Position numbers and translations under genes: made by a program. Below, one piece after another: positions 1 to 41,990 of a stretch of DNA of 41,990 nt. Origin of the DNA: a virus. The notes under the pieces were generated by a model that saw only the letters and a list, made by a program, of their open reading frames with translations, did not search any database and had not been told where the DNA came from. Where the stretch lies: IMG/VR virus record IMGVR_UViG_3300029787_000050, positions 940 through 42,929 of that record. The stretch is one strand, 5' to 3'. Numbering within the stretch: the first letter of the stretch is position 1; each line of letters starts with the position of its first letter.

Positions 1-939
1 TCTGCAGTATTCAATCAGATACATGAAGGACAATTATATTTTAATTCAACAACAAACACTTTTAAAGAAACAATAACAGATGTATCTAGTGGAACATGGT
101 CTAGTGGTGGTAATTTAAATGAAGGAAGAAACGCAGGATCAAGTGCTGGAACACAAACCGCAGCTTTATTTGCTGCTGGAGATCCAGTATCAGCAGGAAC
201 AACTGATAGCACAGAACTTTATAATGGAAGTTCATGGACAGAAGTAGCAGATTTAAATACAGCAAGAAGAGAAACTGCTGTTGGATTAGGTCTAACAAAT
301 ACAGCAGCTTTATGTGTTGCAGGTAATCCCCCTATAACTGGAATAGTAGAATCTTGGGACGGTAGTTCTTGGACAGAAATTGCAGATTTAAATACTTCTC
401 GTTCTCATGGAGGATCTTCAGGTTCTCAAACAAGTGCATTAGCTTATGGAGGAAATGATCCACCTTATAGAGCATACACTGAATCTTGGGATGGTAGTTC
501 TTGGACAGAAGTTTCAGATTTAAATACAGCTAGATATGGTGGTATGTTTTCTGCAGGTCAAAGTAATTCATCAGCCATAACTGCAGGAGGATATAGCACT
601 GGTTATCTCGCAATTACAGAAACTTGGAATGGTAGTTCTTGGACTGAAGTTGGAGATTTAAATGATGGAAGATATGGTTTAGGTAGCTCCATAAGTGGAT
701 CTACTACATCTGCTTTAGCTTTTGGAGGAGACTCACCTCCAGCGACAGCTAATACAGAATCTTGGAATGGATCAGCTTGGACTGAAATTAACAACTTATC
801 AACTGCTAGAAGTCAACTAGGTGGTGCAGGTTCTTCTGCCGTTAGTTCTTTAGCATTTGGTGGAGGACCCAATCCTGTTGCTACATCAACAGAAGAATTT
901 ACAGCAGGTTTAGGTAACAAAACAATTACAACGAGTTAA
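1..939 (+). CDS. Kelch-type beta-propeller tail protein (5' end missing)
   Basis: The frame is open from base 1 to TAA at 937-939, so at least 312 residues are present and the true start lies outside the window. The first ~30 visible residues (EGQLYFNSTTNTFK) look like a short adapter found in marine phage tail proteins. After it come about six blades of ~45 residues, each with a Gly-Gly strand, then a segment like ESWDGSSWTEVSDLNTAR. The last blade ends TEEF, as in the next gene, which is typical of propeller closure. The next gene starts 2 bases downstream and is a paralogue. The likely role is a receptor-binding or tail-appendage protein (inference from fold and position); galactose-oxidase-like enzymatic activity is not supported by any visible catalytic motif. 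Confidence 0.8.
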   Translation, partial: SAVFNQIHEGQLYFNSTTNTFKETITDVSSGTWSSGGNLNEGRNAGSSAGTQTAALFAAGDPVSAGTTDSTELYNGSSWTEVADLNTARRETAVGLGLTNTAALCVAGNPPITGIVESWDGSSWTEIADLNTSRSHGGSSGSQTSALAYGGNDPPYRAYTESWDGSSWTEVSDLNTARYGGMFSAGQSNSSAITAGGYSTGYLAITETWNGSSWTEVGDLNDGRYGLGSSISGSTTSALAFGGDSPPATANTESWNGSAWTEINNLSTARSQLGGAGSSAVSSLAFGGGPNPVATSTEEFTAGLGNKTITTS

Positions 940-941
940 TT

Positions 942-2768
942 ATGGCAACGTATAAAGAAGTAAAAGGCGTAACAGTACAAACACTAAGTGAAGATCCAGT
1001 TGTTGGAGGAGCTGCTGGAGGATCTTGGGCATCTGGTGGAACTATGAATAATTCAAGAGCGGGTTCTGGTGGAGGTCTTGGAATATATACTGCTGCAATT
1101 GTTGCAGCAGGAGGAAATCCAGCTGAAACTACTACAGAACAATATAATGGATCAAGTTGGACTGAAATTAATGATGTTAATACTGCTAGAAAATCTCCAA
1201 CGGGATCTGGAACTACTACTGCAGGTTTAGCATACGGGGGAGTTATTAACCCAAGTAGCGTAATAGCAAATAATGAAAGTTGGAATGGTTCAAGTTGGAC
1301 AGAAGTTAACGATTTAAATACTGCAAGAGGTCTTGGTGCAGCCAGCACTCAAGGAACCTCTACAGCTTCTTTAATGATATCAGGACAGACAACTCCTACT
1401 AACATGGTAGCAAACACAGAATCATGGGATGGAACTAATTGGACAGAAGTAAACGACGTAAATACTGCAAGAAGAAGCGGAGGAGGTGCAGGAACTCAAA
1501 CAGCGGCTCTATATTCTGGTGGTGGTCCTGGTTCATCAACTGCTACAGAAATATGGAATGGATCTTCTTGGACTGAAACTGCAGATCTTAATACTGGAAG
1601 AAACGAGGCAAGTGGTTCAGGAGAAAGTAGCTCAGATGCATTATATTTTGGTGGAGGACCTGATATAGCTAAAACAGAATCTTGGAATGGCACAAGTTGG
1701 ACAGAGGTATCTGATTTAAGCACTGGAAGAAATTTTTTAACTGGAATAGGAACAGGTGCTAATTCTATAGCAGCTGGTGCTGAAAGTCCAACACCAGCAA
1801 GAAATGTAACAGAGGAGTGGGCAACAGCACCTGTAACAGCAGCTATTTTAACAGAAGGTGATTTATTTTTATCTGGAGGCACAACCTTAAAAGGTTTTGG
1901 AAGAGCGGCTGGGATACCAAGCACTAGTTGGGCTAGTGGTGCTGACTTAAATACAGCAAGACATTATTTTAATGGTTCAGGTATTACATATAATACAGCT
2001 ATTGTTTATGGTGGTATGGCTGGATCATCTTACACTGGAGTGACAGAAAAATATAATGGTAGTGCGTGGACAGAAACAGGAGATTTAAATTCTGCTAGAT
2101 TTATGTTGGCAGGCGCAGGTACTCAAACCGCATCACTTGCTTTTGGTGGTGCTCTTGGACCATCAGAAACTGTGCAATCGGTTAATGAATCTTTTAATGG
2201 TTCTAGTTGGACAGAGGTAGGAGATTTAAATACTGCTAGAAAACAAGTAGCAGGCATAGGAAGATCAGGAACTACAGCTGCTTTATGTGTTGGAGGCAAT
2301 GCTCCTCCAGGAAGACTTGGAGTAAATGAATCATGGAATGGCACAGCTTGGACAGAATTAGGAGATTTAAATACAGCTAGAAATGCTTTAGCAGGAGCAG
2401 GAAATCCGTCATCAGCTTTGGTTTTTGGTGGAGAAGCACCACCTCACACAAATGTAACAGAAAAATGGGATGGATCTAGTTGGACTGAAGTAAATAATTT
2501 AAACACAGCAAGATATATATTAGCAGGAGTGGGTCCTGATAGTAACTCTGCGTTAGCTTATGGAGGACTTACAACTACAGATATTGCAAACACAGAAGTT
2601 TGGAATGGAACATCGTGGACAGAATTAAATGATTTATCAACTGCAAGAAGGCCAGCAGGGTCAGGAACAACAAGTTCAGCTTTGGCTTCTGGAGGAGGAC
2701 CGCCTTCTGCAGCTACAACCGAAGAATTTGAAGCTGAGGCTACATTATCCACAGTAACCGTATCATAG
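942..2768 (+). CDS. Double kelch-type beta-propeller tail protein
   Basis: This 608-residue protein holds two successive propeller modules. After an N-terminal leader (~residues 1-28), module 1 has a SWASGG strand and repeated EsWNGSSWTEvNDLNTAR blades ending at TEEWATAP. A linker (EGDLFLSGGTTLKGFG) resembles the adapter at the start of the preceding partial gene. Module 2 repeats the same pattern and ends TEEFEAEATLS. I count about six blades per module, with first and last strands able to close the ring. It is paralogous to the gene at 1-939, and both precede an oxygenase operon. A secreted or virion surface adhesin that binds host glycans or protein is the likely role; function is inferred, the repeat structure is directly visible. 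Confidence 0.85.
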   Translation: MATYKEVKGVTVQTLSEDPVVGGAAGGSWASGGTMNNSRAGSGGGLGIYTAAIVAAGGNPAETTTEQYNGSSWTEINDVNTARKSPTGSGTTTAGLAYGGVINPSSVIANNESWNGSSWTEVNDLNTARGLGAASTQGTSTASLMISGQTTPTNMVANTESWDGTNWTEVNDVNTARRSGGGAGTQTAALYSGGGPGSSTATEIWNGSSWTETADLNTGRNEASGSGESSSDALYFGGGPDIAKTESWNGTSWTEVSDLSTGRNFLTGIGTGANSIAAGAESPTPARNVTEEWATAPVTAAILTEGDLFLSGGTTLKGFGRAAGIPSTSWASGADLNTARHYFNGSGITYNTAIVYGGMAGSSYTGVTEKYNGSAWTETGDLNSARFMLAGAGTQTASLAFGGALGPSETVQSVNESFNGSSWTEVGDLNTARKQVAGIGRSGTTAALCVGGNAPPGRLGVNESWNGTAWTELGDLNTARNALAGAGNPSSALVFGGEAPPHTNVTEKWDGSSWTEVNNLNTARYILAGVGPDSNSALAYGGLTTTDIANTEVWNGTSWTELNDLSTARRPAGSGTTSSALASGGGPPSAATTEEFEAEATLSTVTVS

Positions 2769-2770
2769 AC

Positions 2771-2798
2771 TTGACCTTTATATAGAAAGGTATATAAA
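2771..2798 (+). promoter_or_regulatory. Probable promoter for the coiled-coil/oxygenase operon
   Basis: TTGACC at 2771-2776 and TATAAA at 2793-2798 are separated by 16 bases, in the only gap between the propeller genes and the next operon. The first gene start with a good ribosome site follows 27 bases downstream. Confidence 0.55.
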
Positions 2799-2825
2799 GA
2801 TATTAGAATGAATAAAGGAGACAGA

Positions 2826-3491
2826 ATGTCAAAAGAAAAACGTAATATAGCTACCAAGTTAGAAACAGAATCAAAGTATTTAACAAACATCCTAGATAAA
2901 GATGATGTTAAAAATTTTAAGAAATTAATACCCGAATTACAAGATACATGGATGAAGAAACAAATGTTTCGTACAGAAACAGAAATGAGATTCTCTGTGT
3001 TATCTGATAATAAATATCCAACGAAAGCTGCAAAGTATTGGCAATCTGTGAGAGAGCAGAATACACACTTTGAAAATTTAGTTCATCTATCATTTGATGC
3101 AAGAAAAAATGAAGTTGAAATAAAGAAATTACAAAGAGATATTAAAAAAGAAAAAGATTCATTAGAGAAAGAACTTAAACAAGTTGAGCTAGAAGAAAAA
3201 TTATATGCAAAAGCACAAATGGAATTAGTTGCTAAACATAGAATGAGAGAAGTAGCAACTTGGTCTAAACTTAAAAAAGAGTTTCACGATGGTTCTTTTG
3301 ATGATAGAGACGTGAATACGCACCAAGCTAAATCATATCTATTAAGATTCCAAAGACAGAAAGAAACAATAACTCCTGGTACAACACAACCAGAAGTATT
3401 TAACATATTAGGGCAATTAGAAGCTTTAGAAAAAGGTTTGAAAGAAAACACTTTATCTTTAGATGCCAAGAAAACTAAAAAATTAAAATGA
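2826..3491 (+). CDS. Charged coiled-coil protein of unknown function
   Basis: I chose ATG 2826 (221 residues) over the in-frame ATG 2808 because AGGAG at 2816-2820 lies 5 bases before 2826. The protein is highly charged and almost wholly helical. Residues ~90-150 form a Lys/Glu-rich coiled coil with heptad-like spacing; no enzymatic motif or membrane segment is visible. Its last four bases (ATGA) overlap the start of the first oxygenase, so translation is probably coupled. It could be a scaffold, chaperone or partner of the oxygenases or of tail assembly, but the sequence does not decide this. Confidence 0.75.
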   Translation: MSKEKRNIATKLETESKYLTNILDKDDVKNFKKLIPELQDTWMKKQMFRTETEMRFSVLSDNKYPTKAAKYWQSVREQNTHFENLVHLSFDARKNEVEIKKLQRDIKKEKDSLEKELKQVELEEKLYAKAQMELVAKHRMREVATWSKLKKEFHDGSFDDRDVNTHQAKSYLLRFQRQKETITPGTTQPEVFNILGQLEALEKGLKENTLSLDAKKTKKLK

Positions 3492-4150
3492 AGTTTGATT
3501 TTGTCTATTTAGGGCAAACAGTTTTAAAATATGAAGTCCCTTTAGAAGTTTTTGTAGGTCTTAATGAGATCTATGAAAAACAAAAGAAACAATTACCAAA
3601 AGCAAATAAACAATTAGTAGGTAAGATACAGGATGAAGTGTCTTTATATTATTCAGGTCCTAACAATGATAAGATGCACCAACATTCTTTTTTACCAGCC
3701 GACATCCTTAAATGGTTTATGTCTATATTTGATCACTACACAGATTGGAATAAGATAGGCCTAACACAAAAATCAATAAATTCTATTTGGGTTAATGAGA
3801 TGAAAGCGCATGAATATAATCCTGTGCACATACACCAAGGTAAACTCTATACAGGTTTATCTTCTGTGATGATTTTAAAATTACCAAAAGAAACAGGTGT
3901 TGAATATTCAGCGGAATCAAAACCTATGAATGGTAGATTACAGATTATTGGTGCAGCTAACGGACAATTTTCTAAAACAGATTATTCACCTAACATGAAG
4001 ATAGGAGATTTTTATGTTTTTCCATATGATATGAGACACTGCGTATATCCATTTAACGGAACCAAAGAAACTAGAAGAACATTAGTTTGTAATGTAGATA
4101 TTGATTATAATCCTGTGGCATCACGAACTGGATCGGGGCAACTGGAATGA
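3488..4150 (+). CDS. Putative 2OG-Fe(II) oxygenase (first of four)
   Basis: The 220-residue protein carries a double-stranded beta-helix pattern. A candidate metal site is in NPVHIHQGKLYTG (H114, H116), followed by a GDFYVFPYDMRHCVYPF segment with the distal His (H184) and RRTLV with R196/R197 for 2-oxoglutarate. The HxH form, rather than HxD, resembles the TIGR02466/PF13759-like branch also seen two genes downstream, though the two proteins are otherwise dissimilar. ATGA overlaps join it to the gene before and after. The substrate is unknown; oxygenases of this kind in marine phages have been proposed to modify proteins or nucleic acids. Assignment rests on motif reading without a profile search. 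Confidence 0.7.
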   Translation: MKFDFVYLGQTVLKYEVPLEVFVGLNEIYEKQKKQLPKANKQLVGKIQDEVSLYYSGPNNDKMHQHSFLPADILKWFMSIFDHYTDWNKIGLTQKSINSIWVNEMKAHEYNPVHIHQGKLYTGLSSVMILKLPKETGVEYSAESKPMNGRLQIIGAANGQFSKTDYSPNMKIGDFYVFPYDMRHCVYPFNGTKETRRTLVCNVDIDYNPVASRTGSGQLE

Positions 4151-4740
4151 CACAAGTACCAAGAATGCCAAGATGGCAATCTTACGTTGCACAAACAACT
4201 AATCCAGTTTTTACACCAGAGCAATGTAAAATGATTATTGATGCCGGTCATCAATGTGAACCTGAACAAGCTAAAGTAGGTGGAGGTGAAGAAGGTAAAT
4301 ACGATACTAAAAAAAGAGTAACAACTATATCTTGGATACCTTTTGATAAATTACCACAAATGTACAAAATTATTGAGAATCAATTATCTATTGTAAATTT
4401 AAATCATTTTATGTTTGATGGTGTAAAAATTACAGAACCAGCACAGTTTACGGTATATCCTAAAAAAGGTTTTTACGATTGGCATATGGATTTAAATGCT
4501 TTTGGTCAAGACGGTCAAAATCCAATACGTAAAATATCTATGACTTTATTATTATCTGATCCATCAGAGTTTACAGGTGGTGAGCTTACATTTTCAGAAA
4601 TGGGTGATAACAAACCACTGCCCATGAAACAAGGACAAGCAATATTCTTTGCATCATTTTTACGACACAAAGTTGCGCCGGTTAAAAAAGGTGTGAGAAA
4701 ATCTTTAGTGATGTGGTTTGGAGGACCTCCTTTTAAATGA
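4147..4740 (+). CDS. PKHD-type 2OG-Fe(II) hydroxylase (second of four)
   Basis: This 197-residue protein has the classical prolyl-4-hydroxylase-like arrangement. HxD is at H113/D115 (DWHMDLNAFG), a SMTLLLSDPSEFTGGEL core follows, and the distal His H174 and Arg R184 lie in FLRHKVAPVKKGVRKSL. The order and spacing fit small bacterial and phage PKHD-type hydroxylases (YbiX/PiuC-like). All three iron ligands and the 2-oxoglutarate Arg are present, so it is probably active. It overlaps both neighbours by ATGA. The target is unknown; a tail or host protein side chain would fit the context (inference). Confidence 0.88.
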   Translation: MTQVPRMPRWQSYVAQTTNPVFTPEQCKMIIDAGHQCEPEQAKVGGGEEGKYDTKKRVTTISWIPFDKLPQMYKIIENQLSIVNLNHFMFDGVKITEPAQFTVYPKKGFYDWHMDLNAFGQDGQNPIRKISMTLLLSDPSEFTGGELTFSEMGDNKPLPMKQGQAIFFASFLRHKVAPVKKGVRKSLVMWFGGPPFK

Positions 4741-5342
4741 AATTACAAAGAAAAATATTATTTCCAACTCCTGTATATTTTAAAGATATACCTAACTCAA
4801 AAGAATTAAATAAATATTTATTCAAAGAAATAAAAAAATGGCGTAAGGCAGATCCTGAAGGAGAGAAAAAAACTAATTCTGGTTTTGGTTGGCACAGCAA
4901 AACAGATATGGATAAGAAAAAAGAATATAAACCATTAATGGAAGAATTATTTAAGATGGCCTATGAGTGTAATAAAGATTATGGTGTAGAAGGTAAACTA
5001 GGACTTGGTAATATGTGGGCTAACATTAATCCAACATATAGTTATAATAAAACTCATACACATCCTAATTCATTATGGTCTGGAGTTTATTATGTTAAAG
5101 TACCCAAAAGTTCAGGTAAATTATTTTTAGAGGATCCTAGACCAGGACCAAACACACATATGCCTAGAAGAGTAGAGGGTATGCCAGAAGCATTATGGAG
5201 AGTTTGTGCCTATGAACCTGTAGAAGGTCGCATGATATTTTTCCCATCTTGGCTGCCTCATGGTGTTGATATAAATTTAAATACAGATAAAGGTGAAAAA
5301 AACTGGAGGATATCTGTGTCTTATAATTTTATACAAATATGA
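4737..5342 (+). CDS. 2OG-Fe(II) oxygenase, TIGR02466-like (third of four)
   Basis: The 201-residue protein contains THTHPNSLWSGVYYVKVP (H107/H109), LFLEDPRPGP, a GRMIFFPSWLPHGVD strand with distal His H175, and WRISVSYNF with R191. This set is the signature of the TIGR02466/PF13759 family, common in marine phages and often annotated as putative 2OG-Fe(II) oxygenase. Length matches the family. It is coupled to both neighbours by four-base overlaps. Activity and substrate have not been established for most of the family, so only the class is confidently called. Confidence 0.87.
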   Translation: MKLQRKILFPTPVYFKDIPNSKELNKYLFKEIKKWRKADPEGEKKTNSGFGWHSKTDMDKKKEYKPLMEELFKMAYECNKDYGVEGKLGLGNMWANINPTYSYNKTHTHPNSLWSGVYYVKVPKSSGKLFLEDPRPGPNTHMPRRVEGMPEALWRVCAYEPVEGRMIFFPSWLPHGVDINLNTDKGEKNWRISVSYNFIQI

Positions 5343-5983
5343 GTTTTAAGAAAAATAAATATCAAGTTATACGTGGTGCTATATCTAAAGAGATAGCCGA
5401 TATAGCTTATAGGTATTTACAAATATCTGCAGAAGCAGATCACTGGATGTTAAACAATGGTGTGACTCATGCAGGCAATAAACTTGTAGGTAATTTTAAC
5501 GACGCACAAGTTCCAGGTTCTTACGCTAAATATGGTGATAGACTTATGGAAACATTATTAGTTAAAACTATAGATGTTATGCAGAAGAAGACAGGACTTA
5601 AACTAGTGCCAACATATTCATACACAAGACTTTATAGAAAAGGTAATATTTTAAGAAGACACAAAGATAGACCTAGCTGTGAGATATCGACTACACTAAA
5701 CTTAGGTGGAGATAACTGGCCTATATTTATCGATCCTACGGGGTCTAATAACGTCATAGACGAGTATAAAAACATACATAAGCCTGGTGCACCCAAGGGT
5801 ATAAAAGTAGACTTAAAACCAGGAGATATGCTTATTTACTCTGGATGTGAATTAGAGCATTGGAGAGAGCCTTTTCAAGGTGAATTATGTGGTCAGGTAT
5901 TTTTACATTATAATCATGCAGATGGAAGGTTTGCAAAGTCCAATTTGTATGATAAAAGACCTATGCTAGGAATAGTCAAATAA
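5339..5983 (+). CDS. 2OG-Fe(II) oxygenase (fourth of four)
   Basis: The 214-residue protein has HxD at H108/D110 (RRHKDRPSCEIS), a TTLNLGGDNWPIFID core, GDMLIYSGCELEHWREPF with the distal His H174, and a C-terminal QVFLHYNH strand. It matches a marine phage 2OG-Fe(II) oxygenase type distinct from the other three. The distal 2-oxoglutarate Arg is not obvious; R176 is a candidate. It ends the oxygenase run. A 39-base gap with a possible promoter separates it from the tail protein downstream. Confidence 0.85.
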   Translation: MSFKKNKYQVIRGAISKEIADIAYRYLQISAEADHWMLNNGVTHAGNKLVGNFNDAQVPGSYAKYGDRLMETLLVKTIDVMQKKTGLKLVPTYSYTRLYRKGNILRRHKDRPSCEISTTLNLGGDNWPIFIDPTGSNNVIDEYKNIHKPGAPKGIKVDLKPGDMLIYSGCELEHWREPFQGELCGQVFLHYNHADGRFAKSNLYDKRPMLGIVK

Positions 5984-5985
5984 CG

Positions 5986-6012
5986 TTGAACATCAACGCA
6001 ATCTAATATAAT
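5986..6012 (+). promoter_or_regulatory. Possible promoter before the tail/virion gene block
   Basis: A consensus -10 (TATAAT, 6007-6012) follows TTGAAC (5986-5991) at a short 15-base spacing. The -35 overlaps a small palindrome, GTTGAacaTCAAC. The placement before a new gene block supports it; the short spacer weakens it. Confidence 0.35.
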
Positions 6013-6022
6013 CTGGAGATCT

Positions 6023-8215
6023 ATGCTACAAAAGATAGGGTTTCAACCTGGTATAAATAAACAAATCACAGAAACCACTGCAGAGGGCCAGTGGGTAGAT
6101 TGTGATAATGTTCGTTTCAGATATGGTACACCTGAAAAAATAGGTGGTTGGAGACAATTAGGAGCGGATAATTTATCTGGGGCAGCTAGAAAATTACATC
6201 AATTTAATAATAGCCAAGGAATTAAATATTCTATTATAGGAACAAATAGAGTTTTGTATGCTTATTCAGGAGGTGTATTTTATGACATACACCCTATTAA
6301 ATCTACAACAACTCTCACAAGCGCATTTACCACGACTAACGGATCAACTGAAGTTACAATAACTTTTAGTGGAGATCACGGCATATCAAAAGGTGATATT
6401 ATATTATTAGATAATTTTTCTGCTATAACTAATTCTAATTTTTCAGCTACAGAATTTGATGATATTAGATACATGGTTACGACTGTGCCTACAAGTTCAA
6501 CTATAACAATCACAATGGCATCAAATGAAACAGGATCTGGTGCAACGACATCAGGTGGTATTAGAGTTCAACATTATTATTCTGTAGGTCCAGATGTACA
6601 AGCTCAAGGTTTTGGTTGGTCTCTTGGAACTTGGGGCGGTGAAGAGGTAGGAGCTTTTACTACAACTTTATCAGCAGCTATTAATTCATCAGCAACGACT
6701 GGTATTACATTAGCAGACCCATCGCAGTTTCCAAGTTCAGGCACAAACTTTTTATTAATAGGCACGGAAGAATTATCTTATACAGGTATTAACTCATCTA
6801 ACCAATTAACGGGCGTAACAAGAGGTGTAAGAAATACCACGGCTGTATCACATGGTGCTGGAGATACAGTAACTAGCACAGCTAATTATGTGGCTTGGGG
6901 TGAGGCAGCATCAGGAGACTTAGTTTTAGAACCTGGTATGTGGTCTATTGATAATTTTGGTGATAAAGCTATTTGTTTAATTCATGATGGTGAAGTTTTT
7001 GAATGGGATTCTTCAGCAACAAATGCAACAGCAACACGAGCTACAATTATAACTGGTGCACCAACAGCATCTAGACACATGTTGGTATCTACACCAGATA
7101 GACACTTAGTGTTTTTTGGAACAGAAAGAACTATTGGTACTAAAACAACTCAAGATGATATGTTTATTAGATTCTCTGCTGTTGAAGATATTAATACTTA
7201 CACACCTACAGCAACAAATGATGCTGGTACACAAAGACTGGCCGACGGATCACAGATCATGGGAGCGATTAGAGGTAGAGATGCAATTTACGTTTATACA
7301 GATACAGCATTATTTTTAATGCGTTTTGTTGGTCAACCTTTTACATTTGCATTTACACAAGCTGGTACAAACTGTGGACTAGCAGGACAGAATGCAGTCG
7401 TAGAAGTTGATGGTGCAGCATACTGGCTATCAGAAAATGGTTTCTTTAAATATGCTGGTAGTTTAGAATCATTACCTTGTTTAGTAGAAGATCATGTATA
7501 CGATGATATAAATTTAGCATCAGGAAACCAAATGATTAATGCAGGATTAAATAATTTGTTTGGTGAAATTATGTGGTTCTACCCTTCATCAACATCATCT
7601 GTTGTTAATAGAATGGTTTGTTATAATTATTTTGATTCTTCACCTAGAAGACCTGTTTGGACTGTTGGAACTTTAGCTAGAACTGCTTGGTCGGACTCAG
7701 CTGTTTTTGGAACACCACACGCGTTAGAGTATGATCCTGATGCTGTAGAGGGATCTAGTTCATCAACTTATATACAAGGTAATACAGATGGTGTGTCAAC
7801 ATATTATCAACACGAAACAGGAACAGATCAAGTAAAAGGTGGAGCAGTAACAGCAATCACAGCAAATATATTATCTGGAGATTTTGATATTACACAACAA
7901 GTTATTAGAGGCACTATGACATCAAATGCAACTATTCGTGGAGATGGTGAATTTATAATGAAGATAAGAAGATTTGTTCCTGACTTTATATCTCAAACTG
8001 GTAATACACAAGTGACTTTAAATTTAAGAAATTATTCTAACGATACAGCAGCAGGCTCTTCTTTGGGACCATTTACGGTTACATCATCTACACAAAAAGT
8101 AGATACACGTGCAAGAGCAAGAGCTATCGCTTTAAAAGTAGAAAACACAGGATCAAGTCAAGACTGGAAATTAGGAACATTTAGATTAGATATACAACCA
8201 GATGGTAGAAGATAA
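6023..8215 (+). CDS. Tail/DNA-stabilisation-like structural protein
   Basis: This 730-residue protein begins with KIGFQPGINKQITETTAEG followed by WVDCDNVRFRYG and PEKIGGWRQL. I associate this N-terminal pattern with large podovirus tail/hub proteins related in role to P22 packaged-DNA stabilisation proteins. It is almost all beta and Thr/Ser/Gly-rich, with no enzyme motif. Residues ~97-185 and ~205-265 look like inserted beta domains (for example TGITLADPSQF and EELSYTG), flanked by propeller-like segments such as HMLVSTPDRHLVFFGTER. It heads the structural block and overlaps the next gene by one base (TAATG). Tail location is inferred; the exact homologue is uncertain. Confidence 0.7.
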   Translation: MLQKIGFQPGINKQITETTAEGQWVDCDNVRFRYGTPEKIGGWRQLGADNLSGAARKLHQFNNSQGIKYSIIGTNRVLYAYSGGVFYDIHPIKSTTTLTSAFTTTNGSTEVTITFSGDHGISKGDIILLDNFSAITNSNFSATEFDDIRYMVTTVPTSSTITITMASNETGSGATTSGGIRVQHYYSVGPDVQAQGFGWSLGTWGGEEVGAFTTTLSAAINSSATTGITLADPSQFPSSGTNFLLIGTEELSYTGINSSNQLTGVTRGVRNTTAVSHGAGDTVTSTANYVAWGEAASGDLVLEPGMWSIDNFGDKAICLIHDGEVFEWDSSATNATATRATIITGAPTASRHMLVSTPDRHLVFFGTERTIGTKTTQDDMFIRFSAVEDINTYTPTATNDAGTQRLADGSQIMGAIRGRDAIYVYTDTALFLMRFVGQPFTFAFTQAGTNCGLAGQNAVVEVDGAAYWLSENGFFKYAGSLESLPCLVEDHVYDDINLASGNQMINAGLNNLFGEIMWFYPSSTSSVVNRMVCYNYFDSSPRRPVWTVGTLARTAWSDSAVFGTPHALEYDPDAVEGSSSSTYIQGNTDGVSTYYQHETGTDQVKGGAVTAITANILSGDFDITQQVIRGTMTSNATIRGDGEFIMKIRRFVPDFISQTGNTQVTLNLRNYSNDTAAGSSLGPFTVTSSTQKVDTRARARAIALKVENTGSSQDWKLGTFRLDIQPDGRR

Positions 8216-8379
8216 TGGCAAAGATAGTACAAGTATTAACAAGACCTAGTAAAGAATATAAACAAGAAGTAGCGGACGCACAAGTTAGAGATTTAGATGG
8301 TGTCATACAAAAATTAAATACAACATATCAAGAAGAATTAAAAGAGGAGGTAGAAGCATTTAACTTCTTTTTAAATTAA
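8215..8379 (+). CDS. Small helical protein, 54 residues
   Basis: ATG at 8215 shares its A with the stop of the tail gene, and the TAA at 8377-8379 shares its last base with the next ATG. The product (begins MAKIVQVLTRPSKEY, ends VEAFNFFLN) is charged and probably helical. The perfect fit between two overlapping neighbours supports a real gene. Function unknown; a small virion or chaperone component is possible from position only. Confidence 0.7.
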   Translation: MAKIVQVLTRPSKEYKQEVADAQVRDLDGVIQKLNTTYQEELKEEVEAFNFFLN

Positions 8380-8720
8380 TGGCTAATAGTTTTAAAAATA
8401 AAAAAGTAGATTTAACTACAACAGATCTTACAACTTTGTATACAGTGCCAACTGCAACAACTACTGTTGTTAAATCATTATTAGTGTCTGAAGATGCTGG
8501 ATCAGGATCTACAATAACAATAACATTAGTAAATTCTAATGGTGATATATTTAATTTATTTAAAGATAAAGCTATATCATCTAAAGCAACAACAGAACTT
8601 TTAACAAATCCACTTGTTATGGAAGAAAGTGAGATACTTAAAGTACAGGCTGCTGACGCGAACGAGCTGCATGTCATAGCTTCAATATTAGAAATACAGC
8701 CGAGAGAGGTGGTAACATAG
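8379..8720 (+). CDS. Small beta-rich virion-associated protein
   Basis: The 113-residue product is Thr/Val-rich with alternating hydrophobic strands (TLYTVPTATTTVVKSLLVS, ITITLVNSNGDIFNLF), as in small beta-sandwich decoration or head-tail proteins. No catalytic motif, signal or membrane segment is visible. It overlaps both neighbours by one base within the structural block. A minor structural role is inferred from fold-like pattern and location. Confidence 0.75.
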   Translation: MANSFKNKKVDLTTTDLTTLYTVPTATTTVVKSLLVSEDAGSGSTITITLVNSNGDIFNLFKDKAISSKATTELLTNPLVMEESEILKVQAADANELHVIASILEIQPREVVT

Positions 8721-8890
8721 TGCAAATACTTAAACCAAAAGAAATTATAGAAGAGATTAGTAACCTTAAAACAGGTGAAAAATATAAAAATGATGAAGAA
8801 TGGAAGGCTAAAGGCATACCTGAATCTGACATAAGAAGAGATGTGAGAGTAATAATGCCTAGTCTTGATTTGTTTGGAAAAACAAAGTAA
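8720..8890 (+). CDS. Small protein, 56 residues, GTG start
   Basis: GTG at 8720-8722 uses the last base of the previous TAG. The frame runs to TAA at 8888-8890 and gives a charged peptide (QILKPKEIIEEISNLKTGEK near the N-terminus, SLDLFGKTK at the end). No ATG start is available at a useful place, so the overlap is the main support. Function unknown. Confidence 0.6.
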   Translation: MQILKPKEIIEEISNLKTGEKYKNDEEWKAKGIPESDIRRDVRVIMPSLDLFGKTK

Positions 8891-8915
8891 TGTGGAGTTT
8901 CGGACCTAGGAGAAT

Positions 8916-10442
8916 ATGAGTATAACAAGATCACAAATAGCTAGACAACTTATGATGGAAGGTGGAATGCCCAGAAAACGTTTCCAATTTGGTGGAATGG
9001 ATAGTGGCGGATATGATCCAGGAGTAGAATCTGGTTATGATGCTGGCATGAGTGGTGGATTTGGAGATTCTGGTGCCGTTGATACAGGAGATTTAGGTTC
9101 TGAAGCAGCAAATGTTGCAGCTAACTTATCGGCAACTTCTTTTGGAGGAGGTGGATCAGATGATTTAAACCCTGCTGAAAAATTTAGAATAGCTAGTTTA
9201 AAAAATCAAATAGACCAAATGTATGGTCAAGCATCTAAACTTCCTAGTTTCTTAAGTGCATTTAATATAGGTAGACCAAAATTTGCACCTGAATTTTATA
9301 CTGATATAGATCCTGATGAAATAGGTTTATCTGGAAAAGATGCAACTAGAGCTCAGAGAATAAGAGAAGCTATAAACAAAGCTCAAACAACAGGGATTTT
9401 AACACAAGCAGAATTTGAAAAAGCTTTTGGAAATATGAATATAAATACTCCTTCTGGACCAGATGATGGACCATCAACACCTATTATACCCATTGCACCA
9501 ACAATGATAGCCAAAGACGATAGTGATGACGATGAAATAGAAAATGAATTTGTGCAAAGATTTACATTACCTGAAAGATTTAGATTAGCTGAAGGTGGAG
9601 ATATGAGACAAGAATATGGTTTAGGAAGTCTTGTTAAAAAAATTACTGGAACTGTTAAAAAAGTTGCAAAGTCACCAATAGGTAAAGCAGCTTTAGCAAT
9701 TGGATTAGGTGCTTATGGTTTAGGAGCAGGACCTTTTGCATCAGGATCTTTAGCAAAAATACCAGGAGCAGGATTTTTAAAAAGTCCAGGGTTTTTAGAG
9801 TTTATGTTTAAAGGTGGTGACCCTGCATTTAAAAATTTAAAAAATAAAGGTGTATTTTCAGCTATAGCTGGTGCTTCAGCATTAGCAGGAGCTTTGACTC
9901 CTAAAGAGGAAGAACAAGAATCTTTAAGTCAAAGAATAGCAGATAGAACAGGTATTGATGTGACTGCGATTAGAAAAGAAGTTCAAGATGCATACGCATC
10001 TGGTAACACTGCTAGCTTAAGAACTAAATATCCTTTTTTAATACCTGAAACTGCCGCTGCAGATGGAGGTAGAATAGGTTTTGATAATGGAGGAACTTAT
10101 AAAGATTTTGAAGAATTTATGAAAAAAAGAGGTAAATTTCAAAAAGAACAAAATTTAAAACAATTACAAGAAGAGTTTAAACGATATATGAATAGAAATA
10201 AACCTGTTGAAGCTGCAGAAGGTGGTATGATGGACATGGGTGGTATGGAAATGGACCTTCGAGGAGGTGGTTTTGTGCCAATGGGAGCTGAAGAAAAAGC
10301 TGACGATGTGCCAGCAAGATTATCAAAAAATGAATTTGTATTTACTGCAGATGCTGTTAGAGCTGCAGGTGGAGGAAGCGTTGATAAAGGCGCAGATCTA
10401 ATGTATAAAACTATGAAACAATTAGAAAATAAGGTAGCATAA
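8916..10442 (+). CDS. Large virion-associated protein, Gly-rich
   Basis: AGGAG (8908-8912) precedes ATG 8916. The 508-residue protein has a Gly/Asp-rich N-terminus including GMPRKRFQFGGMDSGG, a short hydrophobic Gly/Ala region (~255-285), and a conserved-looking C-terminus with DDVPARLSKNEFVFTADAVR and AAGGGSVDKGADLMY. I recall this C-terminal block from many marine phage structural-region proteins, function unassigned. Its one-base overlap with the next gene and its place before three more large proteins suggest an internal virion or ejection protein (inference). Confidence 0.7.
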   Translation: MSITRSQIARQLMMEGGMPRKRFQFGGMDSGGYDPGVESGYDAGMSGGFGDSGAVDTGDLGSEAANVAANLSATSFGGGGSDDLNPAEKFRIASLKNQIDQMYGQASKLPSFLSAFNIGRPKFAPEFYTDIDPDEIGLSGKDATRAQRIREAINKAQTTGILTQAEFEKAFGNMNINTPSGPDDGPSTPIIPIAPTMIAKDDSDDDEIENEFVQRFTLPERFRLAEGGDMRQEYGLGSLVKKITGTVKKVAKSPIGKAALAIGLGAYGLGAGPFASGSLAKIPGAGFLKSPGFLEFMFKGGDPAFKNLKNKGVFSAIAGASALAGALTPKEEEQESLSQRIADRTGIDVTAIRKEVQDAYASGNTASLRTKYPFLIPETAAADGGRIGFDNGGTYKDFEEFMKKRGKFQKEQNLKQLQEEFKRYMNRNKPVEAAEGGMMDMGGMEMDLRGGGFVPMGAEEKADDVPARLSKNEFVFTADAVRAAGGGSVDKGADLMYKTMKQLENKVA

Positions 10443-11353
10443 TGGCAATAACAGAATCACGAGTATTACCACCACAATTTATAGAAGATCTAGCAACAGA
10501 TTATGGACAGCAATTAACAGCGTTAACGGCTCAACCTATTGATACATCAAAATTTGCACCTACGGTTGCGCAACAAGATCCATTACAGACGAGAGCAGCT
10601 GGTTTAGCTGAATCTGGTATTGCTTCTTTTCAACCTTTTATCGATGCAGCACAAGCAAGAGCAGGTGAAGCAGCAACAGGTATAGCTGGCGCTGAAGCAA
10701 TGTTAGGATCTGGTGCAGGTACAGGCGCAGGAACAATTCAAGATTTTATGTCTCCATATCAATCACAAGTTATTGATACAACACTTGCGGAGTTTGATAG
10801 AAACAGAGCTATACAAGAACAACGAATCAAGGACCAACAAGCAGCGCTAGGAGTTTTAGGTGCAGGTAGAGCAGGCGTACAGCTTTCCGAGTTCGGAACG
10901 GGATCTGATAGAGAGCGTGCACTATTACAAGCAGGATTATTACAACAAGGTTTTGGTGATGCAGTAGCCAGAAGACAACAAGATATAGCAAACAGACAAG
11001 GTTTAGCACAAAGCAGATTAGGTTTAGGACAATTTCAAACAGGACTAGCTGGACAAGTTCCTGGTTTACAAAGAGCAGATATTAGCACGTTAGGATCAGT
11101 GGGCGCTATCCAACAAGCACAAGCTCAGGCTCAAGCAGATGCAGCTAGAGAAACAAATAGACTTGCAGCTTTTGAACCATATGAAAGATTAAATACTTTT
11201 GGATCAGGTATCGCACAATTAATTAGTGGCTACCCAGGTAGAACACAATTTACATCTGTGCCTAACCCAACTCCATTACAAACAGCTCTTGGTGTAGGTT
11301 CTACATTAGCTGGAATATATGGAAACATAGTAGGACCAGTAAGAGTAAGATAA
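10442..11353 (+). CDS. Probable internal virion/ejection protein, Ala-Gln-rich
   Basis: The 303-residue product is rich in Ala, Gln and Gly with long amphipathic helices (ALLQAGLLQQGFGDAVARRQ) and a Gly-rich C-terminal hydrophobic patch (ALGVGSTLAGIYGNIVGP). This composition is typical of podovirus ejection proteins, which leave the virion and insert into the host envelope. It overlaps both neighbours (TAATG). There are no enzyme motifs. A role like P22 gp7/gp20 is inferred from composition and context. Confidence 0.65.
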   Translation: MAITESRVLPPQFIEDLATDYGQQLTALTAQPIDTSKFAPTVAQQDPLQTRAAGLAESGIASFQPFIDAAQARAGEAATGIAGAEAMLGSGAGTGAGTIQDFMSPYQSQVIDTTLAEFDRNRAIQEQRIKDQQAALGVLGAGRAGVQLSEFGTGSDRERALLQAGLLQQGFGDAVARRQQDIANRQGLAQSRLGLGQFQTGLAGQVPGLQRADISTLGSVGAIQQAQAQAQADAARETNRLAAFEPYERLNTFGSGIAQLISGYPGRTQFTSVPNPTPLQTALGVGSTLAGIYGNIVGPVRVR

Positions 11354-12432
11354 TGAATAGAATATTAAAAAGACCAATGTTTAAAATGGGTGGCGATGTT
11401 GAAGACATTGGCATCATGGATGGCATGCGTACAAGATTTGCCAACGGTGCATTTGGTAGAAAACAAAGAAGAGCTCAAAGAACTACAAATCCTTTTTTTG
11501 ATCCTAGAACAACTTTACCTAGTATGGAAAGTGGTAGAAGAAGAGTTAGAACAATACCTACTCCTTTGTATGAAGATTTTCCTCAAATAGATCAACCTAG
11601 ATTTGCTAGTTTAAATACTGGAACAATGTCTGATGCATCAACTGGAACAGGTATTACATCTACTTTAAAATCTGATGCTAATGTTGAAATGGATTTACCT
11701 GAATCAGATTTAAAATCAACACCATCTATTATCAAAGGTAAAGATGAAGGTGAAGGTGGAGGTGGATCTGATGATAAAGGTATGAGAACTATGAGAGGTT
11801 TTGGAACTCCATCATTAAATGATTTTTTAATTAATTTTGGTTTAAATTTAGTATCAGCAACACCTAGAGGTGGTTTACTTGCTACAGCTGCAGAATCTGC
11901 AAAAGAACCATTTAGAGCAATGCAGGCTAGAAAATTACAAGAAGAGGCTCTTGAAGAAGAAAGAGAGTTTCAAAAAGAATTAAAAATGATGGATAGAAGT
12001 GAAATAGAAAAACAAGCTAGACTTATGTCAAATACAAAAGGCAATAAATATTTTAATGATTATGAAGGTGCATTAAATGAAATACTTTCAGCAAGGCTTA
12101 AAGATGCTAGTCCTTTTAGAAAAGAAAGAAATCCAGTCGCTATTGCAAAAGATAACTTAGTGAATGATAATGTTCCAACAACAATCGCAGAATTTGCTGC
12201 GCCATATCAAGCAAACATAACAAAAATTATACAAAATAATAAAGAAATACCATTTGATGTTCTTCAACCCTATGCTTACAAAGGTAGAACAGATTATGAA
12301 GATGGTGCTGTATATATAGAACCAGTAAATGGTAAATTAAAAAGATACGATAAAAAAGCAAAAAAATTCATAGACATAGGATTTATTGATACATCAGGGA
12401 AAGTTACGACAGAACAAACTCCTGGTGAATAG
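11353..12432 (+). CDS. Virion-associated protein with RPMFKMGG N-terminus
   Basis: The 359-residue protein starts MNRILKRPMFKMGG, a motif shared in form with other large proteins in this window (see findings). The middle is low-complexity Ser/Thr/Gly (~110-150), followed by a charged helical region (EEALEEEREFQKELKMMDR) and a mixed C-terminal domain. No known domain is recognised. Its place in the four-gene run between ejection-like proteins suggests a virion component. Confidence 0.65.
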   Translation: MNRILKRPMFKMGGDVEDIGIMDGMRTRFANGAFGRKQRRAQRTTNPFFDPRTTLPSMESGRRRVRTIPTPLYEDFPQIDQPRFASLNTGTMSDASTGTGITSTLKSDANVEMDLPESDLKSTPSIIKGKDEGEGGGGSDDKGMRTMRGFGTPSLNDFLINFGLNLVSATPRGGLLATAAESAKEPFRAMQARKLQEEALEEEREFQKELKMMDRSEIEKQARLMSNTKGNKYFNDYEGALNEILSARLKDASPFRKERNPVAIAKDNLVNDNVPTTIAEFAAPYQANITKIIQNNKEIPFDVLQPYAYKGRTDYEDGAVYIEPVNGKLKRYDKKAKKFIDIGFIDTSGKVTTEQTPGE

Positions 12433-12440
12433 GAGTAAAA

Positions 12441-15400
12441 ATGGCTGTAAAAAAGTACGATCCTTTTGATTTTTCACAACCGGAAAAAGAAAACGAAACA
12501 AATTTAGCTGTATCTATAGCATCTGGTATAGGATCAGGTTTAATTAAAATACCTTTGGGCCTTACGTCAGTAGCAGCAGAAGTTTATGATGCTGTAAGAG
12601 GTGAAGGATTAAAAATAGAAGATAGTGCTGTTGCAAGATTAGAAAAATTTCTTGATGATTCTGTTGTTGGAGACGTTGTTAAAGGTTTAGAAGATAGAGC
12701 TAGAGATTCAGCTGCAGGAAAAATTTTAGAGGCGTTAGTTCAAGTTGGAATACCGGCAGGTGTTGGAACTAAAATAGCATCTACTATTGCTTCTAAAACA
12801 GTGCGAGCTATCCAAAAAGGAAAAAGAGTACAATTAAATAATAAAAATATATCTAAAGCAGCAAAAAAAGCTTCACAATTAGGTAGATTTGCAACTGTTG
12901 CTGCAGGAGGTTCTGCAGGTGCTGCGTTGGTCTATGATATAGAGGATATTGGTACATTTGGAGATATATCTAGTTTACCTACAGATTTAGATAGAGACGA
13001 AAGAAAAGATAGTTCTGATGATGCAATTAGAAGATTAGAAAACAGAGCTAAATTTTTTTATGAAGGTATTTTAATATCACCGTTTGCTTATGGCGTGGGT
13101 AAATCCGCAAGTTTGTTAGCAAAAAAAGGTAAAGAATTAGCTTTTAGTAATTCTTCTTTTGAAAGAATAGTAGATAAATATTTAGGTGCACCATTCAGAC
13201 CAAGAGGTAAAAAAACACAAGAATTATTTGAAGCACAAATGAAAGTAGAAGGTCGAGAAGGATCTGCTGCTATTGTTGCAAAAGATTTATTAAGAGACAC
13301 TGATGAAGTGTTAAAAACTGTTTACGATAAAACTATTGACGCTGCCAGTAGAGTAAAGAATACAGATTTAATAGTAGAACAAATGGATAATTTACTTAAA
13401 TCAGGAAAAGATCAAATAAAAGATAATAAATTTTTATTTCAATATTTTGATAAGAAAAAATTAAGTGATTTTAATAAATCATTAGAAAATATAGGTGTAC
13501 CAAAAGAACAAAGACAATCTTTAATTGGCACTTTAACAGATGCAAGAAACTCATTTAACACTTTAAAATCACAAGTTTTACAAGGTGGTAATGTAAATGT
13601 AGGAAATAAAGAATTAAATGAATTTTTTAGTAATAGATTAAAATACACATTAAGTAATGATTATAAAATTTTTGAAAATAAAAAATTATTTAAATTAAAC
13701 AGGTACGAACCTACAAAAGATGCAAAAGATAGAGTTGTCGATTTGTTTATGAATTATGCTAGAGCAAATAAAAGACCTTATGCAAATAGACAAGAGGCTG
13801 TTCTTGAAGTTGATCAAATGATGGAAAGTGTAAAAATGGATAAAGTCACTAGAGCACCTGTATTTAGATTTGAAAATAAAAATGCTTTATCAGATGTAGC
13901 AGTTCAAGAAGTAAATATCGCTGAATCTATAAGTCAAAATAAATTTGATGCAAAAGATTTAATAAAATCACAAAAAGATGTGAAAGCATTTAGAGAATTA
14001 TTTGGAGAAATTAAAGATGCTAGAAGAACTATTATTAATAATATGCAAGCTTTGGCTAGTGTTTCTGCAAGAGATGAATTTTATAATACTATAGCTAAAA
14101 CAGGTAAATTAGTTTTTGATACTCCTGGTGCAGCTAGAAATGCTTTACCAAATAGAGAAATAATGAGAGGTAGACAAGGATTACAATTAAGCTCATCTTT
14201 AGGAGAACAAGTTTATACAAATCCATTAAATGGTAAGTTTACATCACAAGAATTTGCAGACGCAATAAATTTTGCAGAACAACTACCTTTTGATGGTTTA
14301 ATGAAAGAGGCATTATATAGACACTTTATAGCTATACCGAAAGGATTAGCACAAGTTGCAAAAACAGTTTTAAGTCCGTTTACACACATGCGTAACTTTA
14401 CAAGTGCTGTTGCATTTAGTTTGGGCACAGGTAACTTATTTAAAAACCCTGCATTTGTATTAAGTAATTTTAAAAAATCTTTTAATACAATACAACCACA
14501 ATTATTATATAGAAATTTACCAGAGGACCAAGCATTCTACAGATTTCTATTAGATGAGGGTGTAGTAAACTCAAGTTCTACTTTTCAAGACGTACAAGGA
14601 TTATTAAAAGATATATCAAAAGGTGGAGATGTTATTGAAAGAGTTTTTGGTAAACTTGGTAAGAGAACTAATAGAATATTTAGAGGTGCTCAAGATTTAT
14701 ATGTAGCGGAAGATGATTTTTATAAAATATATAACTATCTTGCAGAGTATGACAATTTATTGAATGCTTTTCCAAATAGAAGTAAATTAGAAATGGCAAG
14801 AGAGGCAGCTGGTATTGTTAGAAATACAGTGCCAAACTATGCATATGTCTCTGATTTTATAAAAGGTTTACGTAGATCACCTCTTGGTAATTTCGTATCT
14901 TTTCCAGCAGAGATAATAAGAACATCACACAATATTGCACAACAAGGTATTAAAGAATTAAAAAATCCTGCAACACGAAGTATTGGTGCAAGAAGATTAG
15001 TTGGTTTTGGAACTGCAGTAACATTAATTCCACCAACTGTAGTTGAAGGTTTTAGAGGTCTATATGGAATATCCAGAGAACAATTAGCTGGCATGAGAGA
15101 ATTTTTACCAGATTGGTCTAGAGAATCTACAATCATACCTAATAAAGATAAAGATGGTAATTTATACTATACAGATTTTAGTCATGGCTTTGCTTATGAT
15201 ACAGTTATAAATCCAATACAATCTCTTATTGCTAACGTTGAAGCTGAAGATGAAGAACCATTAATAAAAGGTTTAGTAGAAGGTACATCAAGAGGTATAT
15301 CTAGATTAGTTGATCCTTTCATTAGTGAATCTATTTGGTTTGGTGCAATACAAGATGTGTTTTCTAGAGGTGGTAGAACAGCAACTGGTAGAAGACTATA

Positions 15401-16214
15401 TAATCCTGAAGAACCAGCTGGTGATAAATATGCAAAAGTTTTAAAACATGTATCAGAAGCCTTATTACCTGGTTCTGTTCCACAGTTTACAAGAGTGGGG
15501 CAAGCAGCAATATTTGGTGAAGACCCAGAAACAGGTAGAGATTTATCTCTATCAGGTGAGATTGGTGGATTTTTTGGATTTAGAAATATTAAAATGGATA
15601 TACCTGAATCCATGGGATACAAAATTACAGACTACAATAAAAACTTAAGAGATTCACGAGCTTTACTACCAAGACCACAAGGTAATGTAAAATCAGAAGA
15701 TATCATAGATGGTTTTATAAAAGGTAATGAAGCTAGATTTAAAGGCATGCAACAAATGAGAAAGAGTATAGATGCTATGAAATCTTTAGATTACAGTGAT
15801 AGACAGATAGCAGAAATTTTTGATAAACGTAATTTAAAACGTGAGTATAGAGCTTTAACACAAAATAGATTTAAACCATTTGATATACCAGAAGGTTTAG
15901 AGGATGCATTTATAAGAAATGCAAGAGAAAATAATTATGATAATCCATTTAATACACAGACAGCTATCACAATAGGTAATATTTTAAGACGATTAAGAAA
16001 TTTAACTTTAGATGGTGAGTATCCTACATTTGATTTTGAAGAGCCAATCGAAATAGAAAATTTAGGTTCACTGCCAGCAGAAGTTGGATCAGCAACACCA
16101 ATAGTGCAACCAATACAAAACGCTCAAGTGTTACCACAAACTAACTTGACACCAATAGAAACTGCTTTATTGTCACCCGAAGAACAGATTATAAGACAAA
16201 GGAATAGAACTTAA
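12441..16214 (+). CDS. Very large internal virion protein
   Basis: At 1257 residues this is the largest product in the window. AGGAG (12431-12435) precedes ATG 12441. The first ~230 residues contain hydrophobic Gly/Ala stretches (SIASGIGSGLIKIPLGLTSV, AAGGSAGAALVY) that could interact with membranes; the rest is mostly helical and basic. I see no polymerase, transglycosylase or peptidase motif, so it is not a virion RNA polymerase. Size, position after ejection-like genes and membrane-active segments fit a DNA-ejection conduit protein, analogous in role to P22 gp16 or T7 gp16. Its stop overlaps the next start (TTAATGG). Confidence 0.7.
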   Translation: MAVKKYDPFDFSQPEKENETNLAVSIASGIGSGLIKIPLGLTSVAAEVYDAVRGEGLKIEDSAVARLEKFLDDSVVGDVVKGLEDRARDSAAGKILEALVQVGIPAGVGTKIASTIASKTVRAIQKGKRVQLNNKNISKAAKKASQLGRFATVAAGGSAGAALVYDIEDIGTFGDISSLPTDLDRDERKDSSDDAIRRLENRAKFFYEGILISPFAYGVGKSASLLAKKGKELAFSNSSFERIVDKYLGAPFRPRGKKTQELFEAQMKVEGREGSAAIVAKDLLRDTDEVLKTVYDKTIDAASRVKNTDLIVEQMDNLLKSGKDQIKDNKFLFQYFDKKKLSDFNKSLENIGVPKEQRQSLIGTLTDARNSFNTLKSQVLQGGNVNVGNKELNEFFSNRLKYTLSNDYKIFENKKLFKLNRYEPTKDAKDRVVDLFMNYARANKRPYANRQEAVLEVDQMMESVKMDKVTRAPVFRFENKNALSDVAVQEVNIAESISQNKFDAKDLIKSQKDVKAFRELFGEIKDARRTIINNMQALASVSARDEFYNTIAKTGKLVFDTPGAARNALPNREIMRGRQGLQLSSSLGEQVYTNPLNGKFTSQEFADAINFAEQLPFDGLMKEALYRHFIAIPKGLAQVAKTVLSPFTHMRNFTSAVAFSLGTGNLFKNPAFVLSNFKKSFNTIQPQLLYRNLPEDQAFYRFLLDEGVVNSSSTFQDVQGLLKDISKGGDVIERVFGKLGKRTNRIFRGAQDLYVAEDDFYKIYNYLAEYDNLLNAFPNRSKLEMAREAAGIVRNTVPNYAYVSDFIKGLRRSPLGNFVSFPAEIIRTSHNIAQQGIKELKNPATRSIGARRLVGFGTAVTLIPPTVVEGFRGLYGISREQLAGMREFLPDWSRESTIIPNKDKDGNLYYTDFSHGFAYDTVINPIQSLIANVEAEDEEPLIKGLVEGTSRGISRLVDPFISESIWFGAIQDVFSRGGRTATGRRLYNPEEPAGDKYAKVLKHVSEALLPGSVPQFTRVGQAAIFGEDPETGRDLSLSGEIGGFFGFRNIKMDIPESMGYKITDYNKNLRDSRALLPRPQGNVKSEDIIDGFIKGNEARFKGMQQMRKSIDAMKSLDYSDRQIAEIFDKRNLKREYRALTQNRFKPFDIPEGLEDAFIRNARENNYDNPFNTQTAITIGNILRRLRNLTLDGEYPTFDFEEPIEIENLGSLPAEVGSATPIVQPIQNAQVLPQTNLTPIETALLSPEEQIIRQRNRT

Positions 16215-16408
16215 TGGCTATTGAACCTAAAACTACTAGAGAACACATTGTATCCCTGTATGGACATATAAAGGGTGTTAAAAAAGATATTACACACATG
16301 CATCATGGTATTCACAAATTGGGTGGCAAGATAGACAAAATCTATTGGGTTCTTTTAACAGCTGTGGGGGCTGTTGCATTATTAGCGTTAGAAAGATTTA
16401 TAACTTAA
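16214..16408 (+). CDS. Small single-span membrane protein, holin-like candidate
   Basis: The 64-residue protein has a helical, His/Lys-rich N-terminal half (TREHIVSLYGHIKGVKKDI) and one clear C-terminal transmembrane segment (WVLLTAVGAVALLALERF, ~45-62). Similar small proteins are frequent in marine phages near structural genes. It overlaps the preceding gene by one base and the convergent minus-strand membrane gene by four. Holin or membrane-anchoring function is possible but unproven. Confidence 0.75.
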   Translation: MAIEPKTTREHIVSLYGHIKGVKKDITHMHHGIHKLGGKIDKIYWVLLTAVGAVALLALERFIT

Positions 16409-16617
16409 TCCTCTGAATCATCATGCCAGCGTTCATTTATTTTGCTGGCCATCCAGACGGCAACAGGAATACATAATATAAAAGTTAACTCCATTGATTT
16501 TTGCACGGAGTAATCAAAGTTATGATTTAATATTGTTGTTATTACAACAGGTGTAAATGCTCCTACGCAGAATAATATTGCCATTCTTATGTGAAAAGGT
16601 GGTCGCTTCATATCCAC
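16405..16617 (-). CDS. Two-span membrane protein, holin-like candidate
   Basis: The 70-residue product has two hydrophobic segments (~11-29 AILFCVGAFTPVVITTI and ~43-59 LTFILCIPVAVWMA) and a charged acidic tail (NERWHDDSED). The start overlaps the end of the SNF2-type helicase by 10 bases, so the two form a minus-strand operon. Size and topology fit a class II-like holin, but pairing with a helicase is unusual, so superinfection exclusion or membrane anchoring are alternatives. Confidence 0.7.
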   Translation of the reverse strand: MDMKRPPFHIRMAILFCVGAFTPVVITTILNHNFDYSVQKSMELTFILCIPVAVWMASKINERWHDDSED

Positions 16618-18038
16618 TCTTTTAACTCTTCTCCCATGACTTGTGAAGCAATATTTATTTTTTTACGTAAAGATTTAACAATTTTAGTATCCACAGTTTC
16701 TTCTGCTATAATGTCTATATATGTTACTTTTTCTTTTTGCCCTATTCTATGTGCTCTGTCCTCTGATTGCATTCTTTTCTCAAGGTCATGACCATTAGAA
16801 TAATAGATAACAGTATTAGCTTGAACTAACGTAATACCAAAACCTCCAGTATGAGGGGTGCCTACAAAGAATCTTACTTTTTTATTTGTTTTAAAATTTT
16901 TAATTGCATAGTCTCGTTCTTCAGGTAACGTTTTACCATAGTAATGGACCACGGAACCCGGACCAAACTTTTCCTCTATAATCTTAAATATATTTCTAAC
17001 GTCATGTTGATAGTGGGCCCAAATAATGGCCTTACCATCTACCTCTTCTAATACATCTAATAATTCTGATATTCTATTGTTTTTAACTTCTTGTATAGTT
17101 CCATCATCTGCAGAAAAATGACCACAAGTTATTTGATGTAATCTCATTAATTGAGTTAATGCAGTTGTAGTTGTAACAGTTTTACCATTTAATGTGGCTA
17201 AAGCTTCTTTACGCATCTGTTGATACAATTTTTTTTGTTCTGGCGTTAAATCTATTTGTCTCTTTAAATAAATTTTATCAGGTAAATCTAAACAATCTTG
17301 TTTTAAAACTCTATATGAAAAAGGTTTTAATTTATCAGATAGTTCAGTTAAGTTTTTAAAACCAGATACTAATTGTATTGACCTTCCAGATATATTAGCT
17401 GTTTTCATTATAGCATATCTCATTCTAAACGAGTAGTAAGACTCATGATTTAAGTGATAAGGATCTAAAAAATAACATTGTGTAAATAAATCTAATGGAT
17501 TTTTAGTAACAGGAGATCCTGTCATTATTCTTCTATATTTAGTAAGAGGTGTTAAATCTAAAATATTTCTAGTTCTTTTTGCTTTTGGATTTTTTATTGT
17601 GGTCGACTCATCAATAGCCATTAAAGGTTTATGTGCACGTAAAAATTTCATTGCAAATTCTTTACCTTTTGTTGTGCTAAACGCCTCTACATTCATTACT
17701 AAAATATGAAGAGCTGTTTCTATTTCAAATAATTGTAATAATTTATCTTCTTGTTTTTTATTAATGTTTGATTGCCACATTACGGTCACATTTTCTATGT
17801 GGTCAGGTAAGTGTTCAGGCAACTCCTGATTGTACCAAGTGCCTATAACTCCTTTAGGTGCAATAATTAAGGCAGCATCTACTTTACCTTTATCGTAAAG
17901 CATTGCTAAATTATCTATTAGTACCTTTGTTTTGCCGGTACCCATTTCCATAAAATATGCAAAAGATTCTTGGTTCCAAGATTTTTCTAACGCAGTAATC
18001 TGATGTGCATATGGCTTTGTCTTAAATTTATATTTCAT
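16608..18038 (-). CDS. SNF2/DEAD-like superfamily 2 helicase
   Basis: The 476-residue protein has helicase motifs in order: Walker A MGTGKTK (residues 32-38), motif II IDEST (142-146, in place of DEAH), motif III TGSP (173-176), and motif VI QSEDRAHRIGQ (424-434), which is typical of SNF2-like enzymes. An ATP-dependent DNA translocase in phage replication, recombination or transcription is expected. It is transcribed divergently from the replication genes through a shared 42-base promoter region (18039-18080). The only downstream gene in its unit is a small membrane protein. Confidence 0.92.
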   Translation of the reverse strand: MKYKFKTKPYAHQITALEKSWNQESFAYFMEMGTGKTKVLIDNLAMLYDKGKVDAALIIAPKGVIGTWYNQELPEHLPDHIENVTVMWQSNINKKQEDKLLQLFEIETALHILVMNVEAFSTTKGKEFAMKFLRAHKPLMAIDESTTIKNPKAKRTRNILDLTPLTKYRRIMTGSPVTKNPLDLFTQCYFLDPYHLNHESYYSFRMRYAIMKTANISGRSIQLVSGFKNLTELSDKLKPFSYRVLKQDCLDLPDKIYLKRQIDLTPEQKKLYQQMRKEALATLNGKTVTTTTALTQLMRLHQITCGHFSADDGTIQEVKNNRISELLDVLEEVDGKAIIWAHYQHDVRNIFKIIEEKFGPGSVVHYYGKTLPEERDYAIKNFKTNKKVRFFVGTPHTGGFGITLVQANTVIYYSNGHDLEKRMQSEDRAHRIGQKEKVTYIDIIAEETVDTKIVKSLRKKINIASQVMGEELKEWI

Positions 18039-18045
18039 CTTTCTA

Positions 18046-18079
18046 TTGACAGATATATAGGATTTTGCTAAAAAGTCAA
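18046..18079. promoter_or_regulatory. Compact divergent promoter, helicase and replication operon
   Basis: Plus strand: TTGACA 18046-18051, 17-base spacer, TAAAAA 18069-18074, then 6 bases to ATG 18081 with no ribosome site, so the mRNA may be leaderless. Minus strand: TTGACT 18079-18074, 16-base spacer, TATATC 18057-18052, toward the helicase start at 18038. TATAGGAT (ATCCTATA on the minus strand) lies at 18056-18063. Confidence 0.65.
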
Positions 18080-18080
18080 T

Positions 18081-18485
18081 ATGAAAGATAAAGAAAGTAT
18101 TAATTATTCAGAAGTAAAAAAAGATAGACCATCAACAGTTTATGTTGTGCAAGAAATTTCTGGCACAAGAGAGGGTCGTCCTAAATTTAATATTATGGGT
18201 GCATCTGAATTTGGTAAATTAGAATTTTTACTAGATGAAAGATCACAAATGATTTTTTCTCCTGGACCATTAATAATTAAATTAAGAAAACTATTAAAAG
18301 ATTTCAGACCGACAGATTACTTGTTATTAACAGGAGATCCTGCTATAATAGGTGTAGTCTGCTGTTTGATAACTGATATAACAAATGGTAGATTCAATCT
18401 TTTAAAATGGGATAGACAAGAAAAAAAATATTATCCTATTGAGATTGATATTTACGGAACAAGGAAAACGAATGACTGCGATTGA
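18081..18485 (+). CDS. Conserved phage protein of unknown function, first replication-operon gene
   Basis: The 134-residue protein contains RKLLKDFRPTDYLLLTGDP and NGRFNLLKWDRQEKKYYPIE, blocks I recall as conserved in marine phage replication regions without assigned function. It is soluble, with a central hydrophobic stretch (AIIGVVCCLI). It starts directly after a promoter with no Shine-Dalgarno site, and its 3' end overlaps the next gene by 14 bases. It may be an early regulator or a replication accessory factor (inference). Confidence 0.75.
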   Translation: MKDKESINYSEVKKDRPSTVYVVQEISGTREGRPKFNIMGASEFGKLEFLLDERSQMIFSPGPLIIKLRKLLKDFRPTDYLLLTGDPAIIGVVCCLITDITNGRFNLLKWDRQEKKYYPIEIDIYGTRKTNDCD

Positions 18486-19026
18486 TTTTGAGAAAGACCA
18501 AGAAGAGGTTATAGAAAAGACAACTAATTTAAATAAACTTGCAGAAAAAATAAAAACTATGCAAGCTATTCAATACGAAATAGAACAAGAAGAAGCATCC
18601 CTTAAACAAAAGAAAAAAAATTTAGAACACATATCAGGTGAGATCATACCAACCATGCTATCTGAAATGGGTTTGTCTTTTTTAAAACTACAGGATGGAT
18701 CTTCTGTAGAAGTTAAAACAAATTATAGCGCCACTATCACACAAGCAAATAAAGAAGCGGCGTTTAACTGGCTTCGTGAGAATGGCCTGGGCGACATAAT
18801 CAAAAATGAGATATCCGTGTCGTTCGGTCGTAACGAGGATAACAAGGCGGCTGATTATGCCGAACTTGCAAAGGGTCAAGGTCTCGAACCGACACAAAAA
18901 CTGAAGGTCGAGCCTATGACCCTGAAAGCGCTAGTCCGTGAGCGTATCGAGGCAGGGAAACCTATGCCAACGGAACTTTTCAACATTTTTGTTGGAAATA
19001 AAACAACAATAAAAAGGAAACAATAA
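18472..19026 (+). CDS. Coiled-coil replication-region protein
   Basis: ATG 18472 (184 residues) is preferred to the in-frame ATG 18439 because AAGGA at 18461-18465 lies 6 bases upstream. Residues ~15-55 form a Glu/Lys/Gln-rich coiled coil; the rest is mixed, with FNWLRENGLGDIIKNEISV. The final third is encoded by noticeably more GC-rich DNA (~18770-18970; codons CGT, GAG, GTC) than its surroundings. No domain is recognised. It is immediately followed by the possible ssDNA-binding protein, so a replication or recombination accessory role is likely. Confidence 0.75.
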   Translation: MTAIDFEKDQEEVIEKTTNLNKLAEKIKTMQAIQYEIEQEEASLKQKKKNLEHISGEIIPTMLSEMGLSFLKLQDGSSVEVKTNYSATITQANKEAAFNWLRENGLGDIIKNEISVSFGRNEDNKAADYAELAKGQGLEPTQKLKVEPMTLKALVRERIEAGKPMPTELFNIFVGNKTTIKRKQ

Positions 19027-19028
19027 AC

Positions 19029-19781
19029 ATGAGTAATGTAACAACAAAAACGAACGGAGCATTAGCTGCAGTTAATTTTGAAGCTGATGCAGGTCAGGGA
19101 TTAAATATGACGCAAGATGATCTTGCGTTACCGTTCTTAAAAGTCCTTGGCCAATTATCCCCTGAATGTAATAAGAGGGACGCTAAACATGTCGAGGGGG
19201 CAGAACCTGGCATGATTATAAATACCGTAACAAACGAGATTTATGATGGCGAAAAGGGGATAGATGTCATACCGGTACACTACAAAAGACAGTATATCGA
19301 ATGGCAAGATAGAGGTGAAAGTCAAGGTGCTCCAGTAAAAATATATGAAGCTGGAGATGACTTACCATCAACTACAAGAGATAAGTTTAATAAAGATAGA
19401 TTAGCTAATGGTAATTATCTTGAAAACACAGCAAGTCATTTTGTAGTCGTATTAGGTAAAAGTCCTACAACAGCTTTAATTTCCATGAAAGCTACGCAAT
19501 TAAAAATTAGTAGAAAATGGAATTCAATGATGATGGGACTTAAGATGCAGGGTAAAAATGGAATGTTTACTCCGCCAACTTACAGCCACATTTATAAACT
19601 AAAAACAGTGCAACAGTCTAACGACAAAGGCACTTGGTTTGGTTGGGATGTTGCAAGAGTTGGTCCTGTTTCTGATTCCGGTGTTTATAATATAGCAAAA
19701 GATTTTGGTTTAAGTGTAGCCAAAGGAGCTATAGAGGCTAAACACGGTGAGCAAGAATCCAAATCCGATTCACCATATTAA
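19029..19781 (+). CDS. Possible phage ssDNA-binding-type protein (function unproven)
   Basis: The 250-residue protein begins just 2 bases after the previous stop. It carries DDLALPFLKVLGQLSPECNK, GMIINTVTNEIYDGEKGIDV and VIPVHYKRQYIEW, a pattern shared by a phage family next to replication genes. The C-terminus is Lys/Glu/Ser-rich and flexible, as in ssDNA-binding proteins. The SSB reading rests on position before primase, helicase and polymerase plus this tail; no OB-fold residues can be named with confidence. Confidence 0.6.
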   Translation: MSNVTTKTNGALAAVNFEADAGQGLNMTQDDLALPFLKVLGQLSPECNKRDAKHVEGAEPGMIINTVTNEIYDGEKGIDVIPVHYKRQYIEWQDRGESQGAPVKIYEAGDDLPSTTRDKFNKDRLANGNYLENTASHFVVVLGKSPTTALISMKATQLKISRKWNSMMMGLKMQGKNGMFTPPTYSHIYKLKTVQQSNDKGTWFGWDVARVGPVSDSGVYNIAKDFGLSVAKGAIEAKHGEQESKSDSPY

Positions 19782-19802
19782 CATCTTCCAAGGAAGAAAC
19801 CA

Positions 19803-19832
19803 GGGGCGGTAACGGGAGACTGAAGTCGCCCC
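19803..19832 (+). promoter_or_regulatory. GC-rich hairpin between SSB-like gene and primase
   Basis: GGGGCG (19803-19808) pairs with CGCCCC (19827-19832) across an 18-base loop, in the 69-base gap 19782-19850. There is no T-tract, so it could modulate RNA stability, attenuation or primase translation rather than terminate transcription. Confidence 0.45.
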
Positions 19833-19850
19833 GCAAGGAAAGGAATATGG

Positions 19851-21353
19851 ATGATTTTAAAAAAGGATAGATTTAAATTAATATTTGATGGTTTACATCG
19901 TGCACATGGCTGCACTTATATTGATAAAAAAAGTGCTGATGGTTTAAAAGTCAAAGGTAAATCTTTTGTCAAACGAGAAATAATTACAGATAAACATTGG
20001 GAAGATCATTTAAATGGTATTGAACCTAGTCTAGGTGTCATACCTATTAACGAAGATAATAAATGTAGATGGGGGTGTATTGATGTTGATAAATATACTC
20101 TAGATCACAAAGAAATAATTAAAAAAATTAATACTTACAGCTTACCACTAGTTGTTTGTAGGTCTAAAAGTGGTGGTGCACATATATTTTTATTTACCAC
20201 AGAGTTTGTGCCAGCAAAACTTATGAGAGATAAATTAATATCGGTTAGTGCTATACTTGGATTTGGTAATGCAGAAGTTTTTCCAAAACAAATTGAATTA
20301 AAATCGCAAGATGATACAGGAAATTTTCTTAATTTACCATACTTTAATTGTGAAAAATCAACAAGATATGGCTATGATTCTGAAGGAAAAGCAATTACAC
20401 TTTCGGATTTTTTAGAAAAAATTATACAAATTACTCCCAAAGAATTAGAGAGTTTAAAAATTAAAAGAGCACCATCAGAATTTGATGATGGACCACCATG
20501 TTTAGAATCTTTAACTAGAGAGAAATTAGATGATGGTAGAGATAGAATTTTATTTCAATATACAGTTTATGCAAAAAAGAAATGGCCAGAAGAGTGGCGA
20601 GGTAAGTTAAGCACTTTTAATCATAAATATTTTAATCCACCACTACCTGATGATGTTATAGAAAGAAAAAAGAAAGATAATAAAGAGTATGGATTTAAAT
20701 GTACAGAAGAACCAATGTGTGATCATTGTGATAAAAAATTATGTAGAACTAGAAAATTTGGTATAGGTACACAATTATTATTTCCACAATTGAGTGATTT
20801 ACAAATAGTTAAATTAGATCCACCAATCTATAGGTTGAACGTTGATGGAGAAAGAGTAGAATTAAAATCAGAACAACTTCAAGAACAAAGGTTATTTGCA
20901 AGAGCATGTATGGATCAAATATATAAATATCCTCCAAAATTAAAACCAAAAGATTATGATATATTAGTGCAAACACTTTTAGAAAATAAAGAATTAGTAG
21001 ATGCACCTGCAGGCGCATCTAAATTAGAACAACTATCACAACATTTAGAAAATTATTGCACAAGTAGAACTGCAGAGGGTTCGACAAAAGAAGACATGGA
21101 GTCTGGAAATGTTTGGAATAAAGATAAATATCATCATTTTATTTTTAGTGAATTTTATCACAAGTTTTTACATAGACATAAATGGATAGAAAAATATGAT
21201 ATAACAATACTATGGTTATTAGAGCATTGTAATTGTGAACATGTAAGAATGACAATAGGTAAAAAGAAATTGTCCGTAATTAAATTACCAGAGTTTGAAA
21301 AAGAACAAATAAAAATAAAAGAAAGAAAATTTAAGCAGGAGGATGCATTTTGA
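19851..21353 (+). CDS. Archaeo-eukaryotic-type primase (TOTE-like AEP)
   Basis: AAGGAAAGGA lies just upstream of ATG 19851. The 500-residue protein has the AEP catalytic motifs: WGCIDVDKY (D78, D80), SKSGGAHIFLF (H111), and a downstream FPKQIELKS/LPYF block, as in TOTE-type AEP primases. A cysteine cluster follows (C284, C290, C293, C298) that could bind zinc; the C-terminal region is helical. It would synthesise primers for the DNA polymerase encoded downstream. The stop codon overlaps the TTG start of the UvrD-like helicase by four bases. Confidence 0.8.
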   Translation: MILKKDRFKLIFDGLHRAHGCTYIDKKSADGLKVKGKSFVKREIITDKHWEDHLNGIEPSLGVIPINEDNKCRWGCIDVDKYTLDHKEIIKKINTYSLPLVVCRSKSGGAHIFLFTTEFVPAKLMRDKLISVSAILGFGNAEVFPKQIELKSQDDTGNFLNLPYFNCEKSTRYGYDSEGKAITLSDFLEKIIQITPKELESLKIKRAPSEFDDGPPCLESLTREKLDDGRDRILFQYTVYAKKKWPEEWRGKLSTFNHKYFNPPLPDDVIERKKKDNKEYGFKCTEEPMCDHCDKKLCRTRKFGIGTQLLFPQLSDLQIVKLDPPIYRLNVDGERVELKSEQLQEQRLFARACMDQIYKYPPKLKPKDYDILVQTLLENKELVDAPAGASKLEQLSQHLENYCTSRTAEGSTKEDMESGNVWNKDKYHHFIFSEFYHKFLHRHKWIEKYDITILWLLEHCNCEHVRMTIGKKKLSVIKLPEFEKEQIKIKERKFKQEDAF

Positions 21354-22840
21354 AAACTATTGTATTGGGTCCACCTGGCACAGGTAAGACTACCACACTA
21401 TTAAACGAAGTAGATAAATATTTAAAAGAAACTGATCCAAACAGAATAGGTTATTTTTCTTTTACTCAAAAAGCTGCATACGAAGCCAGGAATAGAGCTA
21501 TGTCAAAATTTAATTATTCAGAAGATGATTTACCATACTTCAGAACTTTACACTCATTAGCGTTTAGACAATTAGGAATCAAAAAAGAAAACGTAATGCA
21601 AAAAAGACATTATGAAGATCTAGGTAAAAAGATGAACATGATCGTAGATTATAACGAATATGATAATGAACATACTGGATTATTTACAACTAAAAGCGAT
21701 TTATTAAGAATAACACAACTTGCACAATTACGAGGTATTTCACCAGAGCAACAATACAATTTAAAAGAACACACTCAAGACATAACAGTCAAACAATTAA
21801 AACAATTTGTCTCCGATTTATTACAATATAAAAAAGATTATAATTTAATAGATTTTACAGACATGATTACAGAATTTATTAAATCAGACAAATCACCTAA
21901 ATTTGATGTTGTATTCATAGATGAGGCACAAGATTTATCTAGAACACAATGGACCATGGCAAAATCAATATGGGATAAAACAAATGATACATACATTGCA
22001 GGTGATGATGATCAAGCCATATTTAGATGGGCTGGTGCAGATGTAGATAGTTTTATTACACAAACAGGTAAGATAATGCAATTGACGCAGTCATACCGAG
22101 TACCGCAGGTAGTTCATGATATTGCATCAAAGATAGTAAACAAAATAAAAAATAGATTACCAAAAGACTGGAGACCAAAAACGCAAAAAGGTTTACTTTC
22201 ATATTATGATGACTTTGAACAAGTTAACATGAAAGAGGGTAGTTGGCTAGTGTTAGCTAGAACAAGATTTATGTTAAATGATCTAGAAGAAAAATTATAT
22301 TCTCGTGGGTTGTATTATGAGAACAAATTTAAAACTAATAAAGAACAGGACCTGTACAAAGCAATATCAGACTGGGAAAACTTGCGTAAAGGTGTGGATA
22401 TAAATCACGAACAAATATCAAGAATAGCATCTTACATGACACAAAATAATTTTGAAAAAAATTCTATAAAGTATTTGGATAAGGACGCAAGATATCAAAT
22501 GTCTGGACTAAGAGAAAGAATGTGGTTGAAAACGGATAAAGTTTGGTATGAAGCTTTTGATGATGCACCTCAAAAGAAAATAAGGTATATAAGAAGGATG
22601 AGGGAGAATGGTGAAAAATTAAATTCTAATCCTAGAATTATTCTATCTACAATACACGGAGTTAAAGGTGGTGAGCAGGACAATGTAGTTCTCCTGACAG
22701 ATCTATCTAGAAATACACAAAAGAGCTACGAAAAAAATCCTGATGACGAAAATAGATTATTCTATGTTGGTGCAACTAGAACAAAAAATCATTTACATGT
22801 TATTAGGCCTAAAGATGTATACAAAGGATATAAAATATGA
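21350..22840 (+). CDS. UvrD/PcrA-like superfamily 1 DNA helicase
   Basis: The start is TTG at 21350, supported by AGGAGG at 21337-21342. The 496-residue product has Walker A GPPGTGKT (7-14), motif Ia FSFTQKAA, motif II FIDEAQD (189-195), motif III GDDDQAIFRWAGA (218-230), motif IV QSYRVP, motif V STIHGVKGGEQDNVVL and motif VI LFYVGATRTK. All catalytic elements are present, so an active 3'-5' DNA helicase is expected. It is somewhat shorter than cellular UvrD (~720 residues). It sits between primase and polymerase, which suggests a replicative role in a phage without a visible DnaB-type helicase. Confidence 0.93.
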   Translation: MKTIVLGPPGTGKTTTLLNEVDKYLKETDPNRIGYFSFTQKAAYEARNRAMSKFNYSEDDLPYFRTLHSLAFRQLGIKKENVMQKRHYEDLGKKMNMIVDYNEYDNEHTGLFTTKSDLLRITQLAQLRGISPEQQYNLKEHTQDITVKQLKQFVSDLLQYKKDYNLIDFTDMITEFIKSDKSPKFDVVFIDEAQDLSRTQWTMAKSIWDKTNDTYIAGDDDQAIFRWAGADVDSFITQTGKIMQLTQSYRVPQVVHDIASKIVNKIKNRLPKDWRPKTQKGLLSYYDDFEQVNMKEGSWLVLARTRFMLNDLEEKLYSRGLYYENKFKTNKEQDLYKAISDWENLRKGVDINHEQISRIASYMTQNNFEKNSIKYLDKDARYQMSGLRERMWLKTDKVWYEAFDDAPQKKIRYIRRMRENGEKLNSNPRIILSTIHGVKGGEQDNVVLLTDLSRNTQKSYEKNPDDENRLFYVGATRTKNHLHVIRPKDVYKGYKI

Positions 22841-23103
22841 AAACAGAAAAAGCGTTAGAACAAGCAAGAAAATTAATTATGGGACCAAGAGCCCATACTT
22901 ATGGAGACAAAGTAAAAAATCATAAAAACATAGCGAAGATGTGGTCAGCATACATAGACAAAGAACTCACAGCACATGATGCAGCCGTAATGTTAGCTTT
23001 ATTAAAAGTTGCAAGAACAAAATTTGGTAATCCAACTGATGATACCTATGTTGACGCTGCTGCGTACATGGCAATAGCAGGAGAGTGTAAAGATAATGAG
23101 TAA
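22837..23103 (+). CDS. DUF6378-like small phage protein
   Basis: The 88-residue product has the pattern GPRAHTYGDKVKNHKNIAKM, WSAYI, AAVMLALLKVARTKFG and DTYVDAAAYMAIAGE, matching my memory of DUF6378, a small helical family common in phages. Its role is unknown; the fold resembles small nucleotide-related phage proteins. It overlaps the helicase by 4 bases and the polymerase by 8. Confidence 0.8.
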   Translation: MKTEKALEQARKLIMGPRAHTYGDKVKNHKNIAKMWSAYIDKELTAHDAAVMLALLKVARTKFGNPTDDTYVDAAAYMAIAGECKDNE

Positions 23104-24949
23104 AATATTATTTAAACCACAGACAGAATGGATACCACCGACAGATTTTCCAGATTTATCTAAATATGATGAGATAGCAATAGATTTAGAAACAAAAGAT
23201 CCAAATTTAAATGAAAGAATGGGTTCTGGCTCTGTAGTAAAAGTTGGCGATGTTGTAGGTATATCTTTAGCTACTATTGATTGGTGTGCATACTATCCGA
23301 TAGCACATGAAGGTGGTGGTAATATGGACCGTAAAATAGTTTTAAAATGGTTTCAAGACCAAATGAATACAGATTCTATTAAAATATTTCACAATGCTAT
23401 GTATGATATTTGTTGGTTAAGATCGATAGGTATAAATGTAAAAGGTAAAATAGTAGATACTATGATAGCTGCATCTTTAGTTAATGAAAATAGATTTAGA
23501 TATGATTTAAATGGTTTGTCTAGAGATTATTTAGGTAAAGGTAAAGATGAAAGTGTATTACAAGAAACTGCAAAATCTTGGGGTGTAGATCCAAAAGCAG
23601 AAATGTATAAACTCCCGGCCATGTACGTTGGAGCTTACGCGGAGCGTGACGCCCAACTCACATTGGAGTTGTGGCAAGAATTAAAAAAAGAAATTTTATA
23701 CCAGGATATTGAAGATATATTTAATATGGAAACTAAACTGTTTCCTGTTCTTGTTGATATGAGATTTTTAGGAGTAAGAGTAGATGTAGATAGAGCTGCT
23801 AAAGAAAAACAAAATATGGTTGAGGAAGAAAAAAGATTATTAGGTGGTGTTTATGCAGAAACAAAATTAGATGTACAGATATGGGCTGCAAGATCTATTG
23901 CTAAAGTGTTTGATAAACTAGGTTTACCCTACGATAGAACAGAAAAAACAGGTGCACCAAGTTTTACAAAAAATTTTTTAGCTAATCACCCACATAATAT
24001 TGTGCAGGCTATTGCAAAAGCAAGAGAGATTAACAAAGCACATACAACATTTATAGATACAATATTAAAATATTCTGGCAGAGGTAGAATACATGCAGAG
24101 ATAAATCAATTACGTGGTGATGGTGGCGGCACAGTCACAGGTAGATTTAGTATGAATAATCCAAACTTACAGCAGATACCTGCAAGGAACAAAGATCTTG
24201 GACCACGGATCAGATCTTTATTTCTACCAGAAGAAGGCTGTAAATGGGGTTGTTTTGATTATAATCAACAAGAGCCTAGACTAGTTGTACATTACTCTGC
24301 ACTACAGGGATTTTACTCTGTAGAAGATGTTGTTGATGCTTATAAAAATGAAAACGCAGACTTTCATCAAATTGTATCTGACATGGCAGAGATACCAAGA
24401 ACACAAGCTAAAACGATTAATTTAGGTCTTTTTTATGGTATGGGTAAAAATAAATTACAAGCAGAGTTAGGTATAAACAAATTACAAGCCGAAGAATTAT
24501 TTAAACAATATCATGCAAAGGTTCCATTTGTAAAACAACTTATGGATGCTGTGATGGATAGAGCACAGCGTAAAGGTAAAGTGAGAACGTTGCTGGGTCG
24601 ACTATGTAGGTTTCATTTATGGGAACCAAATCAGTTTGGTATTCATAAACCATTGTCTCACGATGATGCGCTCGCGGAACACGGACCAGGGATCAGAAGA
24701 GCATATACATACAAAGCTTTAAATAGATTAATACAAGGATCGGCTGCTGATATGACAAAAAAAGCTATGATAGATTTACATGCAGAGGGTATACTACCGC
24801 ATTTACAAGTGCATGATGAATTAGATATATCTATACAAAACAAAAAAGAGGCTGATAAAATTAAAGAAATAATGGAGTCAACCGTAACACTTGAAGTACC
24901 AAATAAAGTAGATTATGAAGAGGGAGATAATTGGGGCACAATAAAATGA
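23096..24949 (+). CDS. Family A DNA polymerase with 3'-5' exonuclease
   Basis: The 617-residue enzyme has an N-terminal proofreading domain (Exo I DLET with D30/E32; Exo II HNAMYD; Exo III YAERDAQLTLELW) and a polymerase domain: motif A CFDYNQQEPR (D388), motif B RTQAKTINLGLFYGM (R435, K439, Y447), motif C VHDELD (D574). There is no 5'-3' exonuclease domain, as usual in phages. The position equivalent to E. coli Phe762 is Leu443. Two copies of the dispersed GGACCANGGATCAG word lie inside the gene. It is the replicative polymerase, co-transcribed with primase and helicase. Confidence 0.97.
   Translation: MSKILFKPQTEWIPPTDFPDLSKYDEIAIDLETKDPNLNERMGSGSVVKVGDVVGISLATIDWCAYYPIAHEGGGNMDRKIVLKWFQDQMNTDSIKIFHNAMYDICWLRSIGINVKGKIVDTMIAASLVNENRFRYDLNGLSRDYLGKGKDESVLQETAKSWGVDPKAEMYKLPAMYVGAYAERDAQLTLELWQELKKEILYQDIEDIFNMETKLFPVLVDMRFLGVRVDVDRAAKEKQNMVEEEKRLLGGVYAETKLDVQIWAARSIAKVFDKLGLPYDRTEKTGAPSFTKNFLANHPHNIVQAIAKAREINKAHTTFIDTILKYSGRGRIHAEINQLRGDGGGTVTGRFSMNNPNLQQIPARNKDLGPRIRSLFLPEEGCKWGCFDYNQQEPRLVVHYSALQGFYSVEDVVDAYKNENADFHQIVSDMAEIPRTQAKTINLGLFYGMGKNKLQAELGINKLQAEELFKQYHAKVPFVKQLMDAVMDRAQRKGKVRTLLGRLCRFHLWEPNQFGIHKPLSHDDALAEHGPGIRRAYTYKALNRLIQGSAADMTKKAMIDLHAEGILPHLQVHDELDISIQNKKEADKIKEIMESTVTLEVPNKVDYEEGDNWGTIK
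24200..24213 (+). repeat. Dispersed 14-mer GGACCANGGATCAG, copy in polymerase
   Basis: GGACCACGGATCAG lies inside the polymerase gene. Other copies occur at 24683, 28899, 33079 and 36376, and inverted at 33204 and 31740 (partial). Confidence 0.6.
24683..24696 (+). repeat. Dispersed 14-mer GGACCANGGATCAG, second copy in polymerase
   Basis: GGACCAGGGATCAG sits in a short GC-rich patch of the polymerase gene, identical to the copy at 33079-33092. Confidence 0.6.
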
Positions 24950-24958
24950 GGTTAAATT

Positions 24959-25609
24959 ATGGCTTACTTAAATGCAAATATTCCTGTAGAATACTCACAA
25001 ATAAGGAGGGAGTATTTATATGACCTTAAAAAACATCATGGAGAAGTCGAAGATTGTATTATCTTCGGTTTATCAGCTATTACGGGGCGCTCTATTTTAT
25101 TCCATGCAATTATGGAGAACGGCGCTATCTTTTATCGTCTCCCGATATCTGCCTTCATACAGAGAGGTTTTAGACCGGAAGATGTTCCTAAACGTAGACT
25201 TGATGAACTTCAGCTATGGAATTGTTTTAGTTATTATCCTGCTGTTACTACTTGGGATATTTTAGAAGCACAAGCTGGTAAATACATAGGAAAGGATAAA
25301 AAATGGCATCCTGGTAAATACTTATTTACCGTTGACTTTGCTCACCCAGAGCCTAATATACTAGACACGGATCATTCAGAGATACCGCACGAGCACAAAT
25401 GTGCTCACATCATAGCCCTCGATGATGGGAACTATGCAGCACAACCAAACAATAGATGTATATGGGATATCCCATCGTTTACTGTTAAAGAAAATATACC
25501 AGATTGGAAAGTTCAAACATCTGAATGGAATGTTGAAAACACCAGTCAATGGAAAACAGAGGATACTGATAAGTTCTTCTATGAAATAGAGGAGAAGAAG
25601 CATGATTAA
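24959..25609 (+). CDS. Conserved marine phage protein of unknown function
   Basis: The 216-residue protein starts 9 bases after the polymerase with weak spacing. It contains VEDCIIFGLSAITGRSILFH, a central FRPEDVPKRRLDELQLWNCF block, and PNNRCIWDIPSFTVKENIPD near the end, followed by an acidic, Trp-containing tail. I recall similar proteins in marine phages between polymerase and lysis genes, without known function. No membrane or enzyme motif is clear. Its end overlaps a 22-codon gene by 8 bases. Confidence 0.75.
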   Translation: MAYLNANIPVEYSQIRREYLYDLKKHHGEVEDCIIFGLSAITGRSILFHAIMENGAIFYRLPISAFIQRGFRPEDVPKRRLDELQLWNCFSYYPAVTTWDILEAQAGKYIGKDKKWHPGKYLFTVDFAHPEPNILDTDHSEIPHEHKCAHIIALDDGNYAAQPNNRCIWDIPSFTVKENIPDWKVQTSEWNVENTSQWKTEDTDKFFYEIEEKKHD

Positions 25610-25670
25610 ATGGATTAAAAAAATTTGGAAAAAATATGTTCATTGGCTTTTTAAAGATATAGGTAAATAA
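25602..25670 (+). CDS. 22-residue cationic amphipathic peptide
   Basis: ATG 25602 is preceded by GAGGAGAAGAAG and the TAA (25668-25670) overlaps the next ATG. The peptide (MIKWIKKIWKKYVHWLFKDI plus GK) alternates Lys with Trp/Ile/Tyr, as in membrane-active amphipathic helices. The strong ribosome site and tight tiling between neighbours support expression. It lies just upstream of spanin-like and endolysin genes, so a role in lysis is plausible, but this is inference. Confidence 0.6.
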   Translation: MIKWIKKIWKKYVHWLFKDIGK

Positions 25671-26080
25671 TGGCTTTAAAAATTTCTGAATCCGCTGCCG
25701 TACAAATGCCGATGAAAACGGTTGCCAGTTTGATCGCGATGGTTGCCATCGGGACTTGGGCATACTTTGGTTTGCATGAAACACTTAATCAGCACTCAAC
25801 AAGATTAGAGTTAATGGAGAAAGATCTTGAGGAAAACACAGAATTTAGAATAAAATGGCCACGTGGAGAGATGGGTAGTTTACCCGCGGATAGCGAGCAA
25901 TTCATGATGTTGGAGGACTTGTATAAGACTACTGACAAAATTAATAATCAACTTGATAAAATGATGAATAACAGAATTAATATTGAGTTTTTACAAAAAC
26001 AAATGGATAAAGTTCTTAAAGATATTGAAACTCTAAAAGATAAAAATAGAGAAATAATTTATAAAAATGGTAATAAATAA
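25670..26080 (+). CDS. Membrane-anchored coiled-coil protein, i-spanin-like candidate
   Basis: The 136-residue protein has one N-terminal transmembrane segment (~17-36, TVASLIAMVAIGTWAYFGLH) followed by a periplasmic-sized domain with long heptad-like helices (residues ~38-55 and 83-130). This topology matches inner-membrane spanins. It directly precedes the endolysin genes. No adjacent lipoprotein partner is fused or nested here; a small lipoprotein gene occurs at 28110. Alternatives are a lysis regulator or a host-envelope modifier. Confidence 0.65.
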   Translation: MALKISESAAVQMPMKTVASLIAMVAIGTWAYFGLHETLNQHSTRLELMEKDLEENTEFRIKWPRGEMGSLPADSEQFMMLEDLYKTTDKINNQLDKMMNNRINIEFLQKQMDKVLKDIETLKDKNREIIYKNGNK

Positions 26081-26292
26081 TGATCGCTGAAGTCGTAGCT
26101 CTTTTAATGTTCATGGGACCTGATATTAAAGAACATCGTATACAACCCAATATGGCCACATGTTTACGTGGAAAACGTGTAGCAGAGAGGACTTATAAAG
26201 AAAATATTCAATATAAATGCATACGTTCTAAAGCTAAATTAGAAGAAAATATTGATGGAACTCAATCTATAAAAGCATTAATATTAGATTAA
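26080..26292 (+). CDS. Small protein with hydrophobic N-terminus
   Basis: The 70-residue product starts with a short hydrophobic stretch (VVALLMFMG) followed by a basic, Cys-containing region (C28, C46). The stretch could be a weak signal peptide, suggesting export in the lysis block. It overlaps both neighbours by one base, and nothing catalytic is visible. Function unknown. Confidence 0.65.
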   Translation: MIAEVVALLMFMGPDIKEHRIQPNMATCLRGKRVAERTYKENIQYKCIRSKAKLEENIDGTQSIKALILD

Positions 26293-26762
26293 TGAAACTT
26301 ACAGCCAATATAACTTTAGACGAGTTGACTAAATCTCAAGTCGCTGAACGTAAAGGGATTAATAATAATCCTAGTCCTGAACAAATAGAAAATTTAAAAG
26401 CACTTGCAGTAAATATACTTCAACCGATACGTTCCCATTTTGACAAACCATTAATTATAAGCTCTGGCTTTCGTTGCGGAGAACTTTGTATTGAAATAGG
26501 TAGTTCAATTAAATCACAACATACGGCCTTTGACAGTGCAGCCGCTGCTGATTTTGAAATACCTGGAATTGATAATGAACACTTGGCAACCTACATCAAG
26601 TCAGAATTAGAATACGATCAACTTATATTAGAATTTTATAAAAAAGGCGAACCGTCCTCTGGATGGGTGCATTGTAGTTATTCTCGTGACATGAACAGAA
26701 AACAATCTTTAATGGCATATAGAGATTCAGAAAATAGAAAAGTTATGTATAAGCCATGGTGA
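26292..26762 (+). CDS. M15-type peptidase endolysin
   Basis: The 156-residue protein fits Peptidase_M15 (PF08291-like): LIISSGFRC, a zinc site in SQHTAFDSAAAADFEI (H77 and D87), and WVHCSY (H127), with a final region rich in Arg/Lys. The enzyme would cut peptide cross-links in peptidoglycan at lysis. The first zinc motif is odd: H-to-D spacing is 10 instead of the usual 7 (HxxGxAxD), and the Gly is missing, as if three residues were inserted. It overlaps the zinc-ribbon gene by 7 bases. Confidence 0.82.
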   Translation: MKLTANITLDELTKSQVAERKGINNNPSPEQIENLKALAVNILQPIRSHFDKPLIISSGFRCGELCIEIGSSIKSQHTAFDSAAAADFEIPGIDNEHLATYIKSELEYDQLILEFYKKGEPSSGWVHCSYSRDMNRKQSLMAYRDSENRKVMYKPW

Positions 26763-26980
26763 AATTTATAGGTAATTTAGAAACAAAAATTGTAACTGGT
26801 AATTGTCCAGAGTGTAAAACAAATACTATGTTAGTAAGTTTTGATGATAACGTTTATAGATGTGTTAATTGTGGACATGATTTAGAACAAAAAGTTAATG
26901 GTGTTATTAAATACGTTATAGCAGATGATAAAACAGCTTTTTCTGTAGGACGTTTTGTAGACGAAGACGATCATGGGTAA
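26756..26980 (+). CDS. Small zinc-ribbon protein
   Basis: The 74-residue product has two CxxC knuckles, CPEC (C17, C20) and CVNC (C36, C39), separated by a short beta region, a standard zinc ribbon. Such phage proteins often bind nucleic acid or RNA polymerase. Its tail is acidic (GRFVDEDDHG) and its last bases overlap the following basic-protein gene by 8. Confidence 0.78.
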   Translation: MVKFIGNLETKIVTGNCPECKTNTMLVSFDDNVYRCVNCGHDLEQKVNGVIKYVIADDKTAFSVGRFVDEDDHG

Positions 26981-27104
26981 GAAAAAACCACTTTTTGGAG
27001 TAAATAATTATCATAAAAGAACTGCAAAAAAGCGTCCTGGAAGACACTCAAAGAAACCAAATAAACGATTCAACCGTAAGAAGTATCGAGGCCAGGGGCG
27101 TTGA
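26973..27104 (+). CDS. Very basic 43-residue protein
   Basis: ATG 26973 to TGA 27102-27104. The peptide begins MGKKKPLFGVNNYHKRTAKK and ends KKYRGQGR; nearly half the residues are Lys, Arg or His. I recall near-identical proteins in marine phage genomes. Nucleic-acid or ribosome binding is likely from charge. Its TGA is inside the TTGACA of the following promoter. Confidence 0.75.
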   Translation: MGKKKPLFGVNNYHKRTAKKRPGRHSKKPNKRFNRKKYRGQGR

Positions 27105-27129
27105 CAAAGCTCCTTTAATATCCTATATT
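27101..27129 (+). promoter_or_regulatory. Consensus promoter TTGACA-N17-TATATT
   Basis: TTGACA 27101-27106, 17 bases, TATATT 27124-27129, with ATCCTATA at 27120-27127 across the -10. The start at 27134 is only 4 bases after the -10. Confidence 0.8.
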
Positions 27130-27133
27130 AAAA

Positions 27134-27427
27134 ATGGAGAACGTAGTGACTATAACATTATTAGCCTTAACTCTATTTGGAAAGATAGAAATGCATACTT
27201 TTGAGATAGCTGATACTAGATGGCAGTATCACGGAGATGGTCTTATGACTAAATTAGAATCTAATGCTACCGTTTGTAGTAGTTGGTATCATGAGAATGT
27301 AGTTGTTAATATAAAAAAGAATCCTTGGTACAAACCAAACACAGGTAGAAATTATTATACCCTTGGTAAATACAAAAATATAAAAAATATTATTGGATAT
27401 ATCTGTGGTGGACATGAGCCACAATGA
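27134..27427 (+). CDS. Small possibly exported protein of unknown function
   Basis: The 97-residue frame opens with a hydrophobic stretch (VVTITLLALTLFGK), which could be a weak signal. Later it holds two Cys (TVCSSWYHENVVV, GYICGGHEP) that could form a disulfide. Two starts compete: ATG 27134, nearly at the transcription start (leaderless), or GTG 27146, which has GGAGA (27136-27140) 5 bases upstream. I list the ATG but the GTG is equally plausible. Convergent with the minus-strand gene 27516-27731. Confidence 0.65.
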   Translation: MENVVTITLLALTLFGKIEMHTFEIADTRWQYHGDGLMTKLESNATVCSSWYHENVVVNIKKNPWYKPNTGRNYYTLGKYKNIKNIIGYICGGHEPQ

Positions 27428-27433
27428 AGACAA

Positions 27434-27466
27434 ACCTATCCCAACGAGGGAAAACAGGGGATAGGT
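27434..27466. terminator. Hairpin between convergent genes
   Basis: ACCTATCCC (27434-27442) pairs perfectly with GGGATAGGT (27458-27466) across a 15-base loop, 7 bases after the stop of the upstream gene and before a convergent gene. No U-run follows on either strand, so a bidirectional terminator is only a candidate. Confidence 0.4.
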
Positions 27467-27515
27467 ATAAAGGTGAGAAAAGATAATTCTTTACTGACAC
27501 ATTTTGAACACATTG

Positions 27516-27731
27516 TCAAGACTCATTAATTTCATTGCAGGTAAAAGAAACCATAATTTTATTTTCATTAACCATTTTTTCACCCATATTATTTAAAAAA
27601 TTAGATGTTTCGGATAGCCCAAATTGAGCACAATTATACCAACTATTGAAAGTAACCCTAGGTTGCAATTCTGGCATGCATTCCCCGTATAGTATAGAGC
27701 ATACTTTAAAAACTATTATATATTTAATCAT
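27516..27731 (-). CDS. Small Cys-containing protein, minus strand
   Basis: ATG 27731 (71 residues) is preferred to TTG 27737. The N-terminus is hydrophobic (IKYIIVFKVCSILYG) and four Cys follow the pattern of small exported proteins (C at ~10, 16, 32, 63; WYNCAQFG, FTCNEIN). I recall a similar family in marine phages. The gene is transcribed toward the hairpin, divergently from the RHH-like gene, and the -35 of the plus promoter overlaps its start codon. Confidence 0.7.
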   Translation of the reverse strand: MIKYIIVFKVCSILYGECMPELQPRVTFNSWYNCAQFGLSETSNFLNNMGEKMVNENKIMVSFTCNEINES

Positions 27732-27759
27732 TGACAATCCTATATGATTATCCTATATT
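27731..27759. promoter_or_regulatory. Consensus promoter with direct-repeat operator
   Basis: Plus strand: TTGACA 27731-27736, 17 bases, TATATT 27754-27759. The nonamer ATCCTATAT occurs twice, at 27737-27745 and 27750-27758, filling the spacer and -10. On the minus strand TTTCAC (27767-27762), 17 bases and TATAGG (27744-27739) could serve the divergent gene. Confidence 0.75.
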
Positions 27760-27776
27760 GTGTGAAAGGAAAGAAT

Positions 27777-27959
27777 ATGACAGACACAACAAAATATAGA
27801 AACGTTTCGTTATCACACTCAACATACAAGATATTGGATACTTTGTCGAAGAATTTAGACCCCGATGTCACTTTGTCCATATCTAAAACGATATCGAAAT
27901 TAGCTAACGAAAAAGTTAGAAAGCTTAACGGTAAGATTACAAATAACGTTAAGAAATAA
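27777..27959 (+). CDS. Probable ribbon-helix-helix DNA-binding protein
   Basis: ATG 27777 (60 residues) is chosen over 27744 because it lies after the promoter and has AAGGAAAG at 27766-27773. The product starts with a strand-like YRNVSLSHSTYK and continues through two helices (ILDTLSKNLD, LSISKTISKLANEKVRK) in the order strand-helix-helix, as in Arc/CopG-like repressors, with a basic tail. It is placed directly under a promoter containing two ATCCTATAT repeats, so autoregulation and control of other such promoters are plausible. The family call is by pattern only. Confidence 0.6.
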   Translation: MTDTTKYRNVSLSHSTYKILDTLSKNLDPDVTLSISKTISKLANEKVRKLNGKITNNVKK

Positions 27960-27961
27960 CT

Positions 27962-28159
27962 ATGTTGATAGTTAGAAAGATAAGAAAGATCTGCACTACT
28001 TGCCATGGTAATGGTTATATTAGAGTAGCAACAGGAGACACATCGATTGATTTTAGAGATAATAGTAAAGTCATTCAATGTACAACATGTTCATCAGAGG
28101 GAGAAACAGATGAAAACGGTAATGCTTTGCATGAGCCTATTGTTATTAATAGGTTGTAG
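27962..28159 (+). CDS. DnaJ-type zinc-finger-like protein
   Basis: The 65-residue product has CTTCHGNGY (C11, C14) and CTTCSSEGE (C40, C43), a CxxCxGxG-like pair typical of DnaJ zinc-finger fragments in phages. It starts 2 bases after the RHH-like gene. It probably binds zinc and a protein or RNA partner. The coding region of a small lipoprotein begins inside its 3' part in another frame. Confidence 0.75.
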   Translation: MLIVRKIRKICTTCHGNGYIRVATGDTSIDFRDNSKVIQCTTCSSEGETDENGNALHEPIVINRL

Positions 28160-28229
28160 CCAAATTAAATTTGATAGATTCGATCCAACAACAGCAACGG
28201 TTCGTTGGATTATAAAAAACGGGGGCTGA
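28110..28229 (+). CDS. Small lipoprotein, overlapping start in preceding gene
   Basis: ATG 28110 is preceded by GAGGGAGA (28097-28104). The 39-residue product has a signal and lipobox MKTVMLCMSLLLLIGC (cleavage before C16), leaving a 24-residue mature lipopeptide. It lies out of frame over the last 50 bases of the zinc-finger gene. Size and nested position resemble outer-membrane (o-) spanins; a partner could be the coiled-coil protein at 25670, though they are 2 kb apart. Alternative: a phage-encoded exclusion lipoprotein. Confidence 0.65.
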   Translation: MKTVMLCMSLLLLIGCSQIKFDRFDPTTATVRWIIKNGG

Positions 28230-28233
28230 TATA

Positions 28234-28590
28234 ATGCATGAAACCATGGCCTATCTTGCTGGTTTATTTGATGGTGAAGGTTGTATTCAATATAAACAAT
28301 ATCTTCAACATCGGAAAGGTAAGCCCCGTGCTTATAAATTTTGGAACATAAGAATTGAAATAAATATGACGTGTAAAAAAACCATTGATTTTGTATCTGA
28401 TAGTTTAGGTTGTGGGGCGATAGATTTTAGAGCTAAATATCCCCATCAAACTATGGACCAATGGAGATGGAGATGTAGCCACCGAGACGCATATGAAGTT
28501 GCGAAAGCTTTGATAAAATATTCTGTAACTAAAAAAGATAAGTTTAAAAAAATTGTAGACCATTATGAAAACAATTCCAGACCTAGTTGA
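28234..28590 (+). CDS. LAGLIDADG-type homing endonuclease (single motif)
   Basis: The 118-residue protein carries AYLAGLFDGEGCIQY (residues 6-20), a LAGLIDADG motif with acidic D13/E15, followed by WNIRIEINMTCKKTIDFVSD and a WRWRCSHRDAYEVAKALIKY segment, which are typical of this fold. A single motif implies a homodimer. It stands free, with no recognisable intron or intein around it. MAY at codon 5 is an alternative start; a G-run lies before ATG 28234. Confidence 0.85.
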   Translation: MHETMAYLAGLFDGEGCIQYKQYLQHRKGKPRAYKFWNIRIEINMTCKKTIDFVSDSLGCGAIDFRAKYPHQTMDQWRWRCSHRDAYEVAKALIKYSVTKKDKFKKIVDHYENNSRPS

Positions 28591-28732
28591 TGATATTATA
28601 TATGTATATGTTAAAATTAAAGATCGGTGGTTCGCGTTTCTTGAACACTGGTCCAGTAAAATAAACGTTTATGCGTGGAGTAAAAGATGGCGAAACAGGG
28701 AAAAAGGAACAGGCTATGCCCGACGAAGATAA
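28565..28732 (+). CDS. Small basic/Trp-rich protein, 55 residues
   Basis: ATG 28565 opens inside the end of the endonuclease gene and runs to TAA 28730-28732. The peptide begins MKTIPDLVDDIIYVYVKI and ends with a basic stretch (SKRWRNREKGTGYARRR). It overlaps both neighbours in other frames, as elsewhere in this compact region. I recall similar marine phage proteins, so I regard it as likely real; function unknown. Confidence 0.6.
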   Translation: MKTIPDLVDDIIYVYVKIKDRWFAFLEHWSSKINVYAWSKRWRNREKGTGYARRR

Positions 28733-28865
28733 AAAAGATAATACGATAGAAAATATTGTAAATGTTAATAAAGATGTTCTTCGATTCGAAGAACATGGTG
28801 ATGAGGAGTATGAAGAACATTTAAGAAAATTTTTTAAGGGAGATAAGAATGATAAAGAAAGTTGA
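28716..28865 (+). CDS. Small acidic protein, 49 residues
   Basis: ATG 28716 with AAAAAGGAA upstream is preferred to the in-frame ATG 28671. The product is acidic (MPDEDKKDN start, FEEHGDEEYEEHLRKFF) and probably helical. It overlaps the next exonuclease gene by 17 bases, suggesting coupling. Function unknown; an inhibitor or DNA mimic is possible on charge alone. Confidence 0.6.
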   Translation: MPDEDKKDNTIENIVNVNKDVLRFEEHGDEEYEEHLRKFFKGDKNDKES

Positions 28866-29550
28866 TAAATACAACTATGCCAATAGTACACGGTACATGG
28901 ACCATGGATCACGGAAGTATGAAGTTGCAGGAGAAAGATTACCAAGTGTAACGACCATTTTGGGTCGAACAAAAGATGATACTTTTTTAAAAGAATGGAT
29001 TGCGAAAAAAGGCAAAAAAGAGGCAGAAAGAATTAAGAACGCTAGCGCAGTGCGAGGCACAAGCATGCATAAGTATCTTGAATATTATATATTAAATAAA
29101 GGTTATGAAGATCTAACTGAACTTGGACAGGAGACTAAACGTATGGCTCAGAAGGTCATAGAGGTCGGTTTAACGCCTGTCAGCGAATTCTATGGCTCGG
29201 AGGTTACAGTATACTACCCAGGCCTATTTGCGGGTTCTACAGACCTTGTTTGTTTACACAACAGCAAAGAAACAATTGTTGATTTCAAGCAAGCGAACAG
29301 GCCAAAGAAAGAAGAATGGATTGGTGATTATAAACTTCAGGCCGGTGCTTACGCTATGGCACACGACTATATTCATGGCTCTAATATTGAACAAGCCGTG
29401 ATAATGGTATGTACTCCTGACTTATATTACCAAGAATTCAAGATTGACGGGATTAATTTACGTAAAGCAAAACATGATTTTTTACGTAGACTCGATCAAT
29501 ATTATGACATAATCAATAGCGATAAGGAGACAAGATACTATGGCGCGTGA
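28849..29550 (+). CDS. PD-(D/E)XK exonuclease (Cas4/RecB-like)
   Basis: The 233-residue protein has the family motifs: SVTTILGRT near the start, RGTSMHKYLE (H74), GLFAGSTDLV (D132), ETIVDFKQA (D145, K147) and YKLQAGAYAMA (Q164). These match phage RecB/Cas4-like nucleases used in host DNA breakdown or recombination. Active-site residues are complete. The N-terminal region (YMDHGSRKYEV) is encoded by a copy of the dispersed 14-mer. Confidence 0.88.
   Translation: MIKKVDKYNYANSTRYMDHGSRKYEVAGERLPSVTTILGRTKDDTFLKEWIAKKGKKEAERIKNASAVRGTSMHKYLEYYILNKGYEDLTELGQETKRMAQKVIEVGLTPVSEFYGSEVTVYYPGLFAGSTDLVCLHNSKETIVDFKQANRPKKEEWIGDYKLQAGAYAMAHDYIHGSNIEQAVIMVCTPDLYYQEFKIDGINLRKAKHDFLRRLDQYYDIINSDKETRYYGA
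28899..28912 (+). repeat. Dispersed 14-mer, copy in exonuclease
   Basis: GGACCATGGATCAC, one variant of the dispersed word. Its reading frame in the gene differs from that of the polymerase copies, so the conserved unit is DNA, not protein. Confidence 0.55.
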
Positions 29551-29749
29551 ACAGATATATCAGGCACTAATAAAAAGATATGAGGCAGAAATAGCTGACG
29601 CTGATGCAAAGATAGCCCAGTTAATGACTCAACCAAGAATTATACCTGAACACATCGACATTACCGGTGAGATTGATAAATTACTGGGTAAGATTGAGAT
29701 GGCTGAATCAAAGATGTCTATATTGAAGCAAAAATATGGCATAAATTAG
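29540..29749 (+). CDS. Small coiled-coil protein, 69 residues
   Basis: The product (begins MAREQIYQALIKRYEAEIAD) is almost wholly helical with a regular Ala/Glu/Lys heptad pattern, ending MSILKQKYGIN. It overlaps the exonuclease by 11 bases. I recall close relatives in marine phages, function unknown; a nuclease partner is possible from coupling. Confidence 0.75.
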   Translation: MAREQIYQALIKRYEAEIADADAKIAQLMTQPRIIPEHIDITGEIDKLLGKIEMAESKMSILKQKYGIN

Positions 29750-29757
29750 GCAGTAAA

Positions 29758-29925
29758 ATGGACCATATAGAGATATTTTTCATAAATTTTTTAAAAAAAA
29801 TAAAAAAATATTTCTTTGTAAAGTGTCCAATGCTTAAAAAAGTCAATAACCACGTAGAAATAATCGCTCGTAGAGGACATTTTAGGGGTGTAATTAGACA
29901 TTTTATGATAAAAAACACTATATGA
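29758..29925 (+). CDS. Small basic protein, 55 residues
   Basis: ATG 29758 to TGA 29923-29925, overlapping the next ATG by four bases (ATGA). The start has only a weak AGG upstream. The peptide begins with a hydrophobic/basic helix (MDHIEIFFINFLKKIKKYFF) and continues KVNNHVEIIARRGHFRG, which I recall from marine phage proteins. It may bind membranes or nucleic acid; function unknown. Confidence 0.6.
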   Translation: MDHIEIFFINFLKKIKKYFFVKCPMLKKVNNHVEIIARRGHFRGVIRHFMIKNTI

Positions 29926-30203
29926 AACGAAAAAAGAGATATAAGCACGCCATCATTAATAAAAAGAAGTATTACTTCTACACAATCAAGTGGCTCGATA
30001 TCACCGGCGATGCGGGACATAAGAATAAAGATGAGATGGATAAGTTACCTATTTGTAAAATGATTACACAAGCTTATGTCTACAAAAAAACTAAAAAATT
30101 TTTAACTACGTTTAGCTCTTATGATGAAACAGATGAAGTGTTTAGTGATACCAATATTTTCCCTATAGGTTGCATTGTTTCGATGGAAAAAATATTAAAC
30201 TAA
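29922..30203 (+). CDS. Conserved marine phage protein, unknown function
   Basis: The 93-residue protein has a basic N-terminus (MKRKKRYKHAIINKKKYY), then TIKWLDITGDAGH and LTTFSSYDETDEVFSD, with NIFPIGCIVSMEKI at the end. The beta-rich layout resembles small phage proteins I recall but cannot assign. It is coupled to the previous gene. Confidence 0.7.
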   Translation: MKRKKRYKHAIINKKKYYFYTIKWLDITGDAGHKNKDEMDKLPICKMITQAYVYKKTKKFLTTFSSYDETDEVFSDTNIFPIGCIVSMEKILN

Positions 30204-30260
30204 ATGATTGATTTATATACATGCACAAAATATTTATACGGTCCAAACAAGGGAGGAAAT

Positions 30261-30428
30261 ATGTTCGGATCAGATGAAGAAAACAAAAACAAAATCGAGC
30301 AGTTAGAAGAAGAAGTTGAGGCGTTAAAAAATAAAATCGCTGATATTATGGAAGTTCTTCAAATGCAAGATGATGTTGAAGATTATGAAGACGAAGATGA
30401 AGATATTGAAGAGGAAGACAAAGATTAA
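30261..30428 (+). CDS. Small acidic coiled-coil protein
   Basis: ATG 30261 (55 residues) has GGAGG (30252-30256) 4 bases upstream, so I prefer it to the in-frame ATG 30204. Residues ~7-35 are a coiled coil (NKIEQLEEEVEALKNKIADI) and the last ~20 are nearly all Asp/Glu. Its stop overlaps that of the small terminase on the other strand by four bases. Function unknown; acidic tails are common in phage inhibitors and scaffolds. Confidence 0.65.
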   Translation: MFGSDEENKNKIEQLEEEVEALKNKIADIMEVLQMQDDVEDYEDEDEDIEEEDKD

Positions 30429-30922
30429 TCTTTCTTATCATCACCCTCGAGCTTTTTTTGTTCGGGGGTGACATCAATAATCTGTGCGTAATCATCTAAT
30501 ATTTGTTTCATCTTCTGCTCTAACTCTTCTTCTGATAGGTCTTCTAATTTTCCTGTTTTTATTATTTTTCTGTCTATGTATAATCCTGCAGCCTTTCCAC
30601 GATTTGTTTCTGCGTTTACGGCAGCGCTCCAAGCGCCTTTTTTCAAAGCAGCGTCTTTAATTCGTCCAAGTTCTGCCACATGAGTGTCATAATTCACTTC
30701 GTATTTTTTAAGTCTTTCTTCTCGTAATTCACCAATGTGTTTTACAACTAGCGGAAATAATTTTGGATTTGTAAGAGTTGAACCTTCATGTCTTGCATTA
30801 TCTTTGCTATAGCCGGCAAGAATCGCAGCCTCTGTTTTAGTGCAAGGTCCATCAGGTCCACCAAATACTAAATATTCAGCGAACCTTCTTTGCATTTCTG
30901 TTAATCTTTTTGGTACTCCCAT
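30425..30922 (-). CDS. terS: Terminase small subunit
   Basis: The 165-residue protein starts with a helix-turn-helix-like region (LTEMQRRFAEYLVFGG, CTKTEAAILAGYSKD), characteristic of Terminase_2-type small subunits that recognise the packaging site. It continues with helical oligomerisation segments and a charged C-terminus (SEEELEQKMKQILDDYAQII). It is 4.7 kb from the large subunit and on the opposite strand, an unusual arrangement. Its ATG sits 6 bases after a -10 with no ribosome site, suggesting leaderless translation. Confidence 0.85.
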   Translation of the reverse strand: MGVPKRLTEMQRRFAEYLVFGGPDGPCTKTEAAILAGYSKDNARHEGSTLTNPKLFPLVVKHIGELREERLKKYEVNYDTHVAELGRIKDAALKKGAWSAAVNAETNRGKAAGLYIDRKIIKTGKLEDLSEEELEQKMKQILDDYAQIIDVTPEQKKLEGDDKKD

Positions 30923-30923
30923 A

Positions 30924-30957
30924 TTGACAATTTAAGACAACAATCCTATAGTGTCAA
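30924..30957. promoter_or_regulatory. Overlapping divergent promoter, terS and plus-strand genes
   Basis: Plus: TTGACA 30924-30929, 17 bases, TATAGT 30947-30952; ATCCTATA 30943-30950. Minus: TTGACA 30957-30952, 17 bases, TAAATT 30934-30929, then 6 bases to the terS ATG at 30922. The two promoters occupy the same 34 bases back to back, so they should exclude one another. Confidence 0.75.
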
Positions 30958-30961
30958 GTAT

Positions 30962-31204
30962 ATGATGACAGATGAGGACGTAAAAGAATGGGAAAAACAA
31001 TTGTCTAAATTAAGAAAAGATGATGACAGAGGCCCAAGAGATTTAGAGAGAAGAATAGATGATTTAATGGCCGTTAATAAAAAACACCAAGAACAAATGG
31101 CATCTCTCATAAAAGAAAATCAAGAACTTAAAAAAGAATTAGACGAGTTGAGGAAAAAAACTATTAATTTAGTTGATGAGTATCAGAACAAAGGTCAGCT
31201 GTAA
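30962..31204 (+). CDS. Small coiled-coil protein, 80 residues
   Basis: The start is ATGATG at 30962/30965, only 9 bases after the -10. The product is charged, with a strong heptad coiled coil over ~45-75 (KENQELKKELDELRKKTINL). It overlaps the next gene by one base. Function unknown. Confidence 0.7.
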   Translation: MMTDEDVKEWEKQLSKLRKDDDRGPRDLERRIDDLMAVNKKHQEQMASLIKENQELKKELDELRKKTINLVDEYQNKGQL

Positions 31205-31446
31205 TGTACGTAAAACATTTACAAGAGTATTTAGATAAATTTACTTTAGGTCCGGGAGGTAGAAGAGGTAATGCTGTAAGTGGTGCTAGAATATATATTA
31301 TGACTGATAAAGGTTATCTTGAAGAGATAAGACGTATAGAAGTTCACGAAAGCACACAGCCGGGAGATACTTCTGTTCGTGTAGTTTTGAAACCAAATAG
31401 AGAGGAAAAACTTATATTGCCACCAGGCTATATTAAGGATTATTGA
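31204..31446 (+). CDS. Conserved marine phage protein, unknown function
   Basis: The 80-residue product has ARIYIMTDKGYLEEIRRIEV and HESTQPGDTSVRVVLKPNR, then EEKLILPPGYI, blocks I recall as highly conserved in marine phages. It looks like a small beta-barrel. No function is known. It shares a one-base overlap with the coiled-coil gene before it. Confidence 0.75.
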   Translation: MYVKHLQEYLDKFTLGPGGRRGNAVSGARIYIMTDKGYLEEIRRIEVHESTQPGDTSVRVVLKPNREEKLILPPGYIKDY

Positions 31447-31468
31447 ACGACATTGTTGGCTTAAAAAA

Positions 31469-31840
31469 ATGCGTGGTCCTGAATCAAAATTGTACCAAAA
31501 ATTTAAGAAAGCAACACCCAAAATAATATGGCATCGCATAGAAAATTTAAGCATTTTAGGTATGCCAGATGTGTTGGGATACACCAAAAACTTCTTCTAT
31601 TTTACGGTTGAGTTTAAGACTACAAAAGCAAATAAACTAAAATTTTCACCACACCAAATTGCCTATCATGTAGCGCATCCACACAATAGTTTTATCTTGG
31701 CAGAGCACCTCGGTTCGGGGAGCTTGAAACTTTATGAAGGGTCCGTGATCCGTGAGCTTGACGCTTGCGGCTTGAAGCTTGATCCTTTGTGCTTGGGGCT
31801 TGACGCTTGCGGCTTGTACCTTGAAGAGCTTGGCGCTTGA
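31469..31840 (+). CDS. VRR-NUC-like nuclease with repeat-derived C-terminus
   Basis: The 123-residue protein contains LSILGMPDVLGY (G31, P33, D34), FTVEFKTTKANK (E48, K50) and FSPHQ (Q63), which match VRR-NUC/PD-(D/E)XK Holliday-junction-type nucleases. Core residues are all present. From about residue 96 (RELDACGLKLDPLCLGLD) the sequence is encoded by a GCTTGNN heptamer array, so the original stop appears to have been replaced by repeat DNA. The ATG lacks a good ribosome site; the frame is open upstream to ~31430, leaving the start uncertain. Confidence 0.72.
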   Translation: MRGPESKLYQKFKKATPKIIWHRIENLSILGMPDVLGYTKNFFYFTVEFKTTKANKLKFSPHQIAYHVAHPHNSFILAEHLGSGSLKLYEGSVIRELDACGLKLDPLCLGLDACGLYLEELGA

Positions 31841-32034
31841 AGCTTGCTGCTTGTCGCTTGAGGCCCGGACCAGGATGCACGCTCTCGCTCGCCGTCGCGA
31901 GCTCTTAAGCTAATGACCTGATCCGATCCAGCTTCAGGGTCGACGCACAATGCGCCGCCCGTCCCAGCTGGTTTATTACGCTTGCGTAATTCTTTATAAT
32001 ATTTTGGGTGCTTCCACATTTTAATGTTTACCAT
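31732..32034 (-). CDS. Small basic protein with repeat-encoded tail
   Basis: The 100-residue frame starts at ATG 32034; it is open further upstream to ATG 32088, within the preceding gene. The N-terminus (MVNIKMWKHPKYYKELRKRN) looks like a genuine basic domain I recall from marine phages. From about residue 59 the protein is translated heptamer repeat (KLQAPSSSRYKPQASSP). The array is also read in the opposite strand by the nuclease. Real gene content probably ends before the repeat. Function unknown. Confidence 0.5.
   Translation of the reverse strand: MVNIKMWKHPKYYKELRKRNKPAGTGGALCVDPEAGSDQVISLRARDGERERASWSGPQATSSKLQAPSSSRYKPQASSPKHKGSSFKPQASSSRITDPS
31740..31751 (-). repeat. Partial dispersed word beside heptamer array
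   Basis: GGATCACGGACC on the minus strand, a swapped-order form of the GGAYCAN heptads, directly abuts the GCTTG array. Confidence 0.4.
31756..31860. repeat. GCTTGNN heptamer array A (about 15 units)
   Basis: Units of 7 bases follow each other: GCTTGAC, GCTTGCG, GCTTGAA, GCTTGAT, then degenerate ones, with a 2-base phase shift near 31826 and clean copies to 31860. The array is read as protein on both strands: nuclease C-terminus (plus) and QASSPKHKGSSFKPQASS-type tail (minus). Confidence 0.85.
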
Positions 32035-32620
32035 ATGAAACTGTTTTAATTGTGGCATCCCAGCATGCCCGGCAGTCCCTGCATTCATTGTTTTGTTTTG
32101 CAGCTGGACAACTGGCCCCTGAGCTTACAACCTCTGAAGAGTTAGGCCACGAAGATGGCGCCCGCTGGTCAATCATAGGTGCGCTAAATCTAATTGTTAA
32201 ATTATCAGGGCACAGCGGCAAGAAGTGCTTCACCCATGCCTCCCGGGTTGGCATCCAATGCTTGGTTTCTGGTGTCAGTTTACATACAGCAAAGATCTTT
32301 GTAAGATGGTCTTCGTCCTGCACGTCTCCTGAATCATGCCACCTAAAATATTTTGATTTTTTTGAATTAATTAATAAAGCCATGGCCCCGGTCCATAGTT
32401 CATGCTTGATGGCTGCCAGCCTTCTATATTGTGCATCTTGCACAACCTTAAAAACATAACAACCTTTTAGAGCGTAACAATCATAACAGACTGATCCCGG
32501 CACAGCTTGCAGCTTGCCCCCTGTCTTGCACTCTTTGGCAGGTAAACCATAGGCCCATCCTGGCATCTTAGAAGGCTTGCTCAAGCCTCCAACAATTTTT
32601 AATGCTTCACTTGTTTTCAT
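32021..32620 (-). CDS. GP88-like cysteine-rich phage protein
   Basis: The 199-residue protein has GSVCYDCYALKGCYVFKVV, KYFRWHDSGDVQDEDHL, KHWMPTREAWVKHF, and a C-terminal CPAAKQNNECRDCRACWD cluster. This matches my memory of the Gene product 88 family of phages (function unknown; the Cys arrangement suggests an Fe-S or zinc site). The start at 32620 is 6 bases after the -10 of its own promoter and overlaps the upstream gene by four bases (ATGA). The DNA is more GC-rich than the rest of the window. Confidence 0.8.
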   Translation of the reverse strand: MKTSEALKIVGGLSKPSKMPGWAYGLPAKECKTGGKLQAVPGSVCYDCYALKGCYVFKVVQDAQYRRLAAIKHELWTGAMALLINSKKSKYFRWHDSGDVQDEDHLTKIFAVCKLTPETKHWMPTREAWVKHFLPLCPDNLTIRFSAPMIDQRAPSSWPNSSEVVSSGASCPAAKQNNECRDCRACWDATIKTVSYGKH

Positions 32621-32799
32621 ATATCCTTTATAATCCTATATTTATTATTTGTCAAGCTTGCAGCTTGGAGCTTGTCGCTTGCAGCTTGTTGCTTCAGGCT
32701 CTTAAAAAATTTCTCACAGCTGGCCAGGTAACTGGCCGGAAGCGTGTCATGGTCCCAGATGAACCATGGCAGCAAATCATTATGTTTAATTCTCTTCAT
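32617..32799 (-). CDS. Small protein with repeat-encoded segment, 60 residues
   Basis: The frame overlaps the preceding 57-residue gene by 14 bases and the GP88-like gene by ATGA, so it tiles the minus operon exactly. The first ~34 residues (KHNDLLPWFIWDHDTLPASY) look like real protein; residues ~35-48 (QAASDKLQAAS) come from heptamer array B. Function unknown; recent extension through the repeat is likely. Confidence 0.5.
   Translation of the reverse strand: MKRIKHNDLLPWFIWDHDTLPASYLASCEKFFKSLKQQAASDKLQAASLTNNKYRIIKDI
32627..32655 (-). promoter_or_regulatory. Promoter for GP88-like gene
   Basis: Minus strand: TTGACA 32655-32650, 17 bases, TATAAA 32632-32627, then 6 bases to ATG 32620. Heptamer array B lies directly upstream of the -35 (CAAGCTTGACA), and ATCCTATA occurs on the plus strand at 32633-32640. 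Confidence 0.7.
32656..32695. repeat. GCTTGNN heptamer array B (about 6 units)
   Basis: GCTTG recurs every 7 bases at 32656, 32663, 32670, 32677 and 32684, with GCTTC at 32691. It abuts the -35 element of the minus-strand promoter. Confidence 0.8.
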
Positions 32800-32959
32800 T
32801 TAACTTTTTCATTCTCTCCATGTCCTGCTTTACTAGCCGCAGAATCTCTTCTAGAGATGTAGCTATACGCTGCAATTGCACCGCGCATAAAAAATCATTG
32901 TCTGAATCTTGCGGTGTATCGGTGTCATAACCTGTACGTGCTGTTGTATATTGTGTCAT
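32786..32959 (-). CDS. Small protein, 57 residues, first of minus operon
   Basis: ATG 32959 (minus) with AAGGA 9 bases upstream runs to TAA at 32786-32788. The peptide starts MTQYTTARTGYDTDTPQDSD and ends in a charged helix (LEEILRLVKQDMERMKKLNE). It follows a promoter at 32981-33009 and overlaps the next gene, both signs of a real gene. Function unknown. Confidence 0.68.
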   Translation of the reverse strand: MTQYTTARTGYDTDTPQDSDNDFLCAVQLQRIATSLEEILRLVKQDMERMKKLNEEN

Positions 32960-32980
32960 AATTTATTCCTTTCTAAATTC

Positions 32981-33009
32981 ATCCTATACTATCTGGGACC
33001 AGCTGTCAA
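32981..33009 (-). promoter_or_regulatory. Promoter of the minus operon
   Basis: Minus strand: TTGACA 33009-33004; TAGGAT 32986-32981 at 17 bases, or TATAGG at 15. ATCCTATA is on the plus strand at 32981-32988. Heptamer array C directly abuts the -35. Confidence 0.6.
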
Positions 33010-33028
33010 GCTTGAAGCTTGAAGCTTG
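33010..33028. repeat. GCTTGNN heptamer array C (3 units)
   Basis: GCTTG at 33010, 33017 and 33024 (GCTTGAAGCTTGAAGCTTG). As with array B, it sits immediately upstream of a minus-strand TTGACA. Confidence 0.75.
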
Positions 33029-33274
33029 CGGACCAGTTGACTGATTCCAGGTCCTGCGTTTTACCTTATCGATCGACAGGACCAGGGATCAGCACTAGTG
33101 GTTAATAGGCGGGTCTTTCTTTCTGCAGAAATACCGGACCATTACTCACAGCAATCGCGACCTAAAATATAGCCCAGAAACGTCCAGGCACCCTATACTA
33201 GTTCTGATCCCAGGTCTAACCCGTCGAGCCCACTATGTCTCGCTCTCCTCCATGGAGGTTGATTAGACCAGGGA
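33029..33274. other. GC-rich intergenic block with palindromes and dispersed words
   Basis: I see no convincing gene here. It contains GGACCAGGGATCAG at 33079-33092, a 12-base palindrome CCTCCATGGAGG at 33247-33258, and most of the long inverted repeat 33202-33280. A structured RNA, origin or packaging element would each be consistent; none is proven. Confidence 0.5.
33079..33092 (+). repeat. Dispersed 14-mer, intergenic copy
   Basis: GGACCAGGGATCAG, identical to the copy in the polymerase gene at 24683-24696. Confidence 0.6.
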
Positions 33275-33280
33275 TCAGAA
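33202..33280. repeat. Long imperfect inverted repeat
   Basis: TTCTGATCCCAGGTCTAA (33202-33219) pairs with TTAGACCAGGGATCAGAA (33263-33280), 17 of 18 pairs, across a 43-base loop that holds the CCTCCATGGAGG palindrome. The arms are inverted copies of the dispersed word. The right arm includes the stop of the 27-residue gene, so it could terminate that gene's transcript. Confidence 0.7.
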
Positions 33281-33358
33281 TTTAATCCACATATAAATTA
33301 CAAATGCCGTCCCAAAAATTAAATACCAGGATATCATTTCTGTTGTTGTTAAATCCAT
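33275..33358 (-). CDS. 27-residue membrane peptide
   Basis: ATG 33358 (minus) to TGA 33275-33277. The product, MDLTTTEMISWYLIFGTAFV followed by IYMWIKF, is a single transmembrane helix with a short polar N-terminus. The upstream AGAAAGAAAA is a modest ribosome site. It is AT-rich like genuine genes here and unlike the flanking GC-rich DNA. Possible holin-like or membrane regulator; support is limited by its size. Confidence 0.45.
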   Translation of the reverse strand: MDLTTTEMISWYLIFGTAFVIYMWIKF

Positions 33359-33378
33359 ATTTTTTCTTTCTAGTTTCA

Positions 33379-33421
33379 GTTGTAGGCGATTGACTATCCT
33401 AGGATCAGAACCGCCTACAAC
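33379..33421. promoter_or_regulatory. Nested palindromic element
   Basis: GTTGTAGGCG (33379-33388) pairs perfectly with CGCCTACAAC (33412-33421). Inside the loop is the perfect palindrome ATCCTAGGAT (33396-33405), built from two ATCCTA half-sites. A second hairpin, GGACAA-ttaac-TTGTCC, follows at 33434-33450. Confidence 0.55.
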
Positions 33422-33466
33422 CCTCTTATGAAAGGACAATTAACTTGTCCTCATGCAATATAATAC

Positions 33467-33495
33467 TTGACAATCTTTTTGTCAAGGGATAATGT
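33467..33495 (+). promoter_or_regulatory. Promoter TTGACA-N17-TAATGT
   Basis: TTGACA 33467-33472, 17 bases, TAATGT 33490-33495, followed by AGGAT (ATCCT on the minus strand). The gene start at 33532 has AAAGGA upstream. Confidence 0.65.
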
Positions 33496-33531
33496 AGGAT
33501 AAATTTAACCATACAACGAAAGGATAATACA

Positions 33532-34512
33532 ATGGCTAGATTAAGACTAAATCAAGAGTATCGGAACAAGATTGCTAATCGTATGAGAGTACATCTTGAA
33601 AATGAAGATACCCAAGAAAAACAAAAATATAACGAACTAAAAGCGAAGCAAATTGAAATCAATGACAATGCATGGAAAGTTGCTGAAACTATTGTTCGTA
33701 GGCATTACACCCCAAGTGATGTTGAGAAAGCAAGATACTTACAAAATAAATTTGAGAATGTAAGTACGATTGCCAAAGATAGTTGCTTTCACTTTAACTA
33801 TATAGGTGAGGTAGAGGAAAGGGACTATGATAATAATGTTAAAATGGTTGAGAAACCCATAGAGAAACATTTTGATTTTAAATTAAATGGCTCTTATGAT
33901 TTGGAAAGCAACGATAGTTATAATCGTGATAATGATTATGCTTATGCTTTATTTAGAGATGAATTAAAAGCACAAGAAAATTGCAATCCAGATATTTTAA
34001 TTGAACAAGATAATAAAGATGAAAACCCACATAAAACAAAATATGTGCAAAATAATAATGATTATCTTGGTAATAAAGATAGTGGCTATGGCAAACAATG
34101 GAACGAAAAATATCAATTAGATTTAATTGGTAGAGATTATTGTAGAGATAGGTCTATTGCTTGTAGTAGAGACGAATTTATGATGTTGCAAGAATGGAAA
34201 GCCGAAAAGGGCAGATTTGTTATGGCACATTATAAATGGATTAAATCTATTTTAAATCAGATGAAAGAAATCAAAATAGGTTTAAAAGGTTATAAATATT
34301 TAGATGAGGCAATAGAACTTGCAACCGAACTTGGTTTAAATATTTCTGACCATGAAATTATTAGAACTAACTCAACAGGTCTAGTAATTTATAATCCAAA
34401 AAATCTTGCTGAAAGAATAAAAGGTATGAAAAATAAAAACGTATCTAGGCAAGATAAAATTAAAGCAAGATTGTTGTATGAAAAACAACAGGCAGAAAAT
34501 AGTTTAAATTAA
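33532..34512 (+). CDS. Conserved phage protein of unknown function, 326 residues
   Basis: AAAGGATAATACA precedes ATG 33532. The protein is charged and mostly helical, with a basic N-terminus (RLRLNQEYRNKIANRMRVHL), an Asn/Asp/Tyr-rich middle (~125-190), and helices near the C-terminus. I recall the N-terminal pattern from marine phages but know no function. No enzyme, zinc or membrane motif is visible. It is a single-gene unit between two promoters. Confidence 0.75.
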   Translation: MARLRLNQEYRNKIANRMRVHLENEDTQEKQKYNELKAKQIEINDNAWKVAETIVRRHYTPSDVEKARYLQNKFENVSTIAKDSCFHFNYIGEVEERDYDNNVKMVEKPIEKHFDFKLNGSYDLESNDSYNRDNDYAYALFRDELKAQENCNPDILIEQDNKDENPHKTKYVQNNNDYLGNKDSGYGKQWNEKYQLDLIGRDYCRDRSIACSRDEFMMLQEWKAEKGRFVMAHYKWIKSILNQMKEIKIGLKGYKYLDEAIELATELGLNISDHEIIRTNSTGLVIYNPKNLAERIKGMKNKNVSRQDKIKARLLYEKQQAENSLN

Positions 34513-34515
34513 CTA

Positions 34516-34548
34516 TTGACAGGGTATCCTATTTAATATAGGATACCC
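34516..34548 (+). promoter_or_regulatory. Promoter with perfect palindromic operator
   Basis: TTGACA 34516-34521 and TAGGAT 34539-34544 (17-base spacer). Between and over them lies a perfect inverted repeat, GGGTATCCTAT (34522-34532) and ATAGGATACCC (34538-34548), 11 bases per arm with a 5-base centre. A repressor bound here would block RNA polymerase. Confidence 0.8.
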
Positions 34549-34565
34549 ATAGAAAGGATAACAAA

Positions 34566-34751
34566 ATGACAAAAACATTTTATATAACTTACTTTAACAA
34601 AAGCAGAAAGAAACACGTCACAAGAAAAGGCAAACATGACGATAAAAGCAAATATGGTGTGGCTAAAAATGGAACTCCATATTATATCTATTATGATTTA
34701 GATAGTCATGGATATAGAACAGCAACTCAATCGTGGAAAGTGAGGCACTAA
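34566..34751 (+). CDS. Small basic protein, 61 residues
   Basis: AAAGGA lies 8 bases before ATG 34566. The product is Lys- and Tyr-rich (YFNKSRKKHVTRKGKHDDKS, YYIYYDLDSHGYRTA), probably beta-rich. It is the first gene under the palindromic operator at 34516-34548. Its stop overlaps the next ATG. Function unknown; I recall related marine phage proteins. Confidence 0.7.
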   Translation: MTKTFYITYFNKSRKKHVTRKGKHDDKSKYGVAKNGTPYYIYYDLDSHGYRTATQSWKVRH

Positions 34752-34891
34752 TGAATACAATATTATATATAGGTCTAGGATTATTTAGCTTAGGATTAAT
34801 ATTGTTTTTTGTTTCAATGGCAATGGAACGATACTACGATAGAAAATTATGGGAATTAGAGGAAAGGAATAAATACAATGACAAACTTTAA
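34751..34891 (+). CDS. Small membrane protein, 46 residues
   Basis: ATG 34751 overlaps the previous stop and TAA is at 34889-34891. The N-terminal half is one transmembrane helix (TILYIGLGLFSLGLILFFV); the rest is charged (MERYYDRKLWELEERNKYND). It overlaps the next gene by 14 bases. It probably anchors in the host inner membrane; function unknown. Confidence 0.7.
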   Translation: MNTILYIGLGLFSLGLILFFVSMAMERYYDRKLWELEERNKYNDKL

Positions 34892-35213
34892 CTGGTGCCA
34901 TGGTCCGAGTTGCCATAAGAAAGAAATACAATCAAGGGTGCGAGGTAGCAAAGGCAATAAAGTATTAAGAACAATTAAGATTAAACCAAATAGATATGGC
35001 AATTATCAAAGTGGTATTTGGAATCATTTTTGTAATCAAAGATGTTTAATGGATTATATACAGACACACATACAATCTATAGTTGCCATTGCGCCAAGAC
35101 GAGAGCCCCTTGAAACACCGATTAATGATCCAGTAAAAGAAACTAGTGAATATGGTTGGAGTAATTGGAACATTGAAAAAAAAGGGGTTGACTCAGGCAA
35201 CAATATAGGATAA
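34878..35213 (+). CDS. Small zinc-binding protein, 111 residues
   Basis: AAAGGAAT precedes ATG 34878. Two Cys pairs, WCHGPSC (C7, C12) and FCNQRC (C52, C56), with nearby His, suggest a zinc knuckle. Conserved-looking blocks are RVRGSKGNKVLRTIKIK and CLMDYIQTHI. I recall similar marine phage proteins of unknown role. Its 3' end contains the -35 of the next promoter. Confidence 0.75.
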   Translation: MTNFNWCHGPSCHKKEIQSRVRGSKGNKVLRTIKIKPNRYGNYQSGIWNHFCNQRCLMDYIQTHIQSIVAIAPRREPLETPINDPVKETSEYGWSNWNIEKKGVDSGNNIG

Positions 35214-35216
35214 TCT
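35188..35216 (+). promoter_or_regulatory. Promoter TTGACT-N17-TAATCT
   Basis: TTGACT 35188-35193, 17 bases, TAATCT 35211-35216, then exactly 6 bases to ATG 35223. TATAGGAT (35204-35211) gives an ATCCTATA site on the minus strand. Confidence 0.65.
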
Positions 35217-35222
35217 GGGAAC

Positions 35223-35462
35223 ATGGAAACAAACACAGAAAGAACAGAAAAAAGACATAACAGATTTAATGGCGAGTCTGTTATGTTAACACCAGAAGAA
35301 GCAAAGCGACATGATCAAATATTTCTTGATGAACTACAGGCAACGATCGATGATCAAGAGTCTGGGATCACAGGACATTCTAAGCATTGGGAATTAATGC
35401 GTAAGAATTTAGATTGGTTCATGAAGAATAATGCCAAGGCTTATATGGTTTTACTAGATTAA
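35223..35462 (+). CDS. Conserved marine phage protein, 79 residues
   Basis: The product has NRFNGESVMLTPEEAKRHDQ, IFLDELQATIDDQESGITGH, then SKHWELMRKNLDWFMKNNAK. I recall these blocks from marine phages next to terminase genes, function unassigned. It is small, soluble and helical. Its start is 6 bases after a -10 and lacks a properly spaced ribosome site. A strong hairpin follows its stop. Confidence 0.75.
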   Translation: METNTERTEKRHNRFNGESVMLTPEEAKRHDQIFLDELQATIDDQESGITGHSKHWELMRKNLDWFMKNNAKAYMVLLD

Positions 35463-35476
35463 AAATTTACCTCTTG

Positions 35477-35500
35477 CCCCTGGCGCTAACGCGCCAGGGG
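35477..35500. terminator. Strong hairpin before large terminase
   Basis: CCCCTGGCGC (35477-35486) and GCGCCAGGGG (35491-35500) form a perfect 10-base GC-rich stem with a 4-base TAAC loop. There is no U-run on the plus strand. It lies in the 167-base gap 35463-35629, which also holds two copies of GGGGTCCCA (35497, 35561). Terminator or packaging-related structure are both possible. Confidence 0.6.
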
Positions 35501-35629
35501 TCCCAGACCAAATCCAAAAATCAATAAAATCTAACACCCCACCCACCTTTTTTGTACAAAGGGGTCCCACTACTCTAGCGTGTACTGCTTGATTTAAATA
35601 GTTAGTCCTGATAAAAACATTTTGGTACC

Positions 35630-37096
35630 ATGGACTTGAATAAGGTAAATATAGAAAAATTACCTGCGGATGTCAGGAGGACTTTCAAAAAACTTCAGGT
35701 GATCCATGCAGAAAAAAAGATACAGAATAAAGCGAAGAATGACTTCTTGTCTTTTGTAAAATGCATGTGGCCTGATTTTGTAGAGGGGTCCCACCACAGA
35801 CACATCGCAGAAAAATTTAATAAATTAGCTACGGGCGAAATAAATCGTTTGATAGTTAATATGCCTCCACGTCATACTAAATCTGAATTTGCATCTTTCT
35901 TGCTACCATCGTGGATGGTGGGCCGTGAACCTAAATTAAAAATAATTCAAACAACACACAATGCAGAACTAGCCGTAAGGTTTGGTAGAAAAGCAAAACA
36001 TCTTATCGACTCGGAAGATTATCAAAAAATTTTTAAAACAACTTTGCAAGAAGATTCTAAAGCAGCAGGACGTTGGGAAACATCACAGGGCGGAGAATAC
36101 TTTGCAGCTGGTGTAGGTGGAGCTATTACAGGACGAGGCGCGGACTTACTCATCATTGACGATCCACATTCGGAACAAGATGCGTTATCACCTACAGCAT
36201 TAGACTCGGCTTATGAATGGTATACATCAGGTCCACGTCAACGTTTACAACCCGGTGGTAAGATTGTCTTGGTAATGACAAGATGGTCTACAAAAGATTT
36301 AACAGCAAAATTAATTGCTAATCAAAAAGAACCAAAATCAGATCAGTGGCACGTGGTCGAATTTCCGGCACTCATGGACCACGGACCAGTGTGGCCAGAA
36401 TATTGGAACACGGAAGAGTTAGAGAAAGTAAAAGCTTCATTGCCTGTTGGTAAATGGAACGCGCAGTGGATGCAACAACCAACGAGTGAGGAAGGAGCAA
36501 TATTAAAACGGGAGTGGTGGATGAAATATGAGTCTGATGATATTCCAGCTTTACAACACGTTATACAATCTTACGATACTGCCTTTCTTAAAAAAGAAAA
36601 AGCTGACTATTCAGCTATTACCACGTGGGGTGTATTTTATCCAAATGAAGATAGTCCAGCTAATTTACTACTTTTAGATGCTCTAAAAGGTAGGTATGAG
36701 TTCCCTGAATTAAGACGTTTAGCTTTACAGCAATACGAATACTGGAAACCAGAAACAGTTATCGTTGAAGCAAAAGCATCTGGACTTCCGCTCACATATG
36801 AGTTAAGACAGATGAATATACCGGTGATTAATTTCACACCTAGCAAAGGTAATGATAAACATGCTAGAGTGAATGCCGTAGCACCTCTTTTTGAGTCTGG
36901 AATGATATGGGCGCCAGATCAAAAATTTGCAGAGGAGGTGATTGAGGAATGTGCAGCATTTCCAAACGGAGATCACGACGATCTTGTGGACTCTACAACA
37001 CAAGCGATCATGCGATTTAGACAGGGTGGTTTAATCTCACATCCTGAAGATTATGTAGACGAGAAAAAAGACCCTACACCGAAGAGGTATTATTAA
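35630..37096 (+). CDS. terL: Terminase large subunit
   Basis: The 488-residue protein has an ATPase domain with Walker A-like MPPRHTKSE (78-86) and Walker B LLIIDDP (173-179), then MTRWS. A C-terminal RNase H-type nuclease has SYDTAF (D316), VEAKASG (E380) and GDHDDLVDS (D448, D451). It packages DNA into heads together with the small subunit encoded on the other strand at 30425. No good ribosome site precedes ATG 35630. It overlaps the next gene by one base. Confidence 0.97.
   Translation: MDLNKVNIEKLPADVRRTFKKLQVIHAEKKIQNKAKNDFLSFVKCMWPDFVEGSHHRHIAEKFNKLATGEINRLIVNMPPRHTKSEFASFLLPSWMVGREPKLKIIQTTHNAELAVRFGRKAKHLIDSEDYQKIFKTTLQEDSKAAGRWETSQGGEYFAAGVGGAITGRGADLLIIDDPHSEQDALSPTALDSAYEWYTSGPRQRLQPGGKIVLVMTRWSTKDLTAKLIANQKEPKSDQWHVVEFPALMDHGPVWPEYWNTEELEKVKASLPVGKWNAQWMQQPTSEEGAILKREWWMKYESDDIPALQHVIQSYDTAFLKKEKADYSAITTWGVFYPNEDSPANLLLLDALKGRYEFPELRRLALQQYEYWKPETVIVEAKASGLPLTYELRQMNIPVINFTPSKGNDKHARVNAVAPLFESGMIWAPDQKFAEEVIEECAAFPNGDHDDLVDSTTQAIMRFRQGGLISHPEDYVDEKKDPTPKRYY
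36376..36389 (+). repeat. Dispersed 14-mer variant in terminase
   Basis: GGACCACGGACCAG, a variant with two GGACCA heptads, lies in the linker region of terL (MDHGPVWP). Confidence 0.5.
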
Positions 37097-38184
37097 TGAG
37101 TAAAATAAAATTTGGCATAGGGGCACTTGAAGCAGCAAGAGATAATTACAAAATATTATTTGATAGATTAGTTAGAGGTTACAAATCTGTCGTGGGTAAA
37201 GATCCAGAGGGTTTAGATTTATTAAAAATAAAACAAGAAGCAAAACAAAGAGCAGATGAGTCTGCTAAAGTTGTGGATATGAAGAATAAAACTTTAGATC
37301 CATCAAAACCTATTATGGGCGGCACACAAGAAGGAGCTGCAAATTTAGCAACTTTAAATCGTGCGATCGACGATGCATCACCAGGATTTTCTGGTGATAG
37401 AAAAGTTGATGCAGAATTAGTTGCAGAGAATCTAGCAGAACGTATGGGTAAGGTGTATGACGATCTTCCAATAAGAGAGAGATTAAAACTTTATGATCAA
37501 GCTTTTCAAGGTTTGACTAAAAAAAGATTTGATCCAGATGGTATGGCACAAGGTGGCCTTGCAGGTTTTGCCGGTGATCAAAGATTTGGTTTTAAAAAAG
37601 GTGGAATGTCTAGAAGAGATTTTATGAAAATTATAGGTGGACTTGCAACACTACCTGTTGTTGGTAAATTTTTTAAAGCTGCAGAACCGGTAGCTAAAGT
37701 TGCAACTAAAGCAACTGAAGGAGTTAAAATTGGTTTAGATAAATTTATGATGTTAGTAGATAAAATTAAAAGATCAGGTCAACCAGCTCCAGGAAGAAGA
37801 ACTCAAGATTTACAAGAGATTACTACTTATAAAGGTAAAGATGGTAGTGAGTATGAATTAACAGAGGATCTTGCTACAGGAGATTTAACAGTTACAAAAG
37901 ATAAACCAGGTATGGCTATGAGTGGTGATAAAGCTTTTGAAACAATTGATGATAGAACAATTATGGAATATAAAAAAGGTCAACCAGACGTAGACCCTGA
38001 TGCTCGAACAGCTTTCACAAGTGCTGATGAATACGAAGAAGGTAGAGCGATAGCAAATCAAGATGGGACGTTTGATGATATTGACGAGATAGATGATAGA
38101 GTTGTTACAGAAATTTTAGAAGAAATTAAACCATCTAAAATTAAAAAAGCAGGTGGCGGTCTAGCTTACATGCTGGGAGAATAA
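37096..38184 (+). CDS. Virion-associated protein with internal Tat-like motif
   Basis: The 362-residue protein follows TerL with a one-base overlap. It has a helical N-terminal part, then a Gly-rich hinge (AQGGLAGFAG) and a striking internal MSRRDFMKIIGGLATLPVVG (171-190), a twin-arginine-like SRRxFMK followed by a hydrophobic stretch. The C-terminal part is acidic. I recall the same arrangement in marine phages without a known function. Position between TerL and portal suggests a head or ejection component. Confidence 0.7.
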   Translation: MSKIKFGIGALEAARDNYKILFDRLVRGYKSVVGKDPEGLDLLKIKQEAKQRADESAKVVDMKNKTLDPSKPIMGGTQEGAANLATLNRAIDDASPGFSGDRKVDAELVAENLAERMGKVYDDLPIRERLKLYDQAFQGLTKKRFDPDGMAQGGLAGFAGDQRFGFKKGGMSRRDFMKIIGGLATLPVVGKFFKAAEPVAKVATKATEGVKIGLDKFMMLVDKIKRSGQPAPGRRTQDLQEITTYKGKDGSEYELTEDLATGDLTVTKDKPGMAMSGDKAFETIDDRTIMEYKKGQPDVDPDARTAFTSADEYEEGRAIANQDGTFDDIDEIDDRVVTEILEEIKPSKIKKAGGGLAYMLGE

Positions 38185-40754
38185 TGAGAATAGCAGAATA
38201 CAAACAAATGATGGCGTATCTTATGCGACCTAAATATCAACGTGGTGGATATGTTAGATTAAAAAATGGTGGTTTGTTAGAAGAATATTATGGTAAAAGT
38301 AAATTAGCATATCAGAAGGCTGTTGATGATGGGTTTCAGGGAACTTTTGAAGAATATCTAAGACTTATATCACCCACAAAAAGTTTTGCTGATGGCGGCT
38401 TTGTACAAAAACAAATTAATGAAATTAACAGATTAATTAAAAACACAAATTTAAATCAATCTGAGATTGCTGAAGCTGTTAACAAAAAATTTCCTAAAGA
38501 AAAACCTTTAGAAGGTTATAACGTTACCCACTATGGACGAAAATATTTTAATGTTCCCGCACGTGCACCCTTAAACGAAAAATATAAAAAAAGATTTACA
38601 TTTAGAGAGAGAAAAGGAAAACTTTTAACAGACATTTTAGAAAAAGAAGATCTAGTAGAATCAATTAAAAAAGACGTTGCAAATAAATTAACAAAACAAC
38701 AAATAGTAGATAAATATAGAATTGGTGGAAAAGGAGAAAAACTTTTACCATCCGGTGTAAAACAAATTGGAAAAGGCACACTAGAAGAAATTTACGAAGA
38801 ATTAGATATAGTTAGAGGCAGAGCAGATTTAAGAAAAGTAGATATTAACACGCCAGAAAACAAAAAAAATTTAAAAAATATAAAAAAATTTTTTAGCGAT
38901 CCCAAACTCTCAAGAGCTGAAGCTTATGATAAAACTGGTTTATCTCGAGGTCAGGTAGATAAATTACTTGCAACATATAAACAACAAAAAGGAGAACCTT
39001 TAATTATAAATAGAAGAGCACTAGGAGTGCAGTTTGAAGGTGCTGGACAAGAAAGAGATGTTTTTAAACAAAAAACAAAAGAACTACAAAAATTTCAAAC
39101 CTTTTTAAAAAAATATAAAAACAAACCACTACGAAGTGGAACTGTTGAATTAGCAAAAGCAATTAAAGAATTTGGTACAAACCCTGTTGGTTTTCAACAA
39201 AACCTGTCAATGTTAAGAAAAATATACAAAGGTCAAGAACGTCCTGGTTTTAAAATTGATAACGAATTAAAATCAATAATAGGTAAGTTTCCAATTTCTA
39301 CAGGGTTAACTGCAGATGTATTGATAGAAGCAGGATACACTCCAAAACAAATTAATAAATTAAATCAAGCTCAAGCGATAATTAGAAAATTAGATGCAAA
39401 TCAAGGTGCTTTTTTAAATCAATTAGAGCACAAAGTTCCAAAAGCTGTTGCCTCTGAATTATTAAACAAAGGTCAAATTACTCAAGCGCAGTACAGAGAT
39501 ATTATAGGAAGAATAACTCCTGTAACCACCGATCTTAATCAATGGAAAAAACAATATGACCTACAAAGATTAATGAATGTAAAAAATTATTTAGCATCAA
39601 ATATGGAGGCAGATGATTTAAAAAAATTTAATGAAGTAGAAAATGATATAATAAAAACAGCTAAAAAAATTTCTGGAGGATATGATATTGGAAAAATAGA
39701 AATAAACGCTGATGGAAAAATAAATCTTATTTCCCCAGATGAAGTTTTTAAAACTAAACAAGTTCAAGGTATAGGACCAGGATCACGTTCATTAATAGAT
39801 TACTATAAAAATATAAAATACCACAACATACTTGCTAAAAAATACAATACAAATAAAAGTGACGATGCGTTTGGAACTTTAAGAGCATATAGAGCTGGAG
39901 CCGACGTGCCTATTTTTAATGAAAAAATTACTAATGAAATTTCTAAATTATCTTCGTCTGAAGATTTTACAAAATACTTAACTAAAAATACTGACGGTCC
40001 TTTATTTAAAGGACTTACAAAATTAGTTAGCCCTCAAATGAGACGTAACCTTTTAGGCGCAGGAAAAGTTGGAGGAGCTACAACTTTAGCAACTTTAATT
40101 CCTAGTATGTTATTAGCAAAAACACCGGAAACAGCAGGTGAACCAGGCGCAAAAGAAGTAACAAGTATGTTACCGACTGCAGTGGGAGCAGGTGCAGGCG
40201 CAGCGGCTATTGGAACTAAAACAGGTAGAAATATTTTAAAAAGAGCAGGTAGAACTATTTTTGATAAAGGTATAAGACCTTTAGGAACAAGAGCAGCTGG
40301 ATCACTACTTGCTGCAGATCAAGTTAGAAGAAACATACAATCAGGAGAAAATGTTGCTGATGCGGTGGTTGATCCTTTGGTTGGTTTAGAATTATCTTTT
40401 CCTGGTTTGTTTAAAGAAAATCTTGCAAAGATTACAACAAACCCAACAGCTCAAAGAATTTTAAATCTAGGTAGGTTTGCTAGATTAACAACTCCAGTTG
40501 GACTTGGTATCACTGCAGCAGGGTTAGCTGTCGACGTTGGAAAAGCAATTTATAAACGAAAACAATTATTAGACTCCATGACACCAACACAAAAAGATGT
40601 TTTTTTAGCTCAAGAGTATGAAGATTTAGGTGGGATAGCTGGAGAGGGAGCAGCGGCAGGTGGTTTAATTGGTAAAAAATCAGGACCACCACCAGAATCA
40701 GGACCTACACCACAGGGCTTGGATTATTTAATTAAACGTGGTAGAAGATCGTAG
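38184..40754 (+). CDS. Large helical virion-associated protein
   Basis: The 856-residue product starts with MRPKYQRGGYVRLKNGG (14-30), a motif form shared with other structural genes here. Most of it is Lys-rich helix. Residues ~625-730 are Gly/Ala-rich and partly hydrophobic (TTLATLIPSMLLAKT, VGAGAGAAAIGTKTG), which could interact with membrane. A segment LNQLEHKVPKAVASELL faintly recalls an HNH-type site but no full motif is seen. It probably is an internal head or ejection protein; overlap with both neighbours is tight. Confidence 0.6.
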   Translation: MRIAEYKQMMAYLMRPKYQRGGYVRLKNGGLLEEYYGKSKLAYQKAVDDGFQGTFEEYLRLISPTKSFADGGFVQKQINEINRLIKNTNLNQSEIAEAVNKKFPKEKPLEGYNVTHYGRKYFNVPARAPLNEKYKKRFTFRERKGKLLTDILEKEDLVESIKKDVANKLTKQQIVDKYRIGGKGEKLLPSGVKQIGKGTLEEIYEELDIVRGRADLRKVDINTPENKKNLKNIKKFFSDPKLSRAEAYDKTGLSRGQVDKLLATYKQQKGEPLIINRRALGVQFEGAGQERDVFKQKTKELQKFQTFLKKYKNKPLRSGTVELAKAIKEFGTNPVGFQQNLSMLRKIYKGQERPGFKIDNELKSIIGKFPISTGLTADVLIEAGYTPKQINKLNQAQAIIRKLDANQGAFLNQLEHKVPKAVASELLNKGQITQAQYRDIIGRITPVTTDLNQWKKQYDLQRLMNVKNYLASNMEADDLKKFNEVENDIIKTAKKISGGYDIGKIEINADGKINLISPDEVFKTKQVQGIGPGSRSLIDYYKNIKYHNILAKKYNTNKSDDAFGTLRAYRAGADVPIFNEKITNEISKLSSSEDFTKYLTKNTDGPLFKGLTKLVSPQMRRNLLGAGKVGGATTLATLIPSMLLAKTPETAGEPGAKEVTSMLPTAVGAGAGAAAIGTKTGRNILKRAGRTIFDKGIRPLGTRAAGSLLAADQVRRNIQSGENVADAVVDPLVGLELSFPGLFKENLAKITTNPTAQRILNLGRFARLTTPVGLGITAAGLAVDVGKAIYKRKQLLDSMTPTQKDVFLAQEYEDLGGIAGEGAAAGGLIGKKSGPPPESGPTPQGLDYLIKRGRRS

Positions 40755-40762
40755 GAGTTTAA

Positions 40763-41990
40763 ATGGCAGATATAGATAAAGGACTTCCTAACACTCGTAC
40801 CGAGGTCAAAGTTCCAGGCGAGGATGTAGAAGTTAAAGAAGAAATTGTTGAACAGAAACCCGTTGAAGTAACACCCGAAGAAGACGGTGGGGCCACTATC
40901 AACTTTGAACCAGGTGCAATTAATATTCCTGGAACAGAAGCACACTTTGATAATTTAGCAGATATTTTACCTGATGATGTTTTAGAACCACTCGGCAACG
41001 AGATGAAAACTAATTATCAAGATTATAAAATGTCTAGAAAAGATTGGGAAAAATCTTACACAGATGGTTTAGATCTTTTAGGATTTAAATACGAAAACAG
41101 AACAGAACCTTTTCAAGGAGCTTCTGGTGCAACACACCCTGTACTAGCAGAAGCCGTAACACAATTCCAAGCTACAGCTTATAAAGAATTATTGCCAGCA
41201 GATGGACCAGTTAGAACACAGATACTTGGTAACCCTACACCACAAAAAGAGGCACAAGCAAATCGTGTAAAAGATTTTATGAATTATCAAATTATGGATC
41301 AGATGAAAGAATACGAACCAGAGTTTGATTCAATGTTATTTCATTTACCACTAGCAGGTTCTACATTTAAAAAAGTTTACTATGACTCAATGATAGGTAG
41401 AGCTGTTTCTAAATTTATTCCTGCAGATGATTTAATTGTACCATACACAGCAAATAGTTTAGATGAAGCAGAGTCTATTATTCATGTTATAAAAATTTCT
41501 GAAAATGATTTACGAAAACAACAAGTAGCTGGATTTTATGTAGATATAGATTTAGGTCCACCAGCTATGTCAACAAACGATGATGTTTCTAAAAAAGAAA
41601 AAGAATTAGAAGGCACTAAAAAATCTGGAAAACAACAAACAGTATATACTCTTCTTGAGTGTCATGTTGATTTAGATTTAGAAGGCTTTGAAGATATTGG
41701 TGCAGATGGGGAACCATCTGGTATCAAGCTACCTTATATCGTAACAATCGAAGAAGGTAGTGGAACAGTTCTTTCTATAAGAAGGAACTATGCGCCCAAC
41801 GATCCAAAAAAACAAAGAGTCCAATATTTTGTCCACTTTAAATTTCTGCCAGGACTAGGATTCTACGGATTTGGATTGATACACATGATTGGCGGATTGA
41901 GTAGAACTGCAACGGTCGCTCTCCGCCAATTATTAGATGCAGGAACATTATCTAATTTACCTGCAGGATTTAAACAAAGAGGTGTAAGAG
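40763..41990 (+). CDS. Portal protein (3' end outside window)
   Basis: AGGAG (40753-40757) precedes ATG 40763; 409 codons are visible with no stop. The N-terminus is acidic (~residues 18-75). It then shows KMSRKDWEKSYTDGLDLLGF, ATHPVLAEAVTQFQATAYKE, LPLAGSTFKKVYYDSMIGRA, and GFGLIHMIGGLSRTATVALR with QLLDAGTLSNLPAGF. This series is characteristic of P22-like portal proteins. It forms the dodecameric DNA entry ring, with TerL encoded 3.7 kb upstream. Confidence 0.9.
   Translation, partial: MADIDKGLPNTRTEVKVPGEDVEVKEEIVEQKPVEVTPEEDGGATINFEPGAINIPGTEAHFDNLADILPDDVLEPLGNEMKTNYQDYKMSRKDWEKSYTDGLDLLGFKYENRTEPFQGASGATHPVLAEAVTQFQATAYKELLPADGPVRTQILGNPTPQKEAQANRVKDFMNYQIMDQMKEYEPEFDSMLFHLPLAGSTFKKVYYDSMIGRAVSKFIPADDLIVPYTANSLDEAESIIHVIKISENDLRKQQVAGFYVDIDLGPPAMSTNDDVSKKEKELEGTKKSGKQQTVYTLLECHVDLDLEGFEDIGADGEPSGIKLPYIVTIEEGSGTVLSIRRNYAPNDPKKQRVQYFVHFKFLPGLGFYGFGLIHMIGGLSRTATVALRQLLDAGTLSNLPAGFKQRGVR

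Follow-up and report, generated by a model that had tools for sequence, protein, structure and literature searches.

Four consecutive oxygenase genes of the Fe(II)/2-oxoglutarate type form a conserved, overlapping array beside the tail genes of an HTVC023P-type pelagiphage

Introduction

Why would a marine virus carry four different oxygenase genes in a row, and on what would their products act? The question is raised by a stretch of viral DNA of 41,990 nucleotides (positions 940 to 42,929 of IMG/VR record IMGVR_UViG_3300029787_000050), here called the window, in which an earlier note, made from the letters alone, had picked out four consecutive, different 2-oxoglutarate (2OG)-Fe(II) oxygenase genes at 3488-5983. 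Family profiles for three of the products and AlphaFold2 (AF2) models, which place the fourth by predicted fold, confirm that all four genes, G1-G2-G3-G4, encode double-stranded beta-helix oxygenases of the Fe(II)/2OG type.

The terminase of the phage is 71% identical to that of HTVC027P, and the phage is therefore taken to be an HTVC023P-type pelagiphage, a type assigned from its genes (terminase and virion genes together). Its record of 57,615 bases compares with 57,595 in HTVC027P, and related virion genes at 75-76% identity lie on a contig of the Pelagibacteraceae assembly AG-404-L13. The phage is thus a relative of viruses that infect SAR11, the most abundant bacteria of the ocean.

Layout of the array

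The genes discussed below are as follows, in window coordinates.

942..2768, + strand: tandem-repeat propeller-like protein, phrog_27227 (1.9e-168), last of several upstream paralogues
2808..3491, + strand: coiled-coil-like protein, coupled to G1 by ATGA
3488..4150, + strand: G1, PF13759 (2OG-FeII_Oxy_5; Pfam 8.5e-10), putative triad H114/H116/H184, conserved R196
4147..4740, + strand: G2, PF13640, PiuC/PKHD-like (Pfam 2e-15), triad H113/D115/H174, R184
4737..5342, + strand: G3, TIGR02466/PF13759 (TIGR02466 133 bits; Pfam 9e-22), putative triad H107/H109/H175, R191
5339..5983, + strand: G4, phrog_2954 (labelled 'ferrochelatase'), predicted prolyl-hydroxylase-like fold (AF2/Foldseek), H108/D110/H174
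6023..8215, + strand: virion structural protein, phrog_3287 (8e-104), conserved downstream edge of the oxygenase island

By their open reading frame coordinates, G1 and G2, G2 and G3, and G3 and G4 overlap by exactly 4 bp, ATGA in each case, just as the note had described, and the coiled-coil gene runs into G1 through the same overlap. Across homologous loci, ATGA overlaps are retained at 161-200 of about 250 junctions. In nearly every locus with sufficient flank, the coiled-coil gene follows two or three propeller-like genes, and the phrog_27227 protein is a putative adhesin. A Pfam search of the coiled-coil-like protein gave nothing above cutoff, and neither it nor the propeller proteins found a match in an annotated phage collection. 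The idea that one promoter serves the whole operon was not sustained: a scan of positions 1-12000 returned 30 promoter-like sites, fewer than the 44 that chance alone would give.

Families and active sites

G1 scores 39.4 bits against PF13759 (cutoff 27), and its model (pLDDT 89.5) finds 3bvc and 2rg4 as first fold matches in the PDB, where a sequence search gave no meaningful match. G3 belongs to the same family, with 133 bits for TIGR02466 (cutoff 62.5), 77.9 bits for PF13759 (cutoff 27) and a sequence match to 2rg4 at 9e-14. Both proteins carry HxH...H in place of the canonical HxD/E...H triad. The HxH motif is shared with 2rg4 and 3bvc, solved structures of uncharacterised proteins from marine bacteria, and the name 2OG-Fe(II) oxygenase is applied to G1 and G3 from Pfam family and fold, the canonical carboxylate ligand being absent.

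G2 is a member of the 2OG-Fe(II) oxygenase superfamily through PF13640 (58 bits, cutoff 27). It resembles PiuC, a PKHD-type hydroxylase of that family, in triad, arginine spacing and sequence (8e-9 in a PDB sequence search), and its R184, about 10 residues past the distal histidine, is 98% conserved among homologues. It is nonetheless not to be called the same enzyme, because its 64 bits against the PiuC/PKHD equivalog PRK05467 of NCBIfam fall far under the cutoff of 143. The profile check suggested in the note thus held for G1, G2 and G3 and failed for G4, which matches nothing in Pfam or NCBIfam.

The iron ligands that the note had read in G2, G3 and G4 are correct; the triad of G1 had escaped it. 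All twelve ligand positions are invariant among homologues (G1 123/123, G2 130/130, G3 136/136 and G4 146/146), and purifying selection acts strongly on all four genes, with median dN/dS of 0.061, 0.097, 0.071 and 0.070 from G1 to G4. G1 and G3 are each other's nearest relatives within the cassette (BLASTP 2e-6, 25% identity; hhalign 96%), and G2 and G4 belong to families separate from these and from one another, in keeping with the three or more sequence types first proposed. Recent tandem duplication is ruled out, since only the G1/G3 pair is detectably similar, and that at 25%.

Some 2OG oxygenases act on nucleic acids (AlkB, TET/JBP), which would favour a role for G1-G4 in the oxidation or demethylation of DNA or RNA bases. 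None of the four matches an AlkB or TET/JBP profile in Pfam (G2 has a sub-threshold hit to Oxygenase-NA, E=0.24), the folds matched are those of prolyl hydroxylases and TIGR02466-type proteins, and the neighbours are virion genes rather than replication genes. Of the substrates weighed here, nucleic acid seems the least probable.

Conservation of the order

Among 155 distinct viral contigs from the first two scans, the complete array G1-G2-G3-G4 is present in 117; a further contig has it together with an additional G3-like gene. The remaining contigs hold part of the array, likely owing to contig ends and flank limits, and a different order occurs in none; these counts are of contigs, the per-locus total of 224 counting some contigs repeatedly. 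The order stays constant as identity drops to about 45-65%. Loci retrieved by the coiled-coil protein alone have G1-G2-G3-G4 downstream in 33/33 cases with sufficient flank, though these are close relatives and hence not independent. At least a dozen loci hold a fifth 2OG gene within the cassette. Neither outcome that the note had named as fatal to its reading, an unrelated fold or an order unique to this contig, was found, because all four proteins have 2OG-type folds (G4 by model) and the order recurs widely. Fixed order, coupling and intact active sites fit the co-production of what would be four active enzymes.

Long runs of such genes are known in other phages, and four in a row is less exceptional than it had appeared to the note. 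HTVC008M has five oxygenase genes in succession, cyanophage S-CREM1 has nine, one of them JmjC (PMC9964418), cyanophage S-SM1 also has a long 2OG-type run, and S-SCSM1 is reported to hold 24 such oxygenase genes in all (PMC9964418). The runs of HTVC008M and S-CREM1 are like that of the window in being long and diverged, with a phrog_2954-type member and short overlaps; they differ in that these phages are myoviruses and in the composition and neighbours of the runs. Much closer are the 2OG genes described in HTVC023P, HTVC027P and HTVC033P (PMC9599517), which have phage type, site and PHROG families in common with ours, and which in these isolates include a 'ferrochelatase' homologue adjoining a 2OG gene. 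That study described eight non-orthologous 2OG genes, nearby and not adjacent, in varying order, whereas here four are adjacent, coupled and fixed in order, and the 'ferrochelatase' itself has a predicted oxygenase fold. New in the present case are an order and coupling kept strictly over many contigs, the fixed site of the island, and the identity of G4.

The identity of G4

G4 falls in phrog_2954 (6.5e-55), a family labelled 'ferrochelatase'. Since sequence searches against the PDB, like those of Pfam and NCBIfam, find no match, the protein is placed by predicted fold only. Its AF2 model, built from 49 sequences of the window and homologous loci, is confident (mean pLDDT 92.2, pTM 0.89) and forms a double-stranded beta-helix carrying HxD...H, as in prolyl hydroxylases. 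The best Foldseek matches in the PDB are the prolyl 4-hydroxylase of Pseudomonas putida, alone and with EF-Tu (4j25, 4iw3), and PHD2, with E of about 1e-9 to 1e-7, TM-scores of about 0.5-0.6 and 11-19% identity. Fold and triad are alike in the two cases. These enzymes possess a 2OG-binding arginine, however, and G4 does not: no Arg or Lys stands about 9-12 residues past the distal histidine, as it would in a prolyl 4-hydroxylase, the positions concerned being C184 (47/49 sequences) and Q186 (49/49). R97 and R176 are invariant and might substitute for it. Because the canonical arginine is absent, G4 is named for its predicted fold, as a prolyl-hydroxylase-like oxygenase and not a prolyl 4-hydroxylase.

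A ferrochelatase G4 does not appear to be. None of the best 50 of 1,813 PDB structure matches is a ferrochelatase, and the Pfam ferrochelatase profile matches neither G4 nor any of 49 homologues. The S-SM1 'Ferrochelatase' E3SI68 shares the G4 fold, with an rmsd of 1.6 over 152 columns between the viral models. The label is at least as old as 'Hyp. with ferrochetalase domain' (PMC3037559); the phrog_2954-type protein was later treated as the ferrochelatase partner of 2OG oxygenases in HTVC023P-type phages (PMC9599517), and phrog2954 was tallied as ferrochelatase in PMC11561400. The annotation is inconsistent rather than wrong throughout, as G4 homologues in the S-CREM1, S-SCSM1 and 023Pt_psg01 records are already labelled 2OG or carry both names. 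A literature phrase search for phage ferrochelatase described as misannotated found none.

The label matters for one account of these genes, in which 2OG consumption shifts the nitrogen or energy state of the host and G4 serves heme or iron metabolism as a ferrochelatase partner. Modulation of 2OG has been proposed for cyanophages (PMC3037559), the ferrochelatase partnership for this very phage type (PMC9599517), and phrog_2954 has been counted accordingly (PMC11561400). Set against this are the confident beta-helix model of G4 with its invariant HxD...H, the lack of any ferrochelatase among the 50 PDB matches listed, and the consideration that turnover of 2OG needs no four diverged enzymes. 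Auxiliary metabolism of this kind is very unlikely, and the cassette is unlikely to serve heme metabolism or to modify nucleic acids. Published partnerships of 'ferrochelatase plus 2OG oxygenase' call for re-reading; relabelling G4 would replace the heme and iron story (PMC9599517, PMC11561400) with runs of one enzyme superfamily.

The oxygenase island in relatives

In HTVC027P, the three products gp72, gp73 and gp74 all belong to the 2OG group, although gp73 alone is so annotated, and their genes adjoin the tail-collar gene; gp75 is the homologue of the phrog_3287 virion protein. A survey anchored on gp75, and thus blind to oxygenases, covered loci with 2.5 kb or more of upstream sequence and found 1-5 oxygenase genes just upstream in 47/47 loci (one, two, three, four and five genes in 6, 14, 16, 10 and 1 loci, respectively). 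These islands lie nearly always on the opposite strand, in varying gene combinations. Given a fixed site and variable content in relatives, the island is best described as a variable oxygenase locus, of which the cassette of the window is a stable version in forward orientation, and the most stable one.

The open reading frame preceding the island in HTVC027P-like loci belongs in nearly all cases to one cluster, which from its sequence looks like a tail-collar protein; the preceding frames as a whole are usually tail-collar-like or short fibre-like. Joint swapping of adhesin and island is not seen in these loci, because the preceding gene hardly changes while the island varies.

Some loci have further genes: a sulfotransferase with a P-loop kinase and a nucleotidyltransferase-like gene (phrog_10255: kinase/nucleotidyltransferase), a second sulfotransferase, a ParB-like gene and, by our own reading, a MazG-like gene; one locus, L296, has a tryptophan halogenase inside the array. 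Sulfotransferase, kinase/nucleotidyltransferase and halogenase genes are what might be expected if the oxygenases tailored a small molecule, glycan or lipid in a decoration or secondary-metabolite pathway, and a cyanophage cluster that joins a halogenase to 2OGFeDO has been suggested to produce a metabolite or to decorate polysaccharide (PMC7824862). Neither the window nor most loci have these extra genes, however, and no scaffold-making enzymes adjoin the cassette; we regard tailoring as possible but rather doubtful.

Proposed function

The island sits between tail/adhesin genes on one side and a conserved gene for a virion protein on the other. This position, together with the protein substrates of the fold relatives of G4, leads us to favour polypeptide hydroxylation, with virion proteins first among the targets. 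We tentatively suggest, with somewhat less than even confidence, that G1-G4, a translationally coupled cassette of four non-orthologous oxygenases, hydroxylate amino-acid side chains, most likely on the adhesin or tail proteins of the phage. Each enzyme would use Fe(II), O2 and 2-oxoglutarate to hydroxylate a side chain, and the four, made together late in infection, would modify several sites on one protein or on a neighbouring set of proteins, with the phage's own adhesin and tail proteins the likeliest target and host proteins second. They may form a multi-step system, as the note supposed, either by sharing a substrate or by acting in sequence. The virion-protein substrate is a best guess whose one basis is gene position.

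Several observations count against it. The island of HTVC027P-like relatives lies on the strand opposite the virion genes and is therefore not co-transcribed with them, and cyanophage runs of such genes lie away from virion genes. The sulfotransferase, Trp-halogenase or nucleotide-transferase genes of some islands would also suit small-molecule or glycan tailoring. Also to be counted are the missing canonical 2OG-binding arginine of G4 and the HxH, not HxD, of G1 and G3.

Host proteins such as EF-Tu or ribosomal proteins might instead be modified during infection, biasing translation or blocking a defence. G4 finds its best fold match, after all, in the P. putida prolyl hydroxylase, which has been crystallised with EF-Tu, and bacteria do possess 2OG oxygenases that modify ribosomal proteins. 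The make-up of the island differs among close relatives, as would be expected of host-specific targets. Modification of host proteins leaves the fixed position within the virion module unexplained, and we regard it as possible but doubtful.

Returning to virion proteins as the target, there is a further and rather improbable extension, namely that the island serves to diversify modification: pelagiphages would exchange sets of hydroxylases at a fixed site beside the adhesin genes, and thereby put a varying pattern of modified side chains on the virion. Were this true, host binding would be altered with no change in adhesin sequence, by sets of enzymes sometimes joined by sulfotransferases or a halogenase.

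HTVC023P-type phages are reported to be the most abundant known pelagiphages, with about 7.6% of viromic reads (PMC12753301). To maintain four conserved oxygenases is a considerable and puzzling outlay for a genome of 57 kb. What was a vague 'auxiliary metabolic gene' becomes, through its fixed position by the tail genes, a question about the modification of virion proteins that can be put to the test in a culturable isolate, HTVC027P.

Family labels and a putative fusion

The 'ferrochelatase' label of G4, the last of the four consecutive 2OG-type oxygenase genes (G1 to G4), is also carried by phrog_3531, whose 362-position profile matches G4 at positions 54-174 and G2 at 190-360. This two-part match suggests that phrog_3531 is a natural G4-G2 fusion. 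The family phrog_274 ('DNA endonuclease V') is matched by both G3 and gp72, a 2OG protein of the pelagiphage HTVC027P, the G4 fold is matched by structure models bearing the same label, and phrog_274-type entries lie within oxygenase runs:

L437:1598-2086, phrog_274-type gene
L439:4242-4724, phrog_274-type gene

The 'DNA endonuclease V' of marine phages may therefore be another mislabelled 2OG family. Elsewhere in the window, a gene adjoining the DNA polymerase (24959-25609) matches phrog_3704 (6e-74), putatively a family of 'ferredoxin' proteins by its label.

Inserts and possible recombination in the array

Related loci carry further genes within or beside the array:

L027:7909-8334 and about 45 other loci, ParB-like (PF02195) small protein gene, between G3 and G4
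L296:217-7144, array with tryptophan halogenase, on a MAG-binned contig
L028:4501-6011 and similar loci, three-gene insert between the coiled-coil gene and G1
L273:7490-8107 and others, gene of a second sulfotransferase family (PF03567), beside the array between G4 and the virion gene

The ParB-like gene is the commonest insert, and the halogenase (PF04820, 1.5e-111) sits amid six 2OG-type genes. The three-gene insert, possibly a small sulfation cassette, comprises a sulfotransferase-like gene (matching PF13469 in the related L132), a P-loop kinase and a nucleotidyltransferase-like gene, the latter two being the two halves of phrog_10255; the PF03567 sulfotransferase belongs to a different family.

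Most genes of the contig L035 are nearly identical to those of the window (100% for the coiled-coil and virion proteins, 98% for G2 and 99% for G3), whereas G1 is only 93% identical and a shortened G4 75%. Such uneven sequence identity suggests recombination inside the cassette.
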